Assembly: GCA_963281255.1 (NCBI GenBank) | Contig: OY725503.1 | Location: forward strand, 1,426,001 to 1,490,000 | Length of the DNA stretch: 64,000 nt | Direction of reading: 5' to 3' | Origin: Aphrocallistes beatrix | Lineage: Eukaryota; Porifera; Hexactinellida; Sceptrulophora; Aphrocallistidae | Part shown: in pieces, positions 1 to 64,000 of the stretch | Layout of the letters: each line of letters opens with the position of its first letter | Position numbering within the stretch: position 1 is the first letter of the stretch | Translations under genes and position numbers: made by a program | The notes under the pieces: model-generated | Database searches by the model: none | What the model saw: only the letters and a program-made list of their open reading frames with translations | What the model was told of the DNA's origin: nothing

Positions 1-2
1 TC

Positions 3-227
3 CTGGACAATTCAGTCGATAGTTCCAGAGAATTTGAAATTTCGTCTCATAGCATGGGGGAAGATACTAGTTTTTCTATGGAATCCCCGAATCCGATTAT
101 TAGTAGCCCAGGGAAATGGAACGACTCACTCAACAGAGGATTGTCCACACCATTGAAGAGCCCTGTGCGCCGTTCGCAACGTGTTCGGAGGTTACCTAAA
201 TACTTAGGAGATTATGTTGTAGATTAA
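3..227 (+). CDS. C-terminal end of a Ty3/gypsy-type polyprotein (partial)
   Basis: An open frame runs from the window edge to a TAA at 225-227, about 74 residues. The protein is Ser/Asp/Asn-rich and ends in a basic patch, RRSQRVRRLPKYLGDYVVD. Tails of the form RRSxRxRRxPxYxxDYV are typical of the last residues of Ty3/gypsy Pol after the integrase. The integrase core lies upstream, outside the window. The family call rests on this tail motif only. A host gene with a similar basic tail is possible but less likely, because a second Ty3/gypsy end with the same kind of tail lies at the other edge of the window. Confidence 0.6.
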   Translation: MDNSVDSSREFEISSHSMGEDTSFSMESPNPIISSPGKWNDSLNRGLSTPLKSPVRRSQRVRRLPKYLGDYVVD

Positions 228-272
228 CTCGAGGGCGAGTTCGTAAATCTTGAGGAAGGAGATATATAATAA

Positions 273-435
273 TGTTAATTCAGAACTTGTTAAGTAACCA
301 AAGTTAACTATTAAGTAGATAGGATTACTGGAGATTATTTGAGAATTGATGATATATATATCGTAGTAATTATTGGTTGCATTGTTGATTGATATTAAAA
401 CTATAGATTATAGATCCACATTATATAATTATCAC
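273..435 (+). repeat. Possible short LTR downstream of the gypsy fragment
   Basis: This 163-bp stretch starts TGTTAATT and ends AATTATCACA. It lies 45 bases after the polyprotein stop, behind a purine-rich run (GAGGAAGGAGA at 251-261). A 3' LTR is expected here, but I cannot see a second LTR or a target duplication, so the borders are tentative. Confidence 0.3.
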
Positions 436-444
436 ATGGAATAC

Positions 445-1060
445 CTTGGACCAGTTGTTTAGAAATACAATTGGAAATTTTCATCGAATATTCATACATT
501 CCTGCGTTGCTAGGGAAATGTAATTTGACTAATTTGGACTATATCTCGTAAATTGCAAATGCTAGACGCCAATAAATGGCACCATCAGGTAGGCAATATG
601 CAATAATACACTTTATCGCCCTAAATATAACAGTTATACAGTTGTGGAGCAATCAGGGGCGGTCATAGGAATTTTCCAAACCGGGGCGAGGCGGGGCCAA
701 AGAAAAGATATCCGGGGCCTTACTATGATTTTGGCTTAGGTCGTCGAATGAAATCCGGGGCCGCAGAATCATACCAGGGGCAAATGCCCCGGATGCCCCC
801 CCTGGGAGCAATATATAATTTTTAACATAAATTGTAAATTGTTCTAGAAATGTAAAAATATTATATTTAGAGAGATAAAGTATATTATTGGTGAATAGGA
901 AGTGGCTTATTGCCTACCTGATAGTACAATTTATTGATGTCTAGCATTTGTAATTTTCGAGATATAGTCACATTTCCCTACATTTCCCTAGCAACGCAGG
1001 AATGTGTGAACATTCCGATGGAAATTTTCATATATTTCTAAACAACTGGTTCAAAGTAAG
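445..1060. repeat. Foldback element (palindrome) with RFX/TEAD-like core
   Basis: The left arm (about 445-640) is repeated in reverse complement at about 860-1060. Each arm contains, in mirror order, ACATTCC, GTTGCTAGGGAAAT (506-519; mirror 982-995) and a block related to the other foldbacks here (CTATATCTCG, GCTAGAC, CAATAAAT, TAGGCAATA). The right arm carries CATTTCCCTA twice in a row (971-990). The centre is interrupted by a 151-bp hAT-type MITE. A fragment of the outer sequence (GTTGCGCAATATGATGATGA, TATATATGCTGGTAATA) continues to about 1240. Confidence 0.75.
654..804. mobile_element. hAT-type MITE with 8-bp target duplication
   Basis: A GC-rich 151-bp insert starts CAGGGGCGGTC and ends GCCCCCCCTG. 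It is flanked by the direct repeat GGAGCAAT (646-653 and 805-812). Ends in CAGGGG with 8-bp duplications are characteristic of hAT. It carries no ORF and sits in the loop of the foldback, so it is younger than it. Confidence 0.75.
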
Positions 1061-1639
1061 AGTTCATGTGGAAATTAAAAATTAATGATGTATTATAACT
1101 GTATAAAATAGGTGAGAAAATTGGCGAAATTTCCTCAAAAAAGGGCTCGTTGCGCAATATGATGATGACAATGCACATTTTGATCACGGATTCGGGGAAT
1201 CTGATAGGATTTATATATGCTGGTAATAAATTTTAAAGGTCTATCGAGCCTAGGAAAAAAAACTTCATGTTGTGAAATTCTCTAACTGTACTAGTAGTAC
1301 CCAGGGGCGTCGGAAGCAAATTTAAAGTGGGGGTCGATTCCTAAATTCAAACAAGTTTTAATAAATATTGTTATGATCTTAGGAAAAAAAATAATTGAAT
1401 AAATCGTTTAATTAAGATCATTCATTACAAATTTTCCAAATATGGATAAACTAACGAATTGGGAAGTTATATGAGGATTGAAATTACAAATATACGGATT
1501 CTGAATCCTCAGTTGAATGTGATGAGACTAAATTATACAGAAAAGTGTGAATCCAAACACACTGTTCAAAACAAATTGGAAACTAATTAATTGAACGCGG
1601 AGTGGTTCTACAGCAGTTTCAGTCTGAAAATGTTTTACC
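1061..1639. other. Intergenic DNA, no gene seen
   Basis: The sequence is AT-rich. The first 180 bases are related to the outer part of the foldback family. At 1303-1345 a GGGGCGTCGGAAGC fragment resembles the ends of other short repeats in this window. I see no coding sequence. Confidence 0.5.
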
Positions 1640-2224
1640 ATACACTAACTCGAGTAACACATCCTTACTATTAAAACTCGATTAATGTTTGTGTATATAT
1701 ATAATTGTATATATGTATATATATATATATATATCTGTAACGAATTGATTGAAGAAACTGCGAGGCGCAGAAAGCTTATTTTTGGCATGTGGGAGTCTTT
1801 TGACTATGGCTCCAGTAAGTTCTGAGCTCAGAGCAAAATGTCGACTCATCATTGAATTATGACGTCATTGTCACATTTTTAAAAGTTAAGCAACAGAGTT
1901 ATTCGAGCATAACTCAGCCATTATATGAGATAGAAGGCTGAGATTTTGATAGAATGTGTATACTAACACGTTTCACATATGATGCACCTATCATCAAAAA
2001 ATGATGACTCATCACTTTATGACGTCATCATTACTCATCAAAAATTTTAAAATTGACAAGTTGGTGATTTTTCGAGTGATATCGATTTTCACAGTAGGAC
2101 AGACATATTTAGAGATGCTATCTCCCTTATAATTAACCAATGTGACTCCAGGCGACCGAAGGGAGCCTCCGGCGGACACAAAGTGTCCGCCAGCCGCGCA
2201 GCGCAAGCAAGCGAAGCGCGCTTG
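1640..2224 (+). repeat. Repeat family X, full-length copy
   Basis: About 585 bp. The AT-rich part contains an AT microsatellite (about 1690-1735), two ATGACGTCAT palindromes (1859-1868, 2019-2028) and TGACTCAT. It ends in a GC-rich block with hairpin potential: GGCGGACACAAAGTGTCCGCC in two overlapping halves, then a GCGCAAGCAAGCGAAGCGCG segment ending CTTGT. Other copies are at 21750-22310, 62353-62846, 31228-31371 and 37112-37456. No ORF is conserved between copies. All copies end at the same GC-rich border, followed by different flanks, which marks a true terminus. Helitron-like elements end in hairpins, but CTTGT is not the usual CTRR, so the class is open. Confidence 0.7.
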
Positions 2225-3017
2225 TTAGATATATAATACAATGTACGTAAAAATTAAAAAATTTAATTAAATATGAATAACATTTGAAACCCCAAACAAA
2301 CAACAAACAAATTGGCTTTTAGTTTTATTAGGTTCACGTATTATGATTAAAAATATACGATATAAAGATATAGTAGTATTAATATATAGATATAAGTACA
2401 AGAACTACACGTACAACATATACGAGGGTTTAGTGTAAATAAATTAGTATATACCAGGTGAATAGTTTTTCACAATGATAAGATCGCTATATTCATATAT
2501 ACTTGAGCTAAAATCACAACAGGAAATGGAATTGAAAATTTACGTAATAAGATCAAGAAAAGGGAAAAATATTTTCAAATTTGATTGATATTGATCGAGT
2601 GAATTTTATTTGAAGATTTCTAAATCGGATCATTGACTAGATAATTGTTTTTTTCTTTCATCTTATCCTTTGAAGTAGTACTCTCTTCTGTCCATAATAG
2701 ATTATATTTGTAGATATTGAAAAGGAATTTTGGATGTTATCAATAGTTTTGTAGTTGATTTGAAGCTCAAATTCACCAGAATTACGCACAATTATAATAG
2801 CGCAACTGAATATTCTTATTGTTTACGATTGAGCAATAACATGATCACATTGTAGAGAGGATTGACAGATGAATGAAAACGATTCCAAAACTTCATTCCT
2901 TTTCTGGATATTATGCTTGGTATTCAATTTTGATTTACAATCAAACTTTCTAATCACAAATATTCAAAACAATGATAGCATCTGTACAAACAAGATATTT
3001 CATTATTTAAATCATTT
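2225..3017. other. Intergenic DNA, no gene seen
   Basis: AT-rich non-coding sequence. ORFs here are short and have no recognisable features. Confidence 0.4.
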
Positions 3018-4406
3018 GGGGGAATTCCATGTCAAATCAACCAACCATTTCACCACCATCAACCGATTTATCTGAAATTTGCTGTGCTACATGCCACCGA
3101 TATGTCTTAAATGTTGAATTTTTGCTGTTTGACCAAGGATTTTCACAATGGTAAAATCACCATCCCATATTAAACTCGAATAACTCGAAAAATATTCATC
3201 AAACTCTTCATAAATTGCTATACTTATGTTTTTACATATGGAGAATACGAAAAACATGAGTAAATTAAGTTTTACAATTTACGAGGAATAATATTTGCTG
3301 AACAATCCGATATTTAGTCCGATCATAGCACTCTGTACATAAGGCCTCCCATCTAAATCTCAAAAAAGGACCAGGGATATGGTCGAAGATGGTTGAACAA
3401 ATACTACATGATTTGCCTAAATCATGAACGAAGCAGAATAGAGCTTCGGAATGTATTACTAGCATATATAAATATGGCGCCAAAGTATCCATATCCGTTG
3501 TTAAAATTTCGACTAGTCATCATATGATTGCGCAATAGGTTATATTTCGGACAAATTTAGTGATTTTCAGGTTGTTCAAGGGCACTTCTAAGTGTTTTAT
3601 TATAGTTTTTGTATAGGATTGAGCTGTGAATGGGTTGATGCGAAAAGTTTGAATATTTTCATGGAATGTTGCTACATTCATTGTCTAGATTCAATGGTTT
3701 ACAAGTTATTAGACAAATTACCAAATGTGACCAAAGTGATAAATTGTCTGATAACTCGTAAATCATTGAATCTAGACGTGGAAATTATGTTACAGCTTTA
3801 TAGGAAGTAGTCTATTGGCTATCAAATAAGATCAAATTTGAATGCATAGTTATTGCGGTTTAAAAGATATGACCTCAACTGATCGAAATGCGTTTCCATA
3901 GCAACGCTGGAATGTAGCAACATTCCATGAAAAACTTCAAACTTTTCGCATCAACCCATTCACAGCTCAAACCTATACAAAAACTATAATAAAAACACTT
4001 AGAAGTGCCCTTGAACAACCTGAAAATCACTAAATTTGTCCGAAATATAACCTATTGCGCAATCATATGATGACTAGTCGAAATTTTAACAACGGATATG
4101 GATACTTTGGCGCCATATTTATATATGCTAGTAATACATTCCGAAGCTCTATTCTGCTTCGTTCATGATTTTAGGCAGATCATGTAGTATTTGTTCAACA
4201 ATCTTCGACCATATCCCTGGTCCTTTTTTGAGATTTAGATGGGAGGCCTTATGTACAGAGTGCTATGATCGGACTAAATATCGGATAGTTCAGCAAATAT
4301 TAATCCTCGTAAATTAACTTTTCAACTCATTAGTGACATTTATTGCATTCCTATTGCATAGCAACAACAGCATTGTTTATGTTTAGTCTGTCTGCGATCG
4401 AATATA

Positions 4407-5741
4407 CAGGGTGTTAAGAAATTGATGTCCTTTTTTTGAAATCAAATAAGGTTATTAATTAACCAAATTAATCGTGTTTTAGCTTCAAATTCTCTTTCTA
4501 CATACTGTAAATGATAGAATTTATATTCATTCTAAAAAGTGTTGATACAAAAAGTATTCTTTTGTTCAAATATCCTTAGTTCTCATACACTAGAAATAAT
4601 CATGGTCAAAGAAGTAACTCTAGCCTCCCGTACACGTGCAGTTTGCATGATAGAAGCTGGAATTTTTATTAAAAAAGTTGCCAAAGATATAGGGGTATCT
4701 GTCCGTACCATTCGGCGTTGGTTGCTGAGGTCCAAGGCTGGTGAGTCTCTACAGAACAGGGGGGGCCGTGGGAGAAAAACGTCCGTCACTATGGTGCCCA
4801 AAGTGGTCATTGCCAAGACAATCGGTAAAAAATGAAATCCACAAGACTTATCTCCAGGAATCTTAAATCTAAGGGATATTCTATCTCCCACGTGACGGTA
4901 TACACGTATTTACGCAAAAATCTGAAAGTTCGACCATACAAACCTCAGGTTCAACCCAAATTGACGGAAAAACAGAGGACAGCTCGCCTAAAATACTGTA
5001 ATGAGAGAAAGAATTGGACAATTGAAAACTGGCAGAGGGTTTTATTCTCGGATGAGTCCTCCTTCGAGTTATTTCACACTCCAAATAAGCAAAACGACCG
5101 AGTTTGGGCAAAATCTAGTGTCAATGTCCCCCCGACTGAAAAGGTCAAATTTCCTTGAAAGGTCATGGTGTGGGGTGTGATGTCATATCAAGCACTCTCA
5201 CACCTCCACATAATCCCCAAAGGGCAAACTGTGACATCAGAATACTATGTAGAAACAATATTGAAACAATCTCTAACATCCACTATGCTTCGAACGAGAG
5301 ATTCAGGGACTATTCTGGAGAAAGAATTGTTGCCAGAAAGGTCCAAAGCGATATTTCAACAAGATGGGGCCCAGCACATACCTCTAAGAGAAGCCAGGAA
5401 TGGCTAAAAAACAATATGCCGGGATTTTGGACTAAGGATATATGGCCTGCGAACTCGCCAGACTTAAATCCTATTGAAAACGTCTGGGTTATTTTGCAAA
5501 CCAAGCTGGATTCAATGGAGCGCGCAACAAACCTAAAAATGTTCGAATATCAACTAATTGAAGCCTGGAAGGAATTCTCACCAGTGACCCTAGAGAAACT
5601 CATAGCAGGGATGCCTTCTCGTATTAAAAAATGTTTAAAATTAAATGGAGATTACATAGGAAAGTGAATAGTACACCTTTCTAGTTTGCATTATTGTAAT
5701 ATGTATGGTACAAAATGGGACATCAATTTCTTAACACCCTG
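4407..5741 (+). mobile_element. Tc1-like DNA transposon, TA target duplication
   Basis: The terminal inverted repeats are CAGGGTGTTAAGAAATTGAT at 4407 and its reverse complement ending at 5741. They are flanked by TA on both sides (4405-4406 and 5742-5743). The element is 1335 bp and carries one transposase gene that is broken by frameshifts. The ends look nearly unmutated, so loss of activity appears recent. Confidence 0.85.
4602..5667 (+). pseudogene. Tc1/mariner-superfamily transposase, DD37E type, frameshifted
   Basis: Cut-and-paste transposase. It starts at MVKEVTLASRTRA (ATG 4602). An N-terminal helix-turn-helix (KKVAKDIGVSVRTIRRWLLRS) is followed by a basic GRGRK hinge. The reading frame shifts near 4825-4832, near 5155 and near 5370, where the QDGA motif lacks one C before PAHTSK. 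Catalytic motifs are FSDESSFELF (first D), QQDGA (second D) and SPDLNPIENVW (E). After allowing for the lost base I count 37 residues between the second D and the E, so this is a DD37E type, not the usual DD34E of Tc1. It ends with TGA at 5665-5667. No intact protein can be made from this copy. Confidence 0.8.
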
Positions 5742-6418
5742 TACAACAAACATAATTCCTAATGAACATATCAATTGCAGAATGTTGTAAGAATGAGTGA
5801 TATTATAGAGGAAGACATGAAAGCATTTTCAAAATGGCAGAAATTGAGAGTTGTCAGGTCAATTTTATATTTTTACAAAGGGGATAAAATTTGTGAGTTA
5901 TATATAGAAAGCGTTTACAGGTACAAAAATGTGAATAACTCAGAGAACATATGGAAACCAAATGAATTTTTTTATACAACGAATTAGGATTATAAAGAGT
6001 AAAATACCAAAAAATAAAACAGTTTCAAAAATACACATTTTTGTTACGTCATAGTTCCGGTTTGCTTCCGGAGTTGGTTTCAGTTCCAGTTTTCACAAAT
6101 AAAAGGAACTCAAAACTTAATTTACTCATGTTTTTCGTATTCTCCATATGTAAAAACATAAGTATAGCAATTTATGAAAGAGTTTGATGAATATTTTTCG
6201 AGTTATTCGAGTTTAATATGGGATGGTGATTTTACCATTGTGAAAATCCTTGGTCAAACAGCAAAAATTTTGTGACGTCATAAGTCAAAAACGACATGAC
6301 CGATTGATCTGAAATTTTCACAAAAGTAAAGACATATCGGTGGCCTGTCGCACAGCAAATTTCAGACAAATCGGTTGATGGTGGTGAAATGGTTGGTTGA
6401 TTTGACATGGAATTCCCC

Positions 6419-7354
6419 TTTGATATTTCTGTTAGTTTTTATCCTCATAGAATCTTCCTAAACCTTTTCAATCTGGTGAAATCCTTCTCTATAAAATGAA
6501 TTTAATAATAAATTATCATTGTTGGGAGCATTTTATCAATATTTTTGGTTCTATGTATTGCGTCTAAGTCGCCCTTCAAAGTCTCATTTTCTAAGACCTA
6601 AATTGACGACTCTGAACCACTCAAGAAATTCAGCATTCACAGAAGGAATTTAAATGCCTCTTGATAAACCATTTAAAAGGCTCAACTAGATTATTGCTAT
6701 ACCACTATTTTCTGCGTGTTCTGTAAGCAGTGGAATACCAAGGGTGGATTGGGCCATCGGGACACCGAGCATTTTCCCGGTGGGTTGATTAACCGATGCG
6801 CTATTTAGCTGATAAGGTTTTGCATCAACTGAACCATATTTAGATCATGTGAGCCGCTTTCTGAATTTTAGCATGGACGTTTTGGTTTCCCGATCCCCCC
6901 GGGCGCACTATCACGAATTTCTGACAAACACCTGTACTGTTATTCTTATGCGCGGTTTAGAGATATGCCTAGGCTGATAGCACAGCGGTTCAAATGATCA
7001 AATCGGAAGGAGTAATAAGCATTTACATTCGAGCCTCATCGAATGTATTTCAAGGTATAGTATATCGCCCCAAGAAATTGTTTGGTTAACTCAGATCACC
7101 CCAAATGGCTTCTAGATTATTAATTATGATGTCACCATATAATTGCAAAATTAATATAATCGGATGAGATTGGCATTTCCGATTGACATTTCTATGATTA
7201 CCTCTTAGTTGTAGTTAAATTGTTATCAATGGACAAACCCTGCTAACCCTAAATAGATAATAGATAAAACAGACCCCCTATATACATAAAATGTGTACAC
7301 ATTTACAATAAAGAATCACAAAGTAATACTATGTTTTGCAGGTTAAAAATATAA
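6419..7354. other. Intergenic DNA with a GC-rich repeat fragment
   Basis: At 6741-6910 there is a segment with GGATTGGGCCATCGGGACA and CATTTTCCCGGTGGG, a style of sequence that recurs as dispersed repeats in animal genomes. The rest is AT-rich, without coding features. Confidence 0.4.
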
Positions 7355-8398
7355 TTAATCAGTTTCTATATCAAGCATGCTCTCACTCATCCTCCAAAGA
7401 CTTCGTGCAGCTCTCTTGTTAACATACCAGAACAGTTTCCCTTCAGCACAATCAGAGAAGTACTTACCAGACTTCCCTAAAACTTCATCAGAAACAGCGC
7501 AATAGATTGAAGTCTGAGCGCCTTGGGTAGGAGTTTTCAATACTTTTGATATGATATTAAAAAATCTAGATTTACTTATGTCGGGATTAATGTTGGTCAA
7601 TACATTACCTGGATGAAGACTATAAGTCTCCACTCCAGATAATGCCAATCTATCTGCAAGCTCCACTGTAAATAGTACATTGGCTAACTTGCTAAGTGCA
7701 TAGTTATAAAAGAGTCCAGTTCTTGCATGTGGATTAGGCTTTACATATTCTGAAGTTATTGAAATTGGACCAAGTTTATGTGCTAGAGAAGATACGTTGA
7801 TTATGCGACTTGGTTTTGATTCCTTAATTCGGTCCAACAAAAGATGAGTGAGATAGAAGTGTCCCAAGTGATTCACACCAAACAATAGTTCGTAGCCGTC
7901 TGAAGTTACTTCCGGCTTGTTGTTGAGTAGACCAGCATTGTTGATGAGAATATCGATTCTGCTCTCCTCCCTCAACAACCCCTCAGAGAAATGTCTTATG
8001 GAAGACAGGTCAGCAAGGTCAAGTTGTCGGAAGAGAACCAATTGGCTACCTGACTCCTGTCGTAGCTGTGCTTCTGCTTGGCTGCCTCTCTCCACATTCC
8101 TACACCCTAGAACAACTCTTGCTCCTCTTCTAGCTAGGTCCAATGCTGTAGCGTATCCAATACCGCTATTACCTCCCGTGATGACGACTGTCTTACCGTC
8201 TAACCTTTTTTCCTCGGAGAACCCGCCTCCCTTCCTGTTGAAAAAGTCAGTTATGTATCCATAGAAAATTGTGTGTAGTATCAAGGAAGTAGGAACGTAA
8301 GCCAGCCAAAGAGAAGGAAAAGGAATTAGCAGAATGAGAGGCAAGACACAGAGGAGAGTGAGATGAATGAGAGCGATAGTAGACAAGGAAGTATACAT
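7355..8398 (-). CDS. Short-chain dehydrogenase, retinol dehydrogenase 11-14-like
   Basis: Classical SDR of 347 residues from a single exon; probably an NADP(H)-dependent retinal/lipid-carbonyl oxidoreductase. Residues 8-50 form one or two hydrophobic membrane segments, which would anchor it in the ER or mitochondrial membrane. The Rossmann fold follows: TGGNSGIG (74-81) for the cofactor, NNAG (153-156), the active-site Ser in INVSSLAHKLG (about 204), and YALSK (Tyr233, Lys237). This pattern and the C-terminal region match the RDH11/12/13/14 and DHRS13 group; which paralogue cannot be told by eye. All catalytic residues are present and the frame is intact, so it is likely functional. The start is the first ATG and places the hydrophobic segment at the N-terminus. 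Confidence 0.85.
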   Translation of the reverse strand: MYTSLSTIALIHLTLLCVLPLILLIPFPSLWLAYVPTSLILHTIFYGYITDFFNRKGGGFSEEKRLDGKTVVITGGNSGIGYATALDLARRGARVVLGCRNVERGSQAEAQLRQESGSQLVLFRQLDLADLSSIRHFSEGLLREESRIDILINNAGLLNNKPEVTSDGYELLFGVNHLGHFYLTHLLLDRIKESKPSRIINVSSLAHKLGPISITSEYVKPNPHARTGLFYNYALSKLANVLFTVELADRLALSGVETYSLHPGNVLTNINPDISKSRFFNIISKVLKTPTQGAQTSIYCAVSDEVLGKSGKYFSDCAEGKLFWYVNKRAARSLWRMSESMLDIETD

Positions 8399-8852
8399 TC
8401 TATAACTTGGGATGTATAATTATTGATCAAGATAAATAGTACCAGCAAGTGCACATTACAAAGGTTTCCTCAAACTTTCCCAGCTGATTTGAGAGTAAAC
8501 GTACAGGGAGAAGGCGCAGTATTTAATTGTTTAGCCCTTCCTAAGAATACCAAGTTACTCTGGTGTTTCATGAGATTTCTCAACCTAAAAAGCCATATCT
8601 TAAAAATCGTTCGCCGAATTTGGTCGGTGATAATTTGAAAATTATCTATAAATCCATCCAAAATATTATTTTGGAGTCTAGGGTGTTTACGATTTAATAT
8701 TTCTGGTTTGGCTGTATTGTCTTAACAAGTTTCAATAGAAAAATACGTGAGTTAACTGTGAGAGCAGGTAGAATTAAATATTGTAATAGAACACTTAAAT
8801 AGTAACATAATCTATGAAAGAGAGTGGGTTGCAATAAAGGTTCGTAGCAAAC

Positions 8853-11800
8853 TTAATTCCAGTGTAAATCCTCTTCTTTAAGTGTGCTCTGTATGTTCCT
8901 TATCGCTCGCAATGCAGTGATGTTAGATGCGGGCAGAGGGGCGTTACTATACAGATTGACAGGTGGACTAGTGGCGACAGTGGATGTGTCGCTGTGGCAC
9001 ATTGCACTGGGAGGATCAGGTGATTGTCTAGCTCTTGAAGTCACCTGTAGAAAAAAGTATTAATAAGATTAGCAATGCAGTATGAGGTTCTTAGCCAACC
9101 TTCCAGTACTTATAGCAGCATACTGAATTAATACTGAATTATAGATCTAGTTGTGGTAGATCCGAACTAGTCGTATTTCTAACCTTAGGTCTGAAAATGC
9201 ATACTATGTATACGGTGAAAACGTGAATAACTTTCGCAATACTATAACCTAGCCGTTGAGATCTCATTATTAATACATTTAAACACAGTATTGTAGTGAA
9301 GTGATGGATATACTTGTAGATAATGATACAAGCACTAAAATGGACACACAGACATAGAATGACATTTCTTATTATTATTTATGACTGGAATAATTTAGTC
9401 ATCATGGAACTTCGTGTCACCTCATTCCCAATTTTGCATATACTACATATCCATAGTTATACAATGCAACTAATATGATGCGTCTATAAGGTTTAATTTT
9501 ATTATTACCAGGGCTTTATCTAGCCTCAGAGAATCCGCGAATCCGCGCACCCTAGGTGTGTAAAGAGAATCTTTTCGCGCACCCAAATGTTCATTTACAT
9601 TGAAATAGACCAGATCTTCGTACCCTTCCGTTTTTTTCTAAAATCACGCACGCCAGGTACGCACTGCGCATCAAGATGAAGGCTGATTTTTACTCAGTTC
9701 TTATAGGCGCCCAAAGGATGCTTGAGGCAGACTAGAAGTGCTCACTGGCTGCGCAGTGAACACTTTGAGTTATTTTATGTGGGATTAATTAAGCATAATT
9801 CCTAATGAGGTTGGAGTCCGTACTGCTCATCATAGTAACTGTAACTAATAATACCGCATTCTAACGCCATTTTATCAGACCTGTCTGTTGATTGTCTTTG
9901 CGAGACGCACATGCTGCGCCTTCACATCCATATTATGGAGCAGCTCTCTCAGTTCGTGTTCTATCGGCTCAGAATCGTGAGTAGGCTCTTCCTGACTCAT
10001 CTGGAGCTCTCTAGCTAGATGCTGGTGCTGGATCTGCAGCCCCGCTAACTCTCTCTCTAACTCCTCTATCAATCTACGTATGTGCAAGAACTTATATAAA
10101 TATTACAATGACTCATTCAGAATATTTTTCGATGTGATTTTTATATCAAAATATGTAATAAAAAACAACACACTTCATTCGAACTTAATTTTGCCTAGCT
10201 TGGATCAAAGTACAAATTTTCCCTCAGGTTCCTAGGCTTATTAATAGTCTCTTAGAGAAGTAAATTAATTACAATTAAGAAATATTTTCGTGTACCACCC
10301 AATAATTGGCATCTGTCTGTCGGGTTCAAATTTTCAAAATCCCATATACGTACAGCTAGTTAAATACAGGATAAATATTAACTCACAAAACAGAGTCGTC
10401 TTTAAACATGTCAGACTTGACACCTCTACCATGCGTCCCCTTACCTGTCACGTGTCTAGTGCCTCTCTTCCCACACACAGTGCTGTTATGGGATTTTAGC
10501 AGAGAGAGCAGCTGCTGATAGTTCGCTCCCACTGAGTAAGACTGGCTGGTGGAAGTTCCAACCACGAATGGAATGTCCTTCAGCTGCACCCGATAGTGCT
10601 CGTCTCTCTCCGTGCTGAGTGCTCTGCTGTGTTTACTCAGTTTGTTAGCGACTGCTCTCTTCTTCTTGGGACGCGTCCTGACATATGGCTTAGATGGATT
10701 GGAAGGGATAAAAGCGGCACGTGCAATAGTTAAGTTAGAGTCTTGGGAAGCTTGAAATTCGGCAGCTTTCTCCTATTTAAACGCACAAATGTCTTGGCTT
10801 AAATTTTATAAAACATCATATGGAAAACGTGATTGAATCATTCAACAGAATCATGAGAAAAATAGGGGGGGGGGGCAAAGGATAAAAATAGTTTTAGAAA
10901 TGTATTACCAGCATATATAAACCGGGGCGCATGCATTAGGTCGAATTTCATGTGTTGGCATTAGGTCGAATTCAAAATGTATGCATTAGGTCGAATCTCG
11001 ATGTTGGCATTAGATCGATTTCTAAAATGTAGAATAATATTACGTGATACTAGAATAAACAAGTGAGTAACGAGTTAAATATTAATTTTGCTTAAAAAAA
11101 CGCCTTAACAAGCAGGCGAATTTTTAAAATATTCCCTATCAAAAACCCTTCGAATCTCCCCTGGTTCCCAATAAATAAAAAAATACCTCCAATCGACCCT
11201 CCATTCTTTATTTCACAAAATAAATACAATTCTCCCTCTAAATCCAAATTGAACTTTACTTTACTTATTTCAGTTTTGAAAATTATTCCGCTTTCCCAAT
11301 TCAATTTAATGAATACTTTGAAAATTCGACCTAATGCCAACACAAGAAATTTGACCTAATGACAACATCGATATTCGACCTAATGCAGCGTCCCCATTTG
11401 GCATCATCATATTGTGCAACTGTACTAGCCTTTTTTGAACAATTTTAGGCAATATTCTTACCTGTTTTATACAGTTATAATGACAGAAATCTCACGATGG
11501 ACCAATTGTTTAGCAATATTTGGAAATTTTTATTGGAATGTTCACACATTCCTGAGTTACTAGGGACATGCATTTAGACTAACCAGGGCTATATCTCGAA
11601 AATTGTAAATGCTAGAGACAAATAAATGGTGCCATATGCTAGGCAACAGGAAACTTCCTATCTACCAATAATACACTTTATATCTCTCTATCTACGTATA
11701 ATGAATAGTTTCACAGATATGGAGCTTTTATAATTATGTATAATTATAAATGTCAAAGTAAATTGTTCCATAATGGTAAACTATTATATTTAAAAAATGA

Positions 11801-14800
11801 ATTTTTATTTTTAATGTGGCCCGCAAGTATACTTGAAAAGCTCATGGTTTGCTCCTAGCATTTAATTAGTCAGAGCAGACTTCATACTCCTAACTGTGGT
11901 AGGATTATAGTTAGTCGGAATAACCGAGCATTTATAACTGAAAACCTCTCTAAACATACGTCATTACACATAACAGCACATGCCTGTAGTAACTTGCGGC
12001 GGTGCCGCTCTAGCTTGAGTTCGTGCTGCAACTCCTTAACTCTCTCCTCAGTACGCTGCTGACTGGAAGCCATCTCCCGCTGTCTCTCCTCCACTCGCCG
12101 TACCGCCTCCTCAGACGCACGTCTGGCTAGCAGCGCCGCATCTGCCAGCAAGGGAGCTGCCAGGGCTTGAGAGCTGCTAACTCGCAACTCATCGTACTTG
12201 CGTTCCAATCTCTGCATATGCTCCTCTGTGTGCTGTCTATAGAATCATAATCACCTTAGTGCAGACTCCAGAGTTCACAAAGATCTCTTGTGAATACAGT
12301 AGAACCAGCAGAATCCGAAACTCGTAAGTGGGGATACTAGGACTAAATCGCTAGCTCGTGGGAGAGATCAACTTCTTCATAGTACAGATGTGCTTAAATA
12401 TGGGAATGAGTTACGCATAACTATGTTCTGGATCATTGAGGTAAATGTATGTACTAAATCATCCGTAAACAAAGATTATGTCAGCAGAGCTGAATCCCGG
12501 AGTATAAAGGGATCATGCAGTTCTACTCCAATAAACAGATAAGGTAGTAGTGTGTTGTGTAAAAGCAAAAATATCAATTGTCCTAATCTTAATTTATATT
12601 TATCTGTAAGTTCGCTGTGTACCTCTCTAACTCAGCTCTCCTCAACATGTCACGTGTAACCTCAAGCTCTTCAGATTGCCTCCAGCATTTGTCATTGATT
12701 GAATCAATTCTTTGTTCCACCTCCAATCGATCAAAACCTAAAGTCTGATGGAAATATATCATAAAGTAGATTAAAATTCTATTTTAGTTGCCTGAATTGA
12801 TTAAAAACGCTTCGAAAAGTGAACATTGGTGTAGGTCAAATAGTCAGCTTGCAAACAAGTTAGAATATTCAGGAAATTTAACATTGGTGATGTTGCGATG
12901 GAGACAACGCCGCAAAATGTCCAAATGACCTGTTTCAGACTTAGCTAATCAAAACCAAGTTATAGATAGAGTTTTAAAAATAGAAAAACACTTGTTAAAA
13001 TGGTTGATTTTTTTCTTATGAGAATCAAAAAAAGCTCTTTTGAATTGAGACCTAAAATTATTATCGACTGTCTCTAACAGAATGTTCGGATAACGAAGTC
13101 GTACTATACTGTACTAAGACCTGAGTCTGTCTGAAGTCCTGGAGAGAGCTGCTTCTCAACTCACTCACGCTGATAGGCTCAGGATAAGGAGGGTGGGGAG
13201 GGTTGCTCGGTGTTTGGTGGTGGATTGGAGAATCAATGAACTCTAACTGTTTCTGACTGGTTCGAGAGGAGAGTGCTTCAAACTTCTCAGCAGCCGCCGC
13301 TCTCTCTGTTTCCAGCCTAGCGATTTTACTCTGCAGCGCCTTCAGAGCCTGCACCATCGCCTCGGACTGAATGTGCTCACTGCTGCTGTCTCTGCTCGGA
13401 GAGTGCGTGTCCACGCGCCCATGGTGGTCTGCCAGCACCTAGGAAAAGATAGGGAATCAGGAGATGTGATATAGGGATTACAGTTAAAAAGAAACAACAA
13501 AAAACTTATATATTTGGGTGAGATACACTGCACTTCTGCACAATTTGTTATAAAATGAATATTTACGGAGTTAATTTCATTTATCAGTAACAGATAGCTT
13601 TATTCCTCTTAAATTCTCATTCCAGATAGTATTCGAATTACTCATTTTTTTACATTACATTATACGTATATTATGGTGCTAGCGTCACAAAGTGGTATGC
13701 GAAGAATTTTAACAAACTGTGAACGAGTACTCGAATTTAATCTGTATTAATTAAATACAATTAAGAGAACGAAACATTTCATCTCATAACTGTTTTCTGA
13801 ATCATGATGAATGAAGGCTATTATTGAAGAGTCGAAATAGGAAGTGCATAAGTGAACATTTAAATTAACTACATACTTAGGTAAGCTACTTACAAAGCGA
13901 CTTACATAGAGAACTATAGCTGATTTAGTTCATTTTAAATATACTACACGTACGGTATTCACATTTTTATCAAAATAAAATCCAAGACTAGTTCCAACAG
14001 CTCTGACCAATGATCGAAAAAATCGTTCGGAATAATGAATTTGTTCCGATTAGTCAAATGACACCACTAATTCAAAGTGGAATAACGATGTTAATTTGCA
14101 ATGTTAGAATATTAAGGTTATCATTTCGTTAGATTGCTTTAACGAGATTTCTCAACATTATTGAAAGATACATAGGGCATTCCAAAAGTTCTCGTCCCAA
14201 ATCTGTATCTCAAATGATAGTGAAAATTGGATATTTTCAATTTGTCCATTGAATTCCTTAGGGGATCAGCTTCCAATTTATATATTGTTTTATTTTAAAA
14301 GGACAATTATTGTGGTTCCTATATTAGATTTTTATGCATCGGTTTTTCACATCGGTAAGGTAGTCCCTTTGAACGTGATTTTGGGGGTTCCCTTTGATAT
14401 ATTTCAGTTCTGAGCAGATTTAGATTAAAACTGATCCCGCCATCCAATTATACGCATCAACTAACATATATATTGAATTCTCTGAAGTATTATAGTTTGA
14501 GGCTGAGGGAATAATTGTGTTTTGAAGTGTGGTTTACTACCATTTTTGTCCCACTTTTTGAGCGGCGAAAATTGACAAAAAATCCACTAAAAGTGGCATG
14601 ATATTTTTTCAACACGAGCAATACTATTGAACACCTCCCGATTACTTTTTCACATTGGTTCTTAATCATTTCACCTTTTAATGACCTTATTCTACGATTT
14701 TCACAACTTTTATTCTCCAAATTTTGTTTTAAGCCATTTTCAATGTGAAGATTCCAACTTTTCGACACTACCCTAAACCGATGCATACAAATCTAATAAA

Positions 14801-15248
14801 GGAACTACAATAATTGTCCTCTTGAAATAAACCAATACAAATTGGGAGCTGATCCCCTAAGGAATGCAATGGACAAATCGAAAATATCCTATTTTCACTA
14901 TCATTTGAGATACAGATTTGGGACGAGAACTTTTGGAATGCCCTATGTACAATATCATAAACGCAGATTCAAAACGTAGAGCCGAATAAGATTAAGATAA
15001 TTATTGGTAGATACCTCTCTAATAGGCTTGAAAACGGAATCTCTGATCCCTTGAGGCTGGGCATATGAGAACTCCGTACTTGCAGATGTCATAGAGACGG
15101 CTAGACTGGTATCTGCATTATCGGATATGTTCAGAAATCCTTTCATATACTCATTGTCTGAGAGCAAGTCCAGTTCTTGGTAAGGACTGCCTTCTGATTG
15201 GAAGGAGATGAGAGGCGCAGAGCTATCCGGATATACTGACTTCTCCAT
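8853..15248 (-). CDS. CEP57: Centrosomal protein of 57 kDa, seven exons
   Basis: Exons on the minus strand: 15248-15015, 13438-13121, 12744-12623, 12236-11984, 10772-10387, 10073-9881, 9044-8853. Phases agree throughout and give 565 residues. Splice sites include GTATCT/CCTAG, GTCTTA/CATCAG, GTACAC/CTATAG, a GC donor (GCATGT)/AAATAG, GTGAGT/ACGTAG and GTCTGA/CTACAG. Residues 103-124 (SEAMVQALKALQSKIARLE..) match the Cep57 centrosome-localisation coiled coil. Coiled coil continues to about 309. The C-terminal part with KDIPFVVGTSTSQSYSVGAN (374-393), then RELAGLQ..HQHLARELQ, matches the Cep57 microtubule-binding domain. The last residues AIRNIQSTLKEEDLHW also fit family C-termini. CEP57 organises pericentriolar material and centriole engagement. 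The start at 15248 is the first ATG after the trinucleotide repeat. A GT donor 24 bases further on (GTATGT, exon end 11960) would add eight residues but interrupt the coiled coil. Confidence 0.85.
10885..11720. repeat. Foldback-family copy in a CEP57 intron, split by another element
   Basis: The left part (about 10885-10920, AATGTATTACCAGCATATATAAA) and right part (11394-11720) belong to the foldback family of 445-1060. The right part has GTGCAAC, CATTCCTGAGTTACTAGGG, GGGCTATATCTCGAAAATTG, GCTAGAGAC and TAGGCAACAGG. The X-box-like core has decayed to GTTACTAGGG. The two parts are separated by the tandem-motif element 10923-11393. Confidence 0.6.
10923..11393. mobile_element. Small element with repeated GCATTAGGTCGAAT motifs at both ends
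   Basis: About 470 bp. The ends are GGGGCGCATGCATTAGGTCG and, in reverse complement, GGGGACGCTGCATTAGGTCG. Inside each end the phrase (T/G)GCATTAGGTCGAAT is repeated three to four times, in opposite orientation at the two ends. The middle is AT-rich and holds only a low-complexity 83-codon ORF. Elements at 33322 and 44863 have the same layout with different phrases. Confidence 0.65.
14171..14947. mobile_element. Mariner-type MITE with long inverted repeats, in CEP57 intron 1
   Basis: The ends are CATAGGGCATTCCAAAAGTT (14171) and its reverse complement ending at 14947, flanked by TA (14169-14170, 14948-14949). The element is 777 bp and the arms match over about 185 bp each. The ORF inside (98 codons, minus) has no transposase motifs. 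Ends and TA duplication indicate mobilisation by a mariner transposase in trans. Confidence 0.8.
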
Positions 15249-15328
15249 TGAAACTCTAGATTCAAACACTTTTTCTACTACGTATTTAAACTTAAAAGAT
15301 GGAACGGCAGACGCAACTCTATTAAACA

Positions 15329-15330
15329 AC

Positions 15331-15384
<54 letters not shown>
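15329..15384. repeat. (AAC)n trinucleotide microsatellite
   Basis: About 18 ACA units, 80 bp upstream of the CEP57 start codon. The poly-Val and poly-Thr ORFs read from it on both strands are artefacts. Length changes here could affect the CEP57 promoter or 5' UTR. Confidence 0.9.
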
Positions 15385-15554
15385 TTTGTGAAAAAAGTAC
15401 ATTCCACGTAAGAAATCAGATTCTACCTAGACCAAAGTATGAGCGTAGCCGTCTTATTATTTTGCTTCCTACGGGTAGGCCTGCACTGTTAATAGAAAAC
15501 TAGAAAACTAATCCGAACACTTCATTATTACAATCCGAACACCCAAAATATATA

Positions 15555-16326
15555 CAGGGTGGCTCATAAGTTCTGATACAAGCTTCTTTAGGTATAAAAT
15601 TTTTTATACTCAAACAATCTTAGTTATTATGGTCTTTAGAGATTGTAATTCGAATATTCTCAATGACTTTGGAAGATTTTTTGAGTCTAAGACCTGGAAC
15701 TGTGTTTTGTATGGTGAGTTTTATGGGGGGAAAATGTGTCCTGGCACGCAGCAAAAATCGAGAATCAAGGTCACAGCTTCTGTGAAAAATGTCTTCATAA
15801 TCGATGTTCTATGACCATTTAACACCAGATACCTTTCATTCACCATGGAAATATTTCATAAATTCATTGAATTCATTATCAGAAACAAGAGAAAGTTATT
15901 ATTTCACGTGTTCAAATTAGGTATAATTTGCAAAATCACCCAAAATGGCACTTTTTTTCACATCACCAAAAATCTGATCCAAATTGCTCTCAATATTTAC
16001 TGATATAAACATCTTAATATTCTACAAATTTAGAGTGTTCGATGGAAATGTGAGAGCCAATTTTTCCTAGAATTTGAAGACTCTAGAAAGATTATTCGAA
16101 AAGCAGTGAGCCCTGATACTCGATTTTCGCTGCGTGCTAGGACACATTTTTCCCCCATAAAAATCACCATACAAAACACAGTTCCAGGTCTTAGACTCAA
16201 AAAATCTTCCAAAGTCATTGAGAATAATCGAATTACAATCTCTAAAGACCATAATAACTAAGATTGTCTGAGTATAAGAAATTTTATACCTAATGAAGCT
16301 TGTCACAGAACTTATGAGCCACCCTG
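15555..16326. mobile_element. Mariner-type MITE with about 250-bp inverted repeats
   Basis: The ends CAGGGTGGCTCATAAGTTCT (15555) and the reverse complement (to 16326) are flanked by TA (15553-15554, 16327-16328). The arms match over roughly 15555-15805 and 16079-16326 with a unique middle of about 270 bp. Small ORFs occur in mirror image in both arms and are not genes. The ends closely resemble the outer end of the giant palindrome at 53687. Confidence 0.85.
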
Positions 16327-16328
16327 TA

Positions 16329-17172
16329 ATATTCGAACAATACAAATTAATTATAGTTAATACCCCATCGAATTAGTGTTACTTCACTAATCAGAACGAT
16401 TTTTTCGATCATCGCCACAGAGCTGTTGGGACTAGCGAGGGTGTATGTACATTTGTTGTATAATTGGCTACAAATTTGTAATTAACATAGTTAAGTCTCA
16501 AAAACCGGTACATCGAGTACAACGAAATGTTAACCATTTCGACTGTAAAGCTAATGAATAGTATTAATGCCCTGCACCTGAAAGAGATGTGGTACTCACT
16601 CCAATAATGACAATATAGCAGTAACTAAGTATAGATGAGGGTGGTGGAGCTGAAACAAGTTTTTCCAACTAACAGCGGAGCGGCCATAGGAAATCTCCTA
16701 TATATGAAAGCAGTTGAGATGTAGCTTAAAATACTAAATATAATTTATTAAATATCCTATACTAAAATCAATGAGATCTCTTAATTCCTTTAAACATAAC
16801 TTCGTAGTAAAGGTGTGAAAATATTAATATGTGTATTTGTAAAGAGCTAAAGGTTAAGTAGTTTCCTCAGCTATTCCAATTCAGTACCATCGTGGCATCC
16901 CCAAAAGGCCCCGCAATACCAAGTGAGTATAGTCTAGCACGAATAAAAACATTAAGCAAGAACCTATAAGGTACAATTTGTTGTCATATATCGGCCTTAC
17001 AGGAAACGCCGAAGTCACAGTGGATGAAATTGGACCACACCAACGTCTCTCAAATTCAATAATTTTGACCCTTCGATCAACTAGAAAATACGACCAACTA
17101 GCTCTGCACAATCAACCCGGTGTTAAATCAAGTACTAGGAGTCAAACCTGATAGTATTACGAGGGCATAGTA
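16329..17172. other. Intergenic DNA, no gene seen
   Basis: AT-rich sequence between two mariner-type elements. I found no conserved coding features on either strand. Confidence 0.4.
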
Positions 17173-18512
17173 CTACGGGCGTTCAATAAGTTCTGATCAT
17201 TAAGAGATAACATGACTATATTGTACAAGTACCATAATTCGCTCATAGAATATGTTTATTCTATCAATGACCTAAAAGTCAGTTTTTATTTCATCTTGAT
17301 ATTCCATATACTTTTTGATTTACACATTATTTTGTAAAACCGATTTTGCATACTAATCAATTATGTCGTCATCAAAGAAGAATTCTAATATTGAGCAGAG
17401 ATCATACGTTAAGATTCGTACTCTGCTCGGGAAATCTGCGCACGATATACATATTGACTTGGTGCAAGTCTATGGTATGAAAGGTGCTCTATCTTATCCT
17501 GGAGTCAGACGATGAGCCCAGCGCTTTAGGGTAGGTAGAGAGTCTGTGGAAGATGACCCTCGGGCTGGAGCACCTGTTACGGCGTTTGTCCCCAAGTATT
17601 CCAGTGCTATTAAGGAACTCCTTGATTCAGATCCTCATATCACTGTTAAAGAGTTAGCTCATATTATTGGGATCTCAACGGGAAGTGTTGATCACATTCT
17701 GAAGTCAAAACTCAATCTATCAAAGGTTTGTGCCCGATGGGTCCCTCATTGCTTAACAAAGGCCCAAATGGCAACCAGGGTTAGATGTTGCCGAAACCTC
17801 TTAAAAGTATATAAAGGAGCTGACCCTCGTCGTTTATTTGAAGTAGTGACTGGTGATGAAACGTGGGTACTGTATAGCACACCTCTATCTAAAGAAGCGA
17901 ACAAGGTGTGGAAGGAGAGTCACTCAGATCCACCAATGATCCCTAGGCCCGATTTCAGGTCATCCAAGGTGATGTACTGTATATTCTTTGATGGATATGG
18001 CCCAGTTGCTCAGATAATAGTTCCAAAAGGACAAACCATTACAGGGAATTTCTATACTAGCCAGTGTCTTCGTGAAGTTGAACAACGACTATTTAAACGA
18101 AGACCTAGTACTGGAGCGAAGGGGTTAAAATTATTGCACGATAATTCCCGCCCTCACAAAACCAAGCAGGTCAAAGCCAAAATTGAAAGCATGGGGATGG
18201 TTGAGCTTGAGCATCCACCCTACAGTCCAGACCTAGCTTCTTGTGACTTTTATTTATTCCCGAAGCTAAAAGAGTACCTTTCTGGCCGCCATTTCGGCAC
18301 AAATGCAGCACTGGGTTCGGCGGTTTTACAGTATCTAAACCTTATACCTCCAGAGGACTATAAAAAAGTATTTGAACAATGGTTAAAACGTTTACAACGC
18401 TGTATCGAAAATCGTGGGGAGTATTTTGAAAAAATAAAACATTAACAACTTGTTTATTGTGTATTTTAAATGTTTTACAGTGTACTGATCAGAACTTATT
18501 GAACGCCCGTAG
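17173..18512 (+). mobile_element. Full-length mariner transposon
   Basis: The ends CTACGGGCGTTCAATAAGTT (17173) and its reverse complement (to 18512) are flanked by TA (17171-17172, 18513-18514). The inverted repeats agree over about 27 bp. The 1340-bp length and single transposase gene are normal for mariner. This is the best preserved autonomous-type element in the window. Confidence 0.9.
17363..18445 (+). pseudogene. Mariner transposase (DD34D) with one internal stop codon
   Basis: The frame runs from ATG 17363 to TAA 18443-18445, 361 codons, with one interruption: TGA at 17513-17515 (codon 51), where the family normally has Trp in a W-A-x-R-F motif, so one TGG to TGA change explains it. 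The rest is open: helix-turn-helix near 90-115 (TVKELAHIIGISTGSVDHIL), TGDETWVLYSTP (first D), LLHDNSRPHK (second D) and YSPDLASCDFYLFP (third D). I count 34 residues between the second and third D, the mariner signature. A protein starting at codon 62 (17546) would lack the first DNA-binding part and is unlikely to be active. Confidence 0.9.
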
Positions 18513-18514
18513 TA

Positions 18515-19234
18515 CAATAGATCAACTAGCGTTTGCAATAGACGAACTAAGAATTATGCTATTGATGCTATTGAGTATGGGTTTGAAATTGATTTTTGGA
18601 AAGTGTATGCTACGGAAGCGGGGAATGGCATTCATGTGGAGGAACGGAACGCAGGACGGGGATGAGAGGAGCAAATATTAATTGTTCAATTGCACACATT
18701 AGTTGATCTATTGCAAACCCAAAGTTAATCACAAACCTTGTCCCATTTGATCGAACTTTTACTATTTCATAGCAATAAGCGACGTAATTATCATTTAACT
18801 AACCCAGGCAATTAATTCAATTATTTTCGCATTACTAGCACATTACTAGAGAGAGAGAAAGCAAATCCTTTCTCATAAAAGGACTTACTAGCTGCAAGCT
18901 GTAGATAGGTTTGCCCATGAACCCAAACATATCTAATGTTTCCGAAATACAAGATCCGTATTCAAAATTCAGTAGTCTTCCGATATATTAATATGTGGGG
19001 ACACATACTTGTTTTACTTAATTATTAGTAAAATAGATTTCTTACAGGCACACTTTATTCGCTCATGTTTAGCGACTTTCAAATAATATCCGCATTTGTC
19101 CTGCGAACACCTAAATGAAGTCTATCATCATTTTCGGAAATCTAAGACGAGATATTATGTAGTAATAGGAACTGTAGGCACGAAGCTACTGACACAACCT
19201 GGTCGATATCAATAATCAATTTATTAAGTAAATA
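18515..19234. other. Intergenic DNA, no gene seen
   Basis: AT-rich with a short (GA)n run near 18850. No coding features. Confidence 0.4.
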
Positions 19235-19421
19235 CAGTCGACTCCGCTTGATAGGGTCACATCGATCAGAGGACATTTTTCCCTGATTAAGCGAGGAACC
19301 CCATTAACCGAAATATATTGCATTAGCTTCTATGTGTGAGAGCTATTCCGGCCCTGCCAAAAGTGGCCCGATTAAGCGGTTGACCCGATTAAACAATGAC
19401 CCTATTAAGTGGAGTCGACTG
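19235..19421. mobile_element. MITE family T1 (pogo/Tigger-like ends)
   Basis: 187 bp, ends CAGTCGACTCCGCTTGATAG / CTATTAAGTGGAGTCGACTG, with TA on both sides. The internal sequence repeats the phrase GATTAAGCGG, and the element is almost palindromic. Further copies are at 34369-34559 and 59535-59742. The source transposase is not in the window. Confidence 0.8.
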
Positions 19422-19480
19422 TATATATTAAACTTGAATACACACATATTGGGTCTTAACAAATAGACTAATTAAGTATA

Positions 19481-21337
19481 TTAAAGGTATGGGCAGTATG
19501 AAGAATTTGTTAGATTTGACTGTTGGAATGGAATAGTGAAGTGATATTCCCTAATGATGATTCCAAATATGCAAATCAATACACACAAAATGAGTGTCAA
19601 AACTCTTGAAGCGATTGTAAAAACAAAAGTAGTGGAATCCAAATTAGAGGCATGGTGTGCAGCTCCAGATTCTTCAGTTGGTAGATCCGGTCCAAGCTCT
19701 ACAAGGAGATTAGTGTTCTCAACTTCAGACTCATCTTGAGACACATTTTCATCAAACCAAGTTCTGTTTGAGATTTGTGTTTTCATATTCGTTTTTTCTA
19801 CATTATTATCTTCACTTGAAGAACATGTTTTCTCTTCATGTAGGTTTAGCTCACTCGGGGCGGCGCTGGTATGAGAAGTTGATTGATTAACTTTGCTAAT
19901 GAGTTTATCTTCCAGTACAAGGCCCGCATTCTTCATTGCCAAATCTGCCGTCTCCTTCCAGTCGATACGCAAAAAGAATACTGTGTAACCAATTGCTTGA
20001 GTGAATACTCCAATTCCTAATCCCAGCCAGAATCCGGAAGTGTACCACTTCAGAACGAAAGCGAATATGAAAGCCAGTGGGAGAGACACGAACCCGTAGG
20101 TGATGATGTTGATTAGAGCTCCAAACTTCTGCTTGCCACAGCCTTTGATTATTCCACCTGAAACACTCTGATATCCATCAATTAATTGGAATACAGAGAT
20201 CACGATTACTGGCCACGTCGAACCAGCAAGAATGCACAAGTCACTAGTGTAGAGAAGAGAGAGCCAGTGCCTGGAAAAGAACATTACCACGAACTGGGTA
20301 AATCCAATAAAAAGAATTGTACATAAGCTGAGGTAGGAACTCCGCCTTGCTCTGTTTGGTTCGTTATGACCTAGAAGATTGCCAATACGGACTGTGGCTG
20401 CAACCATGTAACCGAGTGGAATTGAGTAGATTAAAGTTGAAATGTTCATTAGAACCGAATAAATGCCCAGTTCGATTTTAGGATAAGGAGCAATCGCACC
20501 AACGGTAAAATAACCAAACTCATAGGCCCACCACTCAAAACATAGCATTAGCATTCCCGGGATTCCATACTTGAAGTATTGGTACCAATCGTAGAGTGCA
20601 TCTAGCCGCCAGTGCCCCCATGTCTGCTGATAGAGATGGGAGAACCGAAGATAGAGAATGTACCCAACAGCGACAGCATACTGCGAAGCTGTGAAGGCTA
20701 TTGCACAGCCGCTTAAGCCTAGTTGCAGGTGGATGACAAGGAAGTACTGTCCAATCCCATTTACCAATATACCAAATGAAGTACAGATTATCTGAGGTAG
20801 GACCAGGTTATGAGATTGGAAAAGTTTTAGAGTAACGTAAGACAACTGAGCTGCGGGAAGACAAAGACAGAAGTAGGAGATAAACTGCCCAGCAACTTCA
20901 GCAACATCTGGATCTTGATGCAAGATAAGTAGTATCGTTTCTAAATTGAGCCATAAAGCTGCGAGTGGGAAACATAGAAGTGCATGGATTAATAAAGCTT
21001 TCTGATAATAAAGTCCGCATTGACGGTACTGCTTCGCCCCATAAGCTTGAGAACAGAGAGTTGCTAAGGCAGAACTCAAGCCAATAGAAATAGCACTTCC
21101 GGTAATATTAGTAAATGACAAAGCAATGCTACTACCATCGAAGAATTTTTTATCCGAACTAATATGCCCAGCAAACACCAAACATATAAACTTGTTCAAA
21201 CTTGCTAATATATAAGCTAGAGAATTAGGTAGAGCAAGTTTGTTCAAAATGAAAAGCTCTTTGATAATGTAAAAAGAAAATATATTGTCAATCCAGGAAT
21301 TGGTACGTATAGAATTCAATATCTTGTTGTAGGACAT
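19481..21337 (-). CDS. MATE family proton-coupled cation exporter (SLC47-like)
   Basis: 618 residues from one exon, an animal-type multidrug and toxin extrusion transporter that exchanges organic cations for protons at the plasma membrane. Twelve hydrophobic segments form two bundles, followed by a long polar loop (about 460-575) and a thirteenth C-terminal segment (RVLTLILCVLICIFGIII), the arrangement of animal SLC47 proteins. FEWWAYEFGYF (near 270) keeps the two glutamates of the family's FEWWAYE motif. The later glutamate normally found about 22 residues on seems replaced by Asn (SVLMNIST). ATVRIGNLLG and GIIKGCGKQKFG also match the family. The frame is intact and the start is the first ATG. 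The 3' end is 60 bp from a T1 MITE. Confidence 0.9.
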   Translation of the reverse strand: MSYNKILNSIRTNSWIDNIFSFYIIKELFILNKLALPNSLAYILASLNKFICLVFAGHISSDKKFFDGSSIALSFTNITGSAISIGLSSALATLCSQAYGAKQYRQCGLYYQKALLIHALLCFPLAALWLNLETILLILHQDPDVAEVAGQFISYFCLCLPAAQLSYVTLKLFQSHNLVLPQIICTSFGILVNGIGQYFLVIHLQLGLSGCAIAFTASQYAVAVGYILYLRFSHLYQQTWGHWRLDALYDWYQYFKYGIPGMLMLCFEWWAYEFGYFTVGAIAPYPKIELGIYSVLMNISTLIYSIPLGYMVAATVRIGNLLGHNEPNRARRSSYLSLCTILFIGFTQFVVMFFSRHWLSLLYTSDLCILAGSTWPVIVISVFQLIDGYQSVSGGIIKGCGKQKFGALINIITYGFVSLPLAFIFAFVLKWYTSGFWLGLGIGVFTQAIGYTVFFLRIDWKETADLAMKNAGLVLEDKLISKVNQSTSHTSAAPSELNLHEEKTCSSSEDNNVEKTNMKTQISNRTWFDENVSQDESEVENTNLLVELGPDLPTEESGAAHHASNLDSTTFVFTIASRVLTLILCVLICIFGIIIREYHFTIPFQQSNLTNSSYCPYL

Positions 21338-21749
21338 AATTATAAAATATTGAATGTGAAAGTCATAATTATTATGTTTTGAATTTTCGTATTCCCAGCA
21401 TAGCTATTACACAATTCAAGGACTATATAACGTTTTAAATAATTAAGTTTTTCAGGAATTTATTACGCAACTTCCGGCTTCGGATCATTGATGAAATAAT
21501 CAAATTTGACGTCAGCAAAATGCAGAGCAGCTACGTTCAATATTTCTTTCAAACAGTGATTACCAATCAAACCATATATATTTACTTGGTGCTAGGGATG
21601 AACAATACATATTCTTCCCAGATATTCATAATCTATAAACCATGATACAACCGTTCAAAAGTAGTTTCTAGCATGCTACTATGTTCGAAGTTTGTGTACT
21701 TTCTACATCAATATTGTGAACAAAAACAAGCACATGCATTATTAATCAT

Positions 21750-22310
21750 ACAAGCGCGCTTCGCTTGCTTGCGCTGCGCGGCTGGCGGACACTTTGTGTC
21801 CGCCGAAGGCTCCCTTCGGTCGCCTGGAGGTGATATCGGTTAATTAAAAGGGAGATATCATCTCTAAATATGTCCATCTTAGTTTTAAAATCGATATCCT
21901 CGAAAAAACACCAAATTTGTCAATTTTTAAAATTTTGATGAGTAATGATGACGTCATAGCAAAGTGATGAGTCATCATTTTTTGATGATAGTTATATCAT
22001 ATGTGAGGTATGTTAGTATACAGATTCTATTAAAATTTCAGCCTTCTATCTCCTATAATGGCTGAGTTATGCCCGAATAACTGTGTTGCTTAACTTTTAA
22101 AAATGTGACAATGACGTCATAATTCCATGATGAGTCGACATTTTGCTCTGAACTCAGAACTTACTGGAGCCATAGCCAAAAGACTCCCACATGCCAAAAA
22201 TCAGCTTTCTGCGCCCGGCAGTTTCTTCAATCAATTCGTTACAGATATATATATACACAAACAACAATCGAGTTTTAATAGTAAGGATGAGTCACTTAAT
22301 GGAGCTGCAC
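21750..22310 (-). repeat. Repeat family X, full-length copy
   Basis: Inverted relative to the copy at 1640-2224. The GC-rich hairpin end (ACAAGCGCGCTTCGCTTGC) is at 21750. ATGACGTCAT occurs at 21948-21957 and 22111-22120, with TGAGTCAT beside the first. The other end has TATATATATACACAAACAAC and TTTTAATAGTAAGGATG. Confidence 0.75.
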
Positions 22311-22434
22311 CATCAGTCTATCGACTGATATAGTTCTTTTTAGAAGAATTTAGTACGTATTGAATTACAATGGAATTTGCATATCATTACAAACTCGAGT
22401 TTTGCTCACAAAAAGGTTGCTAATAGGGAACATA

Positions 22435-23736
22435 CAGGGTGATCCAAAAGTTCTGCAACTATAAATTCTACTTCATTGATTTGACTAAGATAATTTAGTT
22501 TAACCATAGCCTACTGTATATAAGGCCTCACAGTAACTTGCGGATTCGGGACTAGGGATGCGGAGGAAGACCGTTGAACTAATACATGAGCTGCCTTAAA
22601 TCATTTACAAAGCACAATAGAGCTTAGGAATGTATTATCAGCATATATAAATATGGTGGCAAAGTACCCATATCCGTTGTTAAAAATTTGATTAGTCACC
22701 ATATGGTTGCGCAATAGGTTATATTTGTGACAAATTTGGTGATTTTCAGAGGCCGTTTAGGGGCACTTCTAAGTGTTTTTATTGTAAAATTTTTCGCATA
22801 GAACTGAGATGTGAATGGGTTAATACGAAATTTTTTGAATTTTTTCATGGAATGTTGGTACATTCCAGTGTTGCTATGGAAACGTGTTTTGGTCAGTTGG
22901 GGTTATATCTTGAAAACTGCAATAGCTACACATTCAAATGTAATTTCATTTGATACCGAATATACTACTTCCTATTAAGTGATAATATAATTTCGACCTC
23001 TAAATTCAATAGTTTATGAGATATTGGACAAATTATCAAATGTGACCAATATGGTACATTGTCGAATATCTCATAAACTATTGAATTTAGAGGTCGAAAT
23101 TATATTATCACTTAATAGGAAGTAGTATATTCGCTATCAAATGGAATTACATTTGAATGTGTAGCCATTACAGTTTTTCAAGATATAACGCCAACTGACC
23201 AAAACACGTTTCCATAGCAACACTGGAATGTACCAACATTCCATGAAAAAATTCAAAAAATTTCGTATTAACCAATTCACATCTCAGTTCTATGCGAAAA
23301 ATTTTACAATAAAAACACTTAGAAGTGCCCCTAAACGGCCTCTGAAAATCACCAAATTTGTCACAAATATAACCTATTGCGCAACCATATGGTGACTAAT
23401 CAAATTTTTAACAACGGATATGGGTACTTTGCCACCATATTTATATATGCTGATAATACATTCCTAAGCTCTATTGTGCTTTGTAAATGATTTAAGGCAG
23501 CTCATGTATTAGTTCAACGGTCTTCCTCCGCATCCCTAGTCCCGAATCCGCAAGTTACTGTGAGGCCTTATATACAGTAGGCTATGGTTTAACTTTAAAT
23601 CGGTTTGCATCTATTGGATTGCAAAATAATTGAAATAACTCTTATAATTTTCAAGTAAAACGAAATGTCAGATGTTAGATCCTCATGTGTAAGTATAATA
23701 CAGCAAAATTTGTTGCAGAACTTTTGGATCACCCTG
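22435..23736. mobile_element. Intact mariner-ended palindromic element (1302 bp)
   Basis: The ends CAGGGTGATCCAAAAGTTCT (22435) and the reverse complement (to 23736) are flanked by TA (22433-22434, 23737-23738). About 540 bp of each side forms a near-perfect palindrome (arms roughly 22500-23040 and 23045-23600). Both arms carry GTTGCTATGGAAAC (22870-22883; mirror 23208-23221) beside ACATTCCA/TGGAATGT. There is no transposase ORF. It is the best reference copy for the foldback family, since both ends and the target duplication are visible. Confidence 0.9.
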
Positions 23737-23738
23737 TA

Positions 23739-25361
23739 ATCAATACAAAATATACATATACCTAGGACCTGAAAATTGGTTGCTAATAGAGCAATATTGC
23801 TATTAAGAGAGTTGCTAATAAGGGAATTCCACTGTATATTTTTGCTATATGAAACTCTACGACTATGGTTTCATTAAACCAATACAAATACGAATACTGA
23901 AAATACTCGGTTATCCTAAACAAGTAGTTATGCAAATATCGACAATAAAATCGAAGCAAGCTGAAAATCCATAGATTCTGGTTGGCTAATACATTTTACA
24001 CTTTTATGAAAAGGTGTGAAAATTTTAAAGAATTTGTACCCAGGTTCAAATCTCCACCAAAATTTGGTGCGATTTGGTCCAATATAATTTCCAGGAGCGA
24101 GCAGAAGGACGTACGTAAGTAAGTTACATGCCGATCATGACATAAAGCATATACTAGGCAATGGCCGGTTGACGGAGGTGGCCATAACTCAGAGGTCTCG
24201 ATCTGAGAGAGTCTGCTGATTTAACTTTTCATTCTAAAAAGTATTATGTAGTCGAACTATATACTACGGCTGTCCTGCTTACTAAGGGTGGAGAAAATAC
24301 GTATGTACGATATTACTCAATTTACCTATTGCTTAATAAAAAATATGATATATTTGTCTAAGTCAGAAGTCCTAAACTCCGCACATACATCAATTTTAAA
24401 GGTACGTATATACTATACAGCCTCTTGTACGTACCAGCATTATAAACACGAGTATCAAAGTCTGCATATCCATTGGAAAAATTGTGATCATCATATCGTT
24501 GCGTACAGAGCGTAACTAGCCCAATTTTGGGGTGCGGGCAATTCCGTTCCATTCCATGAGAGAGTTGCGGCACCAATGCTAATTTGTGAAATGTTAGTGG
24601 GCACAGCCTTTGAGGTTGCGGCCTAGGCCGTATGTGCCGCACCCTGGCTACGCCTCTGGTTGCGTAATAGGCTATACTCTGAAGTTGCCTTTTTAAATTT
24701 CCCCTATTTTGGCCCCTGCAGCGTATTTTAACCTTAAAGCATAGTTTTTATTCGTAAATTATTCTCAAGTACAACTTTTTTTTCGTTAGCAAATGATGGC
24801 CATATATGGATGGATTTAGCCTTTGGCACCCCCCTAAATTCTAGTTTCGCCCCTACTTAAAATATACGTCAACCTACAATTTAACATATAATATAAGCTC
24901 TTAAATCAGTCGCTAAAATTATATTACCAATCCACCAGTGACTAATAGAATATAAATAATTAGGAGACATGTAGAACTTGTTCTGTTTCGATTATATTAC
25001 AATACTCTACACTCTCATTAGAACTAAATTCAAATAAAGTTACGCATTTAACATTTGTTCATTTTGGACAAAACACAAACATCAAAATTGACCATCCTAG
25101 TACAAAGTATTATTTCTTGAACAAAAGTATTAGTATTTACCATTAATCATAAACCAAAGAACCAAAAGAACTAAAATTTTTCCAAATATCTTAAAGTATT
25201 GTTTTATCTTACTAACATCATAGTATTTATCCTAATATTATGTTAAGTCCAGAATTGAAGAGCATAATGATACAGTCTATGATCTGATAGACTTCGAGAA
25301 TAAAGGTGGTATAATACAAAAGAGGGGAATCGAAATGAGATGATTCGCCAAAAATGCAATT
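23739..25361. other. Intergenic DNA downstream of LIS1
   Basis: At about 24506-24660 there is a short degenerate inverted repeat with GCGTAACTAGCC and GGCTACGCCTC ends around GGTGCGG/CCGCACC, probably an old hAT-like MITE. The rest is AT-rich and includes the presumed LIS1 3' UTR (about 25200-25361). No other gene seen. Confidence 0.4.
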
Positions 25362-26621
25362 CTATCGACACTCCCAAATTTTCGCGGAATAATCTACACT
25401 TCCAGTCAGGACAAACGGGTTCTTATGATGGCAATCTAGACAACTGACAAAGTGGTCATGGGCTTGTAGGGATTTGTGAATTCTCTGGTTTTTATAGTCC
25501 CAAACCTTTAAAGTTTTGTCATCTGATACGCTGAAGAGATACTTCCCTCCAGGATGAAATTTCAGGCCGCGTATCCAGTCGTCGTGCCCTTTCAAAACAC
25601 ACAAACACTGTCCAGTCGCTATATCCCACATCCTGATTGTCTTATCTCTCGAGCCTGAGATCAGAAATCGGCTAGGTTTAGTTTTCTTTGCCGTTGCATC
25701 GACATTGCTGGGATCTACCTCCTTCTGGTGGCAAAGGTTGACTGTGATGCAGTGGAATGCAGTATCTGGCGCCCATTCAACACACTCAATCACGTGATCA
25801 TGCCCTATGAACTCGTTGATGCATTCCGCGGTGGATATAGTCCAGACACGCACAGTTTTGTCGTCGGAGCAGCTAGCGAGATAAACCCCATCCGGACTGA
25901 CTTTGACGCATCTGACCCATTCCTTGTGAGCTCGGATTGTCTTCTGGCAGTACCCCGATGAGAGATCCCAGATCCTTATGGAGGTGTCACGAGATGCCGA
26001 GATGAGGAGGCCAGTAGGGGTGTAGCTCAGTGAATGGATGCTATGCTCGTGTCCTTGCAGAGTTTTAGTGCAGTGTAAACCTCCGATATCCCAGAGTTTG
26101 ATGCTCATATCGTTAGAACAGGAGGCCAGTGTCTTTCCGTTTGGATCGAAAACGACATCTTGTACGCTGTCCGTATGACCTCTGAGTGTTCCGTTTAGTT
26201 CTCCTGACTCAGAGTCCCATAGTTTGATCTGAGCATCGTCCGAGGCGGTTGCGATGAGTTGGTAGATCGGATGGAACTTGACCGCATTTATGACGTTACG
26301 GTGCCCCAGGAAGGAAGTCTTTTCAGGCGGTCTTGGAATCCACTCGGAAGGATCCAACTTCTTCCGAGAAGGCAGATACTGTTCACTCGACATTTCTTTC
26401 AATCTCTTAGTTAGTTCCTCGTTCTTAAGCGTCAGTCTGACAACAGCGATCCATTTCTTTTCGAGAGCGCCTTTTGCCAGAGATGAATTGTTATTTGATA
26501 GGCCCGTTTCCCTTGAAAATACCTCATAACTCTCGTTAAGACCCTGTGATTTCAAATAGTCGGCTAATGCGAAATGGAGCTCTTCTCTCTGTTTTGTCGA
26601 CAGCAGTGATTTGTCCACCAT
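25362..26621 (-). CDS. PAFAH1B1: LIS1, dynein regulator / PAF-acetylhydrolase beta subunit
   Basis: 419 residues, one exon. LIS1 binds the dynein motor domain and acts in nuclear migration, spindle positioning and microtubule transport. The N-terminal LisH motif is [17 protein letters not shown] (about 10-26), a short coiled coil follows (about 50-85), then seven WD40 repeats ending in a WD-like dipeptide (KLWD, KLWD, RIWD, RVW, RMWD, KVWD, KIW). The [15 protein letters not shown] entry to repeat 1 and the [12 protein letters not shown] block with a longer insert before it are typical of LIS1. The start is the ATG at 26619-26621; the frame is open a little further only with a TTG. Length is close to the usual 410. 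An intron acceptor may lie just upstream (TTCCACTCTGATTGCTCAC). Confidence 0.95.
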
Positions 26622-26824
26622 GATACATGTGAGCAATCAGAGTGGAAGGTGGTGAAAATAGAAATACTATTATAATTGAAAAGCTCAGGGTTATCGTAAA
26701 TAGTAAAAATCGCAAAATAAAATACTAGAGTATAGCAGGTCCTTATCAATAGGAATAGTTCAATAACAAACAAGTTAGATACCTTGTATTATACTTTATT
26801 TCAAAAATTTGGATTAAATCGAAC

Positions 26825-27164
26825 AGGGCTGGGGTTGGTTAATCGATTTTAGGGCTTGGTTGTTTTGGTCTCCTCCAGGGCGGTTAACCGGTTAACCGAT
26901 ATCAGTATTAGTAGGTTGAAATATGGATTTTGGACTAATCTTTAACCTGATATTGAAAAAATTGATAAATTTCAGTGGTCTCGAAATATACTATGTGGTT
27001 AGAAAATAGAAATTCTATTACATTATCAAATTTTTAGGAGTAATATCCTTGAATCTCCGTCGAAAAATGAAATTATTGTAAAGCAGATCAGCTAACCGAT
27101 CTAAGATTTCCTTAGCATTAACCGAGATTGACGGTGGTTTGCCGGTAAACCGAATTCAGCCTTG
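26825..27164. repeat. Probable hAT-like MITE
   Basis: The left part CAGGGCTGGGGTTGGTTAAT and right part AACCGAATTCAGCCTTG enclose repeated GGTTAACCGG-type phrases. The flanking octamers (AAATCGAA and ATTCGAAT) agree only partly, so the element is old or the borders are inexact. Confidence 0.4.
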
Positions 27165-29286
27165 ATTCGAATTTGTGTAGTTGGGAAAAATAAATATTAT
27201 CAGATATCTATAAAATTTAAAGCTCTCCTCAGCAATATACAGTCTTTCATAACGTTTATGAAACAGAAAAATTACGAAATGGATCTCACAATAATCATAA
27301 GGCTGTCAATCGAGGGAGCTATGTCTACGTTTGAGTTCATGGATAATTTTTGTCTCCATTTTCAGGCATCTATAATTTTACTACGTAGTAGACCTCCAGA
27401 GATCTTAGTATAATACATGTCACAAATCATAAAACACGTTTAAAGTGTTAATACGGTAGCAAGCGTCCATATACCAATCCGCAGCCATAACTTCTACTCT
27501 TGGAAACCTCAAAATCGCTCTTCATCTAGTATCTCCAAACCAGTTGATTGGACAGATTCATGTTAAATTCTCCATTTACCAAGAATTGTCGACATCATCT
27601 TAATTTTGTGATCGTGTTCCCTCTTTTAATTTGTTTCAAGCCAGCTCTGTGACTCTACTCTATCCTCTGCTCTTGATTGAGATCTTAAATCGAGAATAAC
27701 TGCCAAATCTAGACAATAATCTGAAAACATATTGAAAGAAAAGAAATTAAAGGAAGGAGATTAAATGATAAAGTACTCTCTTTTAGAAAAATGGTGCAGC
27801 CTATTAATATATCTATAACAGTCAAATCCTTGGACACAAATGAGTCATCTTCCAGGGCATTTGCTCGTATCCCTGGACGCTATTTTTTTCGATTGAATAT
27901 ACAGAATATTTTTCACTCGCTCCGTTTGAACAAATACGAATAATCAAAGGAGAAAATGTCGAAATGATAAATGTATATCCAGGCTCCATCATTCCCTCGA
28001 CAGTTAGCAGGTATGCTTATTAGAGTGCGTCAAAAAATTAAAAAGTTCGAATTTTTAGATGATTACCCTTCAAATATTTTACTTTGATCACCAAATGTTC
28101 ACCCATAGCATTCTAATACACTAAGGCAATGGCGCAGACCTTTTTTTCTGGACCATGGATTGGTTAAACGAGCTAAGTGAATTTTTCACTAATTATCAAT
28201 TTAACATTTATTCGCTTTCTATTTGTGCACCAGATTTGCTAAAGTCATATCATTGGGTTCAAAAGGTTAAGTACTTAATAAATGAACGTTTATAATCATA
28301 ATAAGTTCAGTTTTAATTAGCAGACAAACAAATACATTCGAAATAGATTCATAGCACAGCACGGCAAGACTAACAATTAGACACTAAGTACGAATAATCA
28401 TTATTGAAATGGTGAATTACATGAATTAAAATAGTAAACTGAGGGATGTTATGAAGAGAAGATAATATTCTAAGGTTAAGGAAGATCAAAACGTTGTTAT
28501 TCCGTTAGACATCACTTCTCTTTCTTCATCTTTTATCCGGTCTTGTCACACCATTCCTAAGAAAGAGAAGAATTATTATACTTTTGAAGTTTCGAGTTGT
28601 CTGTTTTTGACATTAGAGCATTATAATTCCTAAATTTTTAGCGAGGATACGGTTACACATGGTTTTTACAATTTTTAGTATGCTTCCTATATTATTATAT
28701 TGGATCTATGATCCAATGTAATAATATAGTAGCACAGTACTAAAATGAGTGCTGGTGTAGGGCCGGCCGGCCTTAAGTGGTGCACAGACCAGAGTTTAAA
28801 AGATATCGCCCTGAAATCTTTTGTGAAGCTGCGAACATATATGTAGATGTGCACCTACTCATACGATTTTCAATATATGCTAAATCATCATCATTACGTA
28901 GCATTTTGTGATTTCATTCTTTTGCTTATTGCACAAAAACTAGAAGAGCTAGAAGCTTGAGATTGGTAACACTGGTGAAGTATGAGGCCCTCTAAAACCG
29001 AATTCATTCCTAGATCCATCGGACATAGGACCTCTGAGCAATTTGCGGTTAAAAATTTTGTCGCGTCATCATCGCCTAATTTTAATGATAAATGCCTATT
29101 AGAGCTCAAATCTTAATAGTTTGAGATAAACAATTGTTCAATAGAGTGTTCAATATAGATGTCTCAACAAAATTATCTTAATTAATTATGCTGACGTCAT
29201 CATGATGACACAGCCAAAGTTTACACCCACAATTTTCATCCTACAAACTTTAATTGATGTAAGAAAAGCCTCTCACAGACAGGCTA
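27165..29286. other. Intergenic DNA, no recognised gene
   Basis: AT-rich. It holds a short perfect hairpin at 28687-28729 (CTATATTATTA..TAATAATATAG around GGATC/GATCC). At 28096-28160 there is a fragment (CATAGCATTCTA, CTAAGGCAATGGC, GGACCATGGAT) repeated at 45462-45530. The minus ORF 28894-29109 (71 codons, Ser-rich) has no recognised domain. Confidence 0.4.
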
Positions 29287-29352
29287 GAAGTGTGCTTCCA
29301 AATTCCTTGGATGACATGTATTGTGTCACCATCCAAGGAATGTGGAAGCTTC
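29287..29352 (+). ncRNA. Short hairpin with pre-microRNA-like shape (candidate)
   Basis: GCTTCCAAATTCCTTGGATG (29294-29313) pairs with CATCCAAGGAATGTGGAAGC (29330-29349) with about one mismatch. The loop is about 10 nt and the flanking bases can extend the stem. The size fits an animal pre-miRNA, but a small MITE or chance palindrome is equally possible, and nothing shows transcription. Confidence 0.25.
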
Positions 29353-30022
29353 AGAGTTAGCAATTTGATGAAAGTTTTATGGATAATATAAGTAGTAACG
29401 CCGATAACAGCAATATATGGATACATAAGTGACCCCTGTTTAATAAATCTACGAAAATTTATTGAGATCCTGCATCACTTGATACTTACATCGTTTATCA
29501 GTTGTTAAATAGGTTAGATTTTTTGTATAAGAGAAAACTGCACACCCAACCACGTTATTTAGGAACTCAATTTGTAAATCAACAAATACAGGTCAGTAAT
29601 ATATTTTATTTCATTTGTAAAAACTCAAAATCAAAATATATTAAATACATTTCTTCATTAAAATCCCTGCAAACTATTCAAATATTCTTTAAGAGCTATG
29701 ACTACTGTTAATAGTAAAGTTGTTTCAGCTCTAAAAAGACCTTCAGTGGAATGCGGGCAGGCGTTATATCATGACCATTATCTCATTATTTCTAATACAA
29801 TCAAAGCTGCTAATTTGATAAATAATTGGCTACAAACATTCAATTCACGCATTGAAGTCTCAATATATATCAATATATTTTGAAATCCTGGTTAATGGAC
29901 TGTATAACTCAATCTCTAGCAATAAATCCTTGTACCTGAAATAGAATGGGATACTGAACCCAAAATGAAAATATATGCGGTAGCTAAATATTGATGCGGG
30001 CGAGATGAAACACGGTCCCAAT

Positions 30023-30419
30023 CATTGGCGTCGGAAATGGGCGCGCCGGCCCTTCGGGCCGCCCCGCCCGAAGGCTCCGGGGTCGCTACATTCACGGCAT
30101 AAATAAAGATCACACTCACAATTCACTAACATAACTAAACTCTATAGAAATCGACTATTATCATAATCTACTTGACTGTATTGCGATAGTGGTTTCCCAA
30201 GACGGGAAACTCCCTACTGAGCTACCTGCTCGCTTGTTGCGCAGTTAAACTGCATGATACACGGTTCTAGGACATTGGGAATGTATCGGGAAAGCTTGTA
30301 CCCAGCCAGGTAGGCCCTCTGGGCCTATCCGGCCCATTACCGACGATGCCGGGTAGAGCCGGGCAGTCCCTTAGGGCCGCCCGGCCCATGCCGGGTGGCC
30401 GAGTGGGTCCGACGCCTAT
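30023..30419. mobile_element. GC-rich element with 9-bp target duplication
   Basis: The 397-bp insert has short inverted ends (ATTGGCGTCGGA / TCCGACGCCTAT). It is flanked by the perfect direct repeat GGTCCCAAT (30014-30022 and 30420-30428). Both ends are GC-rich with small palindromes (GGCCCTTCGGGCC, CCCGCCCGAAGGC). A 9-bp duplication suggests a Mutator-like or related transposase. No ORF. Confidence 0.7.
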
Positions 30420-30543
30420 GGTCCCAATTAACAGTCCTATACTAGGATTTTTGGATTGTTGATTAATCGAAAAAAAATGTGAGATGATTGGATAATTGTA
30501 GTCGACGTTCACTATCCAAAATTTGACAATAAGAAATGTTATA

Positions 30544-31185
30544 CAGTAAGGGTCGCTTATTGTGAACCACAAGGGGACCAAAAATCTGTTCATAATAGAG
30601 ATACTTCATATTAAGCGAACTTGATTCAATACAAATCCTATCTAAAAACTGAAATTGGGACCAGGAGTAGGGCTTACAATCCCGGGATCCTGGGATCCCG
30701 ATCCATTTCACTTCCGGGATTTGTTTTTTTAACCCCGATCCCGATTTCCAATCCCGGGATTCCGAGTTTAGTAGAAAATGGCTTTAATTAAGTGTAGTCA
30801 AAGCATGTGATTGGTTTGCTTGTATGAATGCAAGCGTATTTGATTAGATTCCGTAGACAAATAATTATGCACTTGTATAGGATGCTTATAATTTAGCAAC
30901 TCTTATTTGGATTCAGTGTTCAATGATAATCTTTGTGGTCATTGTTGTTATTATTTAACAAACAATGACTCGAAGATTACTATTTAAATCATGACTAATA
31001 TATATAATTGCTTAATCCCGAAATTGGAAAAAGTCAATTCCGGATTCCCGGGATTAGAAAACAAAGTCAATCCCGAAATCCCGGGATTACAAAATATGTC
31101 CGGGATTGTAAGCCCTAACCAGGAGGTTAGTTCATAATAAACGAATTTTCATATTAAGCGGGTTCATAATAAGCGACCATGACTG
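30544..31185. mobile_element. MITE family T2 (pogo-like ends), interrupted
   Basis: The ends CAGTAAGGGTCGCTTATTGT and AATAAGCGACCATGACTG are flanked by TA. Phrases such as TTCATATTAAGCG repeat inside. Without its insert the element is about 190 bp. Other copies: 45814-47282 and 51450-51563. It is split by a hAT MITE at 30668. Confidence 0.8.
30668..31117. mobile_element. hAT MITE with 8-bp duplication, nested in T2
   Basis: 450 bp with inverted ends TAGGGCTTACAATCCCGGGA / GTCCGGGATTGTAAGCCCTA. It is flanked by ACCAGGAG on both sides (30660-30667, 31118-31125). Both ends have several further ATCCCGGGAT-type phrases in tandem. The other T2 copies show the uninterrupted site, which confirms the borders. 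Confidence 0.85.
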
Positions 31186-31227
31186 TAGTTTGGTGAAACC
31201 AGTTGGGACCATTAATAATTACAAGTA

Positions 31228-31371
31228 CGAAGGCTGGATATCGATTATAACAGTAGGACATACGTATTTAGAGATGTTATCGCCCTTATAATTAACCAAT
31301 GTGACCCCAGGCGGACACAGTGTTCGCCAGCCGCGGAGCGCAAGCAAGCGAAGCGCGCTTGTGCTTATGAA
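31228..31371 (+). repeat. Repeat family X, 3' fragment
   Basis: Only the last part of the family is present, ending in the GC-rich GCGCAAGCAAGCGAAGCGCG block and CTTGT. The 5' truncation leaves no ATGACGTCAT site. Confidence 0.7.
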
Positions 31372-31514
31372 GGAGGAAGACTGAGGAATGGGTGGAGAAA
31401 TGCTCTGTTTCACACCCCAGTATGAAACAATGTATGAAACATCTATTGTCTAGGCGCACAAAAATAATGAAAAATATGTTTAGACGTACGGATATCCTAA
31501 AAGCTGGATGAAAC

Positions 31515-31599
31515 TAGGGATGGGACGGATGTGAATGCGGATGTCAGATTTATAAGCTCCGCGGATGCAGATACGGATGCGGAATTCCGACCATCCCTA
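31515..31599. mobile_element. Tiny hAT-like MITE (85 bp)
   Basis: The ends TAGGGATGGGACGGATG and CCGACCATCCCTA surround repeated CGGATGCGGAT phrases. The flanking octamers GATGAAAC and GATGAACC match in 7 of 8 positions. Confidence 0.6.
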
Positions 31600-31660
31600 G
31601 ATGAACCTACAGTAATGTAAATTATAAGCTGCATATAAATTTACATCAATTATATCAGAA

Positions 31661-32518
31661 TCATTCAATCTTATCAGAATTTAGAGGGATGAACAGGGTT
31701 TCGTCCCAAGGGCCATAAATATTATTCTTTAGCTTTTGAAGGTTTAAGAACAAGAGAGGCGAGATTACGTTAACCAGGATCAGTATTAGTACGTATAAGC
31801 TGAATAAATGGATTTGGTTAAGAAGGAATGATATTGCAGTTATAATGATGAAAAGAATGGGAAATGTTATGAAGTTTATTGACTTGTTTTCATATTTCAT
31901 TCTTTTGATGAATGCAGGATAGAGAAAGAATATTTGAAATGCAAATATAATAATAGCTAGGGACTGCCTAGGAATCTCTACTCGTGAAGCAAGGCAAACT
32001 GATGCTGACATTCCGAAATTGAATGACAGTCTTTGGGAAGCGAGTTCACGTTCATCTGTGCTTTGAAAGTTATGGAAAATGAAATTGAATAAAATTAGGA
32101 TAATAATCATAAACCAAATAGTGTCCGAGGAGATCTGAGCTACCAGAGAATGTATTCTAGGCGATAAAGCATACAGAAATGTGATTATAATGCATACGCT
32201 CTTGATGTCTTTGTAAATCTGATTGAATTCAAATAAAAGAGAACTACTATTTAAATAGAGTAGATACAAAAATAGAGTTATGCTGCATGTGCAAAAAAGG
32301 AGAGCATCCAGTGCCTCATTTCCAAATGCGACAGCAGATATAACTAATAACATCGCAAACGAGAAGTGGGTCGAAACGTTTAGTGAGCTGAATAGAAGCT
32401 GGTGAGGTGAGTAGATCGGGGTGAAAAGGTTTGTTTTGAGAAATACGAGGAATTGGTCCTCAGGAAAATAATTATCAAGGTATTGGGACCCAAAAAGTTT
32501 TCGTTTCCACTTGTCCAT
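31661..32518 (-). CDS. PIGC: PIG-C, GPI-GlcNAc transferase subunit C
   Basis: 285 residues, one exon. PIG-C (yeast Gpi2) is a multispanning ER membrane subunit of the GlcNAc transferase complex that starts glycosylphosphatidylinositol anchor synthesis. The N-terminus WKRKLFGSQYLDNYFPED fits the family start (W-K-K-x-L-Y-x-x-Q-x-x-PDNY). A run of about eight hydrophobic segments follows, and the C-terminal IYGPWDE is a hallmark of the family. The length is close to the 297 residues of the human protein. Start is the first ATG. The frame is open and unbroken. Confidence 0.85.
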   Translation of the reverse strand: MDKWKRKLFGSQYLDNYFPEDQFLVFLKTNLFTPIYSPHQLLFSSLNVSTHFSFAMLLVISAVAFGNEALDALLFCTCSITLFLYLLYLNSSSLLFEFNQIYKDIKSVCIIITFLYALSPRIHSLVAQISSDTIWFMIIILILFNFIFHNFQSTDERELASQRLSFNFGMSASVCLASRVEIPRQSLAIIIFAFQIFFLYPAFIKRMKYENKSINFITFPILFIIITAISFLLNQIHLFSLYVLILILVNVISPLLFLNLQKLKNNIYGPWDETLFIPLNSDKIE

Positions 32519-32789
32519 TTCAGAATTTGTAAAATAAAGCTAGCAATTATATAATGAGAATAAAAATTACTTTGGCAGTAGAAAACAGATGAAGACTACC
32601 GACAAAGAATGTTAGTATTATAAAGTTTAGAAACGGTAACAATGAGAGAATAGCCTATAACTTTATTAATCTTCGAACAAAAAGTACTTACGTACTTGTT
32701 TTATATCTCTGGGCTCATAATTTCCCCTCGCTAGAGATAGGTGGCACAGTCAATTGCTGCTATTTCTGTGTTGTAAGTTTAGATGGGCT

Positions 32790-33115
32790 AGTTGTTGATA
32801 ACTGCTCTTTAGCTTCATAAGCGATGAGGACACAGTTCACAATATTTACGTGAAGAATTTTTCTTCTGGCCGCCATGAGGAAAGTCATCCGCAACCTTTT
32901 CATCTCCGAGATAATGTATTAGTACCAGTAGGGGTTAACAACGGGTTTAACTTTTGGTAGTTTTGTGGTTCCATTGTTGGCCCATCTATATGATCACATC
33001 TCGGGTCGTTTGCATATTCCCATTGGATAAGTAGATGAATACATCACCTGCTCGAGGTTTCACAGGGGGTACTATCAAAATTAATGTGTCGTCCCTTTTC
33101 GGCTGCTTCTTGGGG
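32790..33115 (-). pseudogene. Relic of an orphan-domain gene
   Basis: Three frames together show coding-like pieces: GDVFIYLSNGNMQTTRD, then RWANNGTTKLPKVKPVVNP, then LGDEKVADDFPHGGQKKNSS. Their order recalls a CG-1/CAMTA-like DNA-binding domain seen in repeated orphan proteins of sponges and cnidarians. That link is from memory and weak. Frameshifts and stops separate the pieces, so the gene is dead. Confidence 0.45.
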
Positions 33116-33321
33116 AGTAAACACTGTCAAGCGGATATCATAAGGTTGATTTATCTCAATTATTAATTTGAGGTAAACAAAATTTGTATGGAGAATCGGA
33201 AATAAGGCCTAAAGTCGAACTAGGAATAAGACCAAAAACGTGCGAAGTAGGAATAAGACCTATTGCATAGATTTCCTAGTCAGTATGAGCGAACGATGGA
33301 TGATAGATTTTTTAGTCATAT

Positions 33322-33925
33322 GAGGCGCATGCATTTGTACGAATTTTTAAGTTGTCATTTGTCCGAATTGCGTCAACTGTCATTTGTCCGAATCGTAATT
33401 TGGAATATTGTCACTTGTCCGAAAACCGAATCGATTCTTGGAATATTGCCATTTGAAATTAAAATGGCAATTTTACACTCAAATGGACAATATTTCAAAC
33501 TTGAAAAGCCCCCTTTCACACTTTTATGATATACATGCAAGGCCGTAGCAACCGGTACGGCTGGTACGGCCATGGCCGTACCACTTTTACGGCCCTTACA
33601 TCTTAATGATTTTGTGTTCACTAAGTGAACCTAAATACCTAATAGTACTATTTACAAAAATGAACTATTGTTGCTTGATAAGAACTGCTGATATCGATAT
33701 TTGAGCCAATAAGGTTCAAAATATTTGTGGCGGGCAAGCCCGCAAGACCCCATATGGTTGCTCGCTACGATCGGTCTGATCCACCAAGAATGGCCGTACC
33801 ACTTTTCATGAGCTTGCTACGGCCCTGTATTCATGTATATCATTTCCAAAATGTTGACTTCCAATCTCGCATCCATTCTAAAAAAACTAAAATTACGATT
33901 CGGACAAATGACAGTTAACGGTATT
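33322..33925. repeat. Tandem-motif element (CATTTGTCCGAAT phrases), partly lost
   Basis: It starts GAGGCGCATGCATTTGTACG and repeats GTCATTTGTCCGAAT four times, with the reverse phrase GATTCGGACAAATGACAGTTA near 33896. The end is like those at 10923 and 44863. The middle holds another insert (about 33540-33838) with GGCCGTAGCAA and TTGCTACGGCCC ends and repeated GGCCGTACCACTTTT. Its right terminus is missing. Confidence 0.55.
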
Positions 33926-34368
33926 TACCAAGGAAAATTTCCAATTTTGAAAAAAATTTTATTATTTTTGGATTAAATCGATAGTTTAGTGGGTCCTAAT
34001 ATAGTTCCTTTTTAAATTTTGAAGATCTGATGAATGATAAAATTTCTACAGCATCTCGAGTACATAACATTTTATACATTTGTTCTGTATTTTTGAGATT
34101 TTCAGCTATCTTCCATTTACTACTATAAACAAAACAATTTGTTCTGCTGGTGTTTACCGTGCATATAAAGAAATACAGATATTGAATTATATCATCACTA
34201 TTGTTCCGCATAAAGGAATGATAATTGAACTAATATCATTGATATGTCACAAATAATATAAATACTTATTCAAATTAGTAAATTCAAAATATTCACTTTT
34301 GATTACGAGCAAATCATCATGTCTTCATCTGAAGAAATATTCGAGGATGAACCAATATTTCATATATA

Positions 34369-34559
34369 CAGTCGACTCCGCTTAATAGGGTCACTGTTTA
34401 AACGGGTCAGCCGCTTAATCGGGCCACTTTTGGCAGGACCGGAATAGCTCTCACACATAGAGGCTAATACAAAAATATTTTCGGTTAATAGAGTTCTCCG
34501 CTTAATCGGGTCAAAATATCCCCTGACCGATGTGACCTATTATTAAGCGGAGTCGACTG
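34369..34559. mobile_element. MITE family T1, inserted in the MULE N-terminal region
   Basis: 191 bp, ends CAGTCGACTCCGCTTAATAG / TATTAAGCGGAGTCGACTG with TA duplication. It interrupts the reading frame of the MULE pseudogene after about 16 codons, so it is younger than that gene. Confidence 0.85.
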
Positions 34560-34560
34560 T

Positions 34561-34998
34561 ATATTAAAAAGTCCATTGTGCATGCGCAATTGTCACATTG
34601 CGCATGATCAATTGCCACATTAGGGAGGAATACAATACCAATGGTGAAGAATGGAGGCTTTTAGATTGATAGGATCCTCTGGTCGGTCCGAGGCGTTTTA
34701 GTTGGAGATTGGATCAAAAAATGAGCCGAAATGAGGCTTTTTTGCGCTAAAAATTAAATGCAATGTGGTGGTTTTAGCGACATTAATTTCGGAATAGTTT
34801 TGCATATATAGAAATATTTTAGTGATTTTTGTATATTATGTGCAAAGTGATGATAGATCATGCGCAATGGGTCAATTGATCATGCGCACTGTCACGATTG
34901 CGCATGCGCAATGTACTTAGTCCAACCAATCGTGCGCAATGTGTCAATTGATCATGCGCAGTGTGACGATTGCGCATGCGCAATTGACTTTTTAATAC
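34561..34998. mobile_element. Foldback MITE rich in GCGCATGC motifs
   Basis: Arms begin ATTAAAAAGTCCATTGTGCA and, in reverse, ATTAAAAAGTCAATTGCGCA. Both ends contain tandem phrases of CATGCGCAAT and GATCATGCGCA. Directly adjacent to the T1 MITE; together they split the MULE frame. Confidence 0.65.
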
Positions 34999-36953
34999 CT
35001 CAATATTTCGGCCTTCAGAATTACCACAGTTGGAAATTCTTCCTCAGTTTGTAATTGAAGGAAGCTCCAGTGATTCGGAAGACCAAATAACTGGAATAGA
35101 AGTGCCATCGACACCGGGTACACCTTCAACGCCTGCTACTCCATCATCCGCTTTGGGAAATGTTTTCTCTCACATGTAGGTATATCTACCCAAACGTCTG
35201 AAGAGTCAGATTTTGCGAGCCCCAAAGTATCTCAACGGAAACGAAAATACCAGAAGAAATTGAAACGCTTTCAAAAGGGACATGCCAAATATACAAACGA
35301 GGATGTTTCTATACATAAGCGTGGTAGGATCGCACTTCTGCAATCAGATCTTTTCTCCACATTGAAATTCTCAAGTCCCACTCCGATTTCTGAAGTAAAA
35401 CGGATACAGATGGCGTTGAAAATTCTCGAAAGCTAATCAAACCCTCGGGCAATCAAATTTTCAAGCTTGAAATTCTCGCTCAAGTTTTCAGCTTGTTTAC
35501 TTGTCCTAATAAATTATGTATTGGATGTCCAGCCTTTTACCAGCAGGCAATGTGTGATGGACTACAGTCCTTTTTTGTCATCAAATGTAATCGCTGTCAT
35601 CAAGCTATTGTTGAGTTTCCGGCTTCGCTACCTATTGCTATGCCACCTCAATCATGCATCAATAATAAGTCAGTTCAGATCAGAGGAAAGAGCGAAGTCA
35701 ATACAAGAGCAATGCTTGCTGTTCATTCTACCTCGTCCAGTTGGGAAGATTTTCGTCTCTTCTGCTGTCTAATGGACCTCAACTTACCGTCCCATAATAT
35801 GCCCAAATCCAAGCTTCAAGATTTCGTTGAAGCTACGAACAGCGTTGTGGCTAAATCTATGAAATATTCCGCAGAGAATGTCAAATCTACAAGTAATTCA
35901 TTATTACAATCTGTTATTCCTGATATAACAAACTGTACTGTGAGCTTTGACGCGTCATGGCATAGACGCGGGCACTAACAATCAGGGATTCGCTGCCGTG
36001 ATCGATTCCGAATTTGGAAAGGTCTTAGATTTCGTGCTATACGATCGTGTATGCATTCATTGTTCGAAGTGGCCAGAAGAAAGAAAAATGAAGGAACCTG
36101 ACGACTATGCAGTTTTCTGGAGTAGACATCAGGAGGTTTGTACCTCTAACTTCAAAGGATCATCTCAATCGATGGAGAGTTCAGCTGCAGTGGAAATGTG
36201 GAAGCGTTCGGTTGAGAAGAATAAGCTGATCTATGAGATCTATATTGGCGACGGCGATTCTTCTTCATTCAAAAATCTTCTGAAGTCTAACCCATACAAT
36301 TCTTTGCTGAAAATTCGCAAAGAAGAATGTTTGGGACATGTTCAAAAAAGGGTAAAGAAGTGGCTCCGTAAGAAGAACAAATGTTTTCGAGGGCTCCCAG
36401 AGCCCAAAGCAGATCAAATTGCGCGCATGTACGCTCTTGTTGTGGAACCGCGGCAAAGACTGCTACTGAAATTCATGAAGCTCTCCAAACTCTAATAGCG
36501 ACATCGATGAAAAACACCATACTTGCCCAGTAGGTGAGGACACGGGTGTTATTTCCAAAAGAAACTCTCACTCACCCCTTCTTCATCTTCTCACATCATC
36601 CCAAGAGAAGAATACTTTTGCGAGTGTATAATATCGCTAGGGAAGACCCAAAATGCCAACGAGAGCCTCCATAATATGCTCTGGCATAATGCTCCTAAAT
36701 TCAAGAGGGTCAGACAGGCGTCACTAAAAGCATGCACTGCTCTTGCCATCTTGTCTTTCGACGATGGTTCAACTTCTTTCGCGTCTGTTTTGAATTCTCT
36801 GGGAATATCTCCGTTATAAATCAATGGCTTTCCTTTCGAGACGGGATCACTCCCGAAATTTAGCGAGGATTCGGTAAAATACTTCTTTGATTTGACATGA
36901 ACTTGGCATGAACATTTGAGCTTTGGTAAGACCTTGGCATGAACATTTGAAGG

Positions 36954-37045
36954 TATAAAGTAAAGTAAAGTAAAGTAAAGTTTATAGATTTATATACCCC
37001 CCGAATCCATGCTAATATGTTCTCAGGGGGTTCACAATCTGGGTG
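36954..37045 (-). repeat. 3' end of a non-LTR retroelement or SINE with (TAAAG)n tail
   Basis: Five TAAAG units are followed by a conserved block with CCCCCCGAATCCATGCTAAT and CTCAGGGGGTT. The same block is at 51095-51172 with a shorter tail. Read on the minus strand it ends in an (CTTTA)n microsatellite, as some LINE/SINE 3' ends do. Confidence 0.5.
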
Positions 37046-37111
37046 TTCTTATTCCTACTTCCCAGGTTTTAGGTCTTATTCCTACTTCAAATTAGGTCTT
37101 ATTCCGGCGAC

Positions 37112-37456
37112 TCATTTATATCTCTAACGAATTGATTGAAGAAACTACCAAGCACAGAAAGCTGATTTTTGGAGTATTTTGGCTATGGCTCCACTGAATA
37201 CTGACCTCAGACGAAAATGTCTACTGATCAGGGATTTATAACGTCATTATCACCTTATATATAATTTTTAACTATAACTAAGCCATTATAGGCTATAGAA
37301 GGCTCAAATCTGAATAGAATGCATATATTAATATATCTCAAATATAGTACTATAACATGAATCGTGTTTTAATAGTAAGGATACACACATACATTAATCG
37401 AGTTTTCTCTGGCGGACATTTTGTGTTTACTAGTCGCGCAGCGAAGCGCGCTTGTA
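37112..37456 (+). repeat. Repeat family X, internally rearranged copy
   Basis: Contains AACGAATTGATTGAAGAAAC, GGCTATGGCTCCA, AACGTCAT, TTTTAATAGTAAGGAT and the GC end CGCGCAGCGAAGCGCGCTTG, with deletions. It is diverged and the GC end is shortened. Confidence 0.6.
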
Positions 37457-37724
37457 TATTTTAATAATATAATATGTTAATGATGGTGAGAAGACATTAC
37501 AAATCTCCAAAATGATCGGGCTAAACACAGCGTGATCTTCCATCCGATCTTTAAATAAAGAATATCGCCGATCCTCATTCGATCGTCCAAATAGGATCAC
37601 GATCGTGATCATGCGATCCTAAATGTCATGTGTACAGGTGACCGCCAAATGGAGTGGCCGTTATAGCAGGTTCCATTGTATGAATCTCAATCCTGAATGG
37701 AAATTCTGATCACTATCCATAACA

Positions 37725-38060
37725 AGTGGCGCCCCCCTCCCCCATGTCTGGAGCCGGGGGGAGACCGTGGTGCCAGGCAGTGGAGGAAGCTGTGATATGG
37801 CGGCACTTCATTAAACTTCTAGGTTACAACTAAACCCCAAAATTATGTTAATTAAGTCTATATATATATGTATTTCAATTACATTTATATTCCACTATAG
37901 TCCGAGATTTTATTTCCCCTAAGTGACAACAATAGCTGTAGATCGATATTTGAGTGTCTAAGATTTTAAAAAACCTTTCTGGGGGGGAAGCCCCCAGACC
38001 CCCCCCCCCTTACCGTCGCTCGCTCTTGCCCCCCTACTCATTCAAGTGCCCCCCTAGAAT
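37725..38060 (+). repeat. G/C-run repeat, left of Dicer (inverted copy at 44474)
   Basis: GGCGCCCCCC.., GGGGGGAGACCGTGGTGCC, CTATAGTCCGAGATTT, CAATAGCTGTAGATCGATAT, then GGGGGGGAAGCCCCCAGACC. The reverse complement of most of this lies at 44474-44735. No ORF. Confidence 0.65.
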
Positions 38061-38253
38061 AAAATGAAGAAATAGAATGAAGCATTAAATGAAGAGATGT
38101 CATCTAGTACCTCCTCCCTTTAAAATTTAGATATCCCAGATTGCCCCCCTTGCATGTAAATCCTGTTGAAACACTGGTTGGTATGATGCAAATATTTATA
38201 ATGATTTACTCTCTTTTTAATTAGTTTTGTGATCCTAACTATTTGCTTTTATT

Positions 38254-41200
38254 ATGACGCACCATATCTATGCAGGAGCTAGCGAAGACTGGGATGCAGA
38301 AGTCGAGTCTAGTTCTAATCCTACTCCCATTGATACATACCTGCCCAAGGAGACGTCAGTTGGAGAGTATGAAATAGAAAGTATGGATGTTTCCAATTCA
38401 GATGAATTTATTCCGTCAAGCATGCATTTTAATTCGATGAACTCGCATAAAGACGAACAAATGTGTGATACAGCTAGTCAAATATGCTTTGAACAGACTG
38501 AATTAATAGATAATATCATACTACGGAATTCCACCTTATATTTAGGTAATGATAGAAGAAACCTATACATTGCTCTAAATGTCATCCGAAGGTTGAGTCA
38601 TCAAATCTTGCCTACTTACACAGAGAATCTACGATCCTCATCATCTCATGCTTGTAAACGGCGTACTGTATTAATTTGTCAATCCGATAGTTTGTTGCAT
38701 CAATATCATGGTTATATTCATTCCCATTTACCTTCACGCTATTCGACAGCAATTCTGTCTGATCAACTATCCAATGAGGAATTTTACGCTCAAATGACTA
38801 ATGCAAATATTCTTGTAATGAAACCTCAAACTCTGCTTAGAATATTATTTTCTGTGATCAAAATTTCTGAAATCAATTTAATTATATTTGATAAATTACG
38901 ACAATTTTCAACAAATCCAGAATACAAAGAAATAATGAACATTTATTTGAGGACTAAACTAGAAAGTGAAAATGTTCAACTTCCAAGAATACTTGGTCTC
39001 TCTGTCAGTTTTATGTTTGATAGAAAATGTGATATAAGTGTAAAAAATCTGAGTAAATATATATCAGAATTAGCTCGACACTATGATACATCGATGTTAA
39101 CTTCCAATCTTTATCTAGAAGAATGGAAGGATCGGGTAGAACCTTTCCATCTAGTGTTACCTTATTTAGATACACAACTTACCGGGGGGCCTTTTCAATT
39201 TTCGGTAAAACTACAGGAATATAACTCATACATTAATCAAATGATGATAGAATTCAGTGATAAAAAATTAAACGATGTAGCGTCCAACATTCACGAAACA
39301 ATCCAGAAACAGACAAAGAAATCGATCCTAATGGATATCACACCACTAACTCCACCAATCAGTTTGATGTCATTAAGATCCATCGCCACTCAGATACACT
39401 CAGTTCTAATCGAAATCGGGGTCTGGGGATGTTTCCAGGTCTCCATTTTATATTTTAAACTCTTGCAAGAATATTGTCTTCACTGTAAGAAAGATATTAT
39501 TCTCTTCTCTGCTATTTCAAACCTCTCTAGTCTACTTAAGAGATATGTGATCCAACTACTTACAAATCACGCGCCCACCTTGAACGATATCAGTAATAAA
39601 GTTCGAGTTACTCTGAACCGGTTGATCACTCTCTGTAAAGATGATTATTTTAGTTGCATTATCTTTGTAGAACAGAATATAGTGGCTTACATATTATCCG
39701 CCTATTTTAATAAATTGGCTTATAGTTTTCCTGACTTTGAGAGAATAAATAGTCATTTTATTATAAGTACAGATTCTAATGAGAACCAAACTCTATCTCA
39801 TCAAAATACCATTATATCTATGTTTAGAATGCATGAGTTGAATTTGTTGGTTTCTAATGGCACTCAATTAGATTGGATTGAGATACGGAGTTGTTCTGCT
39901 GTCATAATGCTAAACCCAATTTCTAGCTTTCCAGATTTCATTCATTCTAAAGAAAAAATTGATAATAACGGAGGAATTTATATATGTCTTTCAACTGAAT
40001 TAGAAAAATACAGTTTAGTTTCGGATCTCAGACTGTACTGTGACATTGAGCATTTCTTGTTCTATGATAACTCACCAGAAGAGAGTTTTGATGAGAAGCA
40101 CGAGGGAGAGAAGAGTTATAATTTCACTACTACGACTGGAGTTGTATTGACTGAGATGAATGCTATTCCTATTCTGAACTGCTACTGCCAGTACCTAAAC
40201 AGTATTCGAGATGTTGACATGTATACTTGCTGGAAACCTTATTTCAAGCTAAAGAGGAGGCTGGTTAGATCGCGGCACAGTTCTGTTGAGATTTATGTCT
40301 ACAAGTGCGATATACAAATGCCTAAATCTTGCTATGTGTTCAGTAATATAGAATTACCCACCCAATGGTCTAGTTCCAAATTCAATGCAGAACAGTTAGC
40401 CGCTTATAATGTTTGTTTTAAACTTCTGAATCTTGGTCAGTTAGATGAAAATTTAGCTCCTATTTTCGTAAGTATTCGATATTCAGAGAGAAAAATAGCG
40501 AACCCTACTTATGATATAGATGTTGGCTTTTATCCCATCAAAATAGCCAGTTGCCTTACAACATCACTCGAAGACAATCCAGTGGGTTTTCTGCATCCCT
40601 ACTTTATTAAGAATGATAACCAGTACGAATTGAATACTACATTTAAATCATTTGCTTTCCTCTCTGCTAGTTCTCTCGATCTTAACCACTTACCCAGAAT
40701 CATTCTAAATGATTGGATGAAATATATCGGCGCGGTATGCAAAGAAGTTGAATTTATTGCACCAATTCAAATAGCTGTAAGTCCGACTGAATTGGAACAG
40801 TTCAAATTATTTAACTCTGTTCTATTTCAACAGATGGTCGGGGATATCGATCCTTTAGAATATGACTATCGGAACTCTAAAAAGAGATATCTCCTGATCC
40901 CTGTTATACTGAAGAATATATCGGTCCAACAGGCATGTGTGTATAAAGAAATTGATGTTGAAGTATTAGAAAATCTAAAATCTTGGCCATCAATCGTTCA
41001 ATTTTATCGAAAGGGAGAGACTCCTCCCTCATACAAAGATATCCTTGTTCAAAAGAATTATACTTTAAACTGTGAAAAATCTAATCTTTTCCGTATCGTT
41101 GGATTGAATTCCAATATTAATATAGACTCTCCGTTCCCTGAACTATCCAAGGCATGCAGTTACAAGGAATACTATAAAGAACTTCATCAAATTTCTTTTA

Positions 41201-42789
41201 CTAACCCAGGCCAAGCTGCTTTGATTCTAAGGCCTTTTTCTAACAAAATACATAATCATTTGAAAAAACATGACGGTAAGATTGAAAATCTAAAAAAGAA
41301 TTCTGATTTTGGAGTGGACAAAAGGCGCCCTGAAATTCTCTCTTTTCCTCAGTTACTCACTCCGATCCCTCTTCTCGGCTCATTATCTGCTCAGTATCGC
41401 CTCATATCCTCAATTTGCCATCGATTAGAATCCTATATGCAAGCATTGGAATTTATTCAAAACCTGGGTTACACGATTCCCCTCTATACATGTCTTAATG
41501 CACTAACTCTTAAACGTTGTGGCGAGGAATTCGATTTGGAGAGATTGGAATTTTTTGGTGACACTTGTCTGAAATTTATTGTCGTCAATCATCTATTTTT
41601 AAAATTTCCTCTCGAGAGCCAAGGAGTTCTATCTAACATCCTAGCTTATCGCGTGAAGAATTCTCTCTTGGTGAAATTTGCTAATCAGAAGCATCTGGAC
41701 CTACCTAATTGCATAACAGGTAGAGAATTTAGCCCTTCTTTAAATTGGTTGCCTCCAGGATTTAGAGTTAGAGATTCAGAAAATCCCGAACAAAGCAACG
41801 GTTTCACCAACTCTCATCAAATAGCCAATCATATCCTTTATAGTCACCAAGAATTGTATTCCAAGTCAATCGCAGATGCCTTTGAGTCTGTGTTAGGTGC
41901 AATTCTAACTTCTACAGGCCTTCCTAATGCTTTATTATTTCTTCTCTCGTTTGGAGAGGTCTCAGTTGTTCGTGAGCTATTAGATTCATTTTGTATCAAG
42001 TCTCCTCCAGAATTTTCATGCGACCCGAATCAATTTTCAGAAAATCCTTTTCATTTCTATCTTCAAGGGGGAGGATGGTTTCACAATTTGTATCCAGACT
42101 ATGAAGCTAATTATTGGGATAACGAGATGTGTGATGAATATGAGAAGAATTTCCATGATATACATTCACTTTTCGCAAAAGAAAAACTAAAAATTGAAGA
42201 GCAATTAAGTTACCAACACAAATATCTGATTCTCCAAGCACTAACACATGATTCCTACATCAATCAATCATTGACCCCGAGTTATCAAAGACTGAATTTG
42301 CTGGGTGATGCTTTGTCCGAATATTTAGTCGTTTCATTCCTCATGACTCAAGCTCCGGAGAGTTTTTATCCAAAAGATCTACACATAATAAAGGTGTGTA
42401 TACTAACGAATCTAAATCTCGCAAGAATTTGTCTTAACCAGCGTTTTCATGAAGAATTTTTATACTCCAGTTACCTTCTTCAGACTGGAATTGATATTAT
42501 TAGCAGCTACATTGCTAATGAAGATGAGAATGACTATTTTGACCATGAAATACATTTAGTATCTAATTCTCGATCAGGCAAAGTTGGAGTTGAAGATTTG
42601 ATTACTGACGCTCAAAAGGTTTTAGCAGATGTTTATAAAAGTTTGATCGCAAGTGTATATTTAATTTCAAATTTTAATTTGGAGAAAGTTTGGAGATCTT
42701 TTGGTACTGCGCTTAGTCATAGTGCCGGAATGTTTTTAAATATGTATATTAAGTCCCTAAATGCCGAATCAAATATGAACAATTCCTAG
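38254..42789 (+). CDS. Dicer-like RNase III with degenerate helicase and RNase IIIb
   Basis: 1511 residues, one exon. The order is that of animal Dicer: helicase-like (about 75-620), dsRBD-fold/DUF283 (about 635-720), platform-PAZ (about 760-1000), connector, RNase IIIa (about 1075-1225), RNase IIIb (about 1310-1490). Substrates would be dsRNA or hairpins. Walker A is replaced by LGNDRRNLYIA (97-107), DECH by DKLR (213-216), and the motif VI region reads HSKEKIDNNGG without arginines, so ATPase activity is not expected. RNase IIIa keeps E1099, D1103, D1208 and E1211. RNase IIIb reads QRLNLLGD, with N1348 for Glu, D1352 kept, D1459 kept and K1462 for Glu. The protein ends about 30 residues after RNase IIIb with no dsRBD. 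The long frame is fully open, which argues for selection. Start is the first ATG; a further 5' exon cannot be excluded. Confidence 0.9.
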   Translation: MTHHIYAGASEDWDAEVESSSNPTPIDTYLPKETSVGEYEIESMDVSNSDEFIPSSMHFNSMNSHKDEQMCDTASQICFEQTELIDNIILRNSTLYLGNDRRNLYIALNVIRRLSHQILPTYTENLRSSSSHACKRRTVLICQSDSLLHQYHGYIHSHLPSRYSTAILSDQLSNEEFYAQMTNANILVMKPQTLLRILFSVIKISEINLIIFDKLRQFSTNPEYKEIMNIYLRTKLESENVQLPRILGLSVSFMFDRKCDISVKNLSKYISELARHYDTSMLTSNLYLEEWKDRVEPFHLVLPYLDTQLTGGPFQFSVKLQEYNSYINQMMIEFSDKKLNDVASNIHETIQKQTKKSILMDITPLTPPISLMSLRSIATQIHSVLIEIGVWGCFQVSILYFKLLQEYCLHCKKDIILFSAISNLSSLLKRYVIQLLTNHAPTLNDISNKVRVTLNRLITLCKDDYFSCIIFVEQNIVAYILSAYFNKLAYSFPDFERINSHFIISTDSNENQTLSHQNTIISMFRMHELNLLVSNGTQLDWIEIRSCSAVIMLNPISSFPDFIHSKEKIDNNGGIYICLSTELEKYSLVSDLRLYCDIEHFLFYDNSPEESFDEKHEGEKSYNFTTTTGVVLTEMNAIPILNCYCQYLNSIRDVDMYTCWKPYFKLKRRLVRSRHSSVEIYVYKCDIQMPKSCYVFSNIELPTQWSSSKFNAEQLAAYNVCFKLLNLGQLDENLAPIFVSIRYSERKIANPTYDIDVGFYPIKIASCLTTSLEDNPVGFLHPYFIKNDNQYELNTTFKSFAFLSASSLDLNHLPRIILNDWMKYIGAVCKEVEFIAPIQIAVSPTELEQFKLFNSVLFQQMVGDIDPLEYDYRNSKKRYLLIPVILKNISVQQACVYKEIDVEVLENLKSWPSIVQFYRKGETPPSYKDILVQKNYTLNCEKSNLFRIVGLNSNINIDSPFPELSKACSYKEYYKELHQISFTNPGQAALILRPFSNKIHNHLKKHDGKIENLKKNSDFGVDKRRPEILSFPQLLTPIPLLGSLSAQYRLISSICHRLESYMQALEFIQNLGYTIPLYTCLNALTLKRCGEEFDLERLEFFGDTCLKFIVVNHLFLKFPLESQGVLSNILAYRVKNSLLVKFANQKHLDLPNCITGREFSPSLNWLPPGFRVRDSENPEQSNGFTNSHQIANHILYSHQELYSKSIADAFESVLGAILTSTGLPNALLFLLSFGEVSVVRELLDSFCIKSPPEFSCDPNQFSENPFHFYLQGGGWFHNLYPDYEANYWDNEMCDEYEKNFHDIHSLFAKEKLKIEEQLSYQHKYLILQALTHDSYINQSLTPSYQRLNLLGDALSEYLVVSFLMTQAPESFYPKDLHIIKVCILTNLNLARICLNQRFHEEFLYSSYLLQTGIDIISSYIANEDENDYFDHEIHLVSNSRSGKVGVEDLITDAQKVLADVYKSLIASVYLISNFNLEKVWRSFGTALSHSAGMFLNMYIKSLNAESNMNNS

Positions 42790-44473
42790 CTTCAATAGTA
42801 TTTTTCAAAATGTGTGGTTTCATATTTTTAATCTGTATATAAAATGTTATATATGTATTTTGTTTAAACTCTTATTTGTTTACAGGCAGCCCTTTCACCA
42901 CAGGTTATTCTGTTTATTTAGCAAGAACATCACAAGTCTGATCAAATCATAGTTTTAGGCATGCGGGCACTCTGTGCCAGCTTTAGTCGCCTAATAGGAT
43001 CCCTTTCATCCGTATTTTATAGAAAAATTCATATAAATTGCATTTATTATTAACTAGGCTCACTTATTTTGAACCTGCTTATACGTATGAATATTTTCTT
43101 ATAATGAACTAAGCCTTTGGTTCCAATTTTGGTTCACATATGATTTGTATACATGCCAACCTGAGCCATGATAAAAGCGGGACGTGGCATTGAATTTGGC
43201 AGGACATGGCGGGACGCAATAGAAATGTACTATAAATAAAATCCAAAAAAGCGGGACATAATGGGGAAATTTCATGTATAAGCGGAACACTCGATAACAT
43301 TAGCTCAATAGACGAGTGAAAAAAGCGGGACGTCCCTCCAAAAACTGGATAGTTGGCAAGTATGGATTTGTATTGAGTCGAATTTGTCTCTCTTGTGAAT
43401 TTTAAAAATGTGGTGTGTCATCAACTTCTAAATGTTTGAAACCTTTAGTTTGCCTTATATAACGAAGGTAACATCTTAAAATCGATGGATCTACCATGCT
43501 AAGTAACAAAGCACACATACCCCCTTTTTTTAGGAAGAGAACGTGGTCGAAGAAATTTTGTTTGCTAGACCACTTATGACTGATACAAAAGGTGAATACA
43601 TTTGCCAAATTGTAGATAATTTTTCGAAGAATAAGGAATACAATGTGTAAAATCATTGCTTGTGCCTCCGATGGGGCACCTACAATGGCTGACTGAATTC
43701 TAACTAGCTCATTTTTGTTAAATATCTTGCCTATTATTTTTTGGAAAACATTCCAGAGCATCGGAGATATCAAATGTCATATTATTAGTTAATTAGGGGC
43801 ATGCCTAATTTCAGGGACGGGACAAACGAGTTTTTTTTGTAATTCTTCAATTCTGACACCGACGTAATTTAACCTAATTTATTAACTCTAAAAGCTTTGA
43901 AAATATCCTTTTTCTGCATAAGGGATGATCTTCAGGAACGATGATATCTGACTGGAAATTCTGGTCAGTCATTATCTCCAAGCTTGATATATCAAGAATT
44001 CCACGATGATCTCTGATGTGTGCAGCTTCAGATAGTGTTCTCTACGAACGGATATCCCTGCACTCAGTTAAATCAAAATCGACCTGATTACAGATTATGC
44101 AGTGCTGAGTGGAATTCTCAGTCATCTGAATTTTCAGAATATAATAGAAATAATTCCTCGTAATACAGTATATGTCACTTTGGTCACTTTAATAATGAAA
44201 AGTCACTATTTGTGGTATTAATTGATATATGTGAAACAAAATGTTGACCACGAGCAAATGATATCTTCTATTAACAATGCGAAAAAATATAATAAGACTA
44301 CAACTCCACGTCCATCATATGTTTTTCTGTTGGTGAATACTTATATGTACTCAACATTGAAGATGTTTCTATTGGCACGAGTGAGGAGTAAACCTAAAAT
44401 CCTCCTCTGGTGATGAAGTAATTGATCTGCACAGAATTGAAGTGGGCCCAAATCGATCAGTATGTCAAAAAAG
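42790..44473. other. Region downstream of Dicer, unknown ORF
   Basis: The minus ORF 43402-43773 (123 codons) has mixed hydrophobic and polar composition and an end HLEVDDTPHF. It could be a remnant of a coding gene, but I recognise no domain. At 43150-43360 a segment with GCGGGACGTGGC and GCGGGACATAATGGGG, then AAAAGCGGGACG, looks like an old MITE. The rest is AT-rich. Confidence 0.3.
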
Positions 44474-44735
44474 GTAAGGGGTCTCTGGGGGGCTTGCCTC
44501 CCAGAAATTTTTTAAAATCTTAGACGCTCAAATATCGATCTACAGCTATTGCTGTTACCTAGAGAAAAGGAAATCTCGGACTATAGTGGAATAAAAATGT
44601 AATTGGGATATATATCTAGACTCAATTAACATAAATTTGGGGTTTAGTTGTAACCTGTAAGTTTGTGTGAAGTCTTGCCATACCACAGCTTGCTCCACTG
44701 CCCGGCACCACGGTCCCCCCAGGTTGGCGCATATG
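44474..44735 (-). repeat. G/C-run repeat, right of Dicer (inverted copy of 37725)
   Basis: Contains GGGGGGCTTGCCTCCCAG, CGATCTACAGCTATTG, CTCGGACTATAG and CACCACGGTCCCCCCAG in the order expected for the reverse complement of 37760-38000. The two copies bracket the Dicer gene. Confidence 0.65.
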
Positions 44736-44862
44736 GGATGTGCTGTCTTATTTAGGTTAATAGAAGCACTCGAACGTACTTCATTATATTAATTGGCTAT
44801 TTTAATTCCATTGAATTTTGATATAAAATGTTTTTTTGATTATTTTTTCTTTAAGATTTTTA

Positions 44863-45257
44863 GGAGGCGCATGCATTTGTTCGAATTTTTATGTTGTCAC
44901 TTGTTCAACTCTGTTTTTGGAGTTGTCACTTGTTCGACTCTGTTTCTAAATGAGTTGTATCACGTTTCCGACATCAAATGGCTACTTTTCCGCTCATTTG
45001 GTCACATTCCTTTCTGAAAAGGCCACTGTACCCCCCACAGGGAAGAGGAATAAAATGCCCAAATTCACTTGAACTCTTTAAGAACAAGTCGAACAAGTGA
45101 CAACTCCTTTAGAAACAGAGTCGAACAAGTGACAACTCCTCCAAAAACAGAGTCGAACAAGTGACAACTCCTCCAAAAACAGAGTCGAACAAGTGACAAC
45201 ATCAGATATTCGAACAAGTGACAACATAAAAATTCGAAAAAATGCAGCATCCCCATT
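44863..45257. mobile_element. Tandem-motif element (CACTTGTTCGACTCTG phrases)
   Basis: The left end GGCGCATGCATTTGTTCGAA and right end (reverse) GGGGATGCTGCATTTTTTCG lead into GTTGTCACTTGTTCGACTCT phrases, two on the left and five on the right in opposite orientation, spaced about 30-40 bp. The unique middle is about 130 bp. Same layout as 10923-11393. Confidence 0.7.
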
Positions 45258-45813
45258 TTTAGTTTTTCAGTTTACTTTATAGCAGTTCAATAATTTTATT
45301 TTAATTAAGTACGTATCTTGTAAAAGGTTTTAAAGAATAGAATAAAAAATAACATTTATATATACTACCCGGACTTAAATATTTGACCACTTCAGTATTT
45401 CACATAGTACAGTTTGTACTAAATGGGTCTATTCATCAAGCCAATTACTTCTAAACGGTAAGGGATACACCATAGCATTCTATATACTAAGGCAATGGCA
45501 CTCTATTCAAAATCTGGACCATGGATGACAACTACCGTGGGCTTTCAAAATATCATGTATTGTTATATTGCCTTTCATTACTATTCTAAAGTACTCTAAT
45601 GTAACATTTGATTGATTTTAATGATTTCGGACCACCCAACCCACTTAAAATTAACATATTATTATACTTTAATGGTAAAATCACAATCAATACACTGCTA
45701 GATATAAATAAATGATTAAATAAATAAATAGATAGATAAAGTGTGACAATTAATTTATAACTAGACTAGATTCTTCATTCTCTCTCTAAAACAAAAGAAC
45801 ATAGGAAAAAATA
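45258..45813. other. Intergenic DNA
   Basis: AT-rich, with a fragment shared with 28096-28160 and an AAATAAATAAATAGATAGAT run near 45705-45740 that may be the tail of a retroelement. No gene seen. Confidence 0.35.
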
Positions 45814-45884
45814 CAGTCAGGGTCGCTTATTGTGAACCACCAGGGGGCCAAGAATCTGTTCATAATAGAGATACTTCATATTAA

Positions 45885-46001
45885 ACCCCGCCTATACCAG
45901 GAATGTGTTGCGTCATTTCCTGTCTAAGCCATTTTGGGCAGGGAAGCCATATAAATTTGGGTTCCAGACTATAAATAGAAAAAACCCCAGGTAAAGTGGC
46001 A
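45885..46001. mobile_element. 117-bp insert flanked by TTAA
   Basis: TTAA at 45881-45884 and 46002-46005 flanks a segment starting ACCCCGCCTATACC and ending GGTAAAGTGGCA; the ends are only loosely inverted. TTAA duplications are made by piggyBac and some other superfamilies. The empty site is seen in the copy at 30544. Confidence 0.55.
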
Positions 46002-46042
46002 TTAAGCGAACTTGATTCAATACAAATCCTATCTAAAAAATG

Positions 46043-47199
46043 TCAGTCGACAGACCGATAGTGCAGCTCCAGGGAGTGACTCGAAGGAACATGAAATATG
46101 AATATCAAAATACATCGGCAAATACTCATTTTAGGACATTTTAAGTGTAAAATTTAGAATTTACATATTAAAATATCCTATATTAGCTGTTGAGAACTCG
46201 CTTTTAGCTCAAAATATTAATTTTTTTCAGGTGTGAAAGTATGCATATATATGTGCTAATAACCCATAAATATTCACATTATTCCCTTTAAAATGTGAAA
46301 ATCGGATTCAAAGTATTAAAATATCCTATATTAGTTGTTTAGAACTCGCTTTTAACTCAAAATGAAATTTTTTTCAAAAGGTGTTAAAATATGAATATAA
46401 ACTTATGTAGTAATTCATAGCATTCACATATTATCACTTTCAAATTGCGAAATTCGGAATCTACATATTAAAATATCCTATATTAGCCGTTGAAAACTCG
46501 CTTTTGGCATAAAATAAGACTTTTTTTAAAAGGTGTGGAAATATGTATATATCAATATGCTGATAACTCATGAAATATTCATATTATTACTTTCAAAGCG
46601 CGAAAATCGGATCCTACATGCCGAAATATCCTATATTAGTCGTTGAGATCTTACTTATATCTTTAAACAAAACTTTGCAGTGGGGGTGTTAAAATATGAA
46701 TATATACTTATAAAAACCGGAAGTGATGAGATTTTGCGAAAGAATGTTGACGGTGCACATCTACACCATAATGAGGTCCTACATGCGAAATTTGGTAAAT
46801 ATCGGACTGTTAGATTTCGCAGTAGCGCGCGAACGGACATACATACATACATACATACATACATACATACATACATACATACATACATACATACATACAT
46901 ACATACATGCATACATACATACATACATACATACATACATACATACATACATACATACATACATACATACATACATACATACATACATACATACATACAT
47001 ACATACATACATACATACATACATACATACATACATACATACATACATACATACATACATACATACATACATACATACATACATACATACATACATACAT
47101 ACATACATACATACATACATACATACATACATACATACATACGGACGGACGAGATACTCTGTCCATACCATAAGGGCATCTCCCTATAGGAGCTGCACT
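46043..47199. mobile_element. Composite insert with 150-bp tandem repeats and a (CATA)n tract
   Basis: Flanked by AAAAATG on both sides (46036-46042, 47200-47206). AGTGCAGCTCC near the left (46060) is inverted at the right end. It contains about four tandem units of 147-153 bp (marker AAATATCCTATATTAG at 46171, 46318, 46471, 46624), then a long microsatellite. No coding capacity. Confidence 0.7.
46837..47142. repeat. (CATA)n tetranucleotide microsatellite, 306 bp
   Basis: About 76 units with a single interruption (ATGC near 46908). Open frames on both strands encoding Tyr/His/Ile/Thr or Met/Tyr/Val/Cys repeats are artefacts. Confidence 0.95.
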
Positions 47200-47319
47200 A
47201 AAAATGAAATTGGGACCAGGAGGTTAGTTCATAATAAACGAATGTTCATATTAAGCGGGTTCATAGTAAGCGACCCTGACTGTAGTTATATATTTTTAGC
47301 TTAGTGTTATCTCTATTTC

Positions 47320-47715
47320 ATCACTACGAATGTGGACTTCATCCATTTGAAGAATGACATGACGCTCTAAATCGTTAAATGTGGAAGCAACTTCTAGAAT
47401 TTTAGTATACTCGCTCTCTAAACCAATACGATTTTTGATCTTAGCATTGTGATATTATGAATGGCATTATTCACGTGTTGAATCAAAGGGGTGGATGAGG
47501 AAATGACCTTCATTTTTATTAATTTCAAATAATTCGACTTCATTAATGATATTTTCCAATGACATTTTATGGGTTAGTGGGTGGCAGGATAGTTGAATTT
47601 TGTTTGTTTCCTTATAAAAAGCCTTGTAATATAATTTATCATTAATAATTATTGAACGTTCGATTGTAGAAATTTCATTATGATTTTTTATCTTAAATTT
47701 GCCCTTTTTAATCAT
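47320..47715 (-). pseudogene. Transposase-like remnant
   Basis: The minus ORF 47467-47715 (82 codons, HPLTHKMSLENIINEVELFE..) ends in a stop. In another frame 47325-47440 reads KIKNRIGLESEYTKILE and then VILQMDEVHIRSDEIE. The L-x-x-DE-x-x-I pattern recalls P-element/THAP9-like transposases, but the match is short and from memory. Confidence 0.35.
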
Positions 47716-47854
47716 TTTTAGATCCCTAAAGGGGTTCTAAACATTAATTTCGATTTTTAGAATTTAAATGCTAATATTTCGCAACTTAGAGCCACTTGTA
47801 CCACCTGGTGTCGCCCAAAAAAGGACACATTTTTGAACCGAAAAGTCTCATATC

Positions 47855-48150
47855 CATAACTTCTTTGAACCATGTCAGATCATCATTTTAATGTAAGATT
47901 CGTGCTCAGCACTAAATTTCCAGCAATTTGATATATATATTGGACACATTTGGAGAAATTCTTTGGGTTCGGGTTCCTAGCAACGGCCAGGAATGTGAAA
48001 AAATTCCTGGCCGTTGCTATGCACGGACAAAAAATTATCTAAAAATTATCCAAATATGGTCAATATATGTATATGTATCGAATTGTTGGAAATTTAGTGC
48101 TGATTACGAATTTAGCATTAAAATGATGATCTGACATGGTTCAAAGAAGT
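47855..48150. repeat. Small foldback with the conserved core at its axis
   Basis: AACTTCTTTGAACCATGTCA at the left is inverted at 48130-48152. Arms carry GTGCTCAGCACTAAATTTCC and a TTGATATATAT segment, also present in the inner arms of the giant palindrome. The axis is CCTAGCAACGGCCAGGAATG followed by its near-inverse ATTCCTGGCCGTTGCTATG. Confidence 0.75.
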
Positions 48151-49515
48151 TATTGATCTGGGATTCCGGCGGATACTATCGAATGTGGTTATTTTTGGGT
48201 GGCCAGTCATCAATGACCAGTTTTTCACACTTTCGATGGTGAAAATTTTTGATATACCATATTTTGAAGTAAAGTACTGCTATAAGTTGTCGAATAAGGA
48301 TATTTGCATGTTATTTAATATTTCAAAGCAGTCAAAACTAATGGAAATTGAGGGAAATATATAAATATTTTCTAAATCCTATTTTCTGAGACATTTTTTT
48401 CAGCAATTATAAAGGTTATTTTTGTAAATTCAACATAGGGACGAAAACTAAACGGTTTTTGATAGATCTCGAAGAGTAGAACAAAATGAACGGACATATT
48501 TTTGATAATACAAATAAAAAGATAATTATGAAAAAATAGTGTCTAAATTACTAAAAATAAAATTCCTCGGGTGTTTTGGTGTGAATTTTTAACAATTTTC
48601 AAAATTTCAAAAATCTGTCTGTTCATTAGTTAGATCATTGATATATGAATGAATTTGAAAAGTTTCTAAAGGATTGTGAGCATATTGTGTCTGATTTCTT
48701 CCTTGTGAATTGACCAAATTTTCAAAATTTTTTTATCTGTTGAATTATTTCGATTATTAATGCAGTTTTGCAGATAACTCTGCGATTCAAATCTGCACTG
48801 AAAAAATTAAATGAATCGGTTGAAAAAATCAAAAGTTAGCTATTATATATAGGAAAGGCCAACCTTATAAAAAACAAATTACTATAGAGTATTGTGATTA
48901 AAGTGTATTATCCAACATACCCTCAATCGTTTATTCATCTCGTAGTCTTCTCTCCCTCGAGGTATAGCTCCGAACCATTTTTCACGAGTCTCATTGTCAG
49001 CAGGAAAAAAGAAAACAGGTATGTATTCATCTTATCACAATAGTTTGACTTACAACCAGGTAGGTACGTGAAATACTAAGCTTAGTAAGCATCTTCCTCA
49101 TTGATTTTCGAGGATTTCGATAAATCAAATGATATTTTTCACCCTCTGTGTGGTAATTGAGTTTGGATGTCTACTTTTTGACCTCTATTTAATCCCTCTG
49201 GTATCCTTGGATCGCTGGTTGGTGCAAAAACAAACATACGCCTTCTTTACGAAACGTACGTACTCCCTCTCATATAATTCCACTATACCGCTTTCCTTTT
49301 CCATCTTCAAAAATCAAATGTACAATTGTTATATTCAATTTAATCATTCGTGTATTCGATCATAATATTCACGTAGGCCTTCTTGTCATATCTGAAACTA
49401 GGATCAGGAATCCGGGCAGTGGCGTTTCGGGAGGCAATGTAGATCCAAATTCTAGTCGTTAGTCATCATTAGTTACTATAAACTTAAGTACGTAATACAT
49501 GTAATGGCCAGTCAT
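48151..49515. other. Intergenic DNA, no recognised gene
   Basis: AT-rich. A small plus ORF at 49129-49365 (78 codons) is hydrophobic at its start (FTLCVVIEFGCLLFDLYLI) but shows nothing recognisable. Confidence 0.3.
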
Positions 49516-49527
49516 TGATCTTATTCA

Positions 49528-49851
49528 TAGGCGTAAAGTTTTTGATTTTTTTTCTAAAAGTGTGGGGGGCCATTTCCCAAAATCATGTTAAATCGATCCA
49601 TCAAAATAAGCAGATCTAGTTTTCAAAGTAGTATTGAATGTAAAATATTGCTGAGGAAATTTAATATGAAAAGTAAATCGGGATATTTTGAAATATATTT
49701 ACTAAAGAAAACTAATGCTGAGATGATATCAATAATATGCTGTGAAACAGTTTCAACTAAAAACCAACTGTTATAAGGGGGGGGGCCCCCCCCCACACTT
49801 TGAAGCGCTGTGGGGGGCCAGAACCCCACAACTAGGCTAAGTTTACGCCTA
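49528..49851. mobile_element. 324-bp element with a perfect 12-bp direct repeat
   Basis: Ends TAGGCGTAAA / TTTACGCCTA. The flanks are TGATCTTATTCA at 49516-49527 and again at 49852-49863. Inside, GTGGGGGGCCATTT and GGGGGGCC..CCCACACTTT form a second inverted pair. No ORF of interest. The length of the duplication does not fit the common superfamilies. Confidence 0.65.
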
Positions 49852-50097
49852 TGATCTTATTCAATGAGAGTCAGATTGGTATGTTTTATATATAATCGTT
49901 TGTTGACGATTTTGCAGTAGTAATTGTCTGATTCTTCTTTTTATAGTTTCTAGGGTAGTATATACGTATTACTATTATTTCCTAATTTCCTATATTAGAA
50001 TGCTATATTATGTTTCCGTTATTAAAAATGTCTTAACGTCCATGAATATTCACGACTTCTTTCCTCCTAAGTAACCTAGGATAGAGGATATATTGTG

Positions 50098-50370
50098 ATC
50101 AGCAAGCGAGTCTGACTCTGAAGCATCTTCTATACAGAATGAATTAGACTATCTTTCCCAACCTGAAGAATTGGAACGTGACCCGTTGGATTCTTTTCAA
50201 ACAGATCCTGGAAAAATAATCATTCGAAATTTCACTTCAAATTCGAATTACTCACTTATTAATCTTTCAACTTGTTTACACTCCCACAAGGTTAAAATTT
50301 TTCAAACTGCGCCACCTCATACCACCAATGCCATCATATACAATGGTGATCCCTCGCGACATGTGGCATA
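50098..50370 (+). CDS. Unknown acidic-to-neutral ORF, possibly a last exon
   Basis: An AG at 50100-50101 could be an acceptor. The frame then reads an acidic, Ser-rich stretch (ASESDSEASSIQNELDYLSQ), PEELERDPLDSFQ and GKIIIRNF, and stops at 50368-50370. I do not recognise it and there is no partner exon. Confidence 0.25.
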
Positions 50371-50535
50371 GGAAAGCAAATGCTGAAAATACTTAATCTT
50401 GAAGAAGAGTAACTAAGTTAAAAACTTATAAAGTGGGTAATTTGAATGTGGAGAATTCGAATTTGAAGTCAAATTAAGTGTATCTCTTACCAATTAAATA
50501 CATTGACTCGCTAAATAAATCAGTATTATAACTAT

Positions 50536-50582
50536 TTGTATGGGGAATTATGGGGTGTACGAATACTTTTGTTCAGGCAGTG
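50536..50582 (+). repeat. Solo Tc1-like terminal repeat
   Basis: GGGTGTACGAATACTTTTGT and CAGGCAGTGTA match in reverse the CACTGCC..AAAGTATTCGTACAC ends common in Tc1-like elements. No second end seen. A 45-codon coding-like stretch follows (EILPHKFSLEDDIMDVLPDC) of unknown origin. Confidence 0.4.
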
Positions 50583-51094
50583 TAGAGAAATTTTACCTCA
50601 TAAGTTCAGCCTTGAAGATGACATTATGGATGTTTTACCCGATTGCTGTGTCAGAGTGACCCACTCCTCTTATTTTATTAAGGAAAAAAAAACAGTCCCA
50701 GACGCTAGTGTGTTTAATTGAAGATAATAGTGACTTGTAAATAAACTTATCTTGCCAGAAGATTATTATACATCTCATTATCTTGGATATATTTTAATTT
50801 ACTAATATTTTGTAAATTGTAGCATAACTGCGATGACGTCATACTTTGCGAATTTGAAGCTTTACAAAATTTCTGAATCTCAATCGAATTAATAGGTTCG
50901 ATAACCCATAGGTCAATAATGCTTTTTTATACCCTATCATCAATAAAAATCAATAAAAATACCATCAAAATGAGGTTTCGTGCCACTGTGCATGGGCGTG
51001 AAATAAAATAGAGCCAAAGGAAATCATCAACGAAATGATCAAAACTAGCAGGACGATCGACATTCTTTTAGTAGGTGTTATTTGAAGTATTAAA

Positions 51095-51172
51095 AGTTAA
51101 AGTTTATAGATTTATATTCCCCCCGAATCCATGCTAATATATTCTCAGGGGGTTTACAATCTGGGTGAGGTG
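51095..51172 (-). repeat. Second copy of the (TAAAG)-tailed retroelement end
   Basis: TTTATAGATTTATATTCCCC, GAATCCATGCTAATAT and CTCAGGGGGTT match 36975-37045. Confidence 0.5.
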
Positions 51173-51449
51173 CTAAACCTACTGATAGTTGCTGACTGTG
51201 ATGTATGCTTCTAAAGTGAATATTATATTTAAACAATATTTCAGGTGGTTTTAGACCCATAGTGCCCTATGTATTCCACTGACTGGGATAGATAGATATA
51301 AATTGTGATCAATCATCAAAATATTTCGGGGGGCCATGGTCCCCTTGCCCCCCCTGGCTACGCCACCGATTCCGGGGAACTCCTAACCTGGGGGGATCGC
51401 CGGCACTCTCACACCGTATATAATTATTTTGAACACTACCTAGTATATA

Positions 51450-51563
51450 CAGTCAGGGTCGCCAATACAAATCCTATCTAAAAAATGAAATTGGGACCAG
51501 GAGGTTAGTTCATAATAAACGAATGTTCATATTAAGCGGGTTCATAATAAGCGACCATGACTG
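51450..51563. mobile_element. MITE family T2, internally deleted; next to a pogo-like MITE
   Basis: 114 bp, CAGTCAGGGTCGCCAATACA at the left, AATAAGCGACCATGACTG at the right, TA flanks. It is followed directly by a second small inverted-repeat element to about 51661 (ATCTCTATTATAATGAACCT / AGAGAGGTTTGACTGTA). Confidence 0.7.
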
Positions 51564-51841
51564 TATCTCTATTATAATGAACCTCTGGTTAATGAACACC
51601 TCGATATACTGAACAAAAACTCGGGTCCCGAAGGTGCTCAATATAGAGAGGTTTGACTGTAGTATAAACCTAAATATATATCACCTTTAGCAATACACCG
51701 GGGAATTCGGATATATCTGATAATTCAGATATAATAAATTCTTGGCTATGATTCCATAAGATCACTTATTGAATACTCGTAGTAATTTTGTGTATTTCCC
51801 TAAATTAATATGTCTAAACATGAATTAAATTAGTTCACATC

Positions 51842-52392
51842 ATGCGAAACTACTCAACATCCCTGCTCTTGTTTTTTCTCTACCTACAGACTATTTGTTC
51901 AAATGCTCAGAGCAATACAATAATCGCAGGTACTCCATTTTGCACATACTACTATAGCAATGGCTGTTGCTTGAGACAAGCTCCAATAAACAATACAGAA
52001 CCTGATGTGAGCTATCTAACAGAGTACTATTGCCCTCCAGAAACGCGAGAACTGGATATCTGTGGAACTAATTGCAAAGTGGCTATTATTTTCCTGTAAT
52101 TGCCTCTCTCTGTTGTATTGCAGGGTGTGTTATCTGTGTGATTAGTCTAGCTTGTTTAGCTCACTTTTTCTCATATAAAAGTATTAACTATAGCAAATAC
52201 ATGGTCAAACAAAGTTTTGACATAGAAAAGAACATTATACACAATCAGTCAGCTCCTAAGATTGGAAATAATGATAGCATTGTATCACAAGTGTCAGTGT
52301 CATCTATACATGTATATCCAGATTTAAGAGAGACAAAGAAGAACATTAATTTCAACAGAACCGTTGATGAAGCACCTGTTATTCACAAATAA
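51842..52392 (+). CDS. Cys-rich single-pass membrane protein, split by a frameshift
   Basis: The first frame (51842-52099) begins with a signal peptide (LLLFFLYLQTICSNA) and a short Cys/Tyr-rich ectodomain (FCTYYYSNGCCLR, YYCPPETREL, CGTNCK). The second frame (from 52072 to 52392) supplies a transmembrane segment (YYFPVIASLCCIAGCVICVI) and a polar cytoplasmic tail with Ser, Asn and basic residues. The frames overlap at an AAA near 52076-52078; one missing A would join them. The layout recalls small adaptor-like membrane proteins (WBP1/VOPP1, Shisa, CYYR1), but no family is certain. A sequencing or assembly indel is as likely as a real mutation. A GT..AG pair (45 bp) exists but leads to a stop. 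Confidence 0.5.
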
Positions 52393-52504
52393 TTTAATCT
52401 AATTATTTTATTCATACCTTCACTTACCATTTCGTTGTTAAGTACTTACAAGTATATTATGCATTAACTTATTTTATTCAAATTGCAAGAAAAAATCATA
52501 AAAA

Positions 52505-52697
52505 TACCCTAGTTTGCCTTCTCATGCGGTTATAATTCTGACAGCCCACAAAAGCAGCGATACCAAGGAGTATCGTTTGGCATAGTTATTGTTTAAATAA
52601 TTTCCAATGTGCTAGGCGATACTCACTTGGTATCGTGGCGCATTTATGGATTGTCAGGACTGTAACGGCATGAGAAAGGTGGAGGCAAACTAGGTTA
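52505..52697. repeat. Palindromic MITE, about 190 bp
   Basis: CCTAGTTTGCCTTCTCATGC at the left is matched in reverse by GCATGAGAAAGG..GGCAAACTAGG at the right, over about 80 bp with mismatches. Confidence 0.65.
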
Positions 52698-53686
52698 TCT
52701 TTATGATATTTTTTTCGCTTCAAAATACGTAATTTAATTAATTAATTTTATTATTATGCTCATATTTCAAATTTAATACGAATTTTCGTTGTAGAGAACA
52801 AATTTTAAATTGAGTTAAAAATTTAAATTGTGCAAATGCAATAATCTATTTTAAGCAAGTACACTATAATGGGTATTTAATTGCTTCAGTGCCATAGAAA
52901 ATGACTGAGAGACATCCGCGATATCGGGGACATTGTGTCCCCTCTGGGCATTCTACTGTTTTAAACTGAAAAAGTTTAACACTATTGACTAGTTCAAATT
53001 GAATTCACTCAATCAGGTACATAATCACTTAGTATTTTATACATATATTAAAGCGCTAGGATTTTTGCTTGTTTGTTTGTTCGAATTGATTGAATAATAG
53101 GCAAGTCGTAGAGAAATGAAAATTGGCATTTAGGTGTCAAATGATGAGTCTACGATTAAGTTCCAAAATCTTTTAGAGACTATTTTGCACATATTTTCTA
53201 TACAATATATATATGGCTTCACTCTCACAATATAAATCATTGTACGACGCTACAATAGACGACTATCATTGTTATTAATACTTAAAGCAATAACTTATAT
53301 AGATACTTATTAGATATCTTAATTTTAATATAATGTATATCATATTTTCGAATATAAATGATAAATAGTTATTTATTTTTGTTCACAATAGATTTACTAT
53401 ATTGACTGATTATCATTTGAAAGTACGTAACTAGAAATTATATTCTTCATTCAAACTCAAGGATAATTAAATCGGCAAATAGATTCTACCCCGCCCATGT
53501 ATTCTATCTGTTATCTCGATTATGAATTAATAAGTCAGTTTGCATTTTATTTATACGCAGACAGACTTTGTGCCATACATACGTTTACGAAGGGTCAGAT
53601 TACAAATTTCATACTGAGGTTGTTTTTCTAGTAGCGTTTTGCATTTTCTAAACGAATTTCAGCTCTGAATCACTTATAGGTTGGCT
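52698..53686. other. Intergenic DNA, no gene seen
   Basis: Strongly AT-rich, no ORF of interest. Confidence 0.4.
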
Positions 53687-54561
53687 CATAAGTTCTGTGA
53701 CCTTTATATTACACATTTATATATTTTAAATACCTGTTCCTACTACGAGTGTGAAGTCAGCAGCGAGATATGAGCACGACTTAGGGCTCATCCCACAATG
53801 ACATTGCAATTTTCCAATACAAAATCCCCATAGACAATTTCGAGCACGACTTGGCGCTTAATTTCTCAGGCAATTCAGCATCAATTATGGTCAAACTTCG
53901 TCGTGTGGAATAATCTAGTATGGGGCTTTCCTCCATTCTGATAGTTAGTGTATATCACTCCTCCCCATTCCACAATGACATTGCAATTTTCCAATACAAA
54001 TCCCCATAGACAATTTCGAGCACCACTCTATATAACGCCTCCTCAAATTTCTTTTCTGACTCCCTGACTGCATACAATGTTAAAGTTGTTATTTGGAAAA
54101 TACCTAATAGTCTACGACCACGGGGAGTCAACCGAGAAATTTGAGAAGTATATAACTTTTTGGTGGTTTTGAGTTCTTGGGGGTCCCCTTGACCAAAATT
54201 AAGCCCATGCCACTTTGGCATGTTTAGGCAATTTTTTTATGCAAGCTTAAATATTTGGGGGCGTCTGACTAATTCGGACAATTCCGCATTTAGGAAATCT
54301 TACTAAATGATCATGTAGAGTGTTGATTTATGTTTATTTGAACTCATGGAATATAGGGGAGCAAAACAAGGAGTCACTCGATGGGGTTACTAGGAGATTT
54401 GAGATTGGAATATTGCACATTCCTGCGTCGTCCAGGAAAATATTCAGCACGAATATGGTCATGTGACCCCTCAAATTAAAACCTATTGAGTATGTCATGG
54501 CTGGTCCAACCGAGATTGGAAGGGATGGGCATTTATGGTATGTCCCAATAACCTCGTGTAA

Positions 54562-55345
54562 TATTAAACATACTATGTTTAGGAAGAGTATTATAATTTA
54601 AGGATGACTTCATTTACGCGTTTTCATCCTATATATACACTATCTTGAATCACACTATCATACCATGCGGTTAAACAGCACCTTTTCTGGAGCGCAAACT
54701 CATTTTTTGTCGAAACTTTTTGAAAATCCCAGCAAATATCTATCACAGTATGTATAGCAATGTATTCTTATATACTACTGAATTTAGTTATGCAAATATT
54801 CATGTATGTAAATATCATTTAGTTGTGTAATTTTTTAGTATTTCAAAGGATTCAGCAGGATATAGTAGCCTTTGAAAGTCAGAATTATATGAATAATGAC
54901 AATACAAAATTTGTAATTTCGCTCTTAAAATTCACAATTTTATACTTGCCTTGTTTGAAGTAATAGTTTAACTATCAATTAGGACTCTTAGTTAAAAAAA
55001 TTTTTCCTTGATAAATCTGACTATTTTTCGAGTATAAATATTGCTGAATCCTTTAACAAATACTCTAAAATTACACAACTAAATATATAGACTTACTTTA
55101 TATTATATATTTGCAAAACTAATTTCAGTAGTATATAAGAATATATTGCTATACTGTGGTAGACAGTCACTGGGATTTTCAAAAAGATTGGTACAAAGAA
55201 ATGAGTTTGCATTCCAGAAAAGGTGCTGGTTAACCGCATGGTATGATAGTATCACTCAAAATAGTGTATATATAGGGTGAAAAAAGAGATGTAAAAGTAA
55301 TCCTGAAATTATAATACTCTTCTTAAACATATGCATAATATTACA
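54562..55345. mobile_element. Palindromic insert in the left arm of the giant element
   Basis: Ends TATGTTTAGGAAGAGTATTA / TAATACTCTTCTTAAACATA, both next to TAATATTA-like sequence. Arms of about 200 bp or more (ACCATGCGGTTAAACAGCAC is inverted at 55227). The right arm of the giant lacks it. Confidence 0.75.
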
Positions 55346-56017
55346 CAAATTTAAAGTTCATTGCCAATTATTTTAGTCGGGTCAAAATAGGAAAAAATTA
55401 TCCTAACCCCAAAATAATTGCAAGAAATTGTTTTATTGCATTTTTCCGTAGTATCATGTCTTAAGAGTGACATACTAAAAGTTTACCGAAATCGGACTAT
55501 CTGAAAGTGGATTGGTACGACACCGTCGTTGACCCCGGACTATACAAATCGCCGGTTTTGAAAACGGATATTTAAACTTTCAAATGATTGCAGATCATTT
55601 TTATTGTCATATTCGTGCTCAGCATCAAATTTCCGACAATTTGATATATATGCTACGGAACATGTTGACATTTGGAAGATGTTAACATCTACCATGGTAG
55701 ATGTTAACATTTTATTTTCAATTTGTTTAATGTATTTATACGACTTCCGAAATAGTTTCAATTTCATTTTTTTACCTGGTGTTTAATTAAAACTTTCATC
55801 GTAACTACCTCACACTTTTATAGGTTCCGAAAACCGCACCCCCACGCAAATGCCATTTTAATTAATCCAAGTCCTCTTCAGTTAATTATAAAAGCTAATT
55901 AGGGTACTAATCTATACTTTATTATTACAGTTGTGAGATACAGTAGTATATATGTATGTATGCTAAGACAGATAATGTAACGATGATCCAAGAATACTAA
56001 GGAATGTTATCAATTAA

Positions 56018-57715
56018 TTAAACGACTAAGATAAATGCGATAAAATTAATTTTAGCGATTTCGGGAAATTTAGATGGTTCTTCAACTTGAATCTTAGGAC
56101 TTCTGATTCCATCATATGAGACAAGCTTTTCATTTATAAAGGTTTGGAGTGTGAAGTGGTTTCCATAGATGAGTGAATGACCAATATGCTTGAAAGTCAA
56201 TATTGTATCTTCATGCTCCAAGGTAATGTATGGATCAATATCATTCACTTCCACTCGCAGGTGTCCTGCGTCTATGAATAACAATGGCGAAAGTTGAGGA
56301 AACATAATTCCCATTTTTTGAAAGTTTTCATTTTTACATTGACATATCTTGCACTTTTTAGGGATTAGTTTAGAGTCAATAGTGTGTTGAAAACTTGTGA
56401 GAAAATTTTTGAAATAGTTGTTGCGTTCCTTCATTGTAAACACCCCTGAACAGTGTGAACACTTATATGTACGTTCATATTTCTGGACGATTAGTCCAGC
56501 ATTAACGAAAATCTGAACAATTCTATATTCGGATCCAAAGAAATCGAATGTGCCAGTCTCAAACTTGACTTGTAATTTTCTCGCTAGCCAGAAACGTAGC
56601 GAATCGAATTTCAATTTTAGAATATCGGATATAATTTTCCTCAGGTCATCTTGGATCGTTATTTCAAGCCAGGTCAGTATTCTTTGTAATTCGTGAAGTC
56701 GGAGACTAATTAGAGTTATGAAATTATCAACATTACTTGTGTTACACAAGTTGATGCCTTTGTAACAACCTCCCCAGCTTGCGAAATACTGCTCAATCTC
56801 AGCGAATGGAATGCTTAATCTCCCAGTATCCATTATCAAAGGTTCACTATCAGAACTATCGGTATCTAATATGTTGTCATTAAATATTTCATCTTTTTTT
56901 ACAAGTCCATTGATGAAATCTTCATTACCTGAAATATCAACAATTTCCTTGCTATCTTTACGTTGTATTTTTACTGAATTCATTGTACAAGTAGAACTCT
57001 CAATTTTATATTTACACTCTTCGTGTTGCTCACTAGGAGATCCTGGTGGTGAGATTGCATTATTACATTTACCTCTTATTTTGGAATGGCAGTTGCTGGA
57101 ACATGTGAAACCAGATCTTCTACATGAACAGTAATTTGTATTACATTTTCCCCTACACTGACAAGAAGTTCTTTTACCTAAGGTAACTGATCTGGCAATG
57201 GTGTGCATTGTGCTTTCAGTTTTAGGAATATCACTAACTTGAAGAAATGTAGAACCATTCCAAAGTTCAAATTCGCCTCTGGTATATTTTCGATTCAGGA
57301 CACCTTCTTTTGTTCCAATTGTGTAATAGATTCCACTTATATCAGTGATAACACCTAATAAGTGTTTATCTCCAAGTTTTCCCCTATCAACCTTGGGAAT
57401 TGAGACCCTGACATTATCGCCAATGGTAACTGCTGGTAAATACTTTGCAGTATCAGAAAGCATCTTTTCTGCTTGCCTCTTTTGGCCCCTTTGAGCAAGT
57501 GTGCATATTTTGCTTTGGTTCAGTATTTTAGCGCAATATGGACTTACGCAAAAATGGTGTAATGTTACCAAATCTTGGCTAAAACAATACTTATGCCCAA
57601 CGTTTGAACATGAAAAACAAGTCACGAATTCGCTTCCAAGTGGAAAATTGCATATTGAACAAGACCATACCTTCAGATATTTGATCCATTGTAGCTCCCA
57701 ATGTTGTAAGATCAA
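56018..57715 (-). CDS. C-terminal part of Ginger/KRBA2-like protein: zinc knuckle, CxC, peptidase-like domain
   Basis: Open for 565 codons. Residues 19-60 hold a zinc-binding cluster (CSICNFPLGSEFVTC..C..HKYC..HHFC..C). A conserved block GDNVRVSIPKVDRGKLGD (98-115) and LGVITDISGIYYTIGTKEG follow, as in KRBA2-type integrase relatives. A Tesmin/TSO1-like CxC unit (CQCRGKCNTNYCSCRR..CSSNC) is at about 184-213. From about 310 a domain resembles a ubiquitin-specific-protease fold: GGCYKGINLCNTSNVDNF, a CSHC..CKIC zinc pair, and NHFTLQTF..SYDG. The position where I expect the nucleophile Cys seems to be Ser (NTSN). The first ATG is probably not the true start: the upstream integrase frame joins here through a frameshift near 57680. 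The long open frame suggests this part decayed late. Confidence 0.6.
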   Translation of the reverse strand: MILQHWELQWIKYLKVWSCSICNFPLGSEFVTCFSCSNVGHKYCFSQDLVTLHHFCVSPYCAKILNQSKICTLAQRGQKRQAEKMLSDTAKYLPAVTIGDNVRVSIPKVDRGKLGDKHLLGVITDISGIYYTIGTKEGVLNRKYTRGEFELWNGSTFLQVSDIPKTESTMHTIARSVTLGKRTSCQCRGKCNTNYCSCRRSGFTCSSNCHSKIRGKCNNAISPPGSPSEQHEECKYKIESSTCTMNSVKIQRKDSKEIVDISGNEDFINGLVKKDEIFNDNILDTDSSDSEPLIMDTGRLSIPFAEIEQYFASWGGCYKGINLCNTSNVDNFITLISLRLHELQRILTWLEITIQDDLRKIISDILKLKFDSLRFWLARKLQVKFETGTFDFFGSEYRIVQIFVNAGLIVQKYERTYKCSHCSGVFTMKERNNYFKNFLTSFQHTIDSKLIPKKCKICQCKNENFQKMGIMFPQLSPLLFIDAGHLRVEVNDIDPYITLEHEDTILTFKHIGHSLIYGNHFTLQTFINEKLVSYDGIRSPKIQVEEPSKFPEIAKINFIAFILVV

Positions 57716-58872
57716 AATTCATCGTTACATCATAATGGTCCGAGCCATTATCACTATCGATATTTTCAGAAAGAGATACTTATTCCATTTGGGAGGTATT
57801 TGGGATAAAAGGTGAACCAACATCCTCTACGCTGTATGTAATGTCTTCGTTATCGCTTAATAGTTCAGTTTCAAAACTTGGGAACTTTGAACTAAGATCT
57901 TCAACTGTATTGATTGAATCGTGAAGTGTAGAAGGAATATCAAAATCTCGAAGTCCTCGAGGTGGATCTCTGCCATATAGAACCTTATATGGACTGGTAC
58001 TCAGAATCGTATGTAGTGTTGTGTTTTTCATATATGCTACTCTGTCCAATTCCTTAGCCCAATGAGAATGGCCTTCTTTTTCCGACAAACTTTGAAGAAT
58101 ATTCTCAACAGAGCCTTGGGATTGTGGCTTTCTAGGTTTTCCATGTATTATTTTGGTTGATGGCCACAATGCATTTAGAGTTTCCAATAGAAGTCTATCA
58201 TAAAACTCCTTGCCATTGTCACTCTGGAGTATGTTCGGTGCACCAAGTGAATAGAAGACTGACAAGATTGCTGGCAACTTCTTCCGCACATTTTTTTTGG
58301 TGGTTTTAATACTACCCACTTAGTGAAGTGATCCTGGTAATTTAAAATCCACTTAAATCCGATATCTGGCACAGTACGCATATCGATAAGATCAACATGT
58401 CCCCGTGAGCCAAAGCTTGTAGACAGAATTGGATTTGTTACTAAAGATTTCTGACTCTTTTTGGAAATTCTTGCCTGATGGCTCGGGCTGTGCTCTAAGA
58501 ATAGCCTCACTAACCCAACACTGATATATATATACCTTGTTCCCTTAAATTATGGTGAATTTGTTTCCATCCTGCAAATCCTGTCTGTTCTCACGACCAA
58601 TAAAGTTTATCGAACGAAACAACTTGGAAGGACTTATCTTTATTGTAAGGATCTAGTATATAGCGCAATTCCTTTACTTCCAAGACCTTAAGAACGCGAA
58701 AATGCTGAAGGGATCGATCAGCTCGGGGATACGTCCCGCTTGGATCGCAGAGTTGCTCGATTATCCCTTCTATCTCTTTATTATTCCAGATACGACACTT
58801 TGACTCCTGTTTTTTAGCCAGTACTTCGTCTTCAAACTTTCGACGGTGGTAATTTAAACGAATATCAGACAT
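57716..58872 (-). pseudogene. Ginger integrase (rve) gene, several lesions
   Basis: The N-terminal part (58872-58591) has KRBA2-like LHHFRVL-type helices and SFDKLYW, then a stop. The zinc domain is recognisable as IHHNLREQGI (HH) with HSPSH where CPSC is expected, in shifted frames. The core has HVDLIDMRTVPD (first D), LQSDNGKEF (second D) and KPQSQGSVEN (E), about 37 residues apart. The frame shifts at the eight-base A run (58291-58298 on the plus strand), meets a stop near 57770, and shifts again near 57680 before the zinc/CxC ORF. All three acidic residues survive, but an active enzyme cannot be translated without recoding. Confidence 0.75.
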
Positions 58873-59534
58873 ATGAACAAAAGTACGTGTGATTTTTTAT
58901 ATGTACTTATAATTTATTTGGCTCTTATAACAAACAGGAAAGATAGATCATCTATCTGCCCCATCTGTACCAGGACGAAAGCAGTAAAGAAAATAAGATC
59001 TATCATTATTTTTATAATTTTTTTAAATTTGATTCTCGATAGTTCGATTATTGCACCTGTTCCTCCCATCTGTATCAGGTAGTAAACATATTTAAAATGT
59101 AAACAGTTACAAAATCGACATATCAAAGATGTTTATCATGTGAAAGTGAAAGCATTAGGGAAGCCGTCTAAAATACATTAAACAAATTGAAAATAAAATG
59201 TTAACATCTTCCAAATGTCAACATGTTCCGTAGCATATATATTGACTATATTTTGGGCAAATATTTTCTGATCCTCCCTAGCAACGGCCTGGAATGTGAA
59301 AATTCCGATATCCAAATTTGGTAGAAACCATATCGAGTGACCCCTTGTTTTTCTCGGCTATGCTTGCTGAGTACGAATATCTTAATATAAATAGTCTAAA
59401 TGTTAGTTTAAAATATTATTACTTACGGCTGGTGGCATAAGTGGATTTTTAATGGGAAAAAAGTAATAAATTTGACTCTTTTAACACCAATGAAATTTTA
59501 AAATGGAAAATTAGATGGGATAGATTGTTAAATA

Positions 59535-59742
59535 CACTCGACTCCGCTTAATAGGACCACATCTGTGAGAGGACATTTTGGTCCGATTAAGCAGAGAATC
59601 CTATTCAAAATATATAGATATACGTGTCTATATTTTCCATTAGCTTCTATGTATGTGTGATAAATAATCCGGTCCTGACAAAAGTGGTCTGATTAAGCTG
59701 TCGGCACGATTAACCTGTAGTCCTCTTAAGCGGAGTTGACTG
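59535..59742. mobile_element. MITE family T1, in the loop of the giant palindrome
   Basis: CACTCGACTCCGCTTAATAG / CTTAAGCGGAGTTGACTG with TA flanks, 208 bp. It interrupts the C-terminal gene fragment of the loop. Confidence 0.8.
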
Positions 59743-60055
59743 TAGATTGATATATATGCTCGTATTTCAGTTTTATCTTCCGTTTCATCATCTGATGCAA
59801 TTCTTTCGCTCACATTGTCGCAGTTGTTCTCTTGGCATTGTCCGCATGCTTGAGAGCTGTTTAGTCCTTGTTTCCTGCAGCTATATCTGAGACTACTACA
59901 GCCAGTAGAACAGTTACAATAAATCATTTTCAGTAGTGCTTCGGATGCAGGATTAGCGTCCATCATGACTGGGATTAGGCTGTTATCTTGATAGTCCCAT
60001 CCCCATTCGTGACCTCCATATCATCAGTCATGCCCTTCCACAACATCGCCTGGAA
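59743..60055 (-). pseudogene. CxC-containing orphan protein, C-terminal fragment
   Basis: FHSLRSSFQAMLWKGMTDDM, then after a frameshift HEWGWDYQDNSLIPVM and ASEALLKMIYCNCSTGCSS..SCRKQGLNSSQACGQCQENNC. This order (helical segment, WGW, then a CxC unit) is familiar from a recurrent invertebrate orphan protein. It is frameshifted and followed by unrelated sequence from the T1 MITE. Confidence 0.55.
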
Positions 60056-60070
60056 AGAGCTCCTCAGAGA

Positions 60071-60367
60071 GTGAAATTTCGTGGCAGAGGCTGTAAGTGG
60101 CTGTCTTTCAGGTATCACGAAATTAACAACAGTACAAAGATATACTTCTACTCGGATAAAGGGAAACCAACCGTATTGTATGACATAAAGGTTATATATC
60201 AGGCGTTTGAGAACGACATCTATGACAGCCTGCCTTTTCTACACGCATTCGTTCGGTGTGAGAAGTCTGCTCTACACTGGTTGATGAAAGAGGATTCCGT
60301 CTTACAAAGCTGTGCTAGTGTTTTCTGCAGCAATCCAAGACCAGTTGAGATGGAAATCAAATTTTAA
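60071..60367 (+). pseudogene. Fragment of the same orphan protein, opposite orientation
   Basis: 98 codons with DSLPFLHAFVRCEKSALHWL, matching the FLHAFTGCDTTS-type motif that lies N-terminal to the WGW/CxC part in this orphan family. Here it is divergent from the CxC piece, so an inversion split the gene. The usual GCDTTS has become RCEKSA. Confidence 0.5.
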
Positions 60368-61133
60368 ATTTTATTTGTTTGTTCCATTAATAATACATTT
60401 ATGCCACCAGCCGCAAGTAATAATATTTTAAAACTAACATTTAGACTATTTATATTAAGAAATTCGTACTCAGCAAGCATAGCCGAGAAAAACAAGGGGT
60501 CACTCGATATGGTTTGAATTTTCACATTCCAGGCCGTTGCTAGGGAGGATCAGAAAATATTTGCCCAAAATATAGTCAATATATATATCAAATTGTCGGA
60601 AATTTGATGCTGAGCACGAATATGAATAAAAATGATCTGCAATCATTTGAAAGTTTAAATATCCGTTTTCAAAACCGGCAATTTGTATAGTCAGGGGTCA
60701 ACGACGGTGTCGTACCAATCCACTTTCGGATAGTCCGATTTCGGTAAACTTTTAGTATGTCACTCTTAAGACATGATACTACGGAAAAATGCAATAAAAC
60801 AATTTCTTGCAATTATTTTGGGGTCATACATCATATTGACCTGACTATTTTGGGACATACTGTGAATACCCATACCTTCCAATATCGGTGGGACAAGCCT
60901 TGACATACTCAATAGGTTTTAATGTTGATATTCGTACTCAGCATTAAATTTTGAGATATTTGTGGAGTCACATGACCATATTCGAGCTGAATATTTTCCT
61001 TGACGACGCAGGAATGTGCAATATTCCAATCTCAAACCTCCTAGTAACCCCATCGAGTGACCCCTTGTTTTGCTTCCCTATATTCCATGAGTTCAAATAA
61101 ACATAAATCAACACTCTATATGATCATTTAGTA

Positions 61134-61453
61134 CAGTGTTTCTTAACCTTTTTAGGCTTCCGCACCCCTTCAGCTTTCGAAATCAACTCTCGCACCCCTT
61201 TTTAATAAAGGTAGCGTCATTACGTCGATTCAATAAAATGCATTGATTTACACATTATATGATTTTGAAAAAGCAATTCCAAGAATACAATAAAATGTGC
61301 TAAAGCTAAACGATGCACTTCATTGAGTAGACAAAATGGAACAAATTTGTTATTATTCAGTAAATATTAATCTAGTGGCTATACTTTCCCGCACCCCCCA
61401 GAATCGTCCCTCGCACCCCCAGGGGTTCGTACACCCTCGGTTGAGAACCAGTG
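61134..61453. mobile_element. hAT MITE with 8-bp duplication, in the right arm
   Basis: CAGTGTTTCTTAACCTTTTT at the left, GGTTGAGAACCAGTG at the right, flanked by ATTTAGTA (61126-61133, 61454-61461). Internal GCACCCC phrases are repeated in reverse. The mirror left arm shows the empty site. Confidence 0.9.
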
Positions 61454-61879
61454 ATTTAGTAGGATTTCCTGAATGCTGAATTGTCCGAATTATTCAGGTG
61501 CCCCCAAAATATTTAAGCTTGCACTAAAATAAATTGCCCAAACATGCCAAAGTGGCATGGGCTTAATTTTGGTCAAGGGGACCCCCAAGAACTCAAAACC
61601 ACCAAAAAAGTTGTATACTTCTCAAATTTTTCGGTTGACTCCCCGTGGTCGTGGACTATTAGGTATTTTCCAAATAACAACCTTAACGTTGTATGCAGTC
61701 AGGGAGTCAGAAAAGAAATTTGAGGAGGCGTGATATAGAGTGGTGCTCGAAATTATCTATGGAGATTTTGTATTGGAAAATTGCAATGTCGGTTGAGGAG
61801 AGGTGATATACCCTAACTATCAGAATAGAGTGAAGCCCCATGATTGATACAGAATTGACAGAAATTATGCCGTAAGTTG

Positions 61880-62352
61880 TGCTCACATCTCGCTGCTAAC
61901 TTCACACTCGTGTTCTTGCTATTTGAACTAGACTTACTGTATATGCTATAAATAATCACTATTCTATATACCCTCCTTTCTTCTGAATTTAGTCTACGAA
62001 GGAAGGCCTCTATTGCAGCACGCAGTGTTATTTTATCCCATTCTCTCCTCAACGACGCCTTAAGAGATTCTACTACTATATTGTTGTGGGTTTTAGCACA
62101 AGCCTTTGTCTCCAAAATAGACCTGATCGAGTAATCCATTGGATTCAAATTGGGGCTGTGGGGGGGGGCATTCCTCCTTGGTAATAAAATCGGGGATATT
62201 CTCCTTCTCCTTTAACCATGCGTGGGTGAGTTTCGAGGTGTGGACAGGTGCACCATCCTGTTGAAATAAAAAGACTCTCCAGAGAACAAGGACTGGCTTA
62301 GATCTTTCAGGACATGCTCTATAATAAGCTCGCGATACGAGATTTAATTGAT
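61880..62352 (-). pseudogene. maT/mariner-type transposase, C-terminal remnant
   Basis: FQQDGAPVHTSKLTHAWLKE (second catalytic D), NIPDFITKEE, then in another frame NPMDYSIRSILETKACAK (third D, in MDY) and SLKASLRREWDK. The D..D pattern with NPMDY fits the DD37D maT group. The frame is broken near 62165 at a run of nine G (minus-strand C). The N-terminal half is missing because a family X repeat replaced it at 62353. This is probably the original transposase of the giant mariner-ended element. Confidence 0.7.
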
Positions 62353-62846
62353 ACAAGCGCGCTTCGCTTGCTTGCGCTGCGCGGCTGGAGGACACTTTGT
62401 GGGCGCCTGAGGTCACATTGATTAATTATAAGGGAGATAACATCTCTAAATACGTCTATTCTACTGATATTATAATCGATATTGCAAGAAAAATCACCAA
62501 ATTTGTCAATTTTTAAATTTTTGATGCGTGATGATGACGTCATAACAGTGATGAGTTCTCATTTTTTGACAATAGTTGCATCATATATGAGGTATATTAA
62601 TTTATACATTCTATTATAATTTCAGCTTTCTATCACCTAAAATGGCTGAGTTATGGGCGAAAACTGAAATTTCTAATTATAAAAAAATGTGACAATAACG
62701 TCATAATTCCATGATGAGTCGACATTTTCGTCTGAGCTCAGAACTTAGTGGAGCCATAGCCAAAAGACTCCCACATTCCAAAATCTGTTTTCTGTGCCTG
62801 GCAGTTTCTTCAATCAATTCGTTACAGAGATATATATAGGTAAACT
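62353..62846 (-). repeat. Repeat family X copy truncating the transposase
   Basis: The GC end ACAAGCGCGCTTCGCTTGCT is at 62353. ATGACGTCAT at 62534-62543; the second site has mutated to ATAACGTCAT. The AT end has GTTTCTTCAATCAATTCGTT. Confidence 0.75.
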
Positions 62847-63180
62847 TCCCAAAGCGGCACCTCCGAGTAGCGGCAACTCTCCGAGAAGCGGCATCATCCC
62901 ATTCCACCGATTGATTTTCCTATACTAATAGTACTTCTTCAACCTCTGAGTAACGGCACCTCCGAGTAACGGCAACCTCTGACATACGGCAGTTAAGTGA
63001 ACTCCCGATTGAAATTTTTAATACAAAATTACCTCTGAGATACGGCACCAATCAGATGTATATGTAACAATCACTCATATACATGCCATTCTTTAAGAAC
63101 GTTTCAAATAAGAAGTTAAAATATATACATATTTATAACATATCATCTAGTATATTACATGATTGTAGGAAATTAGGTTA
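62847..63180. other. Short repeated GAGTAACGGCA phrases, then AT-rich DNA
   Basis: CCTCCGAGTAACGGCAAC-type phrases occur six to seven times between 62860 and 63055, in one orientation with variable spacing, like a terminal array of a pogo-type element. No gene. Confidence 0.4.
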
Positions 63181-63429
63181 TTAGAGGAGTCCGTCTGAAG
63201 AAAGGGCATCCACAATTTCCTTCATTTTATCTATGTAAATCTTAGGTCCATACAGATAATAGACACACGAAATATCTAGGCCAAAACCTGCTCCTCGGTT
63301 TATTGGTTTAGATTTAATCTCAGCAAAGGCTTTGTTTATGTCTCTCTTCAAAAATTGTGAAATTCTTGGTGCTAGATTATAAGGGACATGACCTACAACC
63401 AGACCGTCTTTCATAACTGATACTGCCAA
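63181..63429 (-). CDS. HIRAN-like domain ORF
   Basis: 82 residues: AVSVMKDGLVVGHVPYNLAP (2-21), then FLKRDINKAFAEI, NRGAGFGLDISCVYYLYGPK and a C-terminal helix. The A-V-x-V-x-K-D-G-x-x-VGHVP opening and the later G-x-G-L-x-x-x-C-x-Y block match HIRAN-like modules found in many orphan proteins of sponges and cnidarians, often linked to mobile DNA. HIRAN domains bind DNA ends in HLTF-type proteins; for this stand-alone form no function is known. No start or upstream exon can be proven, and it abuts the LTR at 63471. Confidence 0.45.
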   Translation of the reverse strand: MAVSVMKDGLVVGHVPYNLAPRISQFLKRDINKAFAEIKSKPINRGAGFGLDISCVYYLYGPKIYIDKMKEIVDALSSDGLL

Positions 63430-63470
63430 TCAGCCCTTAGTGATTTTTTTAGTATTAATTAGGCCCCCAG

Positions 63471-63773
63471 TAGTAATCGGTTATAAGAGTGTCATGTAGC
63501 AAAGAAGCCGAGATAATTACCAAGCACTACTTGGGTAGGCTTCGTTTAGTATAGTGTTACTCCCTAATCTGTAGCTACCAATCAAGCCGATGTAGATAAA
63601 TCAAGAGCACAATTAAGAACGGTAGAATTATCAAGTTTAGACAATTAACAATAAGTGAATACGTTGGTAGGATCTACTAGCCTACAACTTGAATATATAA
63701 GTCTACGGATCCTAATCGACGTGGGAGGTAAACTAAAACTAAACTAAGCTAAGATTATAAATAACCTATTACA
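63471..63773 (-). repeat. 3' LTR of a Ty3/gypsy element
   Basis: Read on the minus strand, a purine tract (GGAAGGGGAAGTGA) just after the polyprotein stop is followed by TGTAATAGGTTATTT. The other border has ATAACCGATTACTA, an imperfect inverse of the start. Length is about 303 bp. The second LTR is outside the window. Confidence 0.6.
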
Positions 63774-63788
63774 TCACTTCCCCTTCCA

Positions 63789-64000
63789 TCAATCTCGGTT
63801 GTAGCTGTCGTCCGACAGCTCGTTAGACCATTGTGCTTCTAGGAATTTCCTGGATGGTTTTCTCATCCTCTCCGACTTACGTAGGGGCACATCTGTGGGC
63901 TCCGTACCACTGAGTTTGAATTCATCTGGGATGTCTGATTCATATTCCTCGCTCTCTGTTACGTCTGTTGAATACCTTTCTTGGTCTCTCGTCTCGGTTG
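63789..64000 (-). CDS. C-terminal end of a Ty3/gypsy polyprotein (partial)
   Basis: The last 70 codons, Glu/Asp/Ser-rich, end with a basic patch LRKSERMRKPSRKFLEAQW and a short acidic tail before TGA (63789-63791). It has the same design as the fragment at 3-227 but a different sequence, so the two are separate elements. The polypurine tract and LTR directly downstream support the call. Confidence 0.7.
   Translation of the reverse strand, partial: TETRDQERYSTDVTESEEYESDIPDEFKLSGTEPTDVPLRKSERMRKPSRKFLEAQWSNELSDDSYNRD

Follow-up and report, generated by a model that had tools for sequence, protein, structure and literature searches.

A clade-conserved glass-sponge Dicer paralogue with a complete RNase IIIa site, a substituted RNase IIIb site and a degenerate helicase

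Which role could be left to a Dicer that has lost one of its two cutting sites together with its helicase motifs, and is such a gene maintained at all? The question is raised by a single-frame gene in a 64,000-nucleotide stretch (the window) of the genome of the glass sponge Aphrocallistes beatrix, read in the original prediction as a Dicer that should cut only one strand and not use ATP. Re-reading of the open reading frame bore out the predicted run of open codons (Table 1).

Domain layout and catalytic sites

Membership of the Dicer family follows from two tandem RNase III domains above the Pfam cut-off (PF00636 and PF14622, two stretches each), the DUF283/Dicer dimerisation domain (PF03368, 46.9 bits versus a cut-off of 23.7) and the placement in the tree, while DEAD stays below its cut-off, as does PAZ (21.4 bits, cut-off 28.8).

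Table 1. Features of the Dicer paralogue in the window (nucleotide positions within the window)
Feature	Position	Strand	Remark
Single-frame Dicer paralogue ORF	38254..42789	+	1511 codons, open throughout
HEL1, degenerate	38479..39108	+	residues 76-285; boundaries set in present analysis
Walker A place, LGNDRRNL	38542..38565	+	residues 97-104; alignments
DExH motif II place, DKLR	38890..38901	+	residues 213-216; alignments
HEL2i/HEL2, degenerate	39109..40053	+	residues 286-600; boundaries set in present analysis
Motif VI place, arginines lost	39946..39966	+	residues 565-571; alignments
Dicer dimerisation domain	40162..40467	+	residues 637-738; PF03368
PAZ region, diverged	40954..41283	+	residues 901-1010; score below Pfam cut-off
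RNase IIIa, site complete	41455..41958	+	residues 1068-1235
RNase IIIa catalytic codons	E1099 41548-41550; D1103 41560-41562; D1208 41875-41877; E1211 41884-41886	+	
RNase IIIb, site dead	42181..42723	+	residues 1310-1490
RNase IIIb catalytic positions	N1348 42295-42297; D1352 42307-42309; D1459 42628-42630; K1462 42637-42639	+	

Residues at the eight catalytic positions were compared first across 23 aligned Dicers and then across 28, the larger set comprising all 15 listed sequences of two sponge groups and 13 hand-picked other Dicers; rows were drawn from the best 120 of 343 proteins and from further lists of 36 and 11, and P0153, one of 24 candidate rows, was omitted from both alignments. 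RNase IIIa reads E/D/D/E in 28/28 aligned Dicers, and the four acidic residues predicted for the window protein are present in both alignments. RNase IIIb is E/D/D/E in all 20 rows outside the clade of the window protein versus N/D/D/K in the window protein itself (28-row alignment), which thus lacks the E/D/D/E in both domains of a catalytically complete Dicer. As predicted, asparagine (codon AAT) and lysine (AAA) replace both glutamates of this site and the two aspartates are kept. The proposed realignment placed glutamates there under no alignment, and no alternative would bring them back, as the flanking residues align gap-free at the catalytic sites. Since the lysine, aligned with the human tumour hotspot E1813, occupies the place of a metal-binding glutamate, RNase IIIb should not hold metals. 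A structure model of the RNase IIIa-RNase IIIb part (pLDDT 83.8, pTM 0.86) has a mammalian Dicer in the dicing state as top fold match; two positions of the dimer socket are unlike those of the intact paralogues in 8/8 clade members among the matches listed, which is counted against one-strand cutting.

Walker A, the DExH motif and the motif VI arginines were looked for at the aligned places of the window protein and found absent, in line with the predicted helicase loss, so that it does not carry the Walker A and DExH motifs of an ATP-dependent Dicer. The loss of motif VI is read from the alignments and not from the pattern search, as the latter also missed intact paralogues. Among the matches listed, the Walker A pattern occurs in 0/8 clade members versus 7/7 intact paralogues. 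A DExH-like pattern at residue 613 lies away from the motif II place and is due to chance.

A fold search with the platform-PAZ region returned Dicers in 47 of 50 listed matches, from a moderate model (pLDDT 72.4, pTM 0.53) and with low TM-scores. At an E-value of 0.01, a PAZ match is found in three of eight clade members versus seven of seven intact paralogues among the matches listed; the weak PAZ matches suggest a possible change in how the 3' end is anchored, which is likewise counted against one-strand cutting. The absence of the C-terminal dsRBD, also part of the original prediction, was observed, but intact single-frame paralogues are equally devoid of it; it is therefore neither special to this gene nor to be counted as its loss, and it was rejected as a sign of decay. 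Nine dsRBD matches occur across the genome, none near any Dicer, and a search with the Dicer dsRBD family PF20932 gave no match anywhere, controls included, and so carries no weight.

Clade conservation and constraint

The window protein belongs to a fully supported clade (100/100) of eight single-frame members among the matches listed, including a protein of the glass sponge Oopsacas minuta, and the clade is joined to seven intact Dicers with equal support (100/100). Although identity among the relatives falls to 33%, all eight members among the matches listed possess E/D/D/E in RNase IIIa and lysine at the last RNase IIIb position, with methionine in seven and asparagine in one at the first. 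By these sequence comparisons, the locus is not one decaying gene but a member of a conserved clade.

As relatives were compared as proteins, rates per domain and a simulation of neutral decay stand in for dN/dS. In 50 simulations of neutral decay to 38% identity, a lineage accumulated 24-52 stops, versus 0 observed. The rates relied on come from the run with the clade topology of the best tree, another run having had a topology unlike it; a first run with three clade members only gave stronger contrasts (HEL1 1.91, RNase IIIb 0.56). When the seven domains are ranked by their estimated rates within the clade, RNase IIIb comes out slowest (0.66 of the clade mean, 5-95% 0.54-0.82), its interval overlapping with those of PAZ and RNase IIIa. 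HEL1 evolves at 1.17 of the clade mean versus 0.71 in the intact paralogues, an acceleration of the helicase read as its release from constraint. The own-to-others ratio, which presupposes that the relatives in the two gene sets stem from the same sponges or from sponges at equal distance, as similar branching suggests, is 1.21 for RNase IIIb, 0.70 for the platform, 0.84 for PAZ and 2.07 (5-95% 1.43-2.83) for RNase IIIa. The faster RNase IIIa, also counted against one-strand cutting, is as compatible with relaxed constraint on the catalytically complete domain as with specialisation. Scans for promoters, tRNAs and Rfam families gave nothing useful.

The window gene is constrained, not decaying. 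The many motifs lost at once and the length of the branch leading to the clade (0.89 changes per column) might speak for a decaying pseudogene, or for an assembly or alignment error, but the open frames with the same lysine in eight relatives among the matches listed, the lack of stops and the slow evolution of RNase IIIb make this very improbable.

The search for a second, complete Dicer yielded three further Dicers in the genome, in each of which neither RNase III site lacks a catalytic residue. Among the seven intact rows, P0004 and P0122 are the genome's own genes on C14 and C2, P0122 being identical and P0004 differing by one residue over 1522. A Drosha-like reading of a split RNase III gene on C2 was rejected; the gene is a fourth Dicer. 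The genome also encodes many Argonautes and has nine RdRP matches, and both of the RdRP frames examined include a helicase of the Dicer type in which GSGKT and DECH are present.

Proposed function and alternatives

Of the original interpretation, the half-dead nuclease and the motif-less helicase stand as real and common to the clade; the dsRBD as a loss of this protein does not. An extra glass-sponge Dicer that lost one cutting site and the ATP motor and kept the rest suggests a natural one-strand cutter. We consider it about evenly balanced whether this glass-sponge paralogue has turned into an ATP-independent, one-strand-cutting enzyme with RNase IIIb as a structural pseudo-nuclease. Both RNase III domains would still fold together into a single processing centre, in which RNase IIIb would be retained as a structural, RNA-positioning partner without metal binding and RNase IIIa, presumed active, would cut the same strand as its human counterpart, which in a hairpin is the 3' arm. 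The product would be a nicked RNA, and the protein would work within the RNAi system of the sponge. One-strand cutting is proposed by analogy with mammalian RNase IIIb mutants: Dicer altered at E1813 (mouse E1797G) yields nicked precursors with the 5p product lost and the 3p product kept (PMC12700799, excerpt), and upon mutation of one RNase III site of Dicer the other site still works (PMC8138440, excerpt).

Alternatively, the whole protein might be a pseudo-enzyme, a non-cutting scaffold or regulator holding dsRNA or partner proteins, with the RNase IIIa site a relic or weakly used. This would agree with the lost helicase motifs, with the complete Dicers available for cutting and with RNase IIIb, platform and PAZ evolving at, below or nearly at the paralogue rate while RNase IIIa is accelerated. 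We regard it as somewhat unlikely, as a useless site should have drifted like RNase IIIb, but the four acidic residues of RNase IIIa are kept in every relative among the matches listed. Pairing with another Dicer or an RdRP-helicase encoded in this genome, as the source of the second cut or of ATP-driven feeding of RNA, appears unlikely. The three other Dicers and the two helicase-bearing RdRP frames could provide such partners, and helicase-RdRP fusions co-occur with helicase-less Dicers in Dictyostelium, Hydra and Nematostella (PMC4791657, excerpt); however, the same source, in its excerpted text, gives this coincidence no clear significance, the two RNase III domains of one chain would, according to the model, already make the centre, and the intact paralogues in the genome retain their helicases. 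A far-reaching extension of the one-strand reading, which we hold to be quite doubtful, is that glass sponges run an obligate single-strand-nicking half-Dicer on dsRNA from their own expanded helicase-fused RdRPs, with small RNAs from one strand only and strand choice made by the nuclease, not by Argonaute.

Relation to known systems and significance

In Drosophila Dicer-1 both RNase III sites are live, unlike in the window protein. The two share a degenerate helicase, Dicer-1 being ATP-independent (PMC10328071, excerpt). The DICER1 E1813 hotspot mutants resemble the window protein in the position changed and in the intact RNase IIIa, but arise by disease mutation in a Dicer that is normal elsewhere, whereas the change is fixed in the sponge clade, where a further RNase IIIb glutamate and the motifs of the helicase have gone too. 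Dicer paralogues short of RNase III catalytic residues are also known from Hydra (DicerC) and from flatworms, Echinococcus RNC3.1 among them; most key residues are altered in the Hydra protein and one aspartate is lost in that of Echinococcus, apparently unlike the layout with RNase IIIa complete and RNase IIIb dead (PMC3991619, excerpt). In kinetoplastids, the editing endonucleases N1-N3 and their partners B8-B6 combine a live and a dead RNase III in one centre, which is held to, or may, restrict cutting to one strand (PMC9508840, excerpt), but these are separate proteins with zinc fingers acting in mitochondrial mRNA editing.

The excerpted text of a conservation survey lists variation in both RNase IIIb motifs, and none for RNase IIIa, in Trichoplax DCL2b and the Dicer of the diatom T. 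pseudonana (PMC4791657, excerpt), so that the half-dead layout may already have been published for these two. They are single sequences in that survey, whereas the layout of the window protein is clade-conserved and constrained. As Dicers altered in RNase IIIb alone are already in print, what is new here is a clade-conserved variant rather than a wholly new type. A literature search found no paper treating Dicer in glass sponges (Hexactinellida), nor one with microRNA, and a term search did not find the word Dicer in the main text of two glass-sponge genome papers.

The findings also point to glass sponges as an animal group well equipped for RNAi. If nicking is true, the paralogue would be the natural counterpart of the tumour DICER1 hotspot mutants, one that selection has maintained in a line of animals; it would reveal the use of a half-Dicer, offer a natural one-strand-cutting Dicer for study and make nuclease-set strand choice directly testable.

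A clade of Dicers with a dead RNase IIIb site

The Dicer paralogue of the window, which corresponds to C17:1426001-1490000 in a genome assembled into 28 contigs (100.5 Mb in all), is open throughout as originally predicted, with two RNase III domains and a Dicer dimerisation domain scoring above the Pfam cut-off and PAZ and DEAD domains scoring below it. Its nearest named relative among the matches listed is a protein of Oopsacas minuta (Hexactinellida) with 37% identity over 99% of the length. In a tree of 28 Dicers (LG+G4; amino-acid composition odd in 12 of the 28 rows, including P0001), the protein forms one clade (100/100) with seven relatives, P0002, P0003 and P0155-P0159, all eight being 1505-1534 residues long. 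This clade adjoins seven intact Dicers (99/98), and both groups are joined at 100/100.

The RNase IIIa site reads E/D/D/E in all 28 aligned Dicers, the window protein included, whose complete IIIa had been predicted. RNase IIIb reads E/D/D/E in 20 of 20 rows outside the clade and in none of the eight inside, which show N/D/D/K (window), M/D/D/K (four relatives) or M/E/D/K (three relatives); the last position is lysine in 8/8 despite the 33-41% identity of the window protein to the other seven. As N1348 and K1462 align with E1705 and E1813 of the vertebrate-type Dicer P0016 (1922 residues) and the flanks of the IIIb catalytic sites are gap-free, the predicted loss of both glutamates holds. The Dicer with a dead IIIb is a clade and not a single broken gene.

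Alignments of the window protein also bear out that Walker A and DExH are absent and that motif VI has lost its arginines. The Walker A pattern is found in 0/8 clade members versus 7/7 intact paralogues; helicase remnants vary, two motif VI arginines persisting in P0155-P0157 and Pfam Helicase_C still being matched in 3/8 members. The RIIIa-RIIIb model (22-row alignment; pLDDT 83.8, pTM 0.86) has mammalian Dicer in the dicing state as best fold match, and 15 of the 18 ten-residue blocks covering IIIb reach a pLDDT of at least 90. The DUF283-platform-PAZ model is weaker (pLDDT 72.4, pTM 0.53), Dicers making up 47 of 50 fold matches among those listed, with low TM-scores; Pfam PAZ is recognized at E 0.01 in 3/8 clade members versus 7/7 intact paralogues.

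RNAi genes of the genome and neighbourhood of the window

Nine RNase III matches in the genome represent four Dicers, the window's included, and one mL44-like protein (by eye); Drosha was not found by this search, reading exon by exon. Further Dicers with both RNase III sites complete, as sought with the original prediction, are present: two single-frame ones and an intron-bearing one known from its exons, the Walker A exon lying outside those covered. Of 24 Piwi-domain matches, 11 are nearly full-length and 5 of the remainder contain stops, while nine RdRP matches each lie in an open frame of 2019-2639 residues. Among three RdRP frames examined, two combine a Dicer-type helicase with the RdRP (2582 and 2635 residues, in the order C4, C1) and have a weak nucleotidyltransferase-like C-terminus under the Pfam cut-off, the best solved relative of the C4 helicase being an ancestral Dicer helicase (E 1.1e-44); the third joins RdRP to a UPF1-like helicase. 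The RNAi kit is expanded, with many long uninterrupted frames. Within the window, a long tandem repeat at 46647-47304 translates as HTYI when read on one strand and as CMYV on the opposite strand, with several frames open.

Coordinates of features in the window and of RNAi genes elsewhere in the genome
Feature	Location	Strand	Attributes
Dicer ORF, single-frame	window 38254-42789	+	1511 open codons; Pfam: two RNase III, Dicer dimerisation domain
Intact Dicer, single-frame	C14:3580681-3585084		complete IIIa, IIIb, Walker A, DEAH
Intact Dicer, single-frame	C2:1834523-1838935		complete IIIa, IIIb, Walker A, DEAH
Fourth Dicer, intron-bearing	near C2:1208500-1223200 (L017, L018)		DECH, QSKGRAR, both RNase III sites complete
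Helicase-RdRP frame	C4:4498500-4508400 (L024:1961-9709)		Dicer/RIG-I-type helicase (GSGKT, DECH), RdRP (DLDGD)
Helicase-RdRP frame	C1:6894000-6903900 (L026:1040-8947)	minus	GSGKT, DECH; RdRP DLDGD
RdRP with UPF1-like SF1 helicase	C11:4038000-4047900 (L025:4279-9900)		DMDGD; N-terminal AAA_28 P-loop; frame runs past stretch end
Transposon remnant, DDE_3	window 5140-5667		Pfam
Short-chain dehydrogenase	window 7355-8398	minus	single-frame
Transposon remnant, Transposase_1	window 17516-18445		Pfam
MatE transporter	window 19481-21337	minus	single-frame
WD40 protein	window 25362-26621	minus	single-frame; LIS1-like by eye
GPI2	window 31661-32518	minus	single-frame
Transposon remnant, Mutator-like	window 35394-36495		Pfam
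Transposon remnant, integrase-like frame	window 57780-58319		by eye; no Pfam match

Constraint on the dead domain

When the ORF was simulated to decay neutrally until two lineages shared 38% identity, 50 runs produced 24-52 stops (mean 37) versus none observed, and of seven domains in the clade IIIb has the lowest estimated rate, results that together speak against the decaying gene considered alongside the original prediction. Branch lengths were estimated per domain with the topology fixed and columns bootstrapped 50 times. By this measure the IIIb rate is 0.66 relative to the mean of the clade (5-95% 0.54-0.82), an interval overlapped by those of PAZ (0.69-0.92) and IIIa (0.69-1.08), and that of HEL1 is 1.17 versus 0.71 in the intact paralogues. 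For the window's species compared with the others, this gene's distance was also expressed as a ratio to that of the intact paralogue: HEL1 2.76, HEL2 1.83, DUF283 2.62, platform 0.70, PAZ 0.84, IIIa 2.07 and IIIb 1.21 (0.98-1.76). These rates and ratios show that the helicase has been freed from constraint and the dead IIIb is kept nearly as tight as a live one.

Precedents and proposed mechanism

Single Dicers of animals, diatoms and oomycetes that have lost RNase III catalytic residues have been published (PMC3991619; PMC4791657), and as Trichoplax DCL2b and a T. pseudonana Dicer are entered for IIIb and not IIIa in the latter account, the half-dead layout may not be novel in itself. The literature search found no half-dead Dicer with clade-wide conservation, the same replacement residues and a constrained dead half. 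Helicase-RdRP fusions are described from Dictyostelium, oomycetes, Hydra and Nematostella (PMC4791657), and RdRPs have been reported from sponges (PMC6085071).

Despite its complete site, IIIa evolves faster than in the intact paralogue, which favours a non-cutting dsRNA-binding scaffold or regulator and counts against the best explanation, an ATP-independent Dicer cutting one strand. For the latter, the reported Dicer biochemistry provides the rationale: IIIa is assigned to the 3'-hydroxyl and IIIb to the 5'-phosphate strand, and when one site is mutated the other still works (PMC8138440), while Dicer changed at E1813 nicks precursors, making the 3p strand, which is loadable into Argonaute, and leaving the 5p strand on the loop (PMC12700799). 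On this basis, a Dicer with complete IIIa and dead IIIb would be expected to nick. Kinetoplastid RNase III pairs in which one partner is dead offer a parallel (PMC9508840), and the degenerate helicase would be compatible with ATP-free action, as reported for Drosophila Dicer-1 with its likewise degenerate helicase (PMC10328071).
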